DNA of 64,000 nt from a marine actinobacterium MedAcidi-G2B (GTDB taxonomy: Bacteria > Actinomycetota > Acidimicrobiia > Acidimicrobiales > MedAcidi-G1). A model generated the notes under the pieces. The model did no database searches. It was not told where the DNA came from and worked only from the letters and a program-made list of their open reading frames with translations. Shown piece after piece: positions 1 to 64,000 of this stretch. Where the stretch lies: assembly GCA_000817115.1 (NCBI GenBank), contig JUEO01000001.1, forward strand, positions 186,001 to 250,000. The letters run 5' to 3'. Every line of letters starts with the position of its first letter. Position 1 is the first letter of the stretch. A program made the position numbers and the translations under genes.

Positions 1-96
1 GACAAAGCATCCGCTATTTATGCTGATTTCGGTCCTTTCTATACCGGTGTGGTTAACGAACCAGAAGTAGTTTTAGAACACCTCAGTGTTAATTAG
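1..96 (+). CDS. C-terminal end of an unidentified protein (truncated by window start)
   Basis: Frame 1 is open from base 1 (DKASAIYADFGPFYTGVVNEPEVVLEHLSVN*) to TAG at 94-96; family not recognised. Confidence 0.5.
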   Translation, partial: DKASAIYADFGPFYTGVVNEPEVVLEHLSVN

Positions 97-107
97 GCAT
101 ATTTTAT

Positions 108-917
108 ATGAGTCACTCTCAGCAATTAGAGAATCTTCAAACCAATCTGGAGAGGATGGAAAATGTTATTGTGGCTTTTTCAGGAGGAGCAGATTCTTCT
201 TTTCTGGCTCATGTCGCACACAACACATTGGGATCCAACCACTGTCATGTAGTAACAGCAGTCTCTCCTTCATTGCCTAAGTCTGAATATCAAGATGCAG
301 CAGATTTGGCCTCAGAATGGGGCTTCCGATGGAGCACAGTAGAGACAAGTGAGATGAAATCTGAGAAATATTTGAGTAATGATTCAGACCGTTGTGGTTA
401 TTGCAAAGAGGCATTGATGGATTCTCTGATTCCGATAGCGGAACAAGAATCAGCTACTGTCTTACTTGGAGTGAACTTAGATGACCTTGGAGATCATCGA
501 CCCGGACAGACGGTCGCATCTTCTCACGGTGCTCACTTTCCTCTAGTAGATGCCGGCTTTACAAAGAATGCAGTCAGAATGACTTCCCAAGAACTTGGAC
601 TACGGACCTGGAATAAACCGGCAGCTCCATGTCTTTCTTCTCGGCTTCCCTATGGAACCCCAGTGACGTTAGCGAGACTCTCTGCAGTTGAAAAAGCTGA
701 AAAAACATTAAAACAATTAGGATTTAGCGATCTTCGTGTTCGCCATTACGATAAAACAGCGCGTCTGGAAATCCCAATATCAGAAATTAATGAAGTTCTC
801 TTAAAGCGGGAAGAAATCGTAGCTGCAGTCCAGTCTGCTGGGTACCTCTATGTGACTTTGGATCTTGAAGGTCTGCGATCTGGAAATTTGAATCAGGAAC
901 TTGGAGCGTACGATTAA
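108..917 (+). CDS. larE: ATP-dependent sacrificial sulfur transferase LarE-like (PP-loop)
   Basis: PP-loop AFSGGADSSFL near N-terminus; conserved KPAAPCLSSRLPYG region carrying the sacrificial Cys of LarE. Confidence 0.85.
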   Translation: MSHSQQLENLQTNLERMENVIVAFSGGADSSFLAHVAHNTLGSNHCHVVTAVSPSLPKSEYQDAADLASEWGFRWSTVETSEMKSEKYLSNDSDRCGYCKEALMDSLIPIAEQESATVLLGVNLDDLGDHRPGQTVASSHGAHFPLVDAGFTKNAVRMTSQELGLRTWNKPAAPCLSSRLPYGTPVTLARLSAVEKAEKTLKQLGFSDLRVRHYDKTARLEIPISEINEVLLKREEIVAAVQSAGYLYVTLDLEGLRSGNLNQELGAYD

Positions 918-920
918 CAA

Positions 921-3212
921 ATGATCACACATGCTGAAGATGTTTTAAAAGATCATTCTTTAACTGGTTCAGCATTTTGTGATGCGCTCACTAAACGAAC
1001 AGACGCATTTCTTAAAGCAATCTACGAAGATGCAATGGCGCCTCAGAGCACAGCTCTTGTTGCTATTGGCGGATACGGAAGAAGAGAATTATGCCCTGGG
1101 AGTGATATTGACGTACTCCTAGTCCATAACTCAGAACTAGAAGTCAGCGAACTAGCAGAAAAAATTTGGTATCCCTTATGGGATGCAGGTTTAAAACTTG
1201 GTCATCAGGTAGGGACTATCGACCAAATAGCCGAAGTTGCTTACGAGAACTTAGACATGGCCACCAGTTTGCTTGCTGCTCGTTTAGTTGCTGGAAATGG
1301 TGAGCTGGCTGAAGAACTTTCACTTAAAGCACGAGATCAATGGGTGAAAAAATCCTTTCAGTACTTATCTGAACTAAATAAATCAGTTATTACCCGACAC
1401 CAAAAGTTTGGCGAAGTCGCATTTTTACTAGAACCAGATCTAAAAGAAGCGAGAGGCGGTCTACGAGACGCACATGTTTTGAAGTGGGTTGAAGAATCAG
1501 AAAAAGTATTAAGAGAACAAGAGAATAAAAATTTAGAGGAAGCATTTGAAACTCTCCTTGAAGTTCGAGTTGAACTTCATCGCGAGACTGGTCGTCGGTC
1601 AGATCGGCTCTTGTTGGAACTCCAAGATGACATAGCCGCGCGGCTTAATTATGAAGACGCAGACCAAATGATGTCTGTTGTCGCCTCCGCTGCTCGAGTT
1701 GTCGCTTGGACAGGAGATGGAGCCCATCGAAGGATTAGTCGTGTATTAGGGCAACGTGGGCCCAGAAGAATGATCCAGAAAGTATTAAGACGAGAAATTT
1801 CACCAGGGTTAGTGCTTGATGACGGGCGAATCCAAGTTAATAAAGAAGCTTTAAATGACCCTTTGGTGGTTCTTCGCAGTGCAGTCGTAGCGGCAGAAAA
1901 TGATGCATATCTTGATCGTGTCTCGTTAGAAACTCTTTCAGAAGGAGCAACCGTTCTTCCAGACCCGTGGCCTAAAGAAGCTCGTAAACTTTTTGAAAGA
2001 CTGCTACTTGCTGGTTGGCCAGCAATCCAAGTCATTGAGGATCTGGATCAAAGTGGGCTTTTTGTGACTTTGATACCAGAATGGGGTCCTTGCCAGTCTC
2101 TGCCGCAAAGAAATGCTTACCACCGTTTCACGGTTGATCGACATTTGCTAGAAACTGCAGCTCAAGCATCTCTTTTAAAAAATCGGGTAGATCGTCCGGA
2201 CTTACTAGTGGTTGGGGCCCTTCTACATGACATTGGAAAAGGTTACCCAGGTGACCACTCAGAGGTCGGAGTTGATCTAGTTGTAACTATTGCGGGCCGA
2301 ATGGGGTATTCCGTTGAAGATGTGGGTCTTTTATCTGCAATGGTGGAACAACATCTTCTTCTTCCAGACATCGCAACAAGGCGAGACTTAGACGATGACG
2401 GAACAATTAGATCCGTAGCTGCAACAGTTGGAAACATTCGCTTACTACAGCTGCTAGGTGCTTTAACTGAAGCGGACTCTATTGCTACTGGACCATCAGC
2501 TTGGAGCCATTGGAAAGATGGACTTGTGACTGAATTAGTGGCGCGAGCAACTCACGTCCTTGAAGGTGGTGATGTTCTTGATGTAATTGGAGGCTCTTTC
2601 CCAAATAAAGAACAAAAAGAAATGCTTTTCTCTACTGAGCAAATCATTAAAGGTGAGGACTCAACATTTACTGTTGTAACAAATAATCGATCCGGAATCA
2701 TTTCAAAAGTTGCTGGTGTTTTAGCACTAAACGGTCTTGGAGTGTTTGGAGCTGCTGCACATACAGAAAATGGTCGGCTTCTAACTGTATTCCGAGTTGA
2801 ACGTAAAAAAAGTCAAGAAATTAAGTGGGAATTGATTGAAGATCAAGCAGAGAAAGCTTTAGCAGGGCGACTAGCAGTCGCAGCACGTCTAGGTGAGCGT
2901 TCACGCTTTGATCAGAAGACAAAAGCTACTGCTCGCCCAGTACAACCACGATTAACCGTAGATAACGAAACTTCAGAAGTTGCGACAGTTTTAGAAATCA
3001 GTTGTCTTGATGAACCAGGCATTCTTTACCGAATCACACGAGCGTTCACAGAACTAGATTTAGATATTGTTAGTGCGAGAGTTCAGACTCTCGGGTCTGA
3101 AGTAATAGATGCTTTCTATATTCGTGATCAATCCGGAAATAAAGTTGAAGATCCGGAACACTTAGCGGAGATTGAACTGGCAGTTTTGCGCTGGATTGGC
3201 ATGGACTTATAA
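921..3212 (+). CDS. glnD: [Protein-PII] uridylyltransferase
   Basis: Nucleotidyltransferase motif GGYGRRELCPGSDIDVLL, HD motif LLHDIGKGYPGDHS, two C-terminal ACT-like regions; 763 aa. Confidence 0.92.
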   Translation: MITHAEDVLKDHSLTGSAFCDALTKRTDAFLKAIYEDAMAPQSTALVAIGGYGRRELCPGSDIDVLLVHNSELEVSELAEKIWYPLWDAGLKLGHQVGTIDQIAEVAYENLDMATSLLAARLVAGNGELAEELSLKARDQWVKKSFQYLSELNKSVITRHQKFGEVAFLLEPDLKEARGGLRDAHVLKWVEESEKVLREQENKNLEEAFETLLEVRVELHRETGRRSDRLLLELQDDIAARLNYEDADQMMSVVASAARVVAWTGDGAHRRISRVLGQRGPRRMIQKVLRREISPGLVLDDGRIQVNKEALNDPLVVLRSAVVAAENDAYLDRVSLETLSEGATVLPDPWPKEARKLFERLLLAGWPAIQVIEDLDQSGLFVTLIPEWGPCQSLPQRNAYHRFTVDRHLLETAAQASLLKNRVDRPDLLVVGALLHDIGKGYPGDHSEVGVDLVVTIAGRMGYSVEDVGLLSAMVEQHLLLPDIATRRDLDDDGTIRSVAATVGNIRLLQLLGALTEADSIATGPSAWSHWKDGLVTELVARATHVLEGGDVLDVIGGSFPNKEQKEMLFSTEQIIKGEDSTFTVVTNNRSGIISKVAGVLALNGLGVFGAAAHTENGRLLTVFRVERKKSQEIKWELIEDQAEKALAGRLAVAARLGERSRFDQKTKATARPVQPRLTVDNETSEVATVLEISCLDEPGILYRITRAFTELDLDIVSARVQTLGSEVIDAFYIRDQSGNKVEDPEHLAEIELAVLRWIGMDL

Positions 3213-3311
3213 AAGTCAAAAAGCATAGGTTTTGCTGAGAGAAAAAGCATTTGCTACTCTTCGCGATATCTAATTTTTTTAAAATCCAGTCAACTTCTGA
3301 ATGGAGGAACA

Positions 3312-4415
3312 GTGAAAATTAACGCGGTGACATTAGATGTAGTTGGTGGCCCTGTTCAAGTAGAAGAAGTTGATCTTGAACAGCCGCATGAAGGTGAGGT
3401 GCTAGTGAAGATGGGGGCCTCTGGGGTTTGCCACAGTGATCAGCATTCCATCACGGGACAACATCCTGCTGATCTTCCTTGCGTAGTAGGCCATGAAGGG
3501 GCTGGAGAGGTTGTAGCTGTTGGATCGGGTGTCAGCAGTGTAAAAGTAGGCGACCATGTAGCACTCAATTGGCAACCTAATTGCGGCAATTGTTTTTATT
3601 GTGATCGTTCAGAACACGCATTGTGTAGAGAAGTGACTAATAGGGTGTGGAGCGGGTATATGGCTGATGGAACAAGTCGTATCTCACGCGATGGTAAACC
3701 GCTTCTCCATTATTCAGGTGTGTCAACGTGGGCTGACCATATGGTGGTTGATCAGGCTTGTTGTGAAGTGATTCCCGATGAAGTGCCTTATGAAGTGGCA
3801 GCCATTATTGGGTGTGCTGTAGCAACAGGTGTAGGAGCCGCAATATATCGAGGCCAAGTTAGTCCTGATCATAGAGTTGTAGTTGTTGGAGCTGGCGGGG
3901 TTGGTCTTAGTGCGATCATGGGTGCTTCTATGGCAGGGGCTAAACAGATTATTGCAGTTGATCAGGCTCTAGAAAAAGAGTTAATGGCAAGAGAACTTGG
4001 AGCGACTGACTTTATCCTTTCTAGCGATAGAGACGTGGAAAAAGTTCTAGAAATGACTGAAGGCCGAGGCGCCGATGTGGTGATTGAAGCGATTGGGGTT
4101 CCTCGGCTTCAACAGATATGGCTGGACGGTGTGCGACCAGGAGGCAACCTAGTGCTTGTTGGAGTGCCAAGTGTTGAAGACGATTCAACGTTTGGGTCAG
4201 CGAATTTGATTCGAATGCAAAAGACAATAACCGGGAGTTACTTTTCTGCGACAGATACTGGGAAAGCGATTAGAGACTTATGTGAAGTTTACCTTGAAGG
4301 CCTCTTACCGATAGATCGATTAATTTCCAGACGTGTCCGAATCAACGAGATTCAAGAAGCTCTTAATTGGATGTTGACCGGTAAAGAAGGACGAATAGTC
4401 ATCACTTTTGACTGA
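3312..4415 (+). CDS. Zn-dependent MDR-family alcohol dehydrogenase
   Basis: GVCHSD and GHEGAGEV catalytic zinc motifs, NCGNCFYCDRSEHALC structural zinc region, GAGGVGLSA Rossmann motif; SD GGAGG before GTG start. Confidence 0.9.
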   Translation: MKINAVTLDVVGGPVQVEEVDLEQPHEGEVLVKMGASGVCHSDQHSITGQHPADLPCVVGHEGAGEVVAVGSGVSSVKVGDHVALNWQPNCGNCFYCDRSEHALCREVTNRVWSGYMADGTSRISRDGKPLLHYSGVSTWADHMVVDQACCEVIPDEVPYEVAAIIGCAVATGVGAAIYRGQVSPDHRVVVVGAGGVGLSAIMGASMAGAKQIIAVDQALEKELMARELGATDFILSSDRDVEKVLEMTEGRGADVVIEAIGVPRLQQIWLDGVRPGGNLVLVGVPSVEDDSTFGSANLIRMQKTITGSYFSATDTGKAIRDLCEVYLEGLLPIDRLISRRVRINEIQEALNWMLTGKEGRIVITFD

Positions 4416-4443
4416 TCTCTTTTAAAGAGAAAGGACAGCCAAT

Positions 4444-5922
4444 ATGGAATCGCTAACTACTTATCAGTATTTTGCTGATGGAGAGTGGCACGAGCCGGCT
4501 TCAGGAAAATGGATTGAAAGCGAAAATCCAGCGACTTGTGAAGTTTGGGCACGCATACCGGATTGTAATGAGGTTGACGTAGATCGTGCGGTACAAGCAG
4601 CTAAATCGGCTTTTTATGATGGTCCGTGGGCCCAAATGAATGGCACTGAGCGAGGCAAGATTCTTCGGAGTATTGGCGACGCAGTGGTAGCAAACGCTGA
4701 GCGACTCGGAGAAGTTGAGACTCGCGACAACGGCAAACTTCCACAACACATCACCCCAGGGTTACGTTCATGGCAAACAGATAGTTTTTATTACTACGCA
4801 GGGCTAACAGATAAATTTGAAGGTTCTTTCATCCCTTTGGATGTACCAGACATGATGAATTACCTTCAATGGGAACCATTTGGGGTGTGTGGTCTAATCA
4901 CCGCGTGGAACTCACCACTCGGAGTTCTTATTTGTAAATTAGCCCCAGCTCTTGCCGCCGGTAACACCGTGGTTATTAAACCTTCAGAACATGCTTCAGC
5001 ATCAACGCTTGAATTCATGAACGTGCTCCGACAAACAGATTTGCCCAAAGGTGTGGTGAATGTTGTTACTGGGTACGGACAACCAACTGGTGAAGCATTA
5101 GTGGCGCATCCAGATGTACGAATGGTCAGTATGACTGGAGGAATCCCGGGTGGAAGAGCGGTGGCATCAACAGCAGCCCAACAAATCAAACCACTAGTAA
5201 TGGAACTAGGTGGGAAGTCACCACAACTTGTTTTTGAAGATGCTGATCTTGAATTAGCTGTTAACGGAGTTGCCGCTGGTATTTTTCCTGTTTCAGGCCA
5301 AAGTTGTGTGTCTGGTTCTCGTGCTGTGGTTCACAGTGGCCTCATTGACGAGTTTACGGAACGATTAGTTGCCGTTGTAGACAAGGCAAGAATTGGTAAC
5401 CCACTTGATCCTTCAACACAGATAGGTCCGATAGCTAATCGACCCCATTACGAGAAAATACTCATAGATATTGCGGCTGCGGAAGTATCAGGAGCCACTC
5501 TGCTTTTGGATGGGAGAAATGCGGGACCCGATACGGGGTATTACATTGGACCAACAATTTTTAGTGAAGTAAATAATGACATGAATTTAGCTCAACATGA
5601 GATTTTTGGACCAGTTGTTGGAATTATTCCATTTGATGATGAAGAAGAAGCAATTCGAATAGCTAATGATTCAATTTATGGTCTTGCCGCTGGGATATGG
5701 ACAGAAGACATGAATCAAGCAATTCGTGTTGGAGAAAGACTTGAAGCAGGAACTATCTATATCAACAATTATTTCAACGCTACAACTCAATCCCCAGTAG
5801 GTGGGTTTAAACAATCCGGATACGGACGAGAAAACGGGGTTGAGGGTATGCGCTGCTTTATGCAAACTAAGTCAGTATGGCTTGCTACAAACCCGTCAGA
5901 GCCTGATCCGTTCCCAAATTGA
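4444..5922 (+). CDS. Aldehyde dehydrogenase (NAD(P)+)
   Basis: MELGGKSPQLVFEDAD, GQSCVSGSR catalytic Cys region, EIFGPVVGIIPF; 492 aa. Confidence 0.93.
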   Translation: MESLTTYQYFADGEWHEPASGKWIESENPATCEVWARIPDCNEVDVDRAVQAAKSAFYDGPWAQMNGTERGKILRSIGDAVVANAERLGEVETRDNGKLPQHITPGLRSWQTDSFYYYAGLTDKFEGSFIPLDVPDMMNYLQWEPFGVCGLITAWNSPLGVLICKLAPALAAGNTVVIKPSEHASASTLEFMNVLRQTDLPKGVVNVVTGYGQPTGEALVAHPDVRMVSMTGGIPGGRAVASTAAQQIKPLVMELGGKSPQLVFEDADLELAVNGVAAGIFPVSGQSCVSGSRAVVHSGLIDEFTERLVAVVDKARIGNPLDPSTQIGPIANRPHYEKILIDIAAAEVSGATLLLDGRNAGPDTGYYIGPTIFSEVNNDMNLAQHEIFGPVVGIIPFDDEEEAIRIANDSIYGLAAGIWTEDMNQAIRVGERLEAGTIYINNYFNATTQSPVGGFKQSGYGRENGVEGMRCFMQTKSVWLATNPSEPDPFPN

Positions 5923-6026
5923 AATAGAACTGATTCCAACCTAAAGAAAAGCAATAAAAGAATAAAAGATCTTTCGTTGTTGTTTTAATAGTGATGAGCG
6001 TGGGTGAACATACTACGGTTGGGGCT

Positions 6027-6782
6027 ATGAGTAATCTTCCAACTCAACTGGACTTGCTTCGATGGGCAGAAGCACTAGCAGGATCAGCTCGAACCGGTTT
6101 GGGATTCACTGAAAACCTTTACGAGCAAGAACGTTACGAAGAAATATTGAAAGTAGCAGCAGAGATCAGAAGTCAGGCAGATGCCCTTGGAGGAAAAAAT
6201 ATAGACGCAGAAGTATTAGCGGACGAATGGTTGAAATCTGTGGGGAAAGGAGTCCCTGGGTATGTGACTCCAAAAATCACAGTTGGCGCTGTTGTTGGAA
6301 ATGACAAAAATGAATTGCTGTTAGTGCAACGAGCAGATTCACTTGTTTGGCTTTATCCCACAGGATGGGCTGACGTTGGTTACTCTGCTTCAGAAGTTGT
6401 GGTGAAAGAAGTCAAAGAAGAAACAGGAATTGACTGTGAAGTCATTCGCCCCATAGCAATATTGGATGGAATGAGGCTTGGTTTCACAGGCATACCGCTT
6501 TATTCGCTTGTATTTCATTGTCAAATGACTGGAGGAGAATTAAAGCCGCATCCACTTGAGTGTGCTGATGTGGGATTCTTCGCAGAGGGAGAACTTCCAA
6601 AAAAGACTGCTGTTCCTGAACAATGGGCAGACGAAGCTTTTGCTGCTATTCGTGGAGAAGAACTTGCCGTACGGTTTGATCGCCCGCGCGACCCTATTTG
6701 GATTGGGGAAGAAGATAGCCCTTTAACAGAGACTATCGGTTCAGAAAATCTAAGTTCTTTAGTAGAGGATGTGGAGAACTAG
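6027..6782 (+). CDS. NUDIX hydrolase with Nudix-associated N-terminal domain
   Basis: Nudix box GWADVGYSASEVVVKEVKEETGI; N-terminal LPTQLDLLRWAEALAGSARTGLGFT. Start at 6027 preferred over 5991 (TACGGT box 7 nt upstream). Confidence 0.85.
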   Translation: MSNLPTQLDLLRWAEALAGSARTGLGFTENLYEQERYEEILKVAAEIRSQADALGGKNIDAEVLADEWLKSVGKGVPGYVTPKITVGAVVGNDKNELLLVQRADSLVWLYPTGWADVGYSASEVVVKEVKEETGIDCEVIRPIAILDGMRLGFTGIPLYSLVFHCQMTGGELKPHPLECADVGFFAEGELPKKTAVPEQWADEAFAAIRGEELAVRFDRPRDPIWIGEEDSPLTETIGSENLSSLVEDVEN

Positions 6783-7654
6783 TTCCGACCGGGATGGTTG
6801 CGAAGAAAATCTTCAACTTCGGAGACAAGGCGGTCAGGGTCATCAGAGAAATCTGATTCCGAAGCTTCTCTATCAAAGTCACTCTCAAGTTGTTCTACAT
6901 ATTCAGCAGTTGAGTCATCTTCAGCGACAATGTCACTGACCTGACGTTCGTAATCAGCAGCAGCAATTTCTAAATCAGTACAGGTAATAGATATATCAAA
7001 AACGCCGCATACCCGATTAACAAGAGCAAGTGCTGCTTTAGGTGATGGGGCGTTAGAGACGTAAGCAGGCACACCAGCCCAAAAAGAAGCGGTCGGCATT
7101 CCTAATTTTCGTAAATGTGATGAGAGTACTCCAACTATTCCTGTTGGTCCTTCATATGTTGATGGGGAGATAGCGAGTCGTTCAGCCAAATCAGCATCAT
7201 CGCTACTTCCATAGACTTGCACCGGACGAGTGTGCGGCATGTCTACTAGCAGTGCGCCAAGTGTAATTACTTGGCAAGCTCCGATGGCTTCGGCTACTGC
7301 AGCAATTTGATCAGCGAAGGTTCTCCACCGAAGCTGTGGTTCATGTCCTATCAGAGTGACCAGATCGTATTCAGAGTTCGGAATAGATGCTGCAGAAAGC
7401 TTTGTTGATGGCCATTGAATAGTTCTTTGAGCGTTGCTTTGTAATCGCACGAAAGGCCGAGCAACAGTGAAATCAAAAAAATCTTCGGCATCAATAGTTG
7501 CTACAGGGTTTGCTTTGAAATGATCACGCAAATAACGAGCAGCTGTGGTTGAAGCTTCACCGGCATCATTCCAACCTTCAAACGCAGCTAGCAAAATGGG
7601 AGATTGCAACTCGACTTCATCGGTCCAACGTAGATGCGGGGTAAGTGATGACAT
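6779..7654 (-). CDS. PAC2 family (proteasome assembly chaperone-like) protein
   Basis: LLAAFEGWNDAGEASTTAARYL, ITLGALLVDMPHTRP, GVPAYVSNAPSPKAALALV; acidic C-terminus. Confidence 0.85.
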   Translation of the reverse strand: MSSLTPHLRWTDEVELQSPILLAAFEGWNDAGEASTTAARYLRDHFKANPVATIDAEDFFDFTVARPFVRLQSNAQRTIQWPSTKLSAASIPNSEYDLVTLIGHEPQLRWRTFADQIAAVAEAIGACQVITLGALLVDMPHTRPVQVYGSSDDADLAERLAISPSTYEGPTGIVGVLSSHLRKLGMPTASFWAGVPAYVSNAPSPKAALALVNRVCGVFDISITCTDLEIAAADYERQVSDIVAEDDSTAEYVEQLESDFDREASESDFSDDPDRLVSEVEDFLRNHPGRN

Positions 7655-7732
7655 TAAAAGCGATGCTACCGTCGAACTTCAAAAATACGCGCTGGTATAC
7701 AGATAAGTGAGACGTACCGTACAATTAATGCT

Positions 7733-8161
7733 GTGTTAGAAATCATTGAAGCAAAAGAAGTAACTCCTGAACTTATAGAGGCTATGGAAAGCCTTATCCC
7801 GCAATTATCAAGTTCAAATCCGCCGCCTAATTTTGAAGTGTTGTCAAAAATCGTACAAAGCGAAGCGTCAACATTATTTATAGCTGAATCAGAAGGAAAG
7901 ATTGTTGGAAGTTTAACTCTGGCTCTTTTCCTTATACCTACGGGTTTACGTGCATGGATAGAAGACGTGGTGGTAGATGAAAGTGCTCGCGGTCAAGGTG
8001 TCGGTGAAGCGCTTAACCAAGCAGCCATAAATCATGCACAATCAGCGGGGGCTAAAACAGTGGATCTGACGTCTCGGCCTTCTCGAGAAGCCGCAAACCG
8101 CCTCTATAAAAGAATCGGTTTTGTAGAACGGTCAACAAATGTTTATCGAAAAGATTTGTAA
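7733..8161 (+). CDS. GNAT family N-acetyltransferase
   Basis: VVDESARGQGVGEALNQAAINHA acetyl-CoA motif A; GTG start. Confidence 0.85.
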   Translation: MLEIIEAKEVTPELIEAMESLIPQLSSSNPPPNFEVLSKIVQSEASTLFIAESEGKIVGSLTLALFLIPTGLRAWIEDVVVDESARGQGVGEALNQAAINHAQSAGAKTVDLTSRPSREAANRLYKRIGFVERSTNVYRKDL

Positions 8162-8177
8162 GGAAATAAGGATTTGG

Positions 8178-8354
8178 TCAGGCGTCTTTTGTTCGTTCTA
8201 TTAGACGGTCATCATTATATTTAACGGCATATTTCGCAATCGTCATGATTACCTGAACAAATACGAAAATAATTGAAAGAGCCACAAGAATTGGCCATCC
8301 AATTATGAGACCAATAATTAATGAGGTAAGCCCAAATAGCGTGACAACAAGCAT
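8178..8354 (-). CDS. Small (58 aa) hydrophobic, probably membrane protein
   Basis: Manual translation: MLVVTLFGLTSLIIGLIIGWPILVALSIIFVFVQVIMTIAKYAVKYNDDRLIERTKDA*. Missing from the ORF track because it is below 60 aa; fills the gap between 7733 and 8404 genes. Confidence 0.65.
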   Translation of the reverse strand: MLVVTLFGLTSLIIGLIIGWPILVALSIIFVFVQVIMTIAKYAVKYNDDRLIERTKDA

Positions 8355-8403
8355 GTATAGACCCTAGAGGGTGAATTACTACGAACGCTGGTTTACTAAA
8401 CAA

Positions 8404-9204
8404 ATGATTACAAACCATGAAGTTCAGCAGTTTGAGCATGAAGGCGTTGTTGCAATTCGTCAGATTCTTAGCTCACAAGAAATTGAATCTTTAAAAACTG
8501 CTGTTACCTCTATCGAAGACAACCCCGGGCCTTTTTCAATTCCTCAATCTAGCGAAGACAGGTCAAGAGGCTTTATCGAAGATTTTCGGCGATGGCAGGA
8601 TCAACAACCCATCGAGACCATTGCACGAAATAGTTCTTTGCCGCATATCGCATCTCTATTAACTAAATCTACAACCATAAGATTTCATCATGACCATACT
8701 TTGATTCGCTCAAATGGAAATCAGCAACGAACACCGTGGCATCAGGACCAGCCGTATTATGACCTTAATGGCACTCAAACAGTTTCCTTCTGGATACCGC
8801 TTGACTCAGTTCCGGTAGAAGAATGTATGGAGGTTGTAGCTGGCACCCATACTGGTTCTTGGATGATGCCCCGCACATTTATAGATAAAGAAGCCCGATG
8901 GTTTCCAGAGGGCACTCTTCAAGAAGTCCCAGATATTGATAACGATAGAGATTCGTTTTCAATTAGGTCTTGGGCGCTTGAACCAGGAGACGCCATCTGC
9001 TTTTCATTTCTCTCTTTACACGCTGCTCCAGGGTCAAGAAAAGGAAGAAGAACAGTTTCTCTGCGCTACATAGGGGATAATGTTCGTCGAACTCAACGTT
9101 CATGGAAAACATCGCCGCCATTTCCAGAACTAGAAGATCCAGTAACAGGGTTACAGGATGGAGAAGAGCTAAATCACCCCTTATTCCCAGTAGTTTGGCC
9201 GTAA
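8404..9204 (+). CDS. Phytanoyl-CoA dioxygenase (PhyH) family Fe(II)/2OG oxygenase
   Basis: TPWHQDQPYYDLNG (HxD), AGTHTGSW, distal HAAPGSRKGRRTVSLRYIGD; start uncertain (8371 GTG or 8404 ATG). Confidence 0.85.
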   Translation: MITNHEVQQFEHEGVVAIRQILSSQEIESLKTAVTSIEDNPGPFSIPQSSEDRSRGFIEDFRRWQDQQPIETIARNSSLPHIASLLTKSTTIRFHHDHTLIRSNGNQQRTPWHQDQPYYDLNGTQTVSFWIPLDSVPVEECMEVVAGTHTGSWMMPRTFIDKEARWFPEGTLQEVPDIDNDRDSFSIRSWALEPGDAICFSFLSLHAAPGSRKGRRTVSLRYIGDNVRRTQRSWKTSPPFPELEDPVTGLQDGEELNHPLFPVVWP

Positions 9205-9266
9205 ATCATTAGATTTATGGCTATTTGACCCGATCTTTCCTTTATCCGCTATTAAGATTGCATTTC

Positions 9267-9731
9267 ATGTCCTCAGCACTCCTTGCTCGTTTAGCGCGTC
9301 TCCGCCACAACTACGGAACTAAATTGCTTCGATTTGCCGGAGTGTCAATGGTTAATGTTGTCACAGGACAAACGCTTCTATACATCTGCTTTGAACACCT
9401 CACTCTTCCCGGTATAGCAGCTAACGGAGTGGCGGTAATAGCAGGCAGTATTCCTTCATATTTCCTTAGCCGACATTATGTTTGGGAAAGAGACAGAGGC
9501 AGCCACAAAGTTGTAAGTGAGATCGTCCCCTTTTGGGGTTTAAATTTTGCTGGTCTCATTCTTTCGACAGTGTTTGTAGCCATTGCAGACAATTTCTACG
9601 ACCATGTCTTCGTTATGCAGGCAGGAAATGCTGCAGCATTCGCCTTACTTTGGATCGTTCGATTTGCCGTTTTGGAGCACTTACTTTGGGGTGACCGGGC
9701 AGAAGGCCAATTAACTAAAACATCTACTTGA
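9267..9731 (+). CDS. GtrA family membrane protein
   Basis: LLRFAGVSMVNVVTGQTLLY, VIAGSIPSYFLSRHYVWE: GtrA-type 4-TM pattern. ATG at 9267 preferred over TTG 9225. Confidence 0.82.
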   Translation: MSSALLARLARLRHNYGTKLLRFAGVSMVNVVTGQTLLYICFEHLTLPGIAANGVAVIAGSIPSYFLSRHYVWERDRGSHKVVSEIVPFWGLNFAGLILSTVFVAIADNFYDHVFVMQAGNAAAFALLWIVRFAVLEHLLWGDRAEGQLTKTST

Positions 9732-9733
9732 AG

Positions 9734-10363
9734 ATGGAAGAATATCTGCAGAGATTAGCTGAATCTACAAAAGGATTTATGCCGGAAGATGAAGGCAAAT
9801 CGCTTTATCAACATGCCTTGGATGTCTTGGTTGATGGCTCCTATCTCGAGATAGGGAGTTATTGCGGCAAATCTACTATTTATCTTGGTGCAGCAGCTCA
9901 AGAGTCTCAACGCACATTGTTTGCCTTAGACCATCACCGCGGATCAGAAGAGAATCAAGAGGGCTGGGAATGGCACGACACTAGTTTGGTTGACTCTTCA
10001 ACAGGAAAAATAGACACTCTGCCGTCTTTTCGACAAACAATTCAGAAAGCCGATCTTGAAGACACAGTTGTAGCTCTAGTTGGAAAATCTTCAACAATTT
10101 CTGCTCTTTGGCACACCCCTCTAGCGCTTCTATTTATTGATGGTGGACATGGCCACGACCCCGCACATCAGGACTATGAAGGGTGGGTTCCACATCTTGC
10201 TGAGGGGGGAACGTTATTAATCCATGATGTATTTCCTGATCCTGCTGATGGAGGCCAGCCACCATTTGAGATATGGACACGGGCTATTGAATCTGGCGTA
10301 TTTATTGAAATTGGAGCGACAGGCTCTTTACGAGCGTTGAGAAGAATAGGACCAGGGATCTAA
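9734..10363 (+). CDS. Class I SAM-dependent methyltransferase (Methyltransf_24-like)
   Basis: YLEIGSYCGKSTIYLGAAAQ, LFIDGGHGHDPAHQDYEGWVPHLAEGGTLLIHD. Confidence 0.8.
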   Translation: MEEYLQRLAESTKGFMPEDEGKSLYQHALDVLVDGSYLEIGSYCGKSTIYLGAAAQESQRTLFALDHHRGSEENQEGWEWHDTSLVDSSTGKIDTLPSFRQTIQKADLEDTVVALVGKSSTISALWHTPLALLFIDGGHGHDPAHQDYEGWVPHLAEGGTLLIHDVFPDPADGGQPPFEIWTRAIESGVFIEIGATGSLRALRRIGPGI

Positions 10364-11436
10364 TCTTTTTCTTTCACAACAGATTCCGTATCAATGATGT
10401 CCGGAAGACTTGAATGATCAACAAATAAAGAGGAAGCAGGGCTTGAACCAGAAATAGCATCTGCAGCCAAGATTATGGCTGCTGCAGTATAGGTCGTGCA
10501 TTCATTTTCAGGAAAGCTAATGTGATCGGGTTGAACAAGTCCCGTAAGACATCTTCCGTCCTCTTGGCGCATTTCTAATGCTCCTTGAAAGAGTTCTAGT
10601 GCGCTTGTCCGGTCACCTGCGATTAAATATGCCATAGCGCATTCACATGTTTCTGCAGCCGTAACCCAGTCCTGGTCACTTACACAGCGAACGCCGTAGC
10701 CTTCAATGATAAATTTTTCCCGTTGCGCTTCTAAGTGGCTCAGAGTGTCTTTTTTATCAAGTGCTCCAGATAAAACTGGGTAATACCAATCCATCGCCCA
10801 GCGTTCTTTTGGAGCAAATGCCCCTTCCGGTTTAGTTCGGATCGCATGAGCAAGATGCGCTAAAGAAAGCTCCCAATCGGGACGGTCATGCCCGAGTTCT
10901 TCACCAATAGCGATTGCGCATCTCAGACTATGGCAGATGCTCGAAGAGCCCGTTAGTAATGCATACGACCAAGGCGTTCCATCCTCATGGCGGGCCCACA
11001 ATATCGGCCCGCTAGAAGTTTGTAGGCAAAGAACAAATTCGATGGCTTGATCAACTGAAGACCACATCCGTTCAAGAAATCCTCGATCTCTTGTCATTAG
11101 CCAATGGTGCCAAACTCCGGTAGCTATATAAGCAATAACGTTGGCATCAAATTTCGTATCTTCAATTCCGTCAGATAAATAGTATTGATGCCAGCCTCCA
11201 GCCCCAGCTCCACTTTCATGTTGTGTATGTAATAGCCATTCGTAAGCAGATTCTGCTTCGTCTAGGTGCCCAGTGCATGCGAGAGCCATTGCTGCTTCTA
11301 TATGGTTCCATGGATCACAGTGACCACCTGGAAACCAGGGGATCATTCCATTTGGAAGCTGCCATTCAGCGATCGTTGAAGCTGTCAACTGTAAATCTTC
11401 AGCAGTAATCACTCCTGGAACTTCAGGTAGTGGCAT
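10360..11436 (-). CDS. Prenyltransferase/squalene-cyclase-like or (alpha/alpha)6-toroid glycosidase-like protein
   Basis: WNHIEAAMALACTGHLDEAESAYEWLLHTQ plus helical repeats with Trp/Gly turns; family assignment tentative; ATG at 11436 (MPLPEVPG) preferred. Confidence 0.6.
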   Translation of the reverse strand: MPLPEVPGVITAEDLQLTASTIAEWQLPNGMIPWFPGGHCDPWNHIEAAMALACTGHLDEAESAYEWLLHTQHESGAGAGGWHQYYLSDGIEDTKFDANVIAYIATGVWHHWLMTRDRGFLERMWSSVDQAIEFVLCLQTSSGPILWARHEDGTPWSYALLTGSSSICHSLRCAIAIGEELGHDRPDWELSLAHLAHAIRTKPEGAFAPKERWAMDWYYPVLSGALDKKDTLSHLEAQREKFIIEGYGVRCVSDQDWVTAAETCECAMAYLIAGDRTSALELFQGALEMRQEDGRCLTGLVQPDHISFPENECTTYTAAAIILAADAISGSSPASSLFVDHSSLPDIIDTESVVKEKD

Positions 11437-12172
11437 GGTTATTCTCCAGGTCAGGTTTTGCTGCGTAAACAATTTTGCTTTTACCCAAAAGAGGGTTCAA
11501 AAGCGATTCAGTCCACCGGGTTAGTTTAGGGGCTTTTACAATGTCCCAAGTCAGCAATCTGTGGTACGCCTTAACGAGTCGGTTTTCTTCAATTGCTTTG
11601 TTTGGGCCTATAGCGCATCTCAACCACCAATACGGGCTATGCAGAGCATGCGCTTTGTGGCTGCCGAGTGGAAACAGTCCGGCGGATGATATTTTCTCCT
11701 CTAGTTCTGTGCGCCCGTAGATACGAACGTGGCCACCCACAGCATTAGGTGCGTGATAGTCCTCTGAAAGCGCCCAACACACTCTTTCGGGGAATTTAGA
11801 TGGAATCGTTATTGCTAAAGTGCCTCCAGGTCGGAGAACACGAGCTAGCTCTTCTAATACTTCTTGATCTTGTTCAATGTGTTCCATAACTTCAGATGCA
11901 ATAATTCGATCAAATGATTCGTCAGCAAAAGGTAGTTGAGTAGCATTCCCGTTCGTGGTCTCTAACATGATTCCTTCATCTATTTCGCCGTCCTCCCACA
12001 TGACAGCGGCAACACTGCGAACCTGAACCAATTCTTCGTAGCCGAGATCACATGCCACCACGTTGGCTCCGCGGCGCAAAGCTTCGTAGGCATGTCGTCC
12101 AAATCCGCAACCCAGATCAAGAATTTTTTCATTTGGTTGCAGGCGTAAGCGCTCGTAGCGGACAGTAAGCAT
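11423..12172 (-). CDS. Class I SAM-dependent methyltransferase (Methyltransf_11)
   Basis: ILDLGCGFGRHAYEALRRGANVVACDL; FDRIIASEVMEHIEQDQEVLEELARVLRPGG. Confidence 0.9.
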   Translation of the reverse strand: MLTVRYERLRLQPNEKILDLGCGFGRHAYEALRRGANVVACDLGYEELVQVRSVAAVMWEDGEIDEGIMLETTNGNATQLPFADESFDRIIASEVMEHIEQDQEVLEELARVLRPGGTLAITIPSKFPERVCWALSEDYHAPNAVGGHVRIYGRTELEEKISSAGLFPLGSHKAHALHSPYWWLRCAIGPNKAIEENRLVKAYHRLLTWDIVKAPKLTRWTESLLNPLLGKSKIVYAAKPDLENNHATT

Positions 12173-12178
12173 TACTAG

Positions 12179-13456
12179 TTACCTTTGCCCTAGAAGCTCG
12201 TGATACTGCTCAACGGTTCGAAGTGCAGTATGGCGCCAACTCCAATGATCAATCACTCGTTGACGTCCCTGCATGCCAACACGTTTTCGAGCTTCTGGGT
12301 TATCAAGTGCATCGCGGATCATGACAGCAAGAGCTTCGCTATCACCAGGTGGGACTTGAAAACAGGTTTCATTATGAGTGCCTGTTACTTCCGGAAGAGC
12401 CCCTCCTGTCGTAGTAACTAGAGGAATTCCACACGACATGGCTTCAATGGCTGGTAGGGAGAACCCTTCGTAAAGGGAAGGGACAATTGCTAATTCAGAT
12501 TCGCTATATAACTCCACAATACGCTCGTCAGGCACTCCATGTACCCAAGAAACACAATCCGTTAAGCCCAATTCTTTAAAAACATCTGAGCTGGCGCTAT
12601 CTTCTTTTTGGCGACCAATAATTACCAGCTCTATATGGCGTTCTGTGCGCAGTTTCGCTATTGCTTCAAGAAGATACTTCAGTCCTTTCATGGCTACATC
12701 AGCGCTAGCAGTAGTGATAATTTTTCCTGGAATTCTTTCGACATTCTTCATAGGTAAGAACAAATCAGGGTCAACGCCAACTGGCACAACATGAACACGG
12801 CCAGGATCAACTTTATGGTCAGCCACTATGTCAGTTTTAGAAGATTCTGAAACCGTCATTACTCGTTCCATTCTTTTTGCCACTTGTGTCTGCATCTTCG
12901 TAAATGCATACCAGCGACGTTTTCCGATTCTTTCAATCAACCCCCGAGCATGCTCAATTTCAAGACGGCGGTCTACGGTGATTGGGTGGTGGATAGTCGA
13001 AAGCACAGGAAGATCCAAACGATTCTGCATAAGAAGCAAACCCCAACCTAGACATTGGTTGTCATGCACTAAATCAAAGTCATCTCTCCGTTTAGCAAGA
13101 TGGCTCCAAGCACGCATACTAAAAGCCATTGGCTCGGAAAAATTACCAGTATTGAAAGAAACGGATTCTAAAAAATCCCATTTGGTCTTCAGCTCCCAAA
13201 TTCGCGCTTTCCTCATTGGAAAGTGGTCGTTGTAAAGGTCAAGACTTTTCAAAGGAGTCAACGGAACACTTTCGTCAAGAACCGGATAAGGCTGTCCGGC
13301 AAATACTTCAACATGATGCCCCAAACCTGTAAGGGCTTTAGTTAGATGTCGGGTATATACACCTTGACCGCCACAATGAGGCTTACCACGATAAGCCAAA
13401 AAAGCAATACGCAATGGATCGTCAATACCCACTGAAGACTTTTCATTATTCCCCAT
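12179..13456 (-). CDS. Glycosyltransferase family 4
   Basis: HCGGQGVYTRHLTKAL; VHVVPVGVDPDLFLP; VPSLYEGFSLPAIEAMSCGIPLVTT (EX7E). Confidence 0.9.
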   Translation of the reverse strand: MGNNEKSSVGIDDPLRIAFLAYRGKPHCGGQGVYTRHLTKALTGLGHHVEVFAGQPYPVLDESVPLTPLKSLDLYNDHFPMRKARIWELKTKWDFLESVSFNTGNFSEPMAFSMRAWSHLAKRRDDFDLVHDNQCLGWGLLLMQNRLDLPVLSTIHHPITVDRRLEIEHARGLIERIGKRRWYAFTKMQTQVAKRMERVMTVSESSKTDIVADHKVDPGRVHVVPVGVDPDLFLPMKNVERIPGKIITTASADVAMKGLKYLLEAIAKLRTERHIELVIIGRQKEDSASSDVFKELGLTDCVSWVHGVPDERIVELYSESELAIVPSLYEGFSLPAIEAMSCGIPLVTTTGGALPEVTGTHNETCFQVPPGDSEALAVMIRDALDNPEARKRVGMQGRQRVIDHWSWRHTALRTVEQYHELLGQR

Positions 13457-13516
13457 CTATCAATTGTGGCGGCACTTTTTGATGATTACTCGCTGGTAAC
13501 TTGTACCTTTTGTCAC

Positions 13517-13954
13517 ATGAGAGCTTTGATACAGCGAGTTGAACACGCAAAAGTGACGGTAGAAGACGAAATTATTGGTTCTATCGGCTCAGGATTATGC
13601 GTACTTGTAGGAGTTACCCACACAGATGGAGTGGAAGAATCAAGAAGAATTGCAAAGAAAATCACAAAACTAAGAATTTTTGATGACTCGGAAGGTGTGA
13701 TGAATCTTTCGCTACTTGATACAAAGTCAGAGGTATTAGTTATTAGCCAGTTCACACTCTATGGCAATACTTCTCGTGGCAATCGGCCGTCATGGATTGC
13801 TGCCGCTCAACCAGAACAGGCTGAACCCCTTATTGAAGAAATTATCAAAACTTTACGTGAAGAAGGCTTCAAAGTTGCAACAGGAAAATTCAGAGCTTAC
13901 ATGAAGGTTGAACTAGTCAATGATGGGCCATCTACAGTAATGATTGAGGTTTAA
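13517..13954 (+). CDS. dtd: D-aminoacyl-tRNA deacylase
   Basis: MRALIQRVEHAKVTVE, SQFTLYGNTSRGNRPSW, NDGPSTVMIE. Homologs begin MRALIQRV, so start 13517 rather than 13466. Confidence 0.95.
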   Translation: MRALIQRVEHAKVTVEDEIIGSIGSGLCVLVGVTHTDGVEESRRIAKKITKLRIFDDSEGVMNLSLLDTKSEVLVISQFTLYGNTSRGNRPSWIAAAQPEQAEPLIEEIIKTLREEGFKVATGKFRAYMKVELVNDGPSTVMIEV

Positions 13955-15444
13955 GCAGGTTCTAATTTCTCTTCAGGTTCTTTGTGTCCTATAAGAATTA
14001 AAAGAAATGACAAAATAATCATTGGCCAAACCCCTACTTGAGTAGCCCATGTGAGTCCACTACGCCTTTCAACAGTTGCGTGCAGGACGGTTTGCTCTGA
14101 GATCGATGTCCGTTGGATTACTTTGCCATTTGGATTAATCACTGCGCTGAAACCTGTAGGGGCTGCTTGTAGAACCCATCGGCCGGTCTCAAGCGCTCGA
14201 AGACGGCTAGAAGCTACTTGCTGGGTTTGAACAACTGTCAACCAATAACTTGCTCCATTTGTCGGATTAATAAGAATCTCGCCACCATTGTTAATAGCAT
14301 CCCTAACTCTGTGCTCAAAGAAAATTTCCCACGAGATAGATATGCCAAGATTCCCAACAGGGGTTTTTAAAACGGCAGGGCCATTTCCTGCTCGAACGTC
14401 ACGTGCCGGGAGAAGATCAGCAGCAAAAACTTCAATAAGAGAACGCAGAGGAACAAATTCACCAAAAGGAACAATTCGTACTTTGTCGTAACGGTCAATG
14501 ACCATACCGTTTGAGTCAATAGCTGTGGAATAATTTAGATTCGCTTTTGGGTCTGAATTGTCTTGAAGGAACCAGCCAGGAATAAGAACAGCGTTAAGAC
14601 GTTTCGCTTCCATAGAAAGAGTTTCAGAGGCCTGATCAGGGTAAAGACGATTTGGGAGAGGAGAATTTGTAGGTGGATCTGGATTGACTACATTCTCCGG
14701 CCATAGGACTAAATCAACACCTCTTTCAACTAGTTGATTTGCTTCTATTTGATTTGAAAACACCGTAGATGCTCCGGAAGGAGTGGCTCTTGTGCGTTGG
14801 GGGCCGCCTCCTTGAACAATTGCTACTTTCATCTCATCAATAAGGTGTCCTTCTGGAGCAAGTGCAGCCAGCACCCCGGAGATAACAAGAGCCAAAGAAG
14901 TAACTCCTATTGTGAGAGCAGACCATTTGTTTGCTCGACGCCCATCAAAAAGAGCGCTTAACGCAACACCGATTGCTACGACTAAAGCAACGAGGAGAAG
15001 TGGACCAGCAACTCGAACAACGGGAGCTAACGGACCTGCCGCCTGGCCTTGTGCCAAAGTAGCCAAAGGGATGCCGCCAAAAGGCCAAGACCATCGACCA
15101 AATTCTGCCAAGGTGACTGCTCCAACTAGAGCTAACCGGCGGCCATTATTAGCCGGGACAAGCAAAGAAGCCACTCCCATAAATGACGCGTGCAATACAG
15201 CATTTATTACCCAGCCTGCAGGAGTCAGGTCAACCATCCAAATAGTGCCAACTAGTGCCCACACTAACCCCACTAAGAAACCTCGACGAAGTCTTCTCAG
15301 CGCTACTTGTCCGCTTAACAAACGGTCCAATACTGCGATCCCAATGAAAGCAACAGGCCACCAACCCCAAGGTGGAACTGACGCAACAATTAAAATTCCG
15401 GATAAAAAACACCAGAATAGAGGCCGCAATCTCATCAGATTCAC
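13951..15444 (-). CDS. lnt: Apolipoprotein N-acyltransferase
   Basis: Multiple N-terminal TM segments, nitrilase domain: LVLWPENVV (Glu), YDKVRIVPFGEFVPLR (Lys), GISISWEIFFE (Ser at the Cys position), NPTNGASYW. Confidence 0.88.
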   Translation of the reverse strand: MNLMRLRPLFWCFLSGILIVASVPPWGWWPVAFIGIAVLDRLLSGQVALRRLRRGFLVGLVWALVGTIWMVDLTPAGWVINAVLHASFMGVASLLVPANNGRRLALVGAVTLAEFGRWSWPFGGIPLATLAQGQAAGPLAPVVRVAGPLLLVALVVAIGVALSALFDGRRANKWSALTIGVTSLALVISGVLAALAPEGHLIDEMKVAIVQGGGPQRTRATPSGASTVFSNQIEANQLVERGVDLVLWPENVVNPDPPTNSPLPNRLYPDQASETLSMEAKRLNAVLIPGWFLQDNSDPKANLNYSTAIDSNGMVIDRYDKVRIVPFGEFVPLRSLIEVFAADLLPARDVRAGNGPAVLKTPVGNLGISISWEIFFEHRVRDAINNGGEILINPTNGASYWLTVVQTQQVASSRLRALETGRWVLQAAPTGFSAVINPNGKVIQRTSISEQTVLHATVERRSGLTWATQVGVWPMIILSFLLILIGHKEPEEKLEPA

Positions 15445-16814
15445 CCGTAAAGAAATTCCGAAAGTTGTTGTGCTGCCTCTTTACCGGAGCGTATACAAGC
15501 AGGAATGCCAACTCCATGACGAATAGCTCCAGCAAAAAACATTCCCGGCGCAGAATGACCCAACTCAACATCAAGAGCGTTCATCTGATCGGCATGCCCT
15601 ACCGGAAATTGAGGCAAAGAATTTGGCCACCGTGTCACTCTTACATCAACTGGCGCGGACTCAATTCCTAAAGTGCTGTTCAGGTCAAGACGCAATTCGT
15701 TGACGATCTCGTCATCAGTCATGTTTAAATGCCGGTCGTCGTCAATACGGCCAGTAGAAACACGAAGAATTTCTAATTCTGGATGACGAAGATGAGCCCA
15801 TTTGCTTCCAGAATAAGAACAAGCAGTCATAAAAAGTTGTGAAGATCGCGGCACTAAAAATCCACTTTGTGAAGAGTCGGCCTCAAAGTCTGTTCTTGAA
15901 TACCCAAAAGTCACGAGAACTACTGAAGCAAATTCTATTGAATCAAATACTTGCGCTGGGCCAGGAAGTGTTTTCTCTAAAATATTCGAAGAAACAGAAG
16001 CAGGGGTAGCTATAACCACTCCATCTACACTCTCAGGCCCTTTCTCTGTTTCGACTAACCACTTGTTGCTCAAACGTGAAATATTCAAAACAGGGCTCAC
16101 CATTTTGAAAGAGTTCTCGAGAGATTTAGTCAGAGCATCAACAAGCCGGTTCATGCCCTCAGGGTGAGTGTGAAAAACAGGTGCAGTTGGATCTGCATTT
16201 TTTGCTAAATCTTTTAGTCGACTCAACATCCCATCAGGATGATGTGCGGCTTCAAGTAACTGTGGCGCCATCACGGCACAACTCATCTCATCTGAACGAC
16301 CAGCATTGATGCCGCCTATAAGTGGATCAACAAGACGTTCTAGAACTTCTAATCCAACACAAGATTGAATTACTTGCCCAATGCTTGCATCACTGTCAGG
16401 TAAATCAAGACTTGGGACCCCGTTGCTATCAAGACGAGATAGCGCATCAGGTGTCAAAAGACCTTCACTTATAGATTCTGTTTCCAAGGGCACGCCGAGG
16501 ACGTTAGGAGATGGTATCTGCTGGAGTTTGCCATCGATCCAAAGTGAAGCTGTTCGAGCTGAAGGAGAAACTAATTCTGATTCCAAGCCAAGATCACGAC
16601 AGAGTTCAACTGCCCATGGCACACGAGCAAGAAAAGAATCAGCTCCCTCATCAACTGAAACCCCAGCGAAAGCTGAAGTGAGCAACTTTCCACCAGTTTT
16701 GCTCTCAGATTCAAAAATTAGTATTTGCGTTTCTGGCGAATTTTTTTGAAGATAATACGCAGAGGCAAGCCCGGCGATACCTGCACCGATAATTGCAACC
16801 TTCTTATGAGTCAT
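15441..16814 (-). CDS. hemY: Protoporphyrinogen/coproporphyrinogen III oxidase (HemY/CgoX type)
   Basis: VAIIGAGIAGLASAYYLQ FAD motif; EGADSFLARVPWAVELCRDLGLESEL; C-terminal GMFFAGAIRHGVGIPACIRSGKEAA. Confidence 0.9.
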   Translation of the reverse strand: MTHKKVAIIGAGIAGLASAYYLQKNSPETQILIFESESKTGGKLLTSAFAGVSVDEGADSFLARVPWAVELCRDLGLESELVSPSARTASLWIDGKLQQIPSPNVLGVPLETESISEGLLTPDALSRLDSNGVPSLDLPDSDASIGQVIQSCVGLEVLERLVDPLIGGINAGRSDEMSCAVMAPQLLEAAHHPDGMLSRLKDLAKNADPTAPVFHTHPEGMNRLVDALTKSLENSFKMVSPVLNISRLSNKWLVETEKGPESVDGVVIATPASVSSNILEKTLPGPAQVFDSIEFASVVLVTFGYSRTDFEADSSQSGFLVPRSSQLFMTACSYSGSKWAHLRHPELEILRVSTGRIDDDRHLNMTDDEIVNELRLDLNSTLGIESAPVDVRVTRWPNSLPQFPVGHADQMNALDVELGHSAPGMFFAGAIRHGVGIPACIRSGKEAAQQLSEFLYG

Positions 16815-17860
16815 TTCATTTCGGCCGAATTCAGCGGGTATGAATGAACCTGTTCAACAATTCTTTCAAGAACTTTTGGATCAGTTTCAGGTAAAACTCC
16901 ATGACCTAGATTAAAAATATGCCCTGGATGGCCAGCATTTTTTTCAAGAATATTCCGGACTTCTGTTGAGATCGCATTCTCAGAAGCGAAACAAATTGCA
17001 GGGTCAAGATTTCCTTGAAGAGCTACTTCTGAGCCAAGTCGATCACGCGCCACATCTAGTGGGGTTCTCCAATCCACACCCATTACTGATGAACCCGCTG
17101 ATGCCATCAAATGAAGAATCTCTCCTGTTCCTACACCAAAGTGAACAGTCGGAACTTCCTCATTTTGTATAGAAGAAAATATTTCTTTGGTGTATGGCAG
17201 AACAAAGCGTTCATATGCAGAGGGGCTAAGGGCTCCAGCCCAACTATCAAATAATTGAATAGCAGAAACTCCAGCAGAGATTTGGGAACGCAAGGAAGAA
17301 ATGACTATTTCAACGAGGCGACTCATCAAAGAGTCCCATAACTCTGGGTCGTTCATCATTAATGCCTTGGTTTTGGTGTAAGTCCTAGATGGTGCTCCTT
17401 CAATCAAATAAGAAGCCAAAGTAAAAGGAGCTCCTGCAAATCCGATTAGAGGAACAGCTAGTTCTTCTACTAGCAATTGGATTGTTTCTAAGACATAAGG
17501 GGTGTCGCTATCTGGGTCCAGCGGGCGCAATCGCTTTAGATCTTCAATCGAACGGAAAGGATTTTCAACTACGGGGCCGATCCCTGGTTGAATTTCTACG
17601 CCAAACCCGAGAGCATGAAGAGGAACCACTATGTCTGAATACAAAATAGCGGCATCTGTGTTGTACCTATGAACAGGTTGCAAAGTGATTTCTGCTGATA
17701 GTTCAGCATCCTTAATCGCATCCAAAATACTTCCCTCCCCACGAATTTTTCTGTATTCGGGAAGGGATCGTCCTGCTTGACGCATAAACCACACTGGTGT
17801 GTGGTCGTGCGGCTCAGAACGGCAAGCCGCCAAAAAGGGGGAGTCATACAAAGAGATCAT
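16811..17860 (-). CDS. hemE: Uroporphyrinogen decarboxylase
   Basis: TPVWFMRQAGRSLPEYR; PLIGFAGAPFTLASYLIEG; NLGHGVLPETDP. Confidence 0.96.
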   Translation of the reverse strand: MISLYDSPFLAACRSEPHDHTPVWFMRQAGRSLPEYRKIRGEGSILDAIKDAELSAEITLQPVHRYNTDAAILYSDIVVPLHALGFGVEIQPGIGPVVENPFRSIEDLKRLRPLDPDSDTPYVLETIQLLVEELAVPLIGFAGAPFTLASYLIEGAPSRTYTKTKALMMNDPELWDSLMSRLVEIVISSLRSQISAGVSAIQLFDSWAGALSPSAYERFVLPYTKEIFSSIQNEEVPTVHFGVGTGEILHLMASAGSSVMGVDWRTPLDVARDRLGSEVALQGNLDPAICFASENAISTEVRNILEKNAGHPGHIFNLGHGVLPETDPKVLERIVEQVHSYPLNSAEMK

Positions 17861-18825
17861 GGTTTTAGTGATCCCTCTAGAACTCGACGCGAATTTGAAG
17901 TATGTGGATGAGAAAGATGAGCCAGAGTAGAGGTTTTAGCCATCTGACAGATCTCTTCTGAATTGTCGGTAGACATGTTGTCTTCTCCGCGAATGCCTAG
18001 ATCTTCTGCTGTTGGTTGAAAGACTAAGACGGAAGAGCCGAATGATCGAATCCTTTCTACCTCTCGCCGTAATGTACGACTGTGCCATGCTCGACCGATT
18101 GGTCCACCTGGCCATGTAGATTCACTTGGAGTAGCGGTCATCGCAGAAGATATAACAACAACATCAAGACCTAATGGGGCGGTCAAATCGGCATTGGTGG
18201 AAGAATGAATGCCTCCATCTACGTATCTTTTACCTTCAAGATCTAGAGGTTGAAAATATCCTGGGATAGCAGAAGAAGCTTGAACCGCAGTTCCAATATC
18301 ACATTGGATGTCGTCTCGACCAAAGACCGCCCTTTTGCCTGTCTGTAAATTGACGCTACATATCCAAGTTGGCAGTTCTGGCCAAGGTGCAGGATGAGAC
18401 TCGTTTATGCGCTTAGCAAGTGAAGAACCATCTGCTTGCCCTTCCGGAAGCATCCCCGCTAAAGATACAACAGGGCGAGGTCTCCCACGTCCAAGAATTC
18501 CTTGAAGCATTAGATAGGGATTTGCTGGCCTAAATGATTCATGGGGTGGAGGATTCTTGGGAAGATCGAGTGGAGTGGTTACCCGGTTTCGAATAATTTG
18601 TCCTTCTGAAGTCAGTTCTTGGCCAGAGTAATAGGCTGCATGGTCAGACGCAGATAAGCCAGCGCGAATTCCTACCGCAGTGCTTGCACCTGCAGAAGTC
18701 CCAACGATGAGGTCTGCTGATCTCGGATCCCAGCCAGTGGCTTCAAAAAGTCCTGCAAGAACGCCAGCATGATAAGCCGCTCCTGACGTTCCCCCCGCAC
18801 TCAAAACAAGTCCAACAGTAATCAT
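17857..18825 (-). CDS. Patatin-like phospholipase family protein
   Basis: LSAGGTSGAAYHAGVL oxyanion-type loop, IVGTSAGAS (GxSxG), VDGGI (DGG/A). Confidence 0.88.
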   Translation of the reverse strand: MITVGLVLSAGGTSGAAYHAGVLAGLFEATGWDPRSADLIVGTSAGASTAVGIRAGLSASDHAAYYSGQELTSEGQIIRNRVTTPLDLPKNPPPHESFRPANPYLMLQGILGRGRPRPVVSLAGMLPEGQADGSSLAKRINESHPAPWPELPTWICSVNLQTGKRAVFGRDDIQCDIGTAVQASSAIPGYFQPLDLEGKRYVDGGIHSSTNADLTAPLGLDVVVISSAMTATPSESTWPGGPIGRAWHSRTLRREVERIRSFGSSVLVFQPTAEDLGIRGEDNMSTDNSEEICQMAKTSTLAHLSHPHTSNSRRVLEGSLKP

Positions 18826-18999
18826 GATTCCTATCGTCGCAGATTAAAGAAAGAATCCGACACTTTAGAGCAGATTGATGAAGATATTTCCTCCGCTAGA
18901 ATAAATCTTTGGCCAAATATGGGGAAATCGCTCGTAGTTAAGAGTGGATTCTCTCTAATAACCATGAATTAATTATGTCCATACTTTTGGAGGGTGTCT

Positions 19000-21060
19000 A
19001 TGCATCCTGAGATTGAAACAGAGCAAGCCTATATAGACAAGGCGTATGCTTGTCTTGAATCCGCACGCCTTCGCGCTCTTGACCTCACAGGCATGGTTGA
19101 AGTAGGACGTGGGGGAACTAACCAGGCTCGCTTTGAGCGAGAAGCGATATGGGACTCAGTAGCAGGTCGATTAGAAGAGTTAGACCTTGGTGAAGCAGCA
19201 CTTATTTTTGGGCGAATTGACCAAGAAGAGGAACTTGGAAATAACCGATACTACATAGGCCGGGTAGGCGTATGGAATGAAACTCAAGACCCAATAGTTG
19301 TTGATTGGCGAGCCCCAGTTGCCGAGGCTTTTTACCGCGCCACTGGGCCAGACCCAATGGGACTTGAACGTCGTCGCCATTTTGTTAGCCGCCGCCGAGA
19401 ATTACTTGCAATTGAAGATGAATTATTTGGAGACATTGAAAGATTTCGTGATGGAAGTCAGAAACTTCGCGGCGAAGGAGCTTTAATCGCAGCTTTAGAA
19501 ACAGAACGGACAGGTCGCCTCGGTGACATTGTTGGAACAATACAAGCAGAACAAGACGCGATCATTAGAGCGCCACTTGCGGGGGTGTTGGCTGTACAAG
19601 GAGGACCAGGTACAGGTAAAACAGTCGTTGCTCTTCATCGTGCCGCATATCTTCTTTACACACACCGATTCCCTCTTGAAGGACAAGGAGTGTTAGTGGT
19701 AGGGCCAAACCGGCTCTTTCTCGCTTATATAGAACAAGTCCTGCCTTCATTAGGAGAAGCAGGCGTTGAGATGGCTTCTCTTGCCGACCTCATTGATCGT
19801 ACATGGGTTGATGATCGGCGAGGTTCAGAAGAAATAGCAAGATTGAAAGGCGATTTAAGGATGGTTCGATTTATTGCTCGAGCGATACGAACCAGACAAC
19901 GGCCATTAAGAGAAGATTTGAGAATAGGCCATGGCCTCCAGTGGCTGCATGTAACGGTTGAAAAAAGTGTCGAAATAGTTACAGAAGCTCGTCGAAGGTT
20001 TCGGACCCATAATGCTGGAAGAAAATTTGTTGAAACTGAATTTTTTCAAGCATTGGCATTAAGTGGACGAGAATCTCTCGATCCTGAAGGGCTAGCTGAG
20101 CGATTACGAGGAGATCTCAGGGTTCGTGAAGCGCTTGAATGGATGTGGCCAGTATTGACCCCAGCACAGCTACTAAATGATTGTTTAGGCTCGCATGCAT
20201 TGATACATGCAGCGGACCCAAAGCTGACTGATCTAGAAGTAGATGCTCTTTATCGTCCCCGTTTAAAAATTGCAGAAGATGTTCGTTGGACTGCGTCTGA
20301 TGCTGCTCTACTAGACGAAGCACGCGCGGCTCTAGGAGCACGACCAGGCCGGCGCGACATAGAAACTGTTCGAACCTATGGGCACATTGTTGTTGATGAA
20401 ATTCAAGATTTATCACCGATGGATTTAAGAATGCTTGAAAGAAGATCGTTGAATGGATCAATGACTGTCGTAGGAGACATTGCTCAGGCAACAGGAGCGT
20501 GGGCTCACAATGGTTGGGAAAGCATCCTTGAACATCTGCCTGATCGACGCCCAGTGAACCAATACGAACTTACTGTCGGGTATCGGATTCCAGCTCCACT
20601 TATGGATATGGCAACGAAAGTTCTAGTTAAAGTAGCACCAGATCTCACTCCTCCACGTTCAGTGAGAAGTGAAGGTGCCGCACCGCGTTTTGTAGCAACA
20701 AAAATTGATGACCCTCTAATTGGTTTAGTTCAAGTGGTAAAAGAAGAATTACAAGCGGTTGAATCTGGCAACCTTGCAGTTATTTCAGCAATGTCGCAAG
20801 TAGAGGAAATTGAGGAACTACTTACAGCAAATCAAGTAGATTTTGGCCGGCCTACTCGCACTGGCTTAGATTCTTCAATAACAGTCGTTCCAGTAGGGCT
20901 AGTAAAAGGGCTAGAAGTAGACGCCGCAGTAGTTGTTGAACCCGAACGCATCGTAGGCGAACAGGAACAAGGGCTACGAGCGCTTTATGTAGCTCTTACT
21001 CGTGCAACGAAAAGAGTAGCAATTGTCCACTCTCTCCCTCTACCAGAAGTGCTTCGTTAG
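19000..21060 (+). CDS. HelD/HelR-like UvrD-superfamily helicase (RNA polymerase-recycling type)
   Basis: Walker A QGGPGTGKTVVALHRAAYLLYTHR; IVVDEIQDLSPMDLRML; ALYVALTRATKRVAIVH; N-terminal YYIGRVGV...PIVVDWRAPVAEAFYRA. SD GGAGG 6 nt before ATG 19000. Confidence 0.88.
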   Translation: MHPEIETEQAYIDKAYACLESARLRALDLTGMVEVGRGGTNQARFEREAIWDSVAGRLEELDLGEAALIFGRIDQEEELGNNRYYIGRVGVWNETQDPIVVDWRAPVAEAFYRATGPDPMGLERRRHFVSRRRELLAIEDELFGDIERFRDGSQKLRGEGALIAALETERTGRLGDIVGTIQAEQDAIIRAPLAGVLAVQGGPGTGKTVVALHRAAYLLYTHRFPLEGQGVLVVGPNRLFLAYIEQVLPSLGEAGVEMASLADLIDRTWVDDRRGSEEIARLKGDLRMVRFIARAIRTRQRPLREDLRIGHGLQWLHVTVEKSVEIVTEARRRFRTHNAGRKFVETEFFQALALSGRESLDPEGLAERLRGDLRVREALEWMWPVLTPAQLLNDCLGSHALIHAADPKLTDLEVDALYRPRLKIAEDVRWTASDAALLDEARAALGARPGRRDIETVRTYGHIVVDEIQDLSPMDLRMLERRSLNGSMTVVGDIAQATGAWAHNGWESILEHLPDRRPVNQYELTVGYRIPAPLMDMATKVLVKVAPDLTPPRSVRSEGAAPRFVATKIDDPLIGLVQVVKEELQAVESGNLAVISAMSQVEEIEELLTANQVDFGRPTRTGLDSSITVVPVGLVKGLEVDAAVVVEPERIVGEQEQGLRALYVALTRATKRVAIVHSLPLPEVLR

Positions 21061-21076
21061 TTCTAAGAATCTTGAA

Positions 21077-23815
21077 TTAATTGTGAGAGATTGCATCTAA
21101 TACTTTTAGCCTTGAGGCTCTATAAGCCGGCAGGATCGCTGCAACAATTCCAAAAATTGCTGAAATTGCAAGATATTGAATTACAGATCTAACAGGTATT
21201 GAAAGTTCACTGACAATAGATGTGTCAATTGCTGCTGTAGCGGCTAAGCCAAAGAGTATCCCCATAGCAACTCCCAAAATTCCACCAAAGAGAGCAATAA
21301 TTACAGCTTCCCAGCGGACCATACGGCGCACTTGACGTCTAGTCATGCCAATTGCTCGTAGAAGCCCTAGTTCACGAGTTTGTTCATATACCGAGAGAGC
21401 CAAGGTGTTGGTGATACCTAAAACAGCGATTAAGAGAGACAAGCCAAGAAATACTGTGATGATCCTCAACACTTGATCAAGTTGCGCTTCGACAGACTCC
21501 CGGTATTCTGTTTGGCTTTCTACCGCAAGTTGTGGATACTCCTCAGTGAAAGTAGTTACTAATCCAAGGGCTTCATCAGTGTTAGCTAACGGACTGTAAA
21601 GGACACTGAGAAAAAAGTCTTGCGTCTGTGGTAGATATTTTTCAAATGTTGAGTTGTCGACAACCCAATTGCCAAGCAGCGTGGCGTTATTGTAAATGCC
21701 GACGATGGTTAGATTTGCTTCACGAGTACCACCAAATTTGACCGAAACTTGATCCCCAATAGCAAAATTGTTTGTTTCTGCGGGATCAGAATGAAGGAGT
21801 AATACTCCATCTGAACCGTCAGGGACTTGAGCGTTTATTGAGCCTTCTGCAACGTCAATATCCATGTGTTGAGACAGTAAGGATAAATCCGTGCTAACAA
21901 CATCCTTGTAGTCATCGGCAACTGTCATTCCGGAGAAAGCAAATCTGTAGTTGATCGTTGAATCAATTAACTCTGGATTTTCTTCTGCGGCGATGCGTAA
22001 ATCAGTTACAAGATCAGAGGAAAATCCCGTAGGGGGACCGAAACTTCCTTGTGAACTGATAAATAGATCAGCGGAGATACTTGTATCAAGTGTTTTCCCA
22101 ATAGTTGCTTTAAGGGAATCGCTAACTACCGCAGCCATACTTACAAGTGCTAACCCGATAGTGAGAGCAGCAGCAGTTGCCGCAGTACGGCGTGGTCGAC
22201 GGCCAGCATTCTCTTTTGCAAGCCTTCCGGGCATTCTGAATACTTTCTGGATTGGCAAACCAAGGAAGTTGGCGATTGGCCGTGTGGCTACCGGACTTAG
22301 AAGGTAAACGCCCCCAAAAGTAGCTAAAGCCCCAGCAGCTAGAAGTGTTAATTGAGGAGCAGTGCTCAAACTGTCTTTAAAGATGCTTGTCAATAACATG
22401 ATTACACCTATGCAAGCGATGCTAACCCCGCCGATTAAACGCCGTGAAAGACTCGTTGGCGTAAGTCCGGGTTGATCACGAAGAGCTTCAACTGGAGCTA
22501 TAGAACGCACTCGGTTAGCGGGACCGATAGAAGATACAACAGTAGATCCAATACCTATCACAGCAGCCACAATGATTGTTCGCGAACGGATAGGTAAAGA
22601 TCCGGAATCACTGCCTAGTCCAACAGATTCAAGTAATTCTTGCCCGCCTAAAGCCAATCCGTAACCAGCGACTAGCCCTAAAGCACTCGCAAATATACCG
22701 ATTAAGACCGCTTCTAAAATCACAGATTGAACGACCTGACGTGAAGTAGCGCCCAATGCTCGTAGAAGTGCGAGCTCTTTTACGCGTTGCCCAAGAACGA
22801 TAGAGAATGTGTTATTGATAATGAAGGCACTAACTATTACAGCAATAATGGCAAAAGCTAATAAAACGTTCGAAAGAATATCAATGAACTGAGAAAAGTC
22901 ATCTTGGTTCTCTTGGGTAATGGTCTCAGAGTCAACCACTTCTATCTGTATGTCAATATAAGAAGTAAGAGCGTCTTGTTGTTTTTCAGGCAGAGCGAAG
23001 AAGTTTGAGGCAAATTGATCAGTAAATCCGTCAAGTAAAGTTTGAAGAGAATTCTGTACTGTCGGGATATCAACCCCTTCTTCAACTTCAATCAATATTT
23101 CATCAAAGGTTCCTATTTCCCCGAAATCCCCTAAGGGAATATTTCTATTAAGAAATGTTTGCGCTGTTTCAGTTTCAAAGATAGATATTGTGGCGCCGGT
23201 AGCTTTGTTTTCATCGGGAGACCGCCAGTTCGCTGTTCCCACTAACTCAAAAGTCTTATTTCCAGATGGGCTGCTAATTTGATATGTGTTGCCAATAACA
23301 AAACCGTTATCAGAAGCAGTATCTACATCAAGAGCGAATTCACCGATTACAGATTCGTCTTCAATGGGACCAGTCCACACTGGACTACGGCCTTCAACGA
23401 TGAAATATTGTGTCAATTTCCCTGCTTCGTAGTAATTGACACCAAATTGGGGCGCACCGAAAGTGGTTACGGCTTCTGATTCACCGTCACTATTAATAAA
23501 TATTGGTTGTACGTTGAATGCTCTTATAAAAGGTGCCACTGTTTTAATACCAGGCACTTCGGTATTGACTATTTCAAGAATTTGTTCTGGGACCGGAACG
23601 CGAATCGAACGATCAGCGTCCTGCGGCACAGCTGCTCTCACTATTAGGTCTTGGTCGCTGCCAATATCAGCAGACAGTTCGTCAAATGAATCCCGAAGTT
23701 GATCAGTGAGGAAGAAAGATGTTGAGAGAAACGCCACACCGAGCACAACAGCAAAAGCAGTTAGCGCATACCGCAGTTTCCTACGACTTATATTACGAAG
23801 AGTGAGTCTAAACAT
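21077..23815 (-). CDS. ABC transporter permease (FtsX/MacB-like, duplicated core)
   Basis: Two FtsX-like cores (ELALLRALGATSRQVVQSVILEAVLIG; ELGLLRAIGMTRRQVRRMVRWEAVIIALFGG); 912 aa with large extracytoplasmic loops. Confidence 0.92.
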   Translation of the reverse strand: MFRLTLRNISRRKLRYALTAFAVVLGVAFLSTSFFLTDQLRDSFDELSADIGSDQDLIVRAAVPQDADRSIRVPVPEQILEIVNTEVPGIKTVAPFIRAFNVQPIFINSDGESEAVTTFGAPQFGVNYYEAGKLTQYFIVEGRSPVWTGPIEDESVIGEFALDVDTASDNGFVIGNTYQISSPSGNKTFELVGTANWRSPDENKATGATISIFETETAQTFLNRNIPLGDFGEIGTFDEILIEVEEGVDIPTVQNSLQTLLDGFTDQFASNFFALPEKQQDALTSYIDIQIEVVDSETITQENQDDFSQFIDILSNVLLAFAIIAVIVSAFIINNTFSIVLGQRVKELALLRALGATSRQVVQSVILEAVLIGIFASALGLVAGYGLALGGQELLESVGLGSDSGSLPIRSRTIIVAAVIGIGSTVVSSIGPANRVRSIAPVEALRDQPGLTPTSLSRRLIGGVSIACIGVIMLLTSIFKDSLSTAPQLTLLAAGALATFGGVYLLSPVATRPIANFLGLPIQKVFRMPGRLAKENAGRRPRRTAATAAALTIGLALVSMAAVVSDSLKATIGKTLDTSISADLFISSQGSFGPPTGFSSDLVTDLRIAAEENPELIDSTINYRFAFSGMTVADDYKDVVSTDLSLLSQHMDIDVAEGSINAQVPDGSDGVLLLHSDPAETNNFAIGDQVSVKFGGTREANLTIVGIYNNATLLGNWVVDNSTFEKYLPQTQDFFLSVLYSPLANTDEALGLVTTFTEEYPQLAVESQTEYRESVEAQLDQVLRIITVFLGLSLLIAVLGITNTLALSVYEQTRELGLLRAIGMTRRQVRRMVRWEAVIIALFGGILGVAMGILFGLAATAAIDTSIVSELSIPVRSVIQYLAISAIFGIVAAILPAYRASRLKVLDAISHN

Positions 23816-24552
23816 TAACCATCAAGGCGTTTCAGAGTGTCAAAGATTTCCTCAGAGGAAGGAGCACTTAGCTCCTCCACTATCTTCCCGTCTGCAAGGA
23901 AAAGAACTCGGTCGGCTCGACTAGCTGCAGCGGCATCGTGGGTCACCATTACAAGAGTTTGATTTAGATCGTCTACAGCAGATCTCAAAAATTCAAGTAC
24001 TTCGTTTCCGGTGATTGAGTCAAGATTCCCAGTCGGTTCATCTGCGAAAACGATTGCTGGTTGAGAAACCAGAGCTCTGGCTACAGCTACTCTTTGCTGC
24101 TGCCCACCAGATAGTTCGTCAGGCCGATGGTCTAAACGATCTCCAATGCCTACTGAGGCGACTACCTGATTCATCCAAATAGGGTCCACTTTCTGTCCAG
24201 CAAGATCCATAGGCAGAGTGAGATTTTCTTTAGCGTTCAAAGTGGGGATTAAATTGAAAGCTTGAAAGACAAATCCAATTTTGTCTCGTCGTAGCAGGGT
24301 CAATTCTCGATCAGATAGGTCGTTAAGCGATACGTCATTGATGAAAGATTGCCCAGTGGTAAGAACGTCAAGTCCAGCGACACAGTGCATAAGAGTTGAT
24401 TTACCAGAACCGGAAGGACCCATAATCGCTGTAAATTCTCCTGTTTGGAATTCAACATCCACTCCATCAAGAGCTCTTACTTGTGTCTCACCTTCTCCGT
24501 AAATTTTGGTTCCATTAACGACGCGCGCAGCTGCATTTGAAGAAGTGTTCAT
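23815..24552 (-). CDS. ABC transporter ATP-binding protein (LolD/MacB-type)
   Basis: GPSGSGKSTLMHC, LSGGQQQRVAVARALV, VFADEPTGNLDS. Confidence 0.95.
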   Translation of the reverse strand: MNTSSNAAARVVNGTKIYGEGETQVRALDGVDVEFQTGEFTAIMGPSGSGKSTLMHCVAGLDVLTTGQSFINDVSLNDLSDRELTLLRRDKIGFVFQAFNLIPTLNAKENLTLPMDLAGQKVDPIWMNQVVASVGIGDRLDHRPDELSGGQQQRVAVARALVSQPAIVFADEPTGNLDSITGNEVLEFLRSAVDDLNQTLVMVTHDAAAASRADRVLFLADGKIVEELSAPSSEEIFDTLKRLDG

Positions 24553-24601
24553 ACAGGTATGTTAGGAGTCTTAGAGGAAGATCAGTAAATTATTTAGAAA
24601 T

Positions 24602-25105
24602 ATGGAAAAAAAATCTCAAGTACAAATTCGATCTATCGAGAAGAAAGATCTTAAGACCGTTTTAGAAATGAATAACTCAGCTGTGCCTGCAGTAAATGAG
24701 TTAAACGCTGAAGATCTTGAATGGTATACCGAAGTCGCAAAAGCTTTTTTTGTTGCCGAACTTGAAGGCAAACTCCTTGGTTTTCTTGTTGGGCTTGACG
24801 GACCAGGACTACCGTATGAAAGCGAAAACTATAAATGGTTTTCAAAACGATATGAGAGATTTCTGTATGTTGACCGAGTTGTGGTAGACCCGGCGGTTTT
24901 CAGCCAAGGTTTAGGGCAGAATTTTTATCGTGAATTTGTTGAACAATCGGCTGGTTACCAGTTCTTGTGCGCTGAAGTAAATCTTCACCCGCGAAATGAT
25001 CGCTCACTAAGATTTCATGAGAAATTTGGGTTTACTTCGGTAGGAGAGCAAGATACAGATGGCGGAAAAAAAACAGTCCAGATGTTTGAGTACGAATTAT
25101 CTTAA
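24602..25105 (+). CDS. GNAT family N-acetyltransferase
   Basis: IRSIEKKDLKTVLEMNNSAVPAVN; VVVDPAVFSQGLGQNFYREF; LRFHEKFGFTSVGEQ. Confidence 0.85.
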   Translation: MEKKSQVQIRSIEKKDLKTVLEMNNSAVPAVNELNAEDLEWYTEVAKAFFVAELEGKLLGFLVGLDGPGLPYESENYKWFSKRYERFLYVDRVVVDPAVFSQGLGQNFYREFVEQSAGYQFLCAEVNLHPRNDRSLRFHEKFGFTSVGEQDTDGGKKTVQMFEYELS

Positions 25106-25108
25106 ATT

Positions 25109-25366
25109 TCAACCAGGAATGATTCGAGTGCTAGATGGTTGATGCCCAAGAGACCCACAAGACCAGCAGAGTTCTTCAAGATGACCTCGCCAAGTAACTT
25201 CACAGAGAGTGCAAGTCAGACTTACCCATCCAAGAGGTTCAGTTGACCCTGAAATGCTTTGATCAAGCGGGGTAGATTGCTGAAAAAATGGTTGAAGGGC
25301 CATGCGCGGCACCCTAATCAAGGTTTGAAGCGGAATGGGTGATACTCCTAAGGTTTCGCTTCTCAT
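25109..25366 (-). CDS. Small zinc-ribbon-like protein
   Basis: 85 aa with CTLC...CWSC double CxxC; SD AGAGGG upstream of ATG. Confidence 0.6.
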   Translation of the reverse strand: MRSETLGVSPIPLQTLIRVPRMALQPFFQQSTPLDQSISGSTEPLGWVSLTCTLCEVTWRGHLEELCWSCGSLGHQPSSTRIIPG

Positions 25367-25441
25367 ATTGCCCTCTAGCCTTTGTTATGACCAAGAAATA
25401 CGGTTTTATACGAAATTAAGAATTATCGCCTAGGAGGCAAA

Positions 25442-26014
25442 GTGACAGAAGAAAATCAAGACATCCCAGCTGTAGATGGATCCAGTCCAAGGCGTACAGA
25501 ATTTTCTGGACCACCTCCCATGGTGATAGATGTAGAAAAAAGTTACACCGCTGAAATGGTGACTTCAATGGGAACCATGGTTATTCATCTGAATCCAGCT
25601 TTAGCACCTAAAACAGTCAATAATTTTGTTTTTCTTGCCCGCTGGCATTATTACGACGGCATCATATTCCATCGAGTTATCAATGGTTTTGTTGTTCAAG
25701 GTGGAGATCCCCAGGGGACCGGGATGGGTGGTCCCGGATACAAATTTGAGGATGAACTTCCTGCGCCAGGACGTTATGAACTTGGATCATTAGCGATGGC
25801 AAATGCAGGACCAAATACTAATGGAAGTCAATTCTTCATTATTACTGGACCTAGCGGCCAAGGTTTGCCTCCTCAATATGCACTATTTGGACAAGTAGTT
25901 AAGGGCTTAGAGGTAGCAGATGCAATGCAACAAGTCTCTACAAATCACAATGATCGACCATTAGATGACATCGTTATTGAGTCAGTGATAGTTACAGAAC
26001 AAGCGGAGGCGTAA
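25442..26014 (+). CDS. Cyclophilin-type peptidyl-prolyl cis-trans isomerase
   Basis: FHRVINGFVVQGGDPQGTGMGGPGYKFEDE; SLAMANAGPNTNGSQFFI; SD CTAGGAGG before GTG. Confidence 0.95.
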   Translation: MTEENQDIPAVDGSSPRRTEFSGPPPMVIDVEKSYTAEMVTSMGTMVIHLNPALAPKTVNNFVFLARWHYYDGIIFHRVINGFVVQGGDPQGTGMGGPGYKFEDELPAPGRYELGSLAMANAGPNTNGSQFFIITGPSGQGLPPQYALFGQVVKGLEVADAMQQVSTNHNDRPLDDIVIESVIVTEQAEA

Positions 26015-26016
26015 AA

Positions 26017-26886
26017 ATGTCAGCATCAGATTTTGGTATTAAACAAGTAGGAATTATTGGTGGCGGTCAGATGGGCGGTGGGGTTGCTGAGGTTATGGCT
26101 AAAGCTGGTCTTCAAACTGTTGTGCGAGAAATAACCCCAGAATTAGCTGAAAAAAGTCAGGCAGGCATTGAAAAATCATTAAATCGGGCTTTAGAGCGTG
26201 GCAAATTAGATGAAGAAGCTCACGTAGCAGCTCTCTCTAATCTTTCCTTTACAACCGAACTTGGAGATCTTGCATCTAGTGACCTTGTCGTTGAAGCAGT
26301 AGTTGAATCGTATGAACTCAAAGCACAGATTTTTTCTGAAATTGATGAAATAGTGACTTCAGCAGAAGCAGTTTTGGCAACTAACACATCTTCAATCCCA
26401 ATTATTGATATCGCAATGAATACAAAGCGGCCGGAACAGGTAGTTGGCTTACATTTCTTTAACCCAGCACCTGTAATGAAGTTGGTTGAAGTTATACCAT
26501 CTGTACGAACCGCAGAGTCAGTCATTGAAAATATCACTGGATTCACTACAGAAGTAATAAATAAAACTGTGGTCGCAGCTAAAGATCGTGCAGGCTTTGT
26601 TGTCAATATGCTTCTAGTCCCTTATTTATTGGCTGCGATGAAAATGTATGAAGCTGGACATGCAACAGCAGAAGATATAGATGCAGGAATGAAACTTGGA
26701 GCTGCTCACCCTATGGGACCATTAGAGCTAAGTGACATGATCGGACTTGACACCATGCTTCTTGTTGGAGAGACATTATTTGAAGAGTACGGAGATGCTT
26801 TTTATCTGCCTCCTCCGTTGTTGAAGCGAATGGTGGCAGCAGGTCAACTCGGTAGAAAATCAGGTCAAGGTTTCTACTCGTATTAG
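26017..26886 (+). CDS. 3-hydroxybutyryl-CoA / 3-hydroxyacyl-CoA dehydrogenase
   Basis: GIIGGGQMGGGVAEVMAKAG; ATNTSSIPI; GLHFFNPAPVMKLVEV; MGPLELSDMIGLDT. Confidence 0.94.
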   Translation: MSASDFGIKQVGIIGGGQMGGGVAEVMAKAGLQTVVREITPELAEKSQAGIEKSLNRALERGKLDEEAHVAALSNLSFTTELGDLASSDLVVEAVVESYELKAQIFSEIDEIVTSAEAVLATNTSSIPIIDIAMNTKRPEQVVGLHFFNPAPVMKLVEVIPSVRTAESVIENITGFTTEVINKTVVAAKDRAGFVVNMLLVPYLLAAMKMYEAGHATAEDIDAGMKLGAAHPMGPLELSDMIGLDTMLLVGETLFEEYGDAFYLPPPLLKRMVAAGQLGRKSGQGFYSY

Positions 26887-26904
26887 AGATAAGCGTCAGG
26901 GGCT

Positions 26905-27942
26905 ATGACACTTACTGAGCAAACAAAATGTTCACCAATAGGTTTAGTGGTTAACCCGCGCTCTGGAACCGATGTAAGAAGAGCTATAGCCGCGGCGGGC
27001 AGCGTCACAGTAGCGGATAAAGCCAACATTGTTAGAAGGGTAGTTTTAGGGGCACGTGAAGTTGGAGCTACCCGATTTGTAGTGCACGGCGACCCTCATC
27101 GAATAGTCAGTAGAGCAACGGAAACGATTCGTGGGTTGGAATTAGACTGGGTTAAAGAACCACTAACATTTTCAGAAATGGACACATCTAACGCTGTTCG
27201 CTACATGCGTCAGCAGGGGTGCTCAGTCGTAGTTGTATTAGGTGGTGATGGGACAAATCGAGTAGCGGCACTTGAATGGCCAGATATTCCAGTGATACCA
27301 ATATCAACTGGAACCAACAATGCTTTTCCAGTCTTTGTTGAAGCGACTGTGGCTGGCGCTGCTGCAGGACACCTTGCGTTAGGAGCGGTTTCCTTAGAGG
27401 AAGTAGCGCAAAGATCTAAAGTCGTTCGACTCGAAGTAAAAGATCAAAATGGAGTACAAGAGGAATCCGACTTAGCTTTAGTAGATGCAGTTGCTGCCCG
27501 AGACCGCTATGTGGGTTCACTTGAATTGTTTGATCCGGAAACTCTTTGCTTAGCAGTCTTAACCCAAGCAGACCCCTCTTCTGTCGGATTTTCTGGGGTT
27601 GGTGGACTAATAGAAGAAGTTACTTCAGTGGACGATGATGCTTTTTTCATCCGCTTTGAATCCCCAACAGACAGCAATTGGATAATTCGAGGCCCTACAG
27701 CTCCTGGGCATTATGCCGATCTTGGGTTGTTGGAGGCAAAAAAAATAAAGATAGGCGAAGAGGTAAAAGTTGACGGCCCTGTGCTTCTGGCATTTGACGG
27801 TGAACGCAAGCGGCGCCTAGTTGAAGGTGCACAGGCCATCATTCAAGTCAAGCGAGACGGCCCGTGGTTGATAGATGTGGCGAAAGTAATGAAGTGGGCT
27901 ACACGCAATGGAACTTATTTGTCAGTAAAGAACAGAAACTAG
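26905..27942 (+). CDS. ATP-NAD kinase-like / AcoX-like protein
   Basis: GLVVNPRSGTDVRR; VVVLGGDGTNR (GGDGT); ISTGTNNAFPV; family placement by motif only. Confidence 0.7.
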   Translation: MTLTEQTKCSPIGLVVNPRSGTDVRRAIAAAGSVTVADKANIVRRVVLGAREVGATRFVVHGDPHRIVSRATETIRGLELDWVKEPLTFSEMDTSNAVRYMRQQGCSVVVVLGGDGTNRVAALEWPDIPVIPISTGTNNAFPVFVEATVAGAAAGHLALGAVSLEEVAQRSKVVRLEVKDQNGVQEESDLALVDAVAARDRYVGSLELFDPETLCLAVLTQADPSSVGFSGVGGLIEEVTSVDDDAFFIRFESPTDSNWIIRGPTAPGHYADLGLLEAKKIKIGEEVKVDGPVLLAFDGERKRRLVEGAQAIIQVKRDGPWLIDVAKVMKWATRNGTYLSVKNRN

Positions 27943-28646
27943 TTCTGAGAAAAAGTTGCCAAAATGTCTGGAAGCTGACTGAAGGATTCGATTACAGGGA
28001 AATTGAAACTCGCTACAACTGATTCATCCACCTGCTCGTGACCCCAAGTGGAATGGTGAGGAATATGAATAGCACGTCCTTGTATAGACAAGATTGGTAA
28101 AATATCTGAAGGAACAGAATTCCCTACCATAACGAAATCTTTGACTTCAACATTATGGCGCGCTAGAAGTTCTAGGTAAGTATCTGGATCTTTCTCCTGC
28201 ACTACTTCGATGCCTCTGAAATAGTGGCTAAGGCCACTTGCATTGATTTTTTTATACTGATCGGCGGGGTCACCCTTAGTTATAAGTAGCAGATGGTAAT
28301 TGTGTGAAAGAATCTTCAATGTTTCGGCGACTTCTGGAAGAATCTCTACGTGGTGCTCAATGATCCACCAACCTGATTCAATAATTGCTGTTGTTAAATT
28401 GGCAGTTATTTCTCCGTTAGTGAGTTCCACCGCTGCTTGGATTGAAGAAAGAGTAAAACTCTTTACTCCGTACCCATAAAGTTTTACATTGTTTCTCTCT
28501 ATATTTAGCAAGGTCTCATCAACGACTTCTCCATCAACCCATGGTGACAGTAAGTCTCGAAGTTTGGCTTGAGCTGCATCAAAGCGTGCTTGGTTTTCCC
28601 AGAGAGTGTCATCTGCATCTAAACCAAGTGTTAGTGGGGAGACCAT
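27939..28646 (-). CDS. HAD family hydrolase
   Basis: LGLDADDTLWENQARF (motif I), LLLITKGDPADQ (motif II), FVMVGNSVPSDILP (motif IV). Confidence 0.88.
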   Translation of the reverse strand: MVSPLTLGLDADDTLWENQARFDAAQAKLRDLLSPWVDGEVVDETLLNIERNNVKLYGYGVKSFTLSSIQAAVELTNGEITANLTTAIIESGWWIIEHHVEILPEVAETLKILSHNYHLLLITKGDPADQYKKINASGLSHYFRGIEVVQEKDPDTYLELLARHNVEVKDFVMVGNSVPSDILPILSIQGRAIHIPHHSTWGHEQVDESVVASFNFPVIESFSQLPDILATFSQN

Positions 28647-28729
28647 GAATAGAGATACTAGGGGAGTTTCAGTTAAATAAGTTTGGGAATCCCCGATTTC
28701 ACTTTCTCTTCGGACTAGCGTTACAGGTT

Positions 28730-29254
28730 ATGCGCCAACTTTGTATGCGAACAGCCTGCAACGGCCCTGCTGTTGTACTAGTGATGATGAACCAGTCTGA
28801 ACTTACATTTACCGTGCGAGATCCGGGGGAAATTGATGGTCCCGGAAGAGTTGTTCTTTGTGAAACTCACCTTGACCGCATGAAAGCCCCGATCGGGTGG
28901 ACAATCATTGACGAAAGAGTTGGAGGAGATGTTGTCGCCTTCGAAAGGCCCTTGAATAAAGTCAGAGAACCAGAAGCCATGCCAGAGACAATAACTGAAG
29001 CTATTCATCCATTAAGAACTCCTTCTACTGAATCAGCAGAAGATGATTCAGCTGTAAAAGAAATGAAACCATCAAAAACACCACTCTTAGCAAGAGCTTT
29101 TCTGGGTGTTGACCGTCATCCGGCATCAACCACTGGTTCGTCATCAATAGATGAGGACAACGACATCGATTGGGATCAACGAGATCTACAGGACGAACAT
29201 GACGAGCAGATGTCACTTGACGATATGGAGCCATACGAGCCAGACCCTGCATGA
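28730..29254 (+). CDS. DUF3499-like protein with acidic C-terminal extension
   Basis: N-terminal MRQLCMRTACNGPAVV...VVLCETHLDRMKAPIGWTIID resembles DUF3499 (RPCSR..C..PAVA..LCEEHA.R..AP.GW). Confidence 0.65.
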   Translation: MRQLCMRTACNGPAVVLVMMNQSELTFTVRDPGEIDGPGRVVLCETHLDRMKAPIGWTIIDERVGGDVVAFERPLNKVREPEAMPETITEAIHPLRTPSTESAEDDSAVKEMKPSKTPLLARAFLGVDRHPASTTGSSSIDEDNDIDWDQRDLQDEHDEQMSLDDMEPYEPDPA

Positions 29255-29286
29255 TTCAAGCCAATTAGTGGGCTTGGAGGTAGGAA

Positions 29287-30840
29287 ATGAAATATTGGTT
29301 ACTGGCTCTTCTCGGAATTTTTATTGGGTTAGTAGTTTTTCTTGCTGTTTTTTTTGATGGCGACTCAGAAGAGGTATTTGAAAGAGCAGTTAGTGCCTCG
29401 ACTTCTATAACAACGACTTCTACGACAACGACTTCTACGACAACGACTTCTACGACAACGACTTCTACGACAACGACTTCTACAACAACTATTCCATATG
29501 ACGGGTGGGTAGATCCGGAATCAGTTGGACAGCCATGGGGAGACGTTGTAGAAGGAGTTCTTACTTTTAGAGGCTCACCTACTCGGAGTTGGTATGGGAA
29601 AGGTCCAGTTCCAGAAAATCCGATATCGGTTTGGAGTTTTCCGGAAAACAATCGGATGTGCTCAATGACCAGTATCGGTGGGGTATCTGAGCAGTGGTGT
29701 GGAATGGGCTGGACTGGGCAGCCAGCAATCTTCGAATATAAAGAAGAAACCTGGTTGATATTCGGAGCCTATGACAGCAAAGTTCACTTTGTAAATGCTC
29801 AAACTGGAGAACGCTTATTACCAGACTTTCCAACTGGAGACATTATTAAAGGGTCAGTGACAGTAGACCCTGATGGGTTTCCACTTGTCTATGTCGGATC
29901 AAGAGATAACTACCTTCGAATTCTCAGTTTTGATGGCGAAGAACCCCGAGAACTATGGAAAGTTCACGCATATGATTTTTCGCCAACAAAATGGAACAAT
30001 GATTGGGATTCATCTCCATTAGTTATTGACGATTATTTATTTGCAGCCGGAGAAAACGGAAGGTTTCATATTTTCCATTTAAATCGCAGCTACGACTCAG
30101 AAGATCGTGTAGCGGTCTCCCCAGAGTTAGTAACTGATTTTCCGGGCTGGGATGACGAACTGATATCAGATGTTGGATCTAATGTTTCTATCGAAACCTC
30201 TCCGTTAATACTTGGAGACACATTGTATTTCGCGAATTCAGGCGGCCTGGTGCAAGGATGGGATATCGCTGGTTTGTCTGAGGGAATTGAACCAAATCGC
30301 GTGTTTAGATTTTGGGCTGGAGATGATGTTGATGCCACAATTATTCCCGATGATGAAGGTTATTTATATGTCGGTGTTGAATATGAACGCGCAACACAAA
30401 GGTCAAAAGAAATAGGTCAGATTATTAAACTAGATCCTTCTAATCCTGAAGATCCTTTGGTCTGGTCAGTGGAAGATCGCCCTTACCTGAACTCTGGAAT
30501 ATGGGCTACTCCTGCTATCTATGAAGACATAGTGATTTTTCCAACGGATCAAGGAAAAGTTCATGGCATTAATCGAATTACGGGTGATATTCGCTGGACT
30601 TTAGAACTTTCTGGGAAAGCATGGTCCTCGCCGGCCATTGTGGACGGGGTCATGGTTTTAGGTGACTGTTCAGGTCAATTAAGAGCCTTTGACCTATCGG
30701 ATACTTCTATTGTTCCGCCGCAACTTTGGAGAGTTAGAACAGAGGGCTGTATTGAAGCCACAGCAGTGATCTGGGAAGGCACAGTTTATGCAGGTTCTCG
30801 TGACGGCTACTTGTATGCTTTCCGCGACTTTATACAGTGA
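29287..30840 (+). CDS. Membrane-anchored PQQ-like beta-propeller (BamB-like) protein with Thr/Ser linker
   Basis: N-terminal TM (YWLLALLGIFIGLVVFLAVFF), TTSTT repeats, then propeller blades (TGDIRWTLELSGKAWSSPAIVDGVMVLGDCSGQLRAFD; GTVYAGSRDGYLYAF). Confidence 0.8.
   Translation: MKYWLLALLGIFIGLVVFLAVFFDGDSEEVFERAVSASTSITTTSTTTTSTTTTSTTTTSTTTTSTTTIPYDGWVDPESVGQPWGDVVEGVLTFRGSPTRSWYGKGPVPENPISVWSFPENNRMCSMTSIGGVSEQWCGMGWTGQPAIFEYKEETWLIFGAYDSKVHFVNAQTGERLLPDFPTGDIIKGSVTVDPDGFPLVYVGSRDNYLRILSFDGEEPRELWKVHAYDFSPTKWNNDWDSSPLVIDDYLFAAGENGRFHIFHLNRSYDSEDRVAVSPELVTDFPGWDDELISDVGSNVSIETSPLILGDTLYFANSGGLVQGWDIAGLSEGIEPNRVFRFWAGDDVDATIIPDDEGYLYVGVEYERATQRSKEIGQIIKLDPSNPEDPLVWSVEDRPYLNSGIWATPAIYEDIVIFPTDQGKVHGINRITGDIRWTLELSGKAWSSPAIVDGVMVLGDCSGQLRAFDLSDTSIVPPQLWRVRTEGCIEATAVIWEGTVYAGSRDGYLYAFRDFIQ
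29401..29490 (+). repeat. 15-bp in-frame tandem repeat, 6 units, encoding the TTSTT linker
   Basis: Unit ACTTCTACGACAACG at 29416, 29431, 29446 and 29461 is perfect; diverged units at 29401 and 29476. Confidence 0.95.
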
Positions 30841-30909
30841 AACTAGTTGGGATAGATTTAGAGTAAATGACGGAGCAAAAGGTTCCGGTTTTAAAAGAGG
30901 ACGCATTAC

Positions 30910-32121
30910 ATGGCTGAGCACACCGAAGCAGAAATTCGAGATCTAACTCGTCAGTTGTTGGACGAAGTAGACCATACAAAAGTAGATCAGTACACCTTTC
31001 GAGGGGAGCAATTTGATCGCGGTCTAGCCTTCGTCCAGTTTCCTGAAGGTTTAGGAGGGCTCGGACTCTCAAGTCGAAAAATGCAAACAGTTGTTGATTC
31101 AGAACTTCGTTCTGCAGGAGTCCCATACCATGATCTCCTTATTAATCCCATCGGTATTGGTATGGGAGGACCAGTTGTCCTCACATATGCTTCTGAAGAA
31201 CAAAAGAAGCGTTTATTGCGACCCATGTTCACCGGTGAGGAAATTTGGTGCCAAATGTTTTCAGAACCGGGAGCAGGTTCTGATGTTGCTGGTTTAGCAT
31301 CTCGCGCTATCCGTGATGGAGACGAATGGATAGTCAATGGTCAGAAAGTATGGACAACGCTTGCTCACGTATCCCGATGGGGGATGCTGGTAGCGCGTAC
31401 AGACCCAGATCAGCCTAAACATAAAGGACTGACCTACTTCCTTCTCGACATGGAATCAGAAGGTGTAGAAGTAAGGCCTCTCTATCAAATCACTGGAGAC
31501 GCTGAATTCAACGAGATATTTCTTACCGATGTCCGAATCCCACAAGAAAATGTTTTTGGAGACGTAGGCGGTGGCTGGGCTGCTGCAGTCACCACCTTGA
31601 TGAATGAAAGAGTTGCTCTCGGCGGTGGAGTTCCAAAACAAGGATCAGGCGCTATCGGTGATTTGGTAGAAATTTGGAAAGAGCGTAAAGACTCTATGGA
31701 TGAAATTTCAAGCTCAGTGATGAGAGATCGAATCACTGAGCTATGGATACAAGCTGAAGCATTAAGGCTTACAAATTGGCGAGCTAGGGAAGGCAGTAAA
31801 TCTGGCAATCCTGGGCCTGAAGGTTCTGTTGGCAAATTGATGTCTGCAGAAATGAATCAAAAAATTTACGAACTGTGTATGGAAATAATCGGTCCTGAAG
31901 CTTTAACGTTTGAGGCCGGATATGAAAGAAACCGAGCGGAAGGGTCATCTTTTGCTCGAGGATCAAGCCTCAAATACAGTTTTTTACGGTCAAGAGCAAA
32001 CACTATCGAAGGCGGGACTTCTGAGGTTATGCGAAATATCCTCGGAGAGCGAGTCCTTGGATTACCTGGCGACGTTCGAGTTGATAAAGAAGTGAACTGG
32101 GTTGATGTCCCAAGGAACTAA
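30910..32121 (+). CDS. Acyl-CoA dehydrogenase
   Basis: QMFSEPGAGSDVAGLASRA; GQKVWTTLAHVSRWGMLVARTD; NTIEGGTSEVMRNILGERVLGLP. Confidence 0.94.
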   Translation: MAEHTEAEIRDLTRQLLDEVDHTKVDQYTFRGEQFDRGLAFVQFPEGLGGLGLSSRKMQTVVDSELRSAGVPYHDLLINPIGIGMGGPVVLTYASEEQKKRLLRPMFTGEEIWCQMFSEPGAGSDVAGLASRAIRDGDEWIVNGQKVWTTLAHVSRWGMLVARTDPDQPKHKGLTYFLLDMESEGVEVRPLYQITGDAEFNEIFLTDVRIPQENVFGDVGGGWAAAVTTLMNERVALGGGVPKQGSGAIGDLVEIWKERKDSMDEISSSVMRDRITELWIQAEALRLTNWRAREGSKSGNPGPEGSVGKLMSAEMNQKIYELCMEIIGPEALTFEAGYERNRAEGSSFARGSSLKYSFLRSRANTIEGGTSEVMRNILGERVLGLPGDVRVDKEVNWVDVPRN

Positions 32122-32124
32122 TCC

Positions 32125-33495
32125 CTAGGGCCGATACCAGATTGTTCCAGATGGACCGTCTTCAAGAACGACACCGCGACCAGATAGTTCTTCGCGTATA
32201 CGGTCTGCTTCTGTAAAGTCTTTGGATAGTTTGGCTTCAGTTCGCGCAGCAACCAAAGAATCAATTTCTTCAGCATCAGAGGAATTATCGGAGGTAGCAG
32301 AAAGTTCAACTCCAAGAACTAATAAAAGTTCGTGTACCGCGGCAACCAAGGCAGATGCACTTTCAATGTCTTCTGTGTCTAGGGCACGATTGGCTTCCCT
32401 CACTGCATCAAATATTACTGCCAAGGCGCTTGCAGTTCCTAGGTCATCATCCATTGCGGCTTTAAACTTTTCAACAACATTCTCATCAGGAGTTGTTTGA
32501 AGCAGGTCAACCCCAGTAACTCTTCTTTCAAAACTGTCAAGTCGATCAAGAGCGGCGCTTGCTGCTGTCATACCATCTTCGTTTATTTCCATAGTTCTCC
32601 GATAGTGGGTCTGAAGAACTAGTAAGCGCAGAGCTCGAGGATCCCAAGCATCTAATAATTCTGCAAGAGTTCGAAAATTGCCAAGAGATTTGGACATTTT
32701 CTCATCACCAACAAGAACCATTCCGTTGTGAACCCATGTTCGAGCAAACAGCCGGTCGCATCCAACGCATTCTGCACGTTCGTTTTCATGGTGAGGGAAC
32801 ACAAGATCGTCGCCGCCGCCATGGATATCAAAATCGTCACCCAGTAAATCTAAAGACATTGCAACACATTCAATATGCCATCCTGGACGACCAGAACCCC
32901 ATGGTGATTCCCAGGTTGGTTCTCCAGGTTTAGCTGCTTTCCAAAGGGCGAAATCAAGTGGGTCTTTTTTCTCTGTGTCGACTTCTACCCGAACTCCAGA
33001 TCCTTCACGTAACTGGTCTAGCGATTGATGGGCTAAAGCCCCGTAACCATTGAGTTTGTCGACTGAGAAGTAAACACCAGAAGACGTCGTATAGGCCATG
33101 CCTCTATCAACAAGATTCTGAATAACAGTGATCATTTCAGCAATATATTCCGTGGCTCTTGGCCGGTGATCCGGAGAGACTATATTCAGACGATCCATTT
33201 CATCAACATATTTTTGTTCGTAAAGTTGAGCTAATTCAGACTCGGTAGTTCCTTCTTTTGCCGCACGTTCAATGATTTTGTCATCAATGTCCGTGATATT
33301 TGATACTGCTGTTACTTCATATCTAGACCACCTCAGATATCGAACTAAAATATCAAATGCTAAAGATGAACGAGCATGGCCAAGATGCGGAATATCGTAG
33401 ACAGTAGGGCCACACCAATAGATTGAAACTTTCCCTGAATCGCGAGGTACGAATTCATTCTTGTTTCCGGTCAGACTATCTGTAAAGCAAAGCAC
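32125..33495 (-). CDS. cysS: Cysteinyl-tRNA synthetase
   Basis: YWCGPTVYDIPHLGHARS; GWHIECVAM; MSKSLGNF; C-terminal ADRIREELSGRGVVLEDGPSGTIW. Confidence 0.95.
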   Translation of the reverse strand: MLCFTDSLTGNKNEFVPRDSGKVSIYWCGPTVYDIPHLGHARSSLAFDILVRYLRWSRYEVTAVSNITDIDDKIIERAAKEGTTESELAQLYEQKYVDEMDRLNIVSPDHRPRATEYIAEMITVIQNLVDRGMAYTTSSGVYFSVDKLNGYGALAHQSLDQLREGSGVRVEVDTEKKDPLDFALWKAAKPGEPTWESPWGSGRPGWHIECVAMSLDLLGDDFDIHGGGDDLVFPHHENERAECVGCDRLFARTWVHNGMVLVGDEKMSKSLGNFRTLAELLDAWDPRALRLLVLQTHYRRTMEINEDGMTAASAALDRLDSFERRVTGVDLLQTTPDENVVEKFKAAMDDDLGTASALAVIFDAVREANRALDTEDIESASALVAAVHELLLVLGVELSATSDNSSDAEEIDSLVAARTEAKLSKDFTEADRIREELSGRGVVLEDGPSGTIWYRP

Positions 33496-33537
33496 TAAAT
33501 CAGGATACAGCAGGCTTAGAGGGGGAGAAGTGAGCCA

Positions 33538-34731
33538 TTAAATAAGAATCCCAAGTAGCGCGGCTGCTTCAATAAGGTTTGAAGCAGCATTGGGATCTTC
33601 TTCAGCTCCATCAAGCATTTTTCGAGCGAATAAATCAAGTGATTCTCTTGCTCCCCAAGTATCCAGATCGTTATCAAGCGCGTTCCGAATAGAAGTTAGA
33701 AGTGAAGAAGAGTTCGGACCTTTAGAACACAGGGAAGCTTTTATTAGGCGATCAAGCCGTTCAACCCCATCGTGGATATCGTCATCGAACCATTCGAAAC
33801 CTCCACGATAGTGATGCCCCAACAGGGAGAGCCTTACTGCCCGCGGGTCGTATTCACTGCATAAATCTCTCACAAAAACAAGATTGCCAAGAGATTTAGA
33901 CATCTTTGTTCCTTCGTAGGCGACCATGCCCACATGCATCCAATGTCTAGCCAAAGGCTTACCAGTTATTGCCCTACTCTGAGCTTCTTCGCACTCGTGG
34001 TGAGGGAAAATTAGATCATCTCCACCTCCGTGAAGATCAATGGTTTCACCTAGGTCGTTCATCACCATTGCTGAGCATTCAATATGCCAGCCAGGACGAC
34101 CCACTCCAAAAGGAGAATCCCATGAAGGTTCATCGGAGGCTGAAGGCTGCCACAGCACGAAATCAAGGGGATTGCGTTGTCTCGGGTCATCAGGGCGACC
34201 ACCGCGCTCAGCTGCATAGTTTTTCATAGTGTCCTGGTCGTAACCAGAAACAGAACCAAAGGAATCGAAAGTGGAAATATCAAAGAAAGTGATGCCATCT
34301 ACCAAGTAGGTATGCCCTGCTCTCTCAAGTTGGCTAACGAGCTCAACTATTGCATCGATAGATTCTGTGGCTTTCGGCTCAGCGGCTGCCGGTCGCATAT
34401 TCAAATCAGCCATATCTTTTTCGAATTGAGCCATTTCTTGGGCCGCAAGATCCTGATAGTGGATACCTAGTTCTCTAGCTTTAGGAAGAATGGAGTCATC
34501 GACGTCTGTGACATTACGAACCATTCGTACCTCATGGCCAAGATCTTCAAGTCGTCTTATAACTATGTCAAAAGTTAAGTAAGTGAAGGCGTGACCAAGA
34601 TGAGTGGCATCATAAGGGGTAATTCCACAGACGTAAATGCTCGCTGAAGATTCTGGTTTGAATTCTTTTACAGATTGAGATGCCGTGTCGTACAGTTTCA
34701 TAAATCCAACCGAGTTATCACCTTTTGCCAT
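33538..34731 (-). CDS. mshC: Cysteine:1D-myo-inositol 2-amino-2-deoxy-alpha-D-glucopyranoside ligase (mycothiol biosynthesis)
   Basis: Signature YVCGITPYDATHLGHAFTYLTFD (MshC form, vs GPTVYD in CysRS); GWHIECSAM; TKMSKSLGNLVFV; lacks the long CysRS C-terminal region. Confidence 0.9.
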   Translation of the reverse strand: MAKGDNSVGFMKLYDTASQSVKEFKPESSASIYVCGITPYDATHLGHAFTYLTFDIVIRRLEDLGHEVRMVRNVTDVDDSILPKARELGIHYQDLAAQEMAQFEKDMADLNMRPAAAEPKATESIDAIVELVSQLERAGHTYLVDGITFFDISTFDSFGSVSGYDQDTMKNYAAERGGRPDDPRQRNPLDFVLWQPSASDEPSWDSPFGVGRPGWHIECSAMVMNDLGETIDLHGGGDDLIFPHHECEEAQSRAITGKPLARHWMHVGMVAYEGTKMSKSLGNLVFVRDLCSEYDPRAVRLSLLGHHYRGGFEWFDDDIHDGVERLDRLIKASLCSKGPNSSSLLTSIRNALDNDLDTWGARESLDLFARKMLDGAEEDPNAASNLIEAAALLGILI

Positions 34732-34762
34732 CTAAGACAAGGTAGTAGGTGAAAATGCATTA

Positions 34763-34839
34763 TGGCGCCCTCGGCAGGAATTGAACCTGCGGCCTACCGC
34801 TTAGGAGGCGGTCGCTCTATCCGACTGAGCTACGAGGGC
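34763..34839 (-). tRNA. tRNA-Arg (anticodon CCT), 3' CCA encoded
   Basis: Minus strand GCCCTCG-TA-GCTC..GAGC-ACCGC CTCCTAA GCGGT-..-GCAGG TTCAATT CCTGC-CGAGGGC-G-CCA: full cloverleaf, loop CTCCTAA gives anticodon CCT. Confidence 0.96.
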
Positions 34840-35015
34840 CAGAATACAAAGACTGCAAAGGTCGCTATTCGTGATTAAAGGCTACAGGTGGGTGTGGTAA
34901 AGAGAATCAAAGCTATTTCTGATGGTGCGAAATTTGTATGTGATAAAGAACACATCTAGCTATAGACGTAACTACTGGAAGATAAAATTAGTCTCAAGAG
35001 TGGAGGCTGAGAGAC

Positions 35016-37961
35016 TTGAATGGCAAAGAAGAAACATCACAAATAATTGATGTAAACGCCCCAGGTTCCCTTCCGTTTGTTGATTTTGAGATTTCAGAAT
35101 TCTCTGAATTGATTCAAGCCACCGAAAGCCTTCACGAATCAGGGCACTGGGCTGTTAGAACACCTGCCGGACCTTTGATTGTTGGATATGACCAAACTCG
35201 AGAAATATTACGCGATTCTTCTTGGATTACTGTTCTTTCTGGTTTAAATACTTTTCAAACAGAAGCGACAATGGACCTTGACCTTGAAGTTTTGGTTGAA
35301 CGAGCACGAGAGTTATTACCTGGTTCTAGTCAGCAGTTACAAATGAGGCCCAATGTTCTCTCTGTAGAAGGAGAAGATCACCGTCGTTTACGAAGATTAG
35401 TGAATTCTTCATTCACTCCCGCTAGCAGCGAATCACTACGACCGTTCATGCATCAGCATGCAACGAATTTACTTGAAGCTTTAAAACAAAAGGGTGGGGG
35501 AGACTTGGTAGAAGAATTTTGCCGACCTTACCCAATACCAATTATTTGTCGATTACTTGGCATAGATGATACTGACCAAGAACAGTTTGGAATGTGGGCT
35601 GACACGATTTTCTCAGCCTTAGATGCAGATGCAAGCGCTGTTTTAGGGCGACTAGAAGACATCTCAGTTGCACAACAAGAACTTGACCACTATGCAACAG
35701 AACTTGTAGCAGATCGAAAAGGTTGCCCACACGCTGACCTCGTAAGTGACTTAGTTCAAGCAAGCTACGAAGAAGACCGTTTAAGCGCCGATGAGCTTGT
35801 GGCAATGATCGAAGCAATCCTTCTTGCTGGAACTGACACGACTAGGAATCAACTCGGATCTCTCCTTGCAGTACTCGCTACACAACCTGATCAGTACCAA
35901 CAATTAAGACAAGACCGATCATTAGTTCCAGCCGCAGTAGAAGAATCACTTCGTTTTATCGGGGCAGTACGAACAACGGCGCGTGTCGCTACTGAAGATT
36001 CTGTAGTTGATGGACTATTTTTTAGAGCCGGCACAACGGTTTTTCTAGGGCTTCATGCTGCGGGATTAGGGCAGCCTGATAGCGGCTTTCAGTTTGACCT
36101 TAATCGTGCGGATCGTGCTCCCCATTTAGCATTCGGTTTAGGCGCACATCACTGCTTAGGAGCAGCTCTTGCGCGTGCTGAACTTCAAGAAGCGTTAAAT
36201 GCATTTTTAGACATTGTCCCCGCTTTCGAACTGTCTTCTCCAGTTTCATGGAAGCCTCTTTCTATGGGCATCTGGGGTCCAGATCAACTTGAGTTTCGAA
36301 TATTAGACAAGCCAAATATTGAAAAACCACCTGATCAATTTGCATTTCAACCAAGCAAGCAAAAAAGATTTTTAAGTAAAGGTACAGCAGCTCCTGATTA
36401 TGAAAATGAGTGGATCCAAGAAGCTGACGAGGTTCGTAAGAAAATCTCTTCCGGGATACCACGTCTCGTTAATGCTCCTTCAATTCCACCTGTTACTCGT
36501 TTAATACATACGACGATTCGATTCGGCTGGGCTCTTTTGAGTTGGAAAATATTAGACCGTAAACTTTCTTCAGAGAAACGAACAGAGTCGCTTTATCGCC
36601 GACTTCGCATTGCGGCGGAACGTCTTGGGCCTACTTATGTGAAATTAGCGCAACTAATTTCTGCTGCTGAAGGAGTGTTTCCTCAAGCTTTAGTTGATGA
36701 ATGCTCGCGATGTCGCGATCAAGCTAAACCTGCTAAATGGTGGAGAGTGAATCGCATAATTAAAAATGATCTTGGAAAAATTGCTGAAGAGTTTCAAAAA
36801 TTTGAGAAAGAGCCGTTCGCAGCCGCATCTATTGCTCAGGTTCACAATGCAATTCTTAATGACGGATCAGATGTTGTAGTTAAAATTCAGAGACCAGCAA
36901 TCCAAAAGAAAGTCGTCCGTGACCTGCAAGTGCTCGCATGGGTTGCGCCTCGGCTAGTCGGACGAATCCCAATAGCAGCACTAGCTAATCCTCCTGCGTT
37001 AGTGCAACTCTTCGCAGAAACAATTTCTGAGGAACTGAATTTTCGTTTAGAAGTGGCAAACTTGTTTGAAATCCGCAGAGCATTAGCCACAGGGAATAAG
37101 AGCCAATGGGTTGTTCCCGATCCGGTTCTGGATATGACAACGAATCGAGTAATTGTCATGTCTCGGGTATCAGGAATTCCTTTAACACGACTTGATTCAG
37201 AACAACTCACAGAAACAGCGGTGCGTAATCTCTTCAGAAATATGGTTGATGGCCTATTAGAAGGAGCAGCCCTTCATGGCATATTCCACGGCGACTTTCA
37301 CGCAGGAAACCTATTCATTCGCGAAGATGGAATAATCGGACTTGTTGACTACGGCATGGTTGGGCGACTGGACCATGATCGGAGACTTTCATTTCTGCGC
37401 TACATAACAAGTCTTATGTCGGGAGATGTGCAAGCCCAAGTTCTTGCTGTGCGAGATTTAGGGGCGTTCCCGCCTGAAACTGATGTAAGTGATCTCATAG
37501 AAAAACTCCAGTTAGACCGAGTTGACTTCGATCCACTCCAACTTACAGAAGAACAATTTATTTCAGAATTTCAGGGACTTTTAAAAGAACTTCTCGCTAG
37601 TGGTGCTCGAATACCCAAAGAACTTATGCTTTTCGTCAAAAATTTTGCTTATCTCGCTTCTTTCGTTCAGAAAATAGATCCAGATATGGATTTACTAGAA
37701 GAGTTCTCAACAATAAGCTCAGGGTTCTTAACAAAGCATGGATTCAGAGTCTCCGCTGAGCTTGGACTTGGGGTAAACGACCTTCAGGTCTCCCAGGCAT
37801 CATTTAGGCGTGCTGCTGGAATAAAAGATGACGTTGAAGAACTTACTTGGCGTGATCTCACAGAACGTAGAGATGCGATGGCCAGCCGTCTACTGCCTCC
37901 GAATTCAAGCATTCGGGCCCATATTCTAGATGGTGAGAAAACTTCAGAAATAAGTGAATAG
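35016..37961 (+). CDS. Cytochrome P450 - UbiB/ABC1 (ADCK) atypical kinase fusion protein
   Basis: Single 981-aa ORF. P450: AGTDTTRNQ I-helix, EESLRF (ExxR), FGLGAHHCLGAALARAE heme loop. UbiB: RLGPTYVKLAQLIS (KxGQ-like), FAAASIAQVHNA, VVVKIQRP, EELNFRLEVANL, HGDFHAGNLFIREDGIIGLVDYGMVG. SD GGAGG 9 nt before TTG start. Confidence 0.93.
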   Translation: MNGKEETSQIIDVNAPGSLPFVDFEISEFSELIQATESLHESGHWAVRTPAGPLIVGYDQTREILRDSSWITVLSGLNTFQTEATMDLDLEVLVERARELLPGSSQQLQMRPNVLSVEGEDHRRLRRLVNSSFTPASSESLRPFMHQHATNLLEALKQKGGGDLVEEFCRPYPIPIICRLLGIDDTDQEQFGMWADTIFSALDADASAVLGRLEDISVAQQELDHYATELVADRKGCPHADLVSDLVQASYEEDRLSADELVAMIEAILLAGTDTTRNQLGSLLAVLATQPDQYQQLRQDRSLVPAAVEESLRFIGAVRTTARVATEDSVVDGLFFRAGTTVFLGLHAAGLGQPDSGFQFDLNRADRAPHLAFGLGAHHCLGAALARAELQEALNAFLDIVPAFELSSPVSWKPLSMGIWGPDQLEFRILDKPNIEKPPDQFAFQPSKQKRFLSKGTAAPDYENEWIQEADEVRKKISSGIPRLVNAPSIPPVTRLIHTTIRFGWALLSWKILDRKLSSEKRTESLYRRLRIAAERLGPTYVKLAQLISAAEGVFPQALVDECSRCRDQAKPAKWWRVNRIIKNDLGKIAEEFQKFEKEPFAAASIAQVHNAILNDGSDVVVKIQRPAIQKKVVRDLQVLAWVAPRLVGRIPIAALANPPALVQLFAETISEELNFRLEVANLFEIRRALATGNKSQWVVPDPVLDMTTNRVIVMSRVSGIPLTRLDSEQLTETAVRNLFRNMVDGLLEGAALHGIFHGDFHAGNLFIREDGIIGLVDYGMVGRLDHDRRLSFLRYITSLMSGDVQAQVLAVRDLGAFPPETDVSDLIEKLQLDRVDFDPLQLTEEQFISEFQGLLKELLASGARIPKELMLFVKNFAYLASFVQKIDPDMDLLEEFSTISSGFLTKHGFRVSAELGLGVNDLQVSQASFRRAAGIKDDVEELTWRDLTERRDAMASRLLPPNSSIRAHILDGEKTSEISE

Positions 37962-38022
37962 TGACTCTATAAAGTTTGATGAATTGCATTTTGGTACTTG
38001 TAAGTGCTTAAGTGATTTATAG

Positions 38023-38511
38023 ATGCCTGATCAAGAGTTACCTGAAGCGGTGGAACGTGTTGTAGAGACTGGAGTGGTTCTTGGTGTGAGAGTTGAGCCG
38101 AGAACTTTTCCAGAGAGCACAAGAACAGCACAAGAAGCTGCAGATGCTATTGGTGTTGATGTCGGTCAAATCGTGAAGAGCCTCATTTTTCAGGTTGACC
38201 AAGAACTTGTTCTTGCCTATGTAAGTGGAAAGAACCAACTCAATGAAGTAATCCTTGCTTCAGTCGCGGGTGGGGAGAAGTGTCAGCGAGTAGATGCTAA
38301 GACCGTAAGAGAAGTCACAGGATTTTCTATTGGAGGAGTTCCGCCCTTTGGACTTCTAGAAAACCTTCGAGTGTTTATAGACAAAGATCTTCTTGATTAC
38401 AACGAAGTATGGGCCGCAGCGGGAACTCCTCATGCTGTCTTTCCCATAGGTCCGGGGGATTTAGTCACTGCATCTGGTGGAGAAGTTTCTGAAATTTCAG
38501 TAAAAAATTAA
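38023..38511 (+). CDS. YbaK/EbsC-family (aminoacyl-tRNA deacylase-like) protein
   Basis: VGQIVKSLIFQVDQELVLAYVSGKNQLN; VREVTGFSIGGVPPFGLLENLRVFIDKDLLDYNEVWAAAGTPHAVF. Confidence 0.9.
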   Translation: MPDQELPEAVERVVETGVVLGVRVEPRTFPESTRTAQEAADAIGVDVGQIVKSLIFQVDQELVLAYVSGKNQLNEVILASVAGGEKCQRVDAKTVREVTGFSIGGVPPFGLLENLRVFIDKDLLDYNEVWAAAGTPHAVFPIGPGDLVTASGGEVSEISVKN

Positions 38512-38658
38512 TGCTGTAACTGGTAATCCTTCTATCTGCCGAAGGGAGATGAGATTTCAAGGGAGAAGCATCAGTGAGTGGATGCTCGACCAAGTTCTCC
38601 ATTAGTTTTCTTACCTTCAAAACACATTGCCACTCTTTGCTAATGATTAAACCTTGTT

Positions 38659-40167
38659 TCAGAGGGTTCCGTCGTCAAGGTGAAACAGTACTTCTGAAGC
38701 TCTATTGCGGACCTCATCAAGATTCGAAAGCCTTCTTAATCCAGCATATTGTTGACCCATCCGCGGATTGTTAGAAAGTTTATTTTCGTTCCTGGCAAGA
38801 AAATCCCAATACAAAGTAGTAAAAGGGCAGGCTAATTCTCCACTACGTTTTTTAGGATCATAAATGCAATCCGAACAGTAGTTGCTCATTCTATTTATGT
38901 AAGCTCCACCAGAGGCATAGGGTTTTGTTGCCATTTTCCCGCCATCAGCGTGAACAGCCATTCCTAAAACATTTGGCAGCATGACCCATTCTGCGCCATC
39001 AATAAAACGAGACCACATCCAATTAATTACACCCTGCGGATTTAACCCACTAGTTAAAGAGAGATTTCCAAAAACCATAAGTCTTTCAATGTGGTGCGTA
39101 TACGCATACTCATACAAGTGGTCCATAGCTCCACTAATGCATGCCATTTCTGTAGCATCTTTTTCTAAAAAAGCAGGAGGCACTTCTCGATTGACTTCTA
39201 AATAATTTGAGTTCCTATATTCCGGCATCCAAAGCCAGTACAAGCCCCAGACGTATTCCCGCCATCCAATTATTTGTCTAATAAAACCTTCGACGCTGTT
39301 AATTGGAGCATTACCATCATGATAAGAAAATTCGGCTGCTGCGACCAACTCACTGGGATGTAATAGTCCAATATTTAATGAGGAGCTAAGAACTGAGTGT
39401 GCTAATTTCCATTCTTGGCTGAGCATTGCATCTTCATATGGTCCAAATATTGGTAAAGCGCCATGGATAAACTCATCTAATCGAATTAGAGCCTGTTCTC
39501 TTGTTACGGGCCAGATTCCTTTTGGAACTGCCCCCCAAGCATTACCCAAACTACTTAAAATCTCTTTATCAATTTGATCATGAGTGAATAATTTAACCTC
39601 TGGCCATTTGCGACCATCTCGAGGAGGCCGTTCACGGTTTTCATGATCAAAATTCCATTTTCCACCAATTGGAGAATCTCCGTCCATTAGAACCTTTAGC
39701 CGTTTACGCTGCCAACGGTAAAAATCTTCCATTTTAAATGACTTACGAGAGCCTACCCATCCTGCAAAATCTTCATAATGGCAGAGGAACTGATTGTTTC
39801 TTATGATTTTGAGGCCACATTTCTCAGCAATCTTTTGACCATTCCAATTCATTGGCTCCATCACAACAATTTCTTCTGGCATAAATTCTTTCGAGTGCTC
39901 AGTGATGCCGGTAACTAAATCCTTTGAAACCCGATAATCGACTTCAAAACCCTCTTGCCGAAGTTCGTCAGCAAAATGTCGCATTGCAGAAAGAATCAAA
40001 TGAGCTTTCTGAATATGCCATTGATTAGAATCAAATTTTTTCTCAATTTCAACCATAAGAATTCGAGCGGTAGAAGGGGATTGGCCAACAAGAGAAGAAA
40101 TATTCCTATTGATCTGATCTCCCATAACAAGAATGGTTGGTTTTTTTGCGTGCGTTTTAAGTGTCAT
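38659..40167 (-). CDS. Cryptochrome/photolyase family protein, FeS-BCP ((6-4) photolyase-like) group
   Basis: ILVMGDQINRN; HHIERLMVFGNLSLTSGLNPQGVINWMWSRFIDGAEWVMLPNVLGMAVHADGG; Cys at MACISGAM, YCSDC and ACPF fit the 4Fe-4S ligand set. Confidence 0.9.
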   Translation of the reverse strand: MTLKTHAKKPTILVMGDQINRNISSLVGQSPSTARILMVEIEKKFDSNQWHIQKAHLILSAMRHFADELRQEGFEVDYRVSKDLVTGITEHSKEFMPEEIVVMEPMNWNGQKIAEKCGLKIIRNNQFLCHYEDFAGWVGSRKSFKMEDFYRWQRKRLKVLMDGDSPIGGKWNFDHENRERPPRDGRKWPEVKLFTHDQIDKEILSSLGNAWGAVPKGIWPVTREQALIRLDEFIHGALPIFGPYEDAMLSQEWKLAHSVLSSSLNIGLLHPSELVAAAEFSYHDGNAPINSVEGFIRQIIGWREYVWGLYWLWMPEYRNSNYLEVNREVPPAFLEKDATEMACISGAMDHLYEYAYTHHIERLMVFGNLSLTSGLNPQGVINWMWSRFIDGAEWVMLPNVLGMAVHADGGKMATKPYASGGAYINRMSNYCSDCIYDPKKRSGELACPFTTLYWDFLARNENKLSNNPRMGQQYAGLRRLSNLDEVRNRASEVLFHLDDGTL

Positions 40168-40285
40168 TGTGTTCTAACCTGATGAATTTAAATGTAAGAC
40201 AGCCCGTCAGAAATTATGCTGTTACCAATCGTTAAATCTGTCACATGCTGCTGACCTAAATAATCATCTCGGTACATTACAGAAC

Positions 40286-40699
40286 GTGACCATCGCATAT
40301 ATTCATTTCATATCAACAGTTTTTATGGCAGGAATCATTTGGTTCGTGCAAATTGTGCACTACCCCCTCTTCCACAGGGTAGGTGAAAACGAATCAAGAT
40401 CTTATGCCTCTGAGCATCAGAAAAGAACTTCCTGGGTAGTTGGGTTTCCGATGCTGGCAGAGGGAGTAACTACATTATGGCTTTTCTTTGACCCTGTGAA
40501 TGGTCGACTTCTCCCTATCATTGGGGGTTTAATCCTGCTAAAAGTTCATTTGTCGACAGTTTTTCTTCAAGTTCCAAAACATTCACTACTAATTAACAGC
40601 CACACATTTGATGTTATTAACGCATTAATCAAAACTAATTGGATTCGAACAATCGGCTGGTCTTCGCGATCAGTTATTGCACTAATGATTATTTTGTAA
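40286..40699 (+). CDS. Small integral membrane protein (about 4 TM), family unassigned
   Basis: Hydrophobic segments across 137 aa (MTIAYIHFISTVFMAGIIWFVQIVHYPLF...LLPIIGGLILLKVHLSTVFL...); GTG start 7 nt after TACATT. Confidence 0.7.
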   Translation: MTIAYIHFISTVFMAGIIWFVQIVHYPLFHRVGENESRSYASEHQKRTSWVVGFPMLAEGVTTLWLFFDPVNGRLLPIIGGLILLKVHLSTVFLQVPKHSLLINSHTFDVINALIKTNWIRTIGWSSRSVIALMIIL

Positions 40700-40701
40700 C
40701 A

Positions 40702-41460
40702 ATGAGTCAACTTCTTTCAAATTCTTGTCCAGTAAAAATTAAAAGGGCAGTAATGGTTCAAAATTGGATAGATCTTGTTTTTCTTCACTGGCGGTACCCA
40801 GTAGATACTGTTGCGAAGCTACTTCCTGAAGGAATTGAAGTTGAAACGTTTGATGGTGATGCATGGGTTGGCTTAATTCCTTTTCAAATGGACGATTTAG
40901 GATTTCCAATGATGCATCCATTGCCCCATGTTGGGTCTTTTCCCGAGGTTAATGTTCGGACATACGTTAAATGCGGTGAAAAGTCAGGAGTATGGTTTTT
41001 CTCCCTGGATATAAACAAGATCATTCCAACCTTAACCGCAAGAACTGTTTATAAAATTCCGTATTGCTATGGAAAAGTTAGCCATACCAGCGTTGGAAAT
41101 TACGTCACAACTAAAGCGATGCGAAGATGGCCCACTCGAGATCTTCAATCAAACATCGTTATTGAAAAACAAGAAAAAACCGATGGCAATTTAGAACGGT
41201 TTTTAACAGCACGTTGGGGTTTGATTGCACAATCCCCAACAAAGAATTTTATATGGGCGCCTATTGACCACCCGCCTTGGTCTTTGTATAAAGCCAAATT
41301 GCATCATCTTAAAGATGAGTTCATTGAAGCTGCTGGTCTGCCCAAACCCGTTGGGGAACCCCATGTGATGTATTCACCTGGTGTGCCAGTACGAATAGGG
41401 TTACCAAAGAAATTGAGTCCTTCTATCTACCGAGACGAGATAGGGCTTCAAGCTCGTTAA
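40702..41460 (+). CDS. YqjF family (DUF2071) protein
   Basis: VFLHWRYPVDTVAKLLPEGIEVETFDGDAWVGLIPFQM; FPEVNVRTYV; GVWFFSLDI; ATG at 40702 preferred over 40639. Confidence 0.88.
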   Translation: MSQLLSNSCPVKIKRAVMVQNWIDLVFLHWRYPVDTVAKLLPEGIEVETFDGDAWVGLIPFQMDDLGFPMMHPLPHVGSFPEVNVRTYVKCGEKSGVWFFSLDINKIIPTLTARTVYKIPYCYGKVSHTSVGNYVTTKAMRRWPTRDLQSNIVIEKQEKTDGNLERFLTARWGLIAQSPTKNFIWAPIDHPPWSLYKAKLHHLKDEFIEAAGLPKPVGEPHVMYSPGVPVRIGLPKKLSPSIYRDEIGLQAR

Positions 41461-41683
41461 GTCCTTCTATGTGAAACCTTTTTGTACGAGCTGTTGTTCC
41501 GGTTAAGACTGATACTCTTGCTCGCTTTAAACCAAGCGCTTTAGCTAGTTCTTTGCGTGCAGCTTCATTAGCGCGACCGTTTACTGGAGCTTCATTTACT
41601 CTGATTTTTATGACCCCGTGATCATAACGAACGTCGTTCTTGCTGGCTCTTGGAAAAACTAGCACTTCAAGAATACAAGACAT
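41423..41683 (-). CDS. DUF167 (YggU-like) family protein
   Basis: VFPRASKNDVRYDHGVIKIRVNEAPVNGRANEAARKELAKALGLKRARVSVLTGTTARTK. Confidence 0.9.
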   Translation of the reverse strand: MSCILEVLVFPRASKNDVRYDHGVIKIRVNEAPVNGRANEAARKELAKALGLKRARVSVLTGTTARTKRFHIEGLNELEALSRLGR

Positions 41684-41693
41684 CGACTTTACG

Positions 41694-42674
41694 TCACTGA
41701 TTAAACAAGGGAGCTAATGTCTCACCGGCCAAAGCTACCATTTCTGGATCATGTCCATTGGCAGGCATATTCAGTGTCACACCATCTAAGCCAAGGTCAA
41801 TTAAACCTTGGATCTGTTCTTTGACTTGGTCTGGGTCACCAAAAATCATTCTTGAAGTCAACATGGCTTTAAAGTCATCATCAGCATTGTCCCAATCAAC
41901 ACCTTTTGATTGGAAAAATTCTTTTCTACCTAGCTCGGCTTCTTCAGCAGTAGGAGCAATGCCCATAAATCCAAGCCAAGAAACACAGATCTCATTTACG
42001 TCTCGACCCATCCGGTCGCAATGTTCATTCAAGACTTCAAGTTTTCTAGGTATCTCATCGCGGTTACAAATCAGATTTGATTCGTCAGCGTATTGAGCAA
42101 CCATACGTAGAGTCTTCTTTTCTCCGCCGCCGCCGATCATTACCGGAATGTCATGAAGTGGCTGCGGTTCGTTTATGGCTTCATTAGTCGAGTAATGCTT
42201 ACCAGAAAAGGTTGGTCGTTCACCATTTAACATGGGGAGAATGATTTGTAGGGCCTCTTCAAGCTTTTCAAATCGATCAGTGAAAGTTCCAAATTCAAAA
42301 CCGAGAGCATTGTGTTCTAGTTCAAACCATCCAGCACCAATGCCAAGCAAAGCGCGGCCACCTGAAATCACATCAAGGGTGGTAATTGTTTTCGCTAAGA
42401 ACGTAGGGTTTCGATAGGTATTCCCTGTAACTAGTGATCCGAGATTAATCTTTGAAGTCCGAGCTGCTAGAGCTGCCAATAGTGCATAACACTCAAGCAT
42501 GTAGTCATCAGGTTTCCCGAGCCCAGGTAGCTGGTAGAAGTGATCCATCACGAAGACAGTGTCAAAGCCACTTGATTCAGCAGCAAGAGTTTGAGCAACA
42601 ATGTCCTCAAAGAGTGTTTCTCTGGAACCGTTTGGATAATTAAAATTTGGAATTTGATAGCCGAGTTTAGTCAT
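41694..42674 (-). CDS. LLM-class (F420-dependent type) oxidoreductase
   Basis: ESSGFDTVFVMDHFYQLPG; KINLGSLVTGNTYRNPTFLAKTITTLDVISGGRALLGIGAGW; IPVMIGGGGEKKTLRMVAQYAD. Confidence 0.92.
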   Translation of the reverse strand: MTKLGYQIPNFNYPNGSRETLFEDIVAQTLAAESSGFDTVFVMDHFYQLPGLGKPDDYMLECYALLAALAARTSKINLGSLVTGNTYRNPTFLAKTITTLDVISGGRALLGIGAGWFELEHNALGFEFGTFTDRFEKLEEALQIILPMLNGERPTFSGKHYSTNEAINEPQPLHDIPVMIGGGGEKKTLRMVAQYADESNLICNRDEIPRKLEVLNEHCDRMGRDVNEICVSWLGFMGIAPTAEEAELGRKEFFQSKGVDWDNADDDFKAMLTSRMIFGDPDQVKEQIQGLIDLGLDGVTLNMPANGHDPEMVALAGETLAPLFNQ

Positions 42675-42725
42675 CTCAATAGTTTAGTCTTCGATGAGGA
42701 TTTCCAGAAATCAATGCCATAAAAA

Positions 42726-42745
42726 TTGATTAAAACTTTAATCAA
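42726..42745. promoter_or_regulatory. 20-bp perfect palindrome TTGATTAAA-AC-TTTAATCAA overlapping the paaA promoter (putative operator)
   Basis: Read directly; overlaps candidate -35 TTGATT (42726-42731), 17-nt spacer, -10 TAAACT (42749-42754), ATG at 42764. Confidence 0.75.
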
Positions 42746-42763
42746 ATCTAAACTCTTTAGATT

Positions 42764-43678
42764 ATGAAACGCTCGTGGGCCTCTTTAGAAGAATTTCAAA
42801 AGTTCTTGGATCACGGCGGAATAGTTGAACCAGTTGATGATATGCCCAGAGAATATCGTCAAACTGTTTTTGATTTCATAGAGATGCACGCGAACAGTGA
42901 ACTTATGGGTGGCCTAACAGAACGAGATTGGATACCCAAAGCACCGGGGTTACGGCACAAAATGTCGGTAATAGCCAAAACACAAGATGAAATAGGGCAC
43001 GCACACCTCTTATATATGGTTGCTGCAGACTTGAAAATAAAAACACGTGAAGAAATGATGCAAGACTTATTCGCTGGAAAAAGTAAATTCCATAACGTAT
43101 TTCATTACCGAGCTAAAACCTGGGGAGATCAAGTAGCAATCGCTTTTCTTGTAGATGCAGCTGCTCTTGTCAGCCAACAGGCAGTATTTAAGAACTGTTC
43201 ATACGGGCCTTACAAAAGAATTCTTAAACGGATCATTGCAGAAGAAGGCTTTCATCTTCGTTTTGGTGAAGAGTCTGTACTGCGTATTGCTGAAGGAACA
43301 GAGGTTCAAAGAAACATGTTTCAAGATTCAATTAACGACTGGTGGTGGCCCGCCCTTCAACTATTTGGACCAGATTCAAAACCCAATGATTTATTACTGC
43401 GGTGGCACATAAAGTCCGAACGAAATGAAATATTACGAGATAGATGGATACAAAAATTCGTTCCACTTCTTCAAGGGTATGGATTTACTATCCCAGACTC
43501 AGGGTTAAGAAGAAATGAAGAAAAAGACCGATGGGAAATAGGTCCTATTGACTGGAAGCCATTAAAACAAACGATGATTATGGGGGGGCCAGATTCTGCT
43601 CGGCGTATTTCTGAAGCATCAGATAGTTGGGAGAAAACAGGTTGGGTGCGCGAGGCTTTAGAGAAGGTCTCTGCATGA
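42764..43678 (+). CDS. paaA: 1,2-phenylacetyl-CoA epoxidase subunit PaaA
   Basis: TERDWIPKAPGLRHKMSVIAKTQDEIGHAHLLY; FKNCSYGPYKRILKRIIAEEGFHLRFGEE; GPIDWKPLKQ. Confidence 0.93.
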   Translation: MKRSWASLEEFQKFLDHGGIVEPVDDMPREYRQTVFDFIEMHANSELMGGLTERDWIPKAPGLRHKMSVIAKTQDEIGHAHLLYMVAADLKIKTREEMMQDLFAGKSKFHNVFHYRAKTWGDQVAIAFLVDAAALVSQQAVFKNCSYGPYKRILKRIIAEEGFHLRFGEESVLRIAEGTEVQRNMFQDSINDWWWPALQLFGPDSKPNDLLLRWHIKSERNEILRDRWIQKFVPLLQGYGFTIPDSGLRRNEEKDRWEIGPIDWKPLKQTMIMGGPDSARRISEASDSWEKTGWVREALEKVSA

Positions 43679-44145
43679 ATCTAGAGATTTTGGCTTCAGT
43701 TCAAGACATTCATTTAGCTATAGAGAAGGTAAATGATCCTGAATATCCAGGAATTTCAATAGTTGATTTAGGACTCCTTGAGAATATAAAACTAAATGAA
43801 ATAGGCGAAGTAGTTATCCAACTCATCCCAACTTTTTCTGGTTGTCCGGCATTACAAATGATCGCTCAAGATGTTCGTGAAATTATAGAAAAATTACCGG
43901 GAGTGAAAAAAGTTGACGTGGTTTGGTTAAATAGCCCTGTATGGAGTGTCAATCGAGTTACCGCAAAAGCAGAAAAAGATTTAGCGGAAAAATTTACTGT
44001 TGCGGTGCAAATACAAGGTCGAAAAGTCAAATGTCCAAGATGTCAATCTGAAACGACTATAAAGTCACATTTTGGACCTAGTAGGTGTAGATCTATACAT
44101 GTATGTTCCGGATGTAATGAAGTCATCGAAACACTCCGGGATTAA
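43675..44145 (+). CDS. paaD: PaaD-like metal-sulfur cluster assembly protein
   Basis: NDPEYPGISIVDLGLLENIKL; PTFSGCPALQMIAQDV; C-terminal CPRCQS...CSGC zinc ribbon; ATG at 43675. Confidence 0.9.
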   Translation: MNLEILASVQDIHLAIEKVNDPEYPGISIVDLGLLENIKLNEIGEVVIQLIPTFSGCPALQMIAQDVREIIEKLPGVKKVDVVWLNSPVWSVNRVTAKAEKDLAEKFTVAVQIQGRKVKCPRCQSETTIKSHFGPSRCRSIHVCSGCNEVIETLRD

Positions 44146-44147
44146 AT

Positions 44148-44429
44148 ATGCGCATTTACGAAGTTTTTCTTAAAGCAGATGGAAAAGAAGAATTTCGTCA
44201 TGCTGGAAGTATCGAAGCACCAACAGATGAACTCGCCTTAGTTCTGGCTCGAGAGAATTACACAAGACGAGCGGAAGGTACGCATATGTGGGTAGTTGAT
44301 CGTGAGAACATTTGTGTTAGTGAAGAAGGTTTCATTGACGCAAATTTAAATAAGTCTCACCGTCATAACGATGGAGAAAGAGTAGCAGAGTGGAGAAAAT
44401 CACAACGAAATAAAAAAAGTAATGGTTAA
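44148..44429 (+). CDS. paaB: 1,2-phenylacetyl-CoA epoxidase subunit PaaB
   Basis: MRIYEVFLKADGKEEFRHAGSIEAPTDELALVLARENYTRRAEGTHMWVVDRENI. Confidence 0.92.
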   Translation: MRIYEVFLKADGKEEFRHAGSIEAPTDELALVLARENYTRRAEGTHMWVVDRENICVSEEGFIDANLNKSHRHNDGERVAEWRKSQRNKKSNG

Positions 44430-45171
44430 GTCAGTTTTATCCTCTGCAATAAAAGAGTATTTATTAGCCTTTGCTGACGATGAACATTTAATGGGGCAAC
44501 AACATACGGAATGGATAGGTATTGCCCCATTTTTGGAAGAAGATATGGCATTTGCCAGTATTGGTCAAGACGAATTAGGGCATGCATCAATGTTGTATGC
44601 CTTGATATTAGAGGGTTCCTCTGAAGTCGATGCCTTTATTTTTAATCGTAAACCGGAAGAATGGCGTTCTTGTCAACTAGTCGAATCAAACCATCAGAAT
44701 TGGGAAGAAGCCTTAATGCGACATTGGTGTTACGACATGGCAGAAGATTTGCGCTGGGAACTTTTTAGAGAGTCTTCGCTTCCCGAACTAGTTTTGATTT
44801 CAGAACGTGCGCTTAAAGAAGAGAAGTACCATCGGCAGCACGCAGATGCATTAGTTGAAAACTTGCTTAAAGTTTCGACTAGTAAATCTCGGTTGATGAA
44901 AGCCTTAGAAGGAATAGTCCCTGAAGTTCTGGAATTATTCTCTTCAATCCCAGGCGAAACAGAAGCAATATCTTCTGGACTAGTTTCAGGAAAGTATTGT
45001 GACAAACTCCCAACTTGGCGGTCACGAGTCGAAAACCGGTTTGGAGTTTTAGACCAAAAGTTATTCGCTACTAGTGACCATCAGGCTCGAACTAAAAGGC
45101 ATTTAGATTTTGCCCCCTTGTATGGGAGAATACGAGAGGTCTTCTTACTTGACCCTAAAGCGGTCTGGTGA
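44422..45171 (+). CDS. paaC: 1,2-phenylacetyl-CoA epoxidase subunit PaaC
   Basis: LLAFADDEHLMGQQHTEWIGIAPFLEEDMAFASIGQDELGHASMLYALI; EEKYHRQHADALVENL. Confidence 0.92.
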   Translation: MVKSVLSSAIKEYLLAFADDEHLMGQQHTEWIGIAPFLEEDMAFASIGQDELGHASMLYALILEGSSEVDAFIFNRKPEEWRSCQLVESNHQNWEEALMRHWCYDMAEDLRWELFRESSLPELVLISERALKEEKYHRQHADALVENLLKVSTSKSRLMKALEGIVPEVLELFSSIPGETEAISSGLVSGKYCDKLPTWRSRVENRFGVLDQKLFATSDHQARTKRHLDFAPLYGRIREVFLLDPKAVW

Positions 45172-45181
45172 AGCCAAACTT

Positions 45182-45613
45182 TCAGCACTGTGCATTCGTA
45201 AATGAATTCAGAGCAGCCGCCCCACTTAAAAGCGGTCGGAGTTGAGTATTGAGGACGCGTTGAGCGGAAACAGGGACTTCAGAAACATCTATCCACCCAA
45301 GTCGTTCCATCTGCACAGATCGGACCTCCAAAATATGTAAGTAATCCCAAACCGCACCTTCAATTTGGCGGGGGGCCAAGCTGACAAGATTGCGGGCTAA
45401 TCCTAGGTGTTTATTCCAGGAGCGGCTGTTCAACTGAGGTTCACTGGTGTTGTGATCAATAAGTTCCATATTGCGATATAAAGTGCAAAAAACGGCTAAT
45501 CCTTCTGCTGAAGTTGTTACGTCTGGGGGGAGGCTAATTGAACTAGAGCTACAGGCCCCAGTGGCTAGCAAAAGTAAAGTGGCTAGTCCTGTTTGCAACT
45601 TCTTCGTGAACAA
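45182..45613 (-). CDS. Hypothetical secreted protein / putative lipoprotein
   Basis: MFTKKLQTGLATLLLLATGACSSSS signal-like N-terminus with Cys (imperfect lipobox). Confidence 0.6.
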   Translation of the reverse strand: MFTKKLQTGLATLLLLATGACSSSSISLPPDVTTSAEGLAVFCTLYRNMELIDHNTSEPQLNSRSWNKHLGLARNLVSLAPRQIEGAVWDYLHILEVRSVQMERLGWIDVSEVPVSAQRVLNTQLRPLLSGAAALNSFTNAQC

Positions 45614-45617
45614 TTTT

Positions 45618-46928
45618 CTAACCCAACACAGTTCCGGTGCCGGCTACTGGTTTTCTGTTGCGTGAGAAAGTTCCAAGATCAACTGTTTCGTTAACCATAG
45701 AACAGTGAACTTGAACAGGGTCGGTGTCATGATCGTGTCCTGATTCGCAGGCATATATCAACTCTTTCATGAGGTGACCTATAAGAGGAGCATTTTTGAA
45801 TTGATTGCCACTAGTTCCACAGGCGACATAAAAACCCCCTAGGTCTGTTCGGTCATAAATGGGAGTCCAATCCGGAGTCACGTCATAAAGGCTAGCTAGT
45901 CCTGTTGGGCGATTTGGTACAGAAACTTCGGGAACACGTTTCGCCAGTCGCCAAACAAGTGATTCCCAACTTTCAATTGATGGAGTGGGAGAATCACTAT
46001 CTGGGTCATCAATCCAAACAGCAGGATCACAGTCTGCTTCCACTCCTCCGACGATTAGAGTGCCGCCAGGCTGAGGACGGCTATAGAAACCTAAATCCAG
46101 ATCACCAACCATTACTGGATTATCAATGATATTAAATTCTTCAGAAGCGGGTACGGCATGAACTTCTTGACGCATTGCTCTCGTTGACATCTCCATTGTT
46201 TCACTTACACCGGCTAAATCATTTATATATGAACTCCAAGGTCCGGCAGCATTGATAACAATTGAAGATTTGATAATTTCCCCATTATTTAGCTGCACTC
46301 CTAGGACTTTGTTCTGGGATTTTTCGATAGCAACCACAGAGGTACGAAGAGAGACTTTTGCGCCAAAATGGCGTGCAGCGTCCATGAGATTTTGTGTGGC
46401 TAATTGAGGATCGTCAATGAAACCTCCGTTCGGTACAAAAAAACCGCCAAGTTTTCCTTTTCCGCCCTCAAAAAAGTGTTCATCATCTGGAAGGCTAGGG
46501 GGCCAAAAACGACCGGTATCAAACATTGGATATTTTTCGGACAAATCGCTTTCGGTCAGTTCTTCAAAAGGTATGCCTAATTCATTGAAGTGTTCTAAGT
46601 AAGAAGACCGATCAAAATCTGGTGGTTCTAAGAGAAGCATGCTTAGAGGATGAAATTTAGCTACCGGTCCATCTACGTATCCAAGGTGTTCTTCCCAAGC
46701 GTTCCATCTGTGAAATGACTCCCAAGCTGCAACTACTCCAGAACGGGTTGAATAGTTGAATCGAATGAGAGCAGAACTGGCACTTGTGGAGCCTCCGCCA
46801 ACTGACTCGCCCTTATCAACAACAAGAACCGTTCGTCCTGAGCGTTGGATCTCTAGAGCAATTGAAGCCCCCACCACACCTGCTCCGATAATTACTACTT
46901 CTGTTTCAGAATTAGATTGCATATTCAT
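45618..46928 (-). CDS. FAD-dependent (DAO/sarcosine oxidase-like) oxidoreductase
   Basis: VVIIGAGVVGASIALEIQRSGRTVLVVDKG; GGSTSASSALIR; LYDVTPDWTPIYDRTDLGGFYVACGTSGNQFKNAP. Confidence 0.9.
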   Translation of the reverse strand: MNMQSNSETEVVIIGAGVVGASIALEIQRSGRTVLVVDKGESVGGGSTSASSALIRFNYSTRSGVVAAWESFHRWNAWEEHLGYVDGPVAKFHPLSMLLLEPPDFDRSSYLEHFNELGIPFEELTESDLSEKYPMFDTGRFWPPSLPDDEHFFEGGKGKLGGFFVPNGGFIDDPQLATQNLMDAARHFGAKVSLRTSVVAIEKSQNKVLGVQLNNGEIIKSSIVINAAGPWSSYINDLAGVSETMEMSTRAMRQEVHAVPASEEFNIIDNPVMVGDLDLGFYSRPQPGGTLIVGGVEADCDPAVWIDDPDSDSPTPSIESWESLVWRLAKRVPEVSVPNRPTGLASLYDVTPDWTPIYDRTDLGGFYVACGTSGNQFKNAPLIGHLMKELIYACESGHDHDTDPVQVHCSMVNETVDLGTFSRNRKPVAGTGTVLG

Positions 46929-46954
46929 TAGACAAGAGGTTAGAAGACATTTTG

Positions 46955-47857
46955 TTACCTTGTTGTACCCGAAGTGTCTCTTATCCTGTCTTTTATTGGA
47001 CGAGGTTGTTCACAGCGGTCTAGGGCAGCCCCCCACGCAGGAGAAAAACCAAGAGCAAAGCGTAAAACTTTGATCAGAAGGTGTCCACCAATGCGAGAAC
47101 CTGGAATGTTCCTGACTCCTACGGCTTTTCTTAGTTCCCGTGGAACAGTTGCGACAGCAGCGTAAAAAAGAATTTTGTAAGCAGCCAAGATAAAGAAAGG
47201 AAGGGGTGGTCGAGCTAAAAATTTACGTGCTTCGCTTCCAGGAGGAGAACTATCAACCGAAGGGTGAATGGCCAGCCATGAAGATAATGATTTGGCTGTA
47301 GAAGGTAGTGGTTCTGCTCCAAGTAGAGAGCCAAGACGGGTTTGCTCCAGAACGTAAGCATCAGCTTCTTCTTCAGTCATTGGTCGAGGCCCATAGACTC
47401 GGTAAGAAGTTAGAAAAGAGTCAATAAGGGCGTTGTGTACCCAAGCGGCAAGGTCGGATTTGTCTGCAGAATATTCTTTCCCACGATGAGAAATTCCCGA
47501 TACAGGGCGATGAGCAAATCGAACAGCTCTAATAGCTTGGTCGACTTCAGCCATAGAACCGTACGCTGTTGCTGTTACATAAGACGCTGTTCGCGAAAGC
47601 CTCCCTAATGGATCTTGCTCATAGCTTGAGTGATCGCTAACTCCTGCCGCTACTTCAGGATGCGCAGCCTGTACAACTAAAGCTCTAATTCCACCAATAA
47701 AGGAGGCAACATCACTCATTACTAACCAAGTAATAGATTCTGGGCCAAAAAGGCCAGGGTCTTTCGGATAGTCGAAAGTGTTCTCTAATGGATCGGGGGC
47801 GTGACTAAAAAGCCCAACAGCATTTTCAGTGATTCGATCGCGCCATGTATTACTCAT
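46955..47857 (-). CDS. DUF2236 / MpaB-family oxygenase-like protein
   Basis: ALVVQAAHPEVAAGVSDHSSYEQDPLGRLSRTASYVTATAYG; VRFAHRPVSG; AWVHNALIDSFL. Confidence 0.88.
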   Translation of the reverse strand: MSNTWRDRITENAVGLFSHAPDPLENTFDYPKDPGLFGPESITWLVMSDVASFIGGIRALVVQAAHPEVAAGVSDHSSYEQDPLGRLSRTASYVTATAYGSMAEVDQAIRAVRFAHRPVSGISHRGKEYSADKSDLAAWVHNALIDSFLTSYRVYGPRPMTEEEADAYVLEQTRLGSLLGAEPLPSTAKSLSSWLAIHPSVDSSPPGSEARKFLARPPLPFFILAAYKILFYAAVATVPRELRKAVGVRNIPGSRIGGHLLIKVLRFALGFSPAWGAALDRCEQPRPIKDRIRDTSGTTR

Positions 47858-47874
47858 AATTATACAAATGTTAT

Positions 47875-48819
47875 CTACTGAGATTCAGTCGTTGAAGTTA
47901 CGGCTGGTTCTGTCGTAGATGAAGGCGCTTCTGTAGTTGTCGCCGGTGGTTCTGTTGTCGTTGTAGGAGGCTCTATGCCTTCGTTGCCTTCAGGAAGTAC
48001 AAGAAATTCAATACGGCGATTCCTTTTCTTTCCTTCTTGGGTGATGTTGTCTGCGACAGGATCGTATTCCCCGTAACCGAGTGTTAGAAGTCTTTCAGGG
48101 TCAATACCACGAGCTACCAATTGCGACCGGACTGCTTCTGCTCTAAGAGTAGAAAGATTTAAATTTGCCACTTCATCACCATCGCTATCGGTATGTCCAA
48201 CTATCTGTACACGAACAGTGACGTTAGCTGATAAGAAACTTGCGATTTGATCAAGAGTGGTTGCAGAATCTTCAGTGATCCGATCTCCACCACTTTCAAA
48301 TTCAATTGGGGCTCTCGCAGCAGCTTCGCTTAAACGCGCTTGTAGTAAAAGATCACTTAATGCGGCGGGTAGTTCAGGAACAGTTTCCGTTTCTATTTCA
48401 ATGATGGCGGAAGCTGGAACAACTAGGCGGTTATCAACATTGACAACTCCTGATTGGGCTTGTGCCACTCTGCCAGCAGCTTCTTTCAGATCGCTACTGG
48501 GTACTTGGCCTTCAAGAATGACATTCCAGTCAATAACTCTTACTTCAACGGTAGGAAGACCGGCTTGAACCATGGCGCTCTGAACTTCAGATAGAAGACT
48601 TTGTTGTCCTTCTTCTGAATCAGGTCTGTTGCTTGCCCCAATCGCAGCAATAATAAAGAAGATGACGATGACAGCAATAATTAAAATTCCTCTTCTCTCT
48701 TGGATGAGTTCTCTTAACCCACTTGATCTTCGATTAGGGGCAGAACGTCGCGGACCACCGAAAGCTGGCCCAAAACCCTTATTTCCACTATTACGTGGAT
48801 CTCTCATCCAATTAGTCAT
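47875..48819 (-). CDS. Membrane-anchored BON-OmpA domain protein (ArfA-like) with Thr/Pro-rich C-terminal tail
   Basis: TM GILIIAVIVIFFIIAAIGA; BON-like VEVRVIDWNVILEGQVPSSDLKEAAGRV; OmpA VQIVGHTDSDGDEVANLNLSTLRAEAVRSQLVARGID...KKRNRRIEFLV; tail PPTTTTEPPATTTEAPSSTTEP. Confidence 0.88.
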   Translation of the reverse strand: MTNWMRDPRNSGNKGFGPAFGGPRRSAPNRRSSGLRELIQERRGILIIAVIVIFFIIAAIGASNRPDSEEGQQSLLSEVQSAMVQAGLPTVEVRVIDWNVILEGQVPSSDLKEAAGRVAQAQSGVVNVDNRLVVPASAIIEIETETVPELPAALSDLLLQARLSEAAARAPIEFESGGDRITEDSATTLDQIASFLSANVTVRVQIVGHTDSDGDEVANLNLSTLRAEAVRSQLVARGIDPERLLTLGYGEYDPVADNITQEGKKRNRRIEFLVLPEGNEGIEPPTTTTEPPATTTEAPSSTTEPAVTSTTESQ

Positions 48820-48909
48820 TTAAATTCAATCTTCTTATAACGCAAACGTTACATAGCTATAAGCCTAGGTCGCACATGTTGTTACGTCAGATCTCTCTAG
48901 ACTTTCATT

Positions 48910-49689
48910 ATGTCTAGTGAACAGCTTTCTGAAATTTTGTTAGCTTCCGACTGTGAAGAATCAATATTACAAGCTGTTGAATCAGGGGAAATGGATTTGT
49001 TAGTCCCGGAACTCACGTTGTTGAGTATGGAACAAGATCCGATCCATAAGCATAAAGATGTTCTCGCCCACACCATCGCAGTTGTATCTAAGACTGAGCA
49101 AGAAATAACCGTTCGGTTAGGTGCGCTCTTCCATGACATAGGAAAACCTAAAACTCGCTCATTTGAACATGGGGGAGTTACTTTCCGACACCACGAAGTC
49201 GTGGGTTCAAGAATGGCAAGAAAAAGGCTTGGAAAACTCGGATATTCAGAACAAGTCATAGATGAAGTTGTCGAACTTGTACGGCTTTCTGGACGATTTA
49301 AGGGATATGCCGATGGATGGTCTGACTCTGCAGTACGCAGATACGCAAGAGATGCTGGCCCGTTATTAGGAAAATTAAATCATTTGATCCGATGTGATTG
49401 CACAACACGAAATGAAAATAAGGCGCGAGGAGTTCAAGAAGCTATGGATGATCTTGAACGTCGAATTGCTGCCTTGGCAGAGGAAGATCGCCAAGCTGCT
49501 GAACGACCAGGACTTAACGGACTAGAAGTAATGGAGTATCTTGATATTGGACCTGGGCCAGCGGTAGCTGAGGCACTCGCACACTTATTGGAGATAAAAC
49601 GAAACGAAGGAGACCTTGATCTGAAAGAACTCCAAATTCGACTTGATGCATGGTGGAAGTTACGAAATAAGGAATCCGACGAACATTGA
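48910..49689 (+). CDS. HD-domain protein equivalent to the C-terminal (neck+HD) half of actinobacterial PcnA-type CCA tRNA nucleotidyltransferase; NTase head absent
   Basis: PELTLLSMEQDPIHKHKDVLAHTIAVV; LFHDIGKPKTRSFEHGGVTFRHHEVVGSRMARKRL; DSAVRRYARDAGPLLGKLNHLIRCDCTTRNENKA; MEYLDIGPGPAVAEALAHLLE. No NTase motif in ORF or just upstream. Confidence 0.85.
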   Translation: MSSEQLSEILLASDCEESILQAVESGEMDLLVPELTLLSMEQDPIHKHKDVLAHTIAVVSKTEQEITVRLGALFHDIGKPKTRSFEHGGVTFRHHEVVGSRMARKRLGKLGYSEQVIDEVVELVRLSGRFKGYADGWSDSAVRRYARDAGPLLGKLNHLIRCDCTTRNENKARGVQEAMDDLERRIAALAEEDRQAAERPGLNGLEVMEYLDIGPGPAVAEALAHLLEIKRNEGDLDLKELQIRLDAWWKLRNKESDEH

Positions 49690-49719
49690 TCATCTTAGAA
49701 AAAGGAAATAAGAGGAATT

Positions 49720-52263
49720 ATGAACACTGACCACGAGCTACTTCTAGAAAAAATGACTCTGGAAGAAAAAGTTTCTCTAATGACAGGTAGAGGCATTTGG
49801 GATGCGAATCCAGTGGATCGTCTTGAGATACCTGCTTTGAAAGTAACAGATGGCCCCAATGGAGCACGCGGAGCAGGACTATTAGGAACGGGAATCCCTG
49901 CGCTTTGCATCCCATGTGGGTCAGCATTGGGAGCGACATGGAATCCTTCTCTTATCGAGAAATTAGGCCAAGCATTGGCTATAGAAACACGCGCTCGTGC
50001 TTGCCATGTTTTACTAGCCCCAACGGTGAACATTCATCGAACTCCTCTGGGAGGAAGGAACTTTGAATGCTATTCAGAGGACCCATATTTGACCGGCCGC
50101 ATTGCAGTGAGTTTCATCAAGGGAGTCCAAAGCGAAAAAGTAGGAACAACGATTAAACATTTTGTGGCTAATGATTCCGAGTTTGAAAGACACAGCATCG
50201 ACTCACAAGTCCCTGAGCGGGCATTAAGAGAGATATATTTGCGTCCTTTTGAAATGGCAGTTAAGGAAGCTGAACCTTGGGGAATTATGGGTTCCTACAA
50301 CCGAGTTAACGGAACTTACGCCTGTGAAAACCCCAGATTATTAACAGAAATTCTTCGTGAAGAATGGGGTTTCACTGGAATAGTGGTTACAGATTGGTAT
50401 GCCGCAAAGACCACGATTGAGATGGCACAAGCAGGCTTAGATCTAGAGATGCCTGGGCCTGGGCGTTTCTATGGCTCTCGTTTAGTCGAAGCGGTACAAA
50501 AAGGAGAAGTATCAGAAGAGATCATCAATGAAGCAGTTAAGCGCCTTCTCCTTCTTCTTGAACGAACTAATGCATTTAATGAGCCACTAAATCGAGATGA
50601 ACAAATGCTAGATGTAGAGGAACATAGAGAACTAGCACGAACAGCGTCTACTGAAGCGATGGTTCTTTTAAAAAATGACAATATTCTCCCATTCAAAATA
50701 GAAGATATTTCTTCTTTAGCAGTGATTGGACCGAATGCTGCTGGTGCGATGCTTATGGGTGGGGGATCAGCATCTCTAGTTCCACAGTATGAAGTCACGC
50801 CCCTTGAAGCATTGGAAGCACGTTTAGCAGATCAGTGCGAAATCCATTATGAAATTGGCGCGATTACCGATAGGTCATCTCGTCCTGTGCCACAGCGATT
50901 ACTAACTAATACTGATGGAAGTAATGGATTCAAGGTTGAATATTTCAATGGAGTGGCTTGGGAAGGGGAACCTTTTGCTGTTCACACAGGGAAAAGCGGT
51001 CGACTACTTACCCCAGAAGACCAATCGGGGGCTGATGAGCTTGGATCTTTTTCTTTCCGGGCCACAGCACAACTTCATACTGAAATAGATGGGGACCATA
51101 CGTTGACTCTTATCCAAGCAGGACGGTCTCGAGTTTTGATCAACGGAGAAATAGTTCTTGATGGAATTACTGAACCTCCTCCGCAAGGAGAAGCCTTTTT
51201 TGGAATGGGAAGTATTGAAATTGAAACTCTAGTCTCTTTATCCGCTGGTGAATCGGTAGAGGTTGTTGTTGAGTTCTCAAGTGAGAAAAGCGTATTTCTG
51301 CATGGAGTTCAGCTTGGTCTTCGGTTCCCTGTGACTGGAGATTTAATTGAACAGGCAGTAAGTACTGCTGCTAAGTGTGATGCAGCAATTGTCATTGTTG
51401 GAACTAACGATGATTGGGAGACAGAAGGTCGTGATCGGGAATTCATGGAACTTCCTGGGAAGCAACCTGAACTAATTCGTCAAGTGTGTGCAGCAAATCC
51501 AAATACTGTTGTAGTTGTTAATTCTGGTTCAGCGGTGACCACTGACTGGTCTGATGTTGCTCCGGCGATTCTTCAGACATGGTTCGGTGGGCAAGAAATG
51601 AGTCATGCCTTAGTGGATGTTCTTTCTGGAAAAGAAGAACCAGGAGGAAGACTTCCAAATTCTTGGCCGCATCGATTAGAAGATACTCCTGCATTTCTTA
51701 ATTACCCAGGCGAGGCTGGGATCGTAAATTATGGAGAAGGAATATTTGTGGGTTATCGCTGGTACCAAGCTAGAGATATAGAAGTTGCGTACCCGTTTGG
51801 GCATGGCTTGGGATACACCACTTTTGAGTGGGGAGAAGTAACTGTAAGTGGTGCTAAGACCATTGAAGAATTGGAAGATGGAGAGAAAATTTTTATCTCG
51901 TTTCCCATTACTAATGTGGGTAATCGCTTAGGTAGCGAAACCGCCCAGTGCTATGTATCTCCACTTGGCCCTGTATCACTAAGACCTCCTCAAGAATTAA
52001 AAGGATTCGTCAAGGTAAAACTTCAACCAGGGGAAACAGTTGAAGCTCTTATTGAGTTGGATTACCGATCTTTTGCAGTATTTGACCCAGGAGATCCTGG
52101 TTATGAATCTCGAAATCACCGTATTCCAGTTGCTGCAGGCGGGCACCACATCGGTCATCGTTCGGAATCAGGGTGGTTCATTGATCCAGGAAGATTTGAA
52201 CTAAAGATAGGAACTTCTTCTGAAGGAATTTTGAAAGTTATTCCCCTAGACCTGTCTTTATAA
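49720..52263 (+). CDS. GH3 family beta-glucosidase with internal PA14-like insert
   Basis: KVTDGPNGARGAG; LLAPTVNIHRTPLGGRNFECYSEDPYLTG; GFTGIVVTDWYAA (nucleophile Asp); NGFKVEYFNGVAWEGEP... insert; fibronectin III-like C-terminus. Confidence 0.95.
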   Translation: MNTDHELLLEKMTLEEKVSLMTGRGIWDANPVDRLEIPALKVTDGPNGARGAGLLGTGIPALCIPCGSALGATWNPSLIEKLGQALAIETRARACHVLLAPTVNIHRTPLGGRNFECYSEDPYLTGRIAVSFIKGVQSEKVGTTIKHFVANDSEFERHSIDSQVPERALREIYLRPFEMAVKEAEPWGIMGSYNRVNGTYACENPRLLTEILREEWGFTGIVVTDWYAAKTTIEMAQAGLDLEMPGPGRFYGSRLVEAVQKGEVSEEIINEAVKRLLLLLERTNAFNEPLNRDEQMLDVEEHRELARTASTEAMVLLKNDNILPFKIEDISSLAVIGPNAAGAMLMGGGSASLVPQYEVTPLEALEARLADQCEIHYEIGAITDRSSRPVPQRLLTNTDGSNGFKVEYFNGVAWEGEPFAVHTGKSGRLLTPEDQSGADELGSFSFRATAQLHTEIDGDHTLTLIQAGRSRVLINGEIVLDGITEPPPQGEAFFGMGSIEIETLVSLSAGESVEVVVEFSSEKSVFLHGVQLGLRFPVTGDLIEQAVSTAAKCDAAIVIVGTNDDWETEGRDREFMELPGKQPELIRQVCAANPNTVVVVNSGSAVTTDWSDVAPAILQTWFGGQEMSHALVDVLSGKEEPGGRLPNSWPHRLEDTPAFLNYPGEAGIVNYGEGIFVGYRWYQARDIEVAYPFGHGLGYTTFEWGEVTVSGAKTIEELEDGEKIFISFPITNVGNRLGSETAQCYVSPLGPVSLRPPQELKGFVKVKLQPGETVEALIELDYRSFAVFDPGDPGYESRNHRIPVAAGGHHIGHRSESGWFIDPGRFELKIGTSSEGILKVIPLDLSL

Positions 52264-52285
52264 ACGTACTAGTCTCAAAGAAAAA

Positions 52286-52401
52286 CACCGGGGAGCTCGG
52301 ACCACCATGCCGGGCTGAGAGGGTAGCTGTCGTCATACACTTTGATGAAGGTTCTACCGACCCGCCTGAACCTGAACTGGATAATGCCAGCGGAGGGAGA
52401 A
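52286..52401 (+). promoter_or_regulatory. TPP riboswitch (THI element)
   Basis: ACCGGGGAGCT...GGGCTGAGAGGG...CCGACCCGCCTGAACCTGAACTGGATAATGCCAGCGGAGGGA: THI-box core immediately upstream of thiB start. Confidence 0.96.
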
Positions 52402-52404
52402 AAA

Positions 52405-53430
52405 ATGAAAAAAAAATCACTCTTTATCATTCTTTTATTAGCCGTAGTAATGATTTCAGCATGTGGAGAAGAAGAAGAGAGAACAGTCACTCTCTTAACT
52501 CACGATTCTTTTTGGATATCAGAAGGGGTGCTTCAAGATTTTACTGAGCAGACAGGGGTAACAGTAGAACTGCAGATGGCAGGAGACACCGGCCAACTTT
52601 TAGCTTCAGCGATTCTTACTGCTGGTAACCCAGCAGCCGATGTCATATTCGGTATCGACAACACGTTTCTTCAACGAGCTCTAGACGCAGAGATATTTTC
52701 CGCATATGAATCCCCAGCATTAGCCCATATTCCCGGCGAAATTCAACTTGACCCTCAGCACAGAGTAACTCCCGTAGATTTTGGAGATGTTTGTATCAAC
52801 TATTGGATTGACAGCTTTGACGCAGACCTTCCAGTTCCAGAAAATCTAGATGATCTGATTGATTCAAAATATTACGGGCAATTAGTGGTACAAAATCCTG
52901 AGACCTCCTCTCCAGGGCTGGCATTCTTATTGGCTACGATTGCAGAATACGGAGAGGATTGGGAAGCTTGGTGGGCAGCTCTAAGAAATAATGGAGTGAC
53001 AGTTACTTCGGGTTGGGAAGATGCCTATGAAGGAGAGTTTGTTGCTGGTGGTGGAGATCGTCCGCTCGTGGTTTCGTATGCTTCAAGTCCACCCGCAGAA
53101 GTGATTTATTCTGAAGCTCCCATTAGTAGTCCTCCTACCGGCGTGCTAACTGACACTTGCTATCGACAAATTGAATTTGCTGGAATCGTAAATGGAACAA
53201 ATAATCAAGAAAGTGCTGAAGCATTAGTTGATTTTATGCTTTCAGAAAGGTTCCAAGAAGATATACCGAATTCAATGTTGATGTTTCCCGCTTCAGTTAA
53301 TGCAGAGTTGCCGCAAGTATTTAGTGAGTTTGCTGAAGTCATTGAGACTCCTTACATGCTCGCTCCAGAGTTTATAGAAGAGAATCGAAACGATTGGACT
53401 GAACGGTGGACTGAGATAGTACTTCGATGA
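52405..53430 (+). CDS. thiB: Thiamine ABC transporter substrate-binding lipoprotein
   Basis: MKKKSLFIILLLAVVMISACGEEEE lipobox; VTLLTHDSFWISEGVLQDFTEQTGV; TAGNPAADVIFGIDNTFL. Start at 52405 (track start 52342 lies in the riboswitch). Confidence 0.92.
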   Translation: MKKKSLFIILLLAVVMISACGEEEERTVTLLTHDSFWISEGVLQDFTEQTGVTVELQMAGDTGQLLASAILTAGNPAADVIFGIDNTFLQRALDAEIFSAYESPALAHIPGEIQLDPQHRVTPVDFGDVCINYWIDSFDADLPVPENLDDLIDSKYYGQLVVQNPETSSPGLAFLLATIAEYGEDWEAWWAALRNNGVTVTSGWEDAYEGEFVAGGGDRPLVVSYASSPPAEVIYSEAPISSPPTGVLTDTCYRQIEFAGIVNGTNNQESAEALVDFMLSERFQEDIPNSMLMFPASVNAELPQVFSEFAEVIETPYMLAPEFIEENRNDWTERWTEIVLR

Positions 53431-55046
53431 CTCTTGTAAAAAAACTTAGGTGGGTAGCTTTAGCTGCTATACCTGTTCTATTCATCGGGGCTTTCTTTTA
53501 CTGGCCACTAATCAAAATTTTCAGCCATGCCCTAGGTAGTGAAGAAATAGGTGATTTCAAATCTCTGTTTTTTAGCGGTTCGTTTCACCAGATTGCTTGG
53601 TTTACTGTCTGGCAAGCCTTCTTATCAACTGTATTAACGATGGTCTTAGCGCTTCCAGCTGCATATTTGATAGCAAGGTATTCATTTCGAGGCAGGAGAA
53701 TATTTCAGGTTGCTACGACTGTTCCTTTTGTGTTGCCAACAGTAGTAGTAGCTGGAGCGTTCACTGCTTTGTTTGAAAGATTTGGATTAGACGAAGGAGC
53801 ATTCCGGCTTCGTCATACGGTTTGGGCGTTACTTGCCGCTCATGTGTTCTTTAACTTGGCTATAGCTATAAGGACAGTGAGTACATTTTGGTCAGGTCTA
53901 GACCCAAGAATCGAAGAACAAGCGAAACTTTTAGGGGCCACTCCATGGCTTATCTTTAGAAAAATTACGTTTCCTCGACTTGTTCCTGCTCTGACAGCTG
54001 CATCTTCAATTGTGTTTTTATTCTGCTTGACTTCATTCGGAGTAATTCTTCTTTTGGCTGGGCCGACACGAGCCACAATAGAGACAGAAATTTGGAGACA
54101 AGCGATTTGGAGAGGTGACATAGCAACTGCTTCTTCTCTAGCAGTCATCCAATTGGTTGCTGTTGTAGTCATGGTTCTTCTAATGAATTATCTACAGAGA
54201 CGTCAAGCTGTTGTTGAAAACAGAATGGATTTTGTCTACGAGAAAGCACCAAGAAAACTTTTAGTAGGAAACATTTTTTTCCTGTTCATAATGATAGGCC
54301 TACCAATCGTCGTTCTTTTTGAGAGCTCTCTAAAAGTGGGAGGCAGTTATTCATTTCAGAATTTTGCATCATTAGCGGATCGTGTCACGTTGGTCCCAGT
54401 GTCTGCATTAACAGCTTTGAAAAACTCATTACTTTTTGCTGCTGTTGCGACTATCTTCGCTTCGCTTCTTGGTTGTATAGCTTCATTTGTTGTCGTCCAT
54501 GGTCGCCGATGGGTTTCTAATTTGTTTGATGTAAGCATGATGTTTCCCCTGGGAATATCAGCTGTTGTCCTAGGATTCGGAATGCTTATTGCCTTGGACA
54601 CTCCACCTTTAGACCTTCGATCTTCTTGGGTTTTGGTGCCAATAGCTCATTCGCTTTTAGGAATCCCGTTTGTGATGCGTACAGTGATTCCTACTTTACG
54701 GCGCATTGACCCCTCATTACGGGAGTCTGCAACTTTGTTGGGAGCCTCACCACGACAAGTAAGTAGACATATAGATTTTCCCATAGGGCTTAGAGCACTT
54801 AGTGTGGGAGCAGCATTTGCGTTTGCTATTTCTATTGGGGAGTTCGGGGCCACTTCTTTTCTTCCTCGGAACCCGGACCGTCTGACTGCCCCTTTAGTTC
54901 TCTTTCGTTTACTTGGAGCCCCTGGAGAAACTTTACGTGGTCAAGCTATGGCTTTAGCAGTGGTGTTAATGACAATTACGGCTTTGGCGGTCATACTCGT
55001 TGAAGGTTCGTTTTTCAAAAAGGAAACAATTAGGAGTGATTTCTAG
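53427..55046 (+). CDS. thiP: Thiamine ABC transporter permease (double-length)
   Basis: Two permease EAA-like loops (IEEQAKLLGATPWLIFRKITFPRLVPAL; LRESATLLGASPRQVSRHIDFPIGLRAL); operonic with thiB/thiQ; 4-nt overlap with thiB. Confidence 0.92.
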   Translation: MTLVKKLRWVALAAIPVLFIGAFFYWPLIKIFSHALGSEEIGDFKSLFFSGSFHQIAWFTVWQAFLSTVLTMVLALPAAYLIARYSFRGRRIFQVATTVPFVLPTVVVAGAFTALFERFGLDEGAFRLRHTVWALLAAHVFFNLAIAIRTVSTFWSGLDPRIEEQAKLLGATPWLIFRKITFPRLVPALTAASSIVFLFCLTSFGVILLLAGPTRATIETEIWRQAIWRGDIATASSLAVIQLVAVVVMVLLMNYLQRRQAVVENRMDFVYEKAPRKLLVGNIFFLFIMIGLPIVVLFESSLKVGGSYSFQNFASLADRVTLVPVSALTALKNSLLFAAVATIFASLLGCIASFVVVHGRRWVSNLFDVSMMFPLGISAVVLGFGMLIALDTPPLDLRSSWVLVPIAHSLLGIPFVMRTVIPTLRRIDPSLRESATLLGASPRQVSRHIDFPIGLRALSVGAAFAFAISIGEFGATSFLPRNPDRLTAPLVLFRLLGAPGETLRGQAMALAVVLMTITALAVILVEGSFFKKETIRSDF

Positions 55047-56026
55047 TGTTGAAAGTTGAGAACATAAAAGTCTCTTTTGATGGAATCCAAGTCCTAGATG
55101 AGTGCGCCCTTGAAGTTGGAGAAGGAGAGATCGTGGTGCTGCTTGGTCCCTCTGGATGTGGGAAAAGTACGTTATTGAGGGCAGTAGCTGGTTTGGAGAA
55201 TCTAGAAACTGGGAAAATTTTGTGGAACGAAGCAGATATGACAATGGTTCCTCCGCATAAGCGAGGTTTTGGGCTGATGTTTCAAAACCATGCTCTTTTC
55301 CCGCATCGGAATGTTGAGGAGAATATTGACTTTGGTTTACAAATTCTTCAATTGAATAGAACCGAGCGCCAGCAAAGAGTCAAAGATTTGTTGAACATGG
55401 TTGGTTTAGAAGGATTTGAAAAAAGAGAAATTGGAGGCTTGTCTGGGGGCGAAGCTCAAAGAGTTGCTCTTGCTAGATCGCTCGCTCCTAAACCACGACT
55501 TCTCATGCTGGATGAACCCATGGCTTCGCTTGATCGTGCACTTCGCGATCGGTTATTAATTGACATATCAAATCTTCTAAGGGGTTTGAATCAAGCAGCA
55601 ATTTACGTAACTCATGATCATGACGAAGCCTTTTCTATAGCTGACCGGATTGCAATTATGCATGAAGGAAGAATTGAGAGAATAGGTACCCCAAATGAAG
55701 TTTGGTTAGACCCTGGCTCTGAAACTGCAGCCCAGTGTATTGGCCATGAAAATTTCGTCATTCTCGATAGTTCTGGAAATTGTGCATTAGGGAAGCTTGG
55801 GTCCGGACCTGGTACAGTTCTGATTCGCGAAGATGGGATTTCTGTAGTTTCAGAAAGTACAGAAATAGTAGGTGAAGTTAAGTCGGCTGCATTTCATGCC
55901 GGCTCAACTTTTATTAAGGTTCAAGTTGGAGATCTTGAACTTTCAACTTCTACGGCAATGCCAGTGAAAATATCGGACCAGATAAATTTGGAAATTCTAA
56001 AAACTGCAGTAGTCCCGTTACGTTAA
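55046..56026 (+). CDS. thiQ: Thiamine ABC transporter ATP-binding protein
   Basis: LLGPSGCGKSTLLRAVAGLE; LSGGEAQRVALARSLAPKPRLLMLDEPMASLD; follows thiP. Confidence 0.92.
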   Translation: MLKVENIKVSFDGIQVLDECALEVGEGEIVVLLGPSGCGKSTLLRAVAGLENLETGKILWNEADMTMVPPHKRGFGLMFQNHALFPHRNVEENIDFGLQILQLNRTERQQRVKDLLNMVGLEGFEKREIGGLSGGEAQRVALARSLAPKPRLLMLDEPMASLDRALRDRLLIDISNLLRGLNQAAIYVTHDHDEAFSIADRIAIMHEGRIERIGTPNEVWLDPGSETAAQCIGHENFVILDSSGNCALGKLGSGPGTVLIREDGISVVSESTEIVGEVKSAAFHAGSTFIKVQVGDLELSTSTAMPVKISDQINLEILKTAVVPLR

Positions 56027-57588
56027 AGAAATAGTTGCTTAAGCTTTTCTCTATCTACTTTCCCCATCGCATTCCGTGGTAACGAAGTAACTGTTTTTAT
56101 CTCTTCAGGAACTTTATAGTGCGCTAATTGTTCATTTAATTGTGCGAACAATTCAGGGATATCTAAGTCTTCCTGCACAATAATGGCGGCACAAACGCGT
56201 TCTCCCAGCCGTTCATCAGACACACCGATTACAGCAGCTTCAGTAATCGACGAGATGGAGAGAAGTACTCTTTCAACTTCTGCAGGATAGATATTTGCTC
56301 CGCCTCGAACGACTAGATCGCTAAGTCTTCCTATGATAGTTAGGTGGTCATCTTCATCTTTTGAACCAATATCTCCTGTATGAAGCATGTTTCCCTTTAA
56401 CGCTTTCACTGTTTCTTCAGGTTTTTCCCAATATCCAAGCATTGGTGACCACACTTCTTGCCACTTTCCTTCTTTGCGTGCAGAGATACAAATTTCTCCT
56501 ACTTCGCCGGTTGAAACCTCTTTTCCATCTTCGTCAAATATCCCTATTTCCACAGGATCAAGTGCATGTCCCGCTCCGTTTGGAACACCTTTTCGTTCAT
56601 GTCTTGAGCGTGTTACCCCGGAAGGTGCTTCTGAAAGGCCATAACCAACAGTGCATGGGAAGCCAAACTTCTTTTGCCACTCATCTCTAAGTTCTTGTGG
56701 GGTGTGGCTAGCTCCGATGACCACACGATTAAGGGAGGAAAGATCTTCAGGTTTGACGGCTGCTGAATGCACAAGGTCGTATGCCTGTGTAGGAACGAGC
56801 AGCAGATTATTTACCTCAGCATTACGAATTTGTTCTGCCATTTCTCCGGCAGGCGATGGGTCCAAAATAACTGATGTTGTTCCACGGATAAGAGAAAAGA
56901 GAGGACCAATGACCAGGATATTTAAGACCGTTAAAGACAACGCAGTTCCAGTTCTTTCATTCTTGATTGGCGGATAGAGAGATCTGCTTGAAACTCCAGG
57001 CCAGAGAAGATTATGTTGGCTGTGAACTGCTCCTTTGGGGCGTCCACTGGTTCCACTCGTATATGCGATAGCTGCAGGAGAGTGCGGATCTACTTCTCTC
57101 TTTGGCTCTTCATCAGAGAAATTAAAGAGATCAATCCAATCTGTTTCATTTGATTTAATGCCAATAGTCTTGCAACTTTTTGATACATAGTTTTGTTCAG
57201 TAATAAAGAGAGACGCATCACAATCTTGGAGGATCCACTCGGTTTCATCTTGACTAAGATTCGAATTAGCCCCGACCCAGATAGCTCCGAGTCGTTGAGT
57301 AGCTAAGAAGATCTCAACTGGAATCGTGCTGTTTGAGAGTTGTACGACTACACGGCAGCCGGTGGAACACCCTTGGCTTAAGAGCCATCCCGCAGCTAAA
57401 GAAACACGGGATTCAAGTTCAAACCAACTAACTACTTCTTCTTGATGTTGCAAAGCAATTTTTTCTGGGTGTACAGAAACACCGTAATCAAGAATGTCTG
57501 CTGTGCTCCAAGGACCCTCTGGGGCAGGTAGAGGGTCTTCTCGAATTAATAAACCGCGAGTGTCAACTCGAAGGGTTTCTTTTGTCAT
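56023..57588 (-). CDS. AMP-dependent acyl-CoA synthetase/ligase
   Basis: AIAYTSGTSGRPKGAVHSQ; GYGLSEAPSGVTRS; LHTGDIGSKDEDDHLTIIGRLSDLVVRGGANIYPAEVE; ARNAMGKVDR-type C-terminus. Confidence 0.93.
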   Translation of the reverse strand: MTKETLRVDTRGLLIREDPLPAPEGPWSTADILDYGVSVHPEKIALQHQEEVVSWFELESRVSLAAGWLLSQGCSTGCRVVVQLSNSTIPVEIFLATQRLGAIWVGANSNLSQDETEWILQDCDASLFITEQNYVSKSCKTIGIKSNETDWIDLFNFSDEEPKREVDPHSPAAIAYTSGTSGRPKGAVHSQHNLLWPGVSSRSLYPPIKNERTGTALSLTVLNILVIGPLFSLIRGTTSVILDPSPAGEMAEQIRNAEVNNLLLVPTQAYDLVHSAAVKPEDLSSLNRVVIGASHTPQELRDEWQKKFGFPCTVGYGLSEAPSGVTRSRHERKGVPNGAGHALDPVEIGIFDEDGKEVSTGEVGEICISARKEGKWQEVWSPMLGYWEKPEETVKALKGNMLHTGDIGSKDEDDHLTIIGRLSDLVVRGGANIYPAEVERVLLSISSITEAAVIGVSDERLGERVCAAIIVQEDLDIPELFAQLNEQLAHYKVPEEIKTVTSLPRNAMGKVDREKLKQLFL

Positions 57589-59087
57589 CGGAGTTGGTGC
57601 CAGAGCATTCTTTCTTCAGCTTCTGGATCAAACAAAAGAGAACATTCATCATCAAAGTTCATTACGGTTCTGGTTTCAGAATCGTAAATTGGCCATTCTC
57701 CAAGTTTTTCAGTTGACGGATTACCAACTTTTATGAAAGTTGCCCATGCATCGTGCATGGTACGGGCAAGAGCATCGGGCCGTGGCCCGTCACCAATAAA
57801 GAGAGTTACTCCAGGCCTATCTAACACATTGAAGGTGAAAGGTATTTCTAGCGCGTGTGCTGCTCCCAGCTGTCCATCAAATGCTGTGGAATCCCAAGAG
57901 AATTTGTACATGAAGGTCTTGGAATCAAAAGCTTCTCTAGATTCTGCAACTCTCACTGCGGGTATTCGAAAAACCCAATCGGAAGAAATGGCGCACCCAA
58001 GCCAACCTGGTTGAACTTCACCGAGACGTTTTTTGTAAACATTTTTGAAGTTCTCTGAATTTTTAGTGATTCGTTGTATATATCTTTCAGTAGTTTCGTC
58101 ATCGAAACTTGTTATTCCCCAAAGAGACATTTCATCTTCATTAGTGCCGATTAAAAGAGGAATATGAGAGTCAGCACTTTCACTAATTAGTTCAGATGGA
58201 GGACGTGGAAGAACTTCACCTCCCCAAGAAGGGTAGAAAGCATCAACACCGAAGTCTCTGTTGCCATCATTGTCAATTACGCGGTGTTGCGCTTCAAGAA
58301 TTTTAGAAACAGGGAGCGATCGAAGCTCATCTAAGCTTGGGTTGCCAAGTTCAGTAAGAAAATTGTCAGCTATAGCTGAAGAGTTTTCCGGACTATGTAT
58401 ATGGTGTGCAGCCCCACTTTGGGCAATCGCTTGATGAAATAGGCCATCAGTGGCAGGAGAAGCTAATAGATTACAGACACTAAAAGCTCCGGCTGATTCA
58501 CCTCCAATAGTTACTTTTTCCGGATCTCCTCCAAAGAGGGAAATATTTTCTTGAACCCATTCCAGCGCCGCTATTTGGTCCATGGTCCCATGCAGGCCTG
58601 AAGAAGCAAGAGTATTTTCTTGAGGAAAACTTGAAGCGAGATTACAGAAACCTAAAGCTCCTAAGCGGTAGTTGATCGAGACAGTGACGATGTCGTGGTT
58701 GGCGGCGAAAGAAGTTCCGTCATACCAAGGAATAGCTCCTTGACCAGAAAGGTATCCTCCACCATGGATCCATACGTAAACTGGACGCTTTTTATTGTCA
58801 GCATTTGGGGTTGTCACGTTAAGCATTAAACAATCTTCATCCCAAGGAACAGGAATACGATTCGTAAGTCCTTCTCCAGGAAGTTGAGGTGCAGCTTTCC
58901 CTGGTCGTTGAGCGTCACGTATTCCGTCCCAGGGAATAGGCGATTCTGGAGGAGCAAACCTTAACTCTCCGGTCGGGGGTGCTGCATAGGGAATATCAAA
59001 AAAAGATTGAACTCCATGCCTATTACGCCCTTTAAGCACACCTGAATGGATCTCTACTATTGGATCTTCTTGAGAGGTAAGTGACAT
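57585..59087 (-). CDS. Type B carboxylesterase
   Basis: FDIPYAAPPTGELRFAPPE; GGDPEKVTIGGESAGAFSVCNLLASPATDGLFHQAIAQSG. Confidence 0.93.
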   Translation of the reverse strand: MSLTSQEDPIVEIHSGVLKGRNRHGVQSFFDIPYAAPPTGELRFAPPESPIPWDGIRDAQRPGKAAPQLPGEGLTNRIPVPWDEDCLMLNVTTPNADNKKRPVYVWIHGGGYLSGQGAIPWYDGTSFAANHDIVTVSINYRLGALGFCNLASSFPQENTLASSGLHGTMDQIAALEWVQENISLFGGDPEKVTIGGESAGAFSVCNLLASPATDGLFHQAIAQSGAAHHIHSPENSSAIADNFLTELGNPSLDELRSLPVSKILEAQHRVIDNDGNRDFGVDAFYPSWGGEVLPRPPSELISESADSHIPLLIGTNEDEMSLWGITSFDDETTERYIQRITKNSENFKNVYKKRLGEVQPGWLGCAISSDWVFRIPAVRVAESREAFDSKTFMYKFSWDSTAFDGQLGAAHALEIPFTFNVLDRPGVTLFIGDGPRPDALARTMHDAWATFIKVGNPSTEKLGEWPIYDSETRTVMNFDDECSLLFDPEAEERMLWHQLR

Positions 59088-60265
59088 CAGACTTTAAGTA
59101 CCAAAGCTTCGCCTTGGCCTCCTCCACCACATAGAGCAGCAGCACCAAGCCCGCCACCTTGTCGCTTCAATTCAAGCGCAAGTGTTAAAGCAACCCGTGT
59201 ACCAGACATGCCAATTGGATGTCCCAAAGCAATAGCGCCTCCGTTCACGTTCACGACGTCCTCTGGGACTCCTAAATCTTGAGTTGAAGCAAGTGCGACT
59301 GCAGCGAAAGCCTCATTAATCTCAAAAAGTTCAAGATTAGAAAGGTTGAGATCAGTATTTTGTAGAGATTTTTTGATGGCGTTAGAAGGCTGGAAAAGCA
59401 AACTTGTATCCGGTCCTGCTACTTGTCCGTGTGAAACGATTTCAGCCAAAGGCTCAACTCCTAAAGAATCTGCATGATCCAAAGTAGTGACGATGACCGC
59501 CGCAGCACCATCAGATATCTGTGAAGCGTTACCTGCGGTGATACTCCCATTGGCTTCAAAAGCAGGGGCGAGCCGTCCGAGAGAAGCCACATCTATATCT
59601 GGGCGGATACCTTCATCTTCTGCAATTACGAAGTCATCTCCATTTCTTGAAGGAATTGAAACTGGTGTGATCTCATCTACAAATAAGCCATCTTTTTGTG
59701 CTTTAGCAGCACGCTCATGTGATTGGGCAGAGAATGTATCTTGGGCTTCTCTACTTAAGTTGAGTTCTTGTGCATAACGTTCGGTTGCTTCTCCCATTGC
59801 ACAATGCTCAATAGTGCAAGTTAAACCATCAAACATCATTGAATCCACGATGGCCCCATCTCCAATACGATACCCCGAACGTGATTTCATCAATAAATGA
59901 GGAGCTTTACTCATCGATTCCATACCTCCAGCTACCACTACTTTTGCTTCCCCGAGACGAATCATTTGGGTAGCTAAGTGAATGGCGTGCATTCCTGAAA
60001 GACAGGCACGGTTGAGAAGGGTAGAAGGAGCAGTTAACGGAATTCCAGCATCCACAGCTGCACGTCTTGCGGGCACCTGACCAATTCCGGCACTAATCAC
60101 ATTTCCCAAGTAGGTAAAGTCTACTTGTTCGCCACTTAGTCCAGCCCTATCTAAGGCAGCATCAATAGCGATCGACCCAAGGCTTGTTGCAGTTTGGCTC
60201 GAAAGAGCACCTTGTAAGCGTCCAATCGGTGTTCGAGCACCACTAAGGATCACAATCGGGGACAC
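59087..60265 (-). CDS. Thiolase / acetyl-CoA acetyltransferase
   Basis: LLNRACLSGMHAIHLA active Cys; NEAFAAVALAS; NVNGGAIALGHPIGMSGTR; CGGGGQGEAL. Confidence 0.95.
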   Translation of the reverse strand: MSPIVILSGARTPIGRLQGALSSQTATSLGSIAIDAALDRAGLSGEQVDFTYLGNVISAGIGQVPARRAAVDAGIPLTAPSTLLNRACLSGMHAIHLATQMIRLGEAKVVVAGGMESMSKAPHLLMKSRSGYRIGDGAIVDSMMFDGLTCTIEHCAMGEATERYAQELNLSREAQDTFSAQSHERAAKAQKDGLFVDEITPVSIPSRNGDDFVIAEDEGIRPDIDVASLGRLAPAFEANGSITAGNASQISDGAAAVIVTTLDHADSLGVEPLAEIVSHGQVAGPDTSLLFQPSNAIKKSLQNTDLNLSNLELFEINEAFAAVALASTQDLGVPEDVVNVNGGAIALGHPIGMSGTRVALTLALELKRQGGGLGAAALCGGGGQGEALVLKV

Positions 60266-60372
60266 AGAAACTCCTGAAATTTAAAATAATTATGGTCTAG
60301 TAAGTACTTTGATTACTCTAACTGCCGTTCAGGCTTCTTGTTTATAGAAAAGCATTACTGGCTATTATCTAT

Positions 60373-60840
60373 TTAGCCTTGGTAGAGAGTAAGCGAGTCA
60401 TAGAGGACTGAAGGGACTTCCACTCCTTGAACATGGATAGCGACTTGCGAGGCTACAAGAGTTCCTTTCTTATGTTCACGAGCTTCTTTCAAGCGGCTTC
60501 TCGCTTGAAGCACTGATCCAGAGGGTACAGGAGCTAGAAACCGCAGACCGTCAGCCCCGTAGTTCACTGCATTCCGGAATCCAGTTATACGGACTTTGTC
60601 ATTCCAACTTATAGAAGCCACCAAACTCAAGGTAAAGAACCCATGAGCAATAGGGCCACCAAATGGGCTTTCTGTCTTTGCTCTTTCAACGTCAACATGG
60701 ATCCATTGATGATCACCCGTTAATTCTGCAAAAGCGTTGATTTTTTCTTGAGTCATTTCAAACTCTGGACCCCAGCCACTCCACTCTTCAGTAGCCGCAG
60801 CTAGTAGGCCTTCAATGTCATCAAAGGCTATTTCAATCAT
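60373..60840 (-). CDS. MaoC-like (R)-hydratase/dehydratase
   Basis: FAELTGDHQWIHVDVERAKTESPFGGPIAHGFFTLSLV; start ATG 60840 or GTG 60849. Confidence 0.92.
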   Translation of the reverse strand: MIEIAFDDIEGLLAAATEEWSGWGPEFEMTQEKINAFAELTGDHQWIHVDVERAKTESPFGGPIAHGFFTLSLVASISWNDKVRITGFRNAVNYGADGLRFLAPVPSGSVLQARSRLKEAREHKKGTLVASQVAIHVQGVEVPSVLYDSLTLYQG

Positions 60841-60890
60841 GTTGCTCACACTCCAGTTATATTTTTATTCCTCTACCGTGGCCGTAAAAC

Positions 60891-60916
60891 TGCTCGCCCG
60901 TCAAGGCGGGCGAGCA
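60891..60916. promoter_or_regulatory. 10-bp perfect GC-rich inverted repeat between divergent genes (putative operator)
   Basis: TGCTCGCCCG-tcaagg-CGGGCGAGCA; lies between MaoC gene (-) and acyl-CoA ligase (+). Confidence 0.7.
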
Positions 60917-60966
60917 TATCCGCCTCTAGAGTTTGATGAAGAGAAATAGTGAAGGGAAAAATAAGC

Positions 60967-62712
60967 GTGAAAGAATCACCAGTTGACGAGCACTATGAAG
61001 CCGCTTGGGATGAGTTGACTGGGCCTGGCGCCCCTTTTGCCTGGTCAGTTAACGAAGTAAGAGGTGTACCTACACGGGTTTACGATGCTGCTCCACCAAA
61101 TATGACTTTAGTGTGGGCGGCTTCTCTCGCTTACGCAGAAAACGATTACCTCATTTATGGTGATGAACGCATGACCTACGGAGAGGCACATCAAGAAGTA
61201 GATGCATTAGCTGCGTATCTTGTATCTGTAGGAGTGGGGCATGGAGATCGAGTCGCCCTATCTATGAGGAACTACCCGGAATGGGCGTTGGCTTACTGGG
61301 CTACTTTAAAGATTGGTGCCGCTGTAGTGGGCATGAATGCTTGGTGGACCGGATCAGAAATGGAATTTGGGCTTTCAGATAGCACCCCGAAAGTTTTGAT
61401 AGCTGATCAAGAGCGTCTTGAGAGAGTGCACTCAGAGTTAGAAGGACTAAGAGAAAATAATCAGTTTCACATTATCGGTGTACGGGTAGAAGGGGATCTT
61501 CCGGATGATGCAATTCATTGGGAAAACGCGATACAGAAAGCAGCTGAACTGCCTCCACTTCCTGAAATTGACATTAGCCCCGAAGATGATGTTTGTATTT
61601 TTTACACCTCTGGGACGACTGGTCGACCAAAGGGTGCGGTCTTAACTCATCGTGGAGCAGTCTCCAATCTTTTAAATCTGGGATTCTGGAATGCAGTAAG
61701 CCTTACAGCTGGGGCCAAAGCAGTCGCTGCAGGAGAAAACCCCTCAGGGTCAGATAAACAACCCGGAGAATCTAATCCAGGCTCTGTTCTCGCCGTTCCT
61801 CTGTTTCATGTGACTGGCTGTAACTGTTGCCTGCATCCAGTTACAGCTCAGGGAGGTCAGTTGATTCTCATGTACCGATGGGATGCCGGAGTAGCTCTTG
61901 AACTTATAGAGAGAGAAAGACCATCAACGTTTACTGGCGTTCCTACTATGGCCAGAGAGTTGATTAATCATCCGGACTTCGAAAAAAGAGACACCTCAAG
62001 CCTTAGTCATCTAGGGGGTGGAGGAGCTGCAGTGCAACCCGACCTCGTGCATAAGATTGAAAAAAAGATTGAGGGTCGTCCTTCAACTGGATATGGACTT
62101 ACCGAAGTTAATGGTGTGATAGCGATGAACTCAGCTCATTTCTTTACTGCCAAACCTGAATCTACTGGACCTGTTGTTCCTATTCTTGAATCACGAATAG
62201 TGGGTGAAGACGGAAAGGATCAGGGGGTAGGTCAATTAGGAGAATTGTGGGTCAGAGGAGGAAATGTGTTCCGCGGCTACCTAAACCGACCCGAAGCAAA
62301 TGAAGAAATCCTTACTGACGGTTGGTTCCATACCGGTGATATTGGATATCTCGATGAAGACGGTTTCCTTTTTCTTGTAGATAGAGCGAAGGACATGGTT
62401 TTACGAGGCGGAGAGAACGTTTATTCAGCTGAAGTAGAAGCAGCAATTTACGAGCACCCCTCTGTAGCAGAAGCAGCAGTATTTGCTGTACCTGATGAAC
62501 GACTTGGCGAAGCCGTTGGAGTAGCAATTGTTCGACTGCCCGGTGCCGAATTAACTGCCAAAGAGATTCAAGACCATGTCCGTACGTTAATAGCGTCGTT
62601 TAAAGTCCCGGAACACATTTGGTTTAGTGAACAAGCATTGCCGCGCAACGCAAATGGAAAATTTCTTAAGCGAGAGTTGCGTGAAACTTTGATAGGAACA
62701 CCAACAGGATAA
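60967..62712 (+). CDS. AMP-dependent long-chain acyl-CoA synthetase-like
   Basis: IFYTSGTTGRPKGAVLTHRG; GYGLTEVNGVIAMN; WFHTGDIGYLDEDGFLFLVDRAKDMVLRGGENVYSAEVE; SD AAGGGA before GTG 60967 (alternative start 60949). Confidence 0.94.
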   Translation: MKESPVDEHYEAAWDELTGPGAPFAWSVNEVRGVPTRVYDAAPPNMTLVWAASLAYAENDYLIYGDERMTYGEAHQEVDALAAYLVSVGVGHGDRVALSMRNYPEWALAYWATLKIGAAVVGMNAWWTGSEMEFGLSDSTPKVLIADQERLERVHSELEGLRENNQFHIIGVRVEGDLPDDAIHWENAIQKAAELPPLPEIDISPEDDVCIFYTSGTTGRPKGAVLTHRGAVSNLLNLGFWNAVSLTAGAKAVAAGENPSGSDKQPGESNPGSVLAVPLFHVTGCNCCLHPVTAQGGQLILMYRWDAGVALELIERERPSTFTGVPTMARELINHPDFEKRDTSSLSHLGGGGAAVQPDLVHKIEKKIEGRPSTGYGLTEVNGVIAMNSAHFFTAKPESTGPVVPILESRIVGEDGKDQGVGQLGELWVRGGNVFRGYLNRPEANEEILTDGWFHTGDIGYLDEDGFLFLVDRAKDMVLRGGENVYSAEVEAAIYEHPSVAEAAVFAVPDERLGEAVGVAIVRLPGAELTAKEIQDHVRTLIASFKVPEHIWFSEQALPRNANGKFLKRELRETLIGTPTG

Positions 62713-62716
62713 ACAG

Positions 62717-63349
62717 ATGAATGCACAGCATTGGGCACAAATAGAAAGACAAAAGTTGTGTGACTTATTGGAAGCAATAGGTCCTGAAGCACCAACATTA
62801 TGTGAAGGATGGTCTGCCGCACATTTGGCTGCTCACCTAGTTCTAAGAGAACGTAAACCGCTAGCGGCCCTTGGAATAATATTTGGGGGTGCGTTCGCTC
62901 GCCACACAAAAAGAACCACAGAGCGATTAGCAGCGAAACCTTTCGAAGGTTTAATTAAAAAATTGAGAAAAGGCCCGCCATTACTTCTGAAAAGAATTGA
63001 CGGGCAAATGAATGTTCTTGAATACACCATTCATCATGAAGACGTTCGACGGGCTGTAGGAGAATGGGAAGAGCGAAAAGATCTTGATGAACTTCAAGAG
63101 ATTATTTGGAAAATCCAAAAGCGATCCGCTCAGCTAATGGCACGCAAACTTGAGGATATTGATCTTACTTTAAGTAGGCCATCAGGAGAAATAGCCCGTA
63201 TAGGCGAAACTGGTCGGCAAGTCACTTTGGTTGGAGAACCTATAGAACTTGCGATGTTCATGACTGGGCGACGTGAAAAATCTTTAGTGGAAATTTCAGG
63301 AGATGACTCAGCAATCACTGAAATGAGATTAGGGAATTTGGGTTACTGA
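62717..63349 (+). CDS. TIGR03085-like (DinB/maleylpyruvate isomerase-fold) metal-binding protein
   Basis: ALCDLLEAIGPEAPTLCEGWSAAHLAAHLVLRERKPLAALGI-type pattern; LEYTIHHEDVRRAVGEWE. Confidence 0.85.
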   Translation: MNAQHWAQIERQKLCDLLEAIGPEAPTLCEGWSAAHLAAHLVLRERKPLAALGIIFGGAFARHTKRTTERLAAKPFEGLIKKLRKGPPLLLKRIDGQMNVLEYTIHHEDVRRAVGEWEERKDLDELQEIIWKIQKRSAQLMARKLEDIDLTLSRPSGEIARIGETGRQVTLVGEPIELAMFMTGRREKSLVEISGDDSAITEMRLGNLGY

Positions 63350-64000
63350 GAGATTCGTTCCATAGCTTCTGGTCGCCCATTAATTATTCCATCTGCCCCC
63401 ATAGATACAAGCTCAAGATAATAATCATAATTTTCTTGCAAGGTGTCGCTCATCCAAACCCACACATCAACACCTGCGGTTTTTGCAGCTTCAAAAAAGC
63501 TAGGAACTAGAACTTCAACATCACCATAAAACGGAGGAACTTGAACCACCGCATGATCTCCGAGGGGTTCTCCGTTGAGAACCCAGGCAACCATTTCATC
63601 TGTTCCAGGACTAGTGGCAATATCAGGCCCAGCAGCCTGTTTGAATTCTGCAATAACATCCGAAGAAAAAGAAGCCACAATTACAGAATCATGGCGATTA
63701 AGTGCATCAATATCCGAGATCAAAGCAGCGATAGCTTCTGAAGCAAGTGCACCTTCATCTTTTATCTCAACATCCAACGGCATTTCTGGAAATGCTGAAG
63801 CGATGTCAAAAAAAGTTTCAATACGAAAATCTTCTGAAGTAAAACCATCTGGAGGAGATGTGTCCCCAGTACGTGCACCTCGCAACGGGTAGTCTCCTTC
63901 ACCAAGATCACGACAAGGCCAGCAAGTAGGGGACCACCACCATGCGTTATCTAAGAGCTGCAATTCAGCAACAGTCATTTCAGAGACCGTCCCCGAGACC
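63343..64000 (-). CDS. Glycerophosphodiester phosphodiesterase family protein (5' end beyond window)
   Basis: VSGTVSEMTVAELQLLDNAWWW; FPEMPLDVEIKD; GVDVWVWMSDTLQENYDYYLELVSMGADGIINGRPE. Frame stays open past ATG 63978 to window end. Confidence 0.85.
   Translation of the reverse strand, partial: VSGTVSEMTVAELQLLDNAWWWSPTCWPCRDLGEGDYPLRGARTGDTSPPDGFTSEDFRIETFFDIASAFPEMPLDVEIKDEGALASEAIAALISDIDALNRHDSVIVASFSSDVIAEFKQAAGPDIATSPGTDEMVAWVLNGEPLGDHAVVQVPPFYGDVEVLVPSFFEAAKTAGVDVWVWMSDTLQENYDYYLELVSMGADGIINGRPEAMERISQ

Follow-up and report, generated by a model that had tools for sequence, protein, structure and literature searches.

Within a 64,000-nucleotide stretch of the genome of the marine actinobacterium MedAcidi-G2B (the window), one gene encodes both a cytochrome P450 and a UbiB/ABC1 domain, which raises the question of whether such a joined protein is real and, if so, what it does. 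The role that UbiB/COQ8 proteins play for oxygenases is itself a long-standing open question, with substrate extraction, a chaperone function and a kinase function each under consideration. Where a UbiB domain is covalently tied to a monooxygenase and the cell has no other UbiB, this role becomes testable within one soluble-type polypeptide. No literature on a P450-UbiB/ABC1 fusion was found, subscription papers lying outside the coverage, and a study in which the P450s of the window's family are counted mentions neither UbiB nor a fusion (PMC10205998).

One chain with two intact domains

The sequence-only reading had described a single uninterrupted frame of 981 residues with the motifs of both domains intact. 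Analysis of the open reading frame and of Pfam matches bears out this frame, its coordinates and its domain limits (Table 1). GGAGG lies nine bases 5' of the TTG start, PF00067 (p450) matches residues 104-398 (E 9e-25) and PF03109 (ABC1) matches residues 566-807 (E 7.5e-55), both far over the cut-off. GC3 is similar in the two halves (0.29 and 0.33). All of the claimed P450 and UbiB motifs were located in the fusion, and the catalytic motifs of both halves are retained throughout the fused orthologs. The I-helix acid-alcohol pair, ExxR and heme-Cys loop that characterize the P450 superfamily are present in all aligned fused orthologs, and the PF03109 match with its A-rich loop, lysine, HGDxHxGN and D[FY]G assigns the other half to the ABC1/UbiB family. 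Inspection of individual positions reveals that the window copy departs slightly from its orthologs, with ExN versus ExD in most and DYG versus DFG in many. At the KxGQ site the fusion has KLAQ, as do some unfused relatives; other relatives have KLGQ.

Table 1. Coordinates of the fusion gene, its domains and motifs, and neighboring or related loci.
Feature	Position	Strand	Remarks
P450-UbiB fusion gene	35016..37961	+	981 aa; TTG start at 35016; GGAGG at 35002-35006
P450 domain	35073..36290	+	residues 20-425; PF00067 and alignment
I-helix motif AGTDTT	35826..35843	+	residues 271-276; conserved
ExxR motif ESLR	35943..35954	+	residues 310-313
Heme-cysteine loop FGLGAHHCLG	36132..36161	+	residues 373-382
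Linker	36291..36401	+	residues 426-462, ~37 residues; length kept, sequence not
UbiB/ABC1 region	36402..37895	+	residues 463-960; alignable with unfused acidimicrobial UbiB proteins
KLAQ (KxGQ-like) motif	36642..36653	+	residues 543-546
A-rich loop AAAS	36819..36830	+	residues 602-605
Kinase-fold lysine K623 (VVVK)	36882..36884	+	
HGDFHAGN motif	37287..37310	+	residues 758-765
DYG (DFG-like) motif	37347..37355	+	residues 778-780
tRNA-Arg (CCT)	34763..34839	-	directly upstream of fusion; context, outside enzyme
Photolyase-related protein (PF04244)	38659..40167	-	near fusion in 3/5 carrier genomes of the window's genus
Small protein, no Pfam match	40286..40699	+	travels with photolyase-related gene
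DUF2071 protein	40639..41460	+	travels with photolyase-related gene
Unfused P450 beside UbiB-family gene	L171, L183 (G062), L178 (G092), L202 (G003)		other Acidimicrobiales

An AlphaFold2 model of the fusion, generated from a shallow alignment of 25 sequences, is of moderate confidence (pLDDT 71, pTM 0.69). Foldseek matches to solved P450s (target TM 0.72-0.80, 27-35% identity) support the P450 fold; when the whole model was used, the best 50 matches were all P450s and added nothing on the UbiB half. A pseudo-P450, comparable to the P450-derived glycosyltransferase activators, is excluded by the conserved heme Cys, ExxR and acid-alcohol pair. The UbiB half falls short of the TIGR01982 UbiB equivalog of ubiquinone biosynthesis (255.9 versus a cut-off of 487.6 bits), and identity as a classical ubiquinone UbiB was rejected on this basis. 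No clear membrane-spanning segment is present in the fusion protein, whose contact with the membrane is assumed.

Domain searches of the chain gave P450 and kinase-clan matches only, with neither a reductase nor a ferredoxin domain. That is to say, the fused redox domain of a self-sufficient, BM3-like P450 is absent, and the protein is not the 'self-contained' hydroxylation machine first proposed because it carries no redox partner. Known P450 fusions include the P450-reductase CYP102/BM3 and P450-RhF, which likewise combine a P450 and a partner domain in one chain; there the partner is an electron donor, whereas here it is an ATPase/lipid-type protein. Soluble class I CYP107-type P450s (OleP, AurH, PikC, P450BioI) share the full P450 fold and catalytic motifs but lack the C-terminal UbiB extension, and the closest unfused relatives of the fusion (about 40-46% identity) are uncharacterised Acidimicrobiales P450s. 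With the UbiB/COQ8/ABC1 (ADCK) kinases, including COQ8A (4ped, 5i35), mycobacterial 5yjz and 7cy2, the fusion has in common the A-rich loop, lysine, HGDxHxGN, D[FY]G and KxGQ-like motifs. It differs from them in the attached P450, in KLAQ for KxGQ and in having no clear membrane-spanning segment.

Conservation, origin and distribution of the fused gene

The searches yielded 46 fused orthologs of full length, among which 38 are distinct. They stem from independent SAGs and MAGs of Acidimicrobiales that are mostly marine by the provenance in their titles. Because these orthologs come from independent assemblies, an assembly join or frameshift is ruled out as the source of the fusion. The sequence-only reading would have counted orthologs that are always unfused and unlinked against itself, and the opposite was found. 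Across the orthologs, identity to the window protein ranges from 99 to 54% for the P450 half and from 97 to 54% for the UbiB half. The two halves diverge at an equal rate, while the linker drifts in sequence at constant length (5-38% identity between lineages; 35-41 residues in the aligned span). No re-split of the two domains was seen in any lineage searched. Individual sequences show irregularities: the L062 locus consists of two overlapping frames that look like an assembly frameshift, and the L061 ortholog has ~110 extra residues within the UbiB domain near query residue 637, which may be an assembly artefact.

Quick maximum-likelihood trees were used to place each half. All fused P450s fall into a single clade (SH-aLRT 99), whose neighbors are unfused P450s of Acidimicrobiales (about 40-46% identity). 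The fused UbiB domains likewise group together in one clade (SH-aLRT 99), which is related to the free-standing UbiB of 530 aa found in Acidimicrobiales. Because each half is a single clade and the two trees give largely the same groups, the simplest reading is that the fusion probably arose once and was then inherited jointly. The join itself is ancient and conserved.

Inspection of UbiB content reveals the fusion to be the sole strong PF03109 protein in the 19 genomes listed, 18 of which carry the fusion or part of it, with the exception of G258 (a 282-aa contig-end PF03109 fragment) and G295 (a second fusion copy). Within the window's family (48 genomes), PF03109 matches above 100 bits all fall in frames of 783-1025 aa that represent the fusion, except in G303, where a 466-aa PF03109 protein lies on a contig with the only phytoene synthase hit. 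This contig is probably a contaminant. The UbiB in question (L137, G303:C27) is 26% identical, and the phytoene synthase on the same contig is the sole such hit among the fusion genomes.

The distribution of the fusion is patchy. Many complete relatives are without any UbiB, for example G055 and G129 of the same genus (95-96% complete), and the function is therefore accessory. No fusion was found outside Acidimicrobiales among 398 genomes drawn across the phylum (E <= 1e-130) and none on plasmids; the genome-wide scan relied on peptide patterns taken from a single sequence, which distant fusions could escape. Genera g1 and g174 carry the fusion in 10 of 17 genomes versus 3 of 31 in the other genera of the family (Fisher p = 0.0005, shared ancestry ignored). 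MedAcidi-G1 is a photic-zone genus (PMC10205998), and there is a hint of a link between the fusion and depth. Rhodopsin proved uninformative as an independent photic marker, occurring in 3 of 48 family genomes, all of one genus. Rhodopsin genes (PF01036) are present in G300 and G307; G300, an incomplete genome, has no PF00494 match, and its retinal precursors may come from outside.

Light-type gene clusters around the orthologs

The CarH-like light context is the most telling clue on the fusion. It is new here, and it was invisible in the window because the copy there is without LitR. In several lineages the fusion is linked in operons to a CarH/LitR-like regulator of the B12-photoreceptor type and to light and lipid genes. 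The ortholog cluster comprises a PF01593 FAD amine oxidase/desaturase-like gene, the fusion, the regulator, an NmrA-DUF2867 gene and a DUF1295 gene; genes for an acyltransferase and a photolyase lie on the other strand. The regulator is directly 3' of the fusion in 18 ortholog loci, with a 4-nt overlap between the two genes in at least 8. It contains HTH_17 and two B12-binding domains, and its best PDB matches are Thermus thermophilus CarH structures. The W...EH and ExH (ligand His) positions align with CarH and are conserved in 18/18 aligned sequences, one of which comes from a fusion-less genome. An adjacent HTH and B12-binding regulator with its key residues kept, as in CarH/LitR light operons, is present in the 18 ortholog loci. 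Because the regulator falls below the cut-off of the NF052513 CarH equivalog (70.2 versus 400 bits), it is classed by sequence as CarH-like rather than CarH.

A second arrangement occurs in genus g174 (member G300), where the fusion is found beside a photolyase, an F420-dependent PPOX-class protein, an amine oxidase, DUF1295 and DUF2867; gene order differs and LitR is absent. This second arrangement argues against passive hitch-hiking. At 17 loci of unfused UbiB orthologs, neither a P450 nor any of these light-cluster genes is nearby. In lineages f27-g30 and f60-g63 the fusion has other surroundings, with no light cluster. A fusion-less genome (L187, G316:C68) holds a LitR-DUF2867-DUF1295 module with a photolyase and a PPOX-class gene, and two other genes occupy the place expected for the fusion.

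A regulator of this domain type is likewise associated with photolyase, SDR, FAD oxidoreductase and lipid enzymes in LitR/CarH (PplR) regulons, taken together with the furan-fatty-acid genes ufaM/ufaD/ufaO. In Pseudomonas, phrB (photolyase) and ufaM are among the LitR/PplR genes induced by light, and the pmlR1 region contributes an SDR as well as an FAD oxidoreductase (PMC9758184). In R. sphaeroides, the FAD desaturase UfaD and the O2-using oxygenase UfaO act in turn on phospholipid acyl chains (PMC7380195). By analogy, the Pseudomonas LitR genes and Rhodobacter UfaD/UfaO provide a precedent for light-regulated lipid oxidation. In contrast to the ufa genes, no UfaM or UfaO counterpart is present among the annotated cluster genes, and the oxygenase would be the P450-UbiB fusion.

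In the window, the fusion is flanked by tRNA-Arg/MshC/CysS on one side and a YbaK-type editing protein on the other, beyond which lie the photolyase-related gene (PF04244), a small protein and DUF2071. This three-gene block (38659-41460) is present or absent as a unit beside the fusion in the window's genus; the listed start of DUF2071 overlaps the previous gene, and its true start is probably later. The MshC-like cysteine ligase of the mycothiol route (33538-34731), beside CysS, scores 433.6 versus a cut-off of 485.1 bits. LitR was not found near the fusion or elsewhere in the window's genome, which is 85% complete; the best hit has 25% identity (E 2.6e-5) and its HTH part is missing. In both trees, the window copy nests among LitR-operon copies of another family (L004, L037), so it probably descends from a copy in a LitR operon, and the fusion is likely to have moved between families. 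We infer that the window copy serves the same pathway.

Proposed function and competing explanations

We consider it an even call that the fusion is a bifunctional lipid oxygenase of single origin acting in the light/photo-oxidative stress response of marine Acidimicrobiales, with UbiB delivering membrane lipid to the P450. The UbiB domain, an atypical kinase-fold ATPase, would dock on the membrane, bind ATP and lift a hydrophobic lipid from it. The P450 domain tethered to it, receiving electrons from a separate ferredoxin system, would then insert oxygen into the lifted lipid, thereby taking the oxygenase role in light-linked lipid oxidation and probably serving to remodel or protect membrane lipids under light or photo-oxidative stress. 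Light would induce the operon, the substrate would be a lipid, and UbiB would hand it over to the P450. For COQ8, ATPase activity has been proposed to be coupled to extraction of hydrophobic precursors (PMC8346625). Candidate substrates would be menaquinone, another isoprenoid or an acyl chain; the window's family is reported to make menaquinol (PMC10205998). CYP128 of M. tuberculosis, on the menaquinone-9 route (PMC7404182), is comparable by role as a P450 implicated in isoprenoid-quinone modification; unlike the fusion, it is unfused.

A lipid-directed P450-UbiB pair had been proposed from the window alone, and it gains support from the genes that accompany the fusion in ortholog operons, namely DUF1295, DUF2867, an acyltransferase and an FAD desaturase-like enzyme. 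Architecture, intact motifs and lipid-directed pairing of that interpretation stand; 'self-contained' is given up, and presentation of the substrate by UbiB stays a conjecture. The CarH-like context also gives an indication of the conditions of use, and suggests that abundant marine actinobacteria have a light-linked lipid pathway not described before. The fuller picture, in which an ATP-driven lipid-lifting domain covalently feeds a P450 under a B12-sensed light switch in the photic ocean and the oxidised membrane lipid or quinone is photoprotective, is tentative and somewhat on the doubtful side. If true, it would be a new class of P450 system, in which the partnership of UbiB with an oxygenase, as suspected for ubiquinone biosynthesis, has become covalent.

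The same chain could instead oxidise a hydrophobic foreign compound, such as an algal allelochemical or a polyketide-like molecule, captured by the UbiB domain. Detoxification would fit the patchy distribution, the nearest solved P450s (OleP, AurH, PikC and other polyketide/macrolide hydroxylases), the nearest solved ABC1 protein (5yjz, a mycobacterial ATP-binding protein) and a weak match of the UbiB fusion to the NCBIfam macrolide-binding ATPase MABP-1 (88.8 bits, cut-off 800). CYP107-type matches are, however, what soluble actinobacterial P450s most often give, and they carry little substrate information, and the conserved CarH/LitR-like, photolyase, DUF1295, DUF2867 and acyltransferase neighbors point to endogenous lipids and light; we regard detoxification as rather unlikely. 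Quite unlikely is a UbiB half that regulates or supports the P450 without delivering substrate, through phosphorylation, ATP-dependent folding or a bound quinol as electron source. Such a role is consistent with a kinase fold with intact ATP-site motifs and with the absence of a redox-partner domain from the chain, but we know of no precedent for quinol-driven P450s. The COQ8 fold, moreover, occludes protein substrates (PMC8346625). A hydroxylase of carotenoids, hopanoids or sterols is highly improbable. CYP175A1 lies in a light-linked carotenoid region of Thermus, and a P450 with a desaturase-like FAD enzyme beside a CarH-like regulator recalls that setting; yet PF00494 (phytoene/squalene synthase) is absent from 26/27 fusion genomes, its one hit being on the probable contaminant contig, so that carotenoid, squalene and hopanoid substrates are unlikely.

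Distinctly unlikely, too, is a fusion of convenience, in which two enzymes of one regulon share a chain and do not act on the same molecule. The fast-evolving linker and the differing neighbors in some lineages would be expected of it, whereas the lack of any re-split lineage speaks against it, as do unfused genes that suggest a working pair. A UbiB-family gene is found within about 3 kb of an unfused sister P450 at 3/19 loci in two genomes (G062 twice, G092), and another P450 adjoins a UbiB gene in G003. Chance proximity is ~1% per locus by a rough estimate. At one G062 locus the UbiB-family gene is directly downstream of the sister P450 on the same strand, an arrangement that, with the others, is suggestive of a working P450-UbiB pair outside the fusion.
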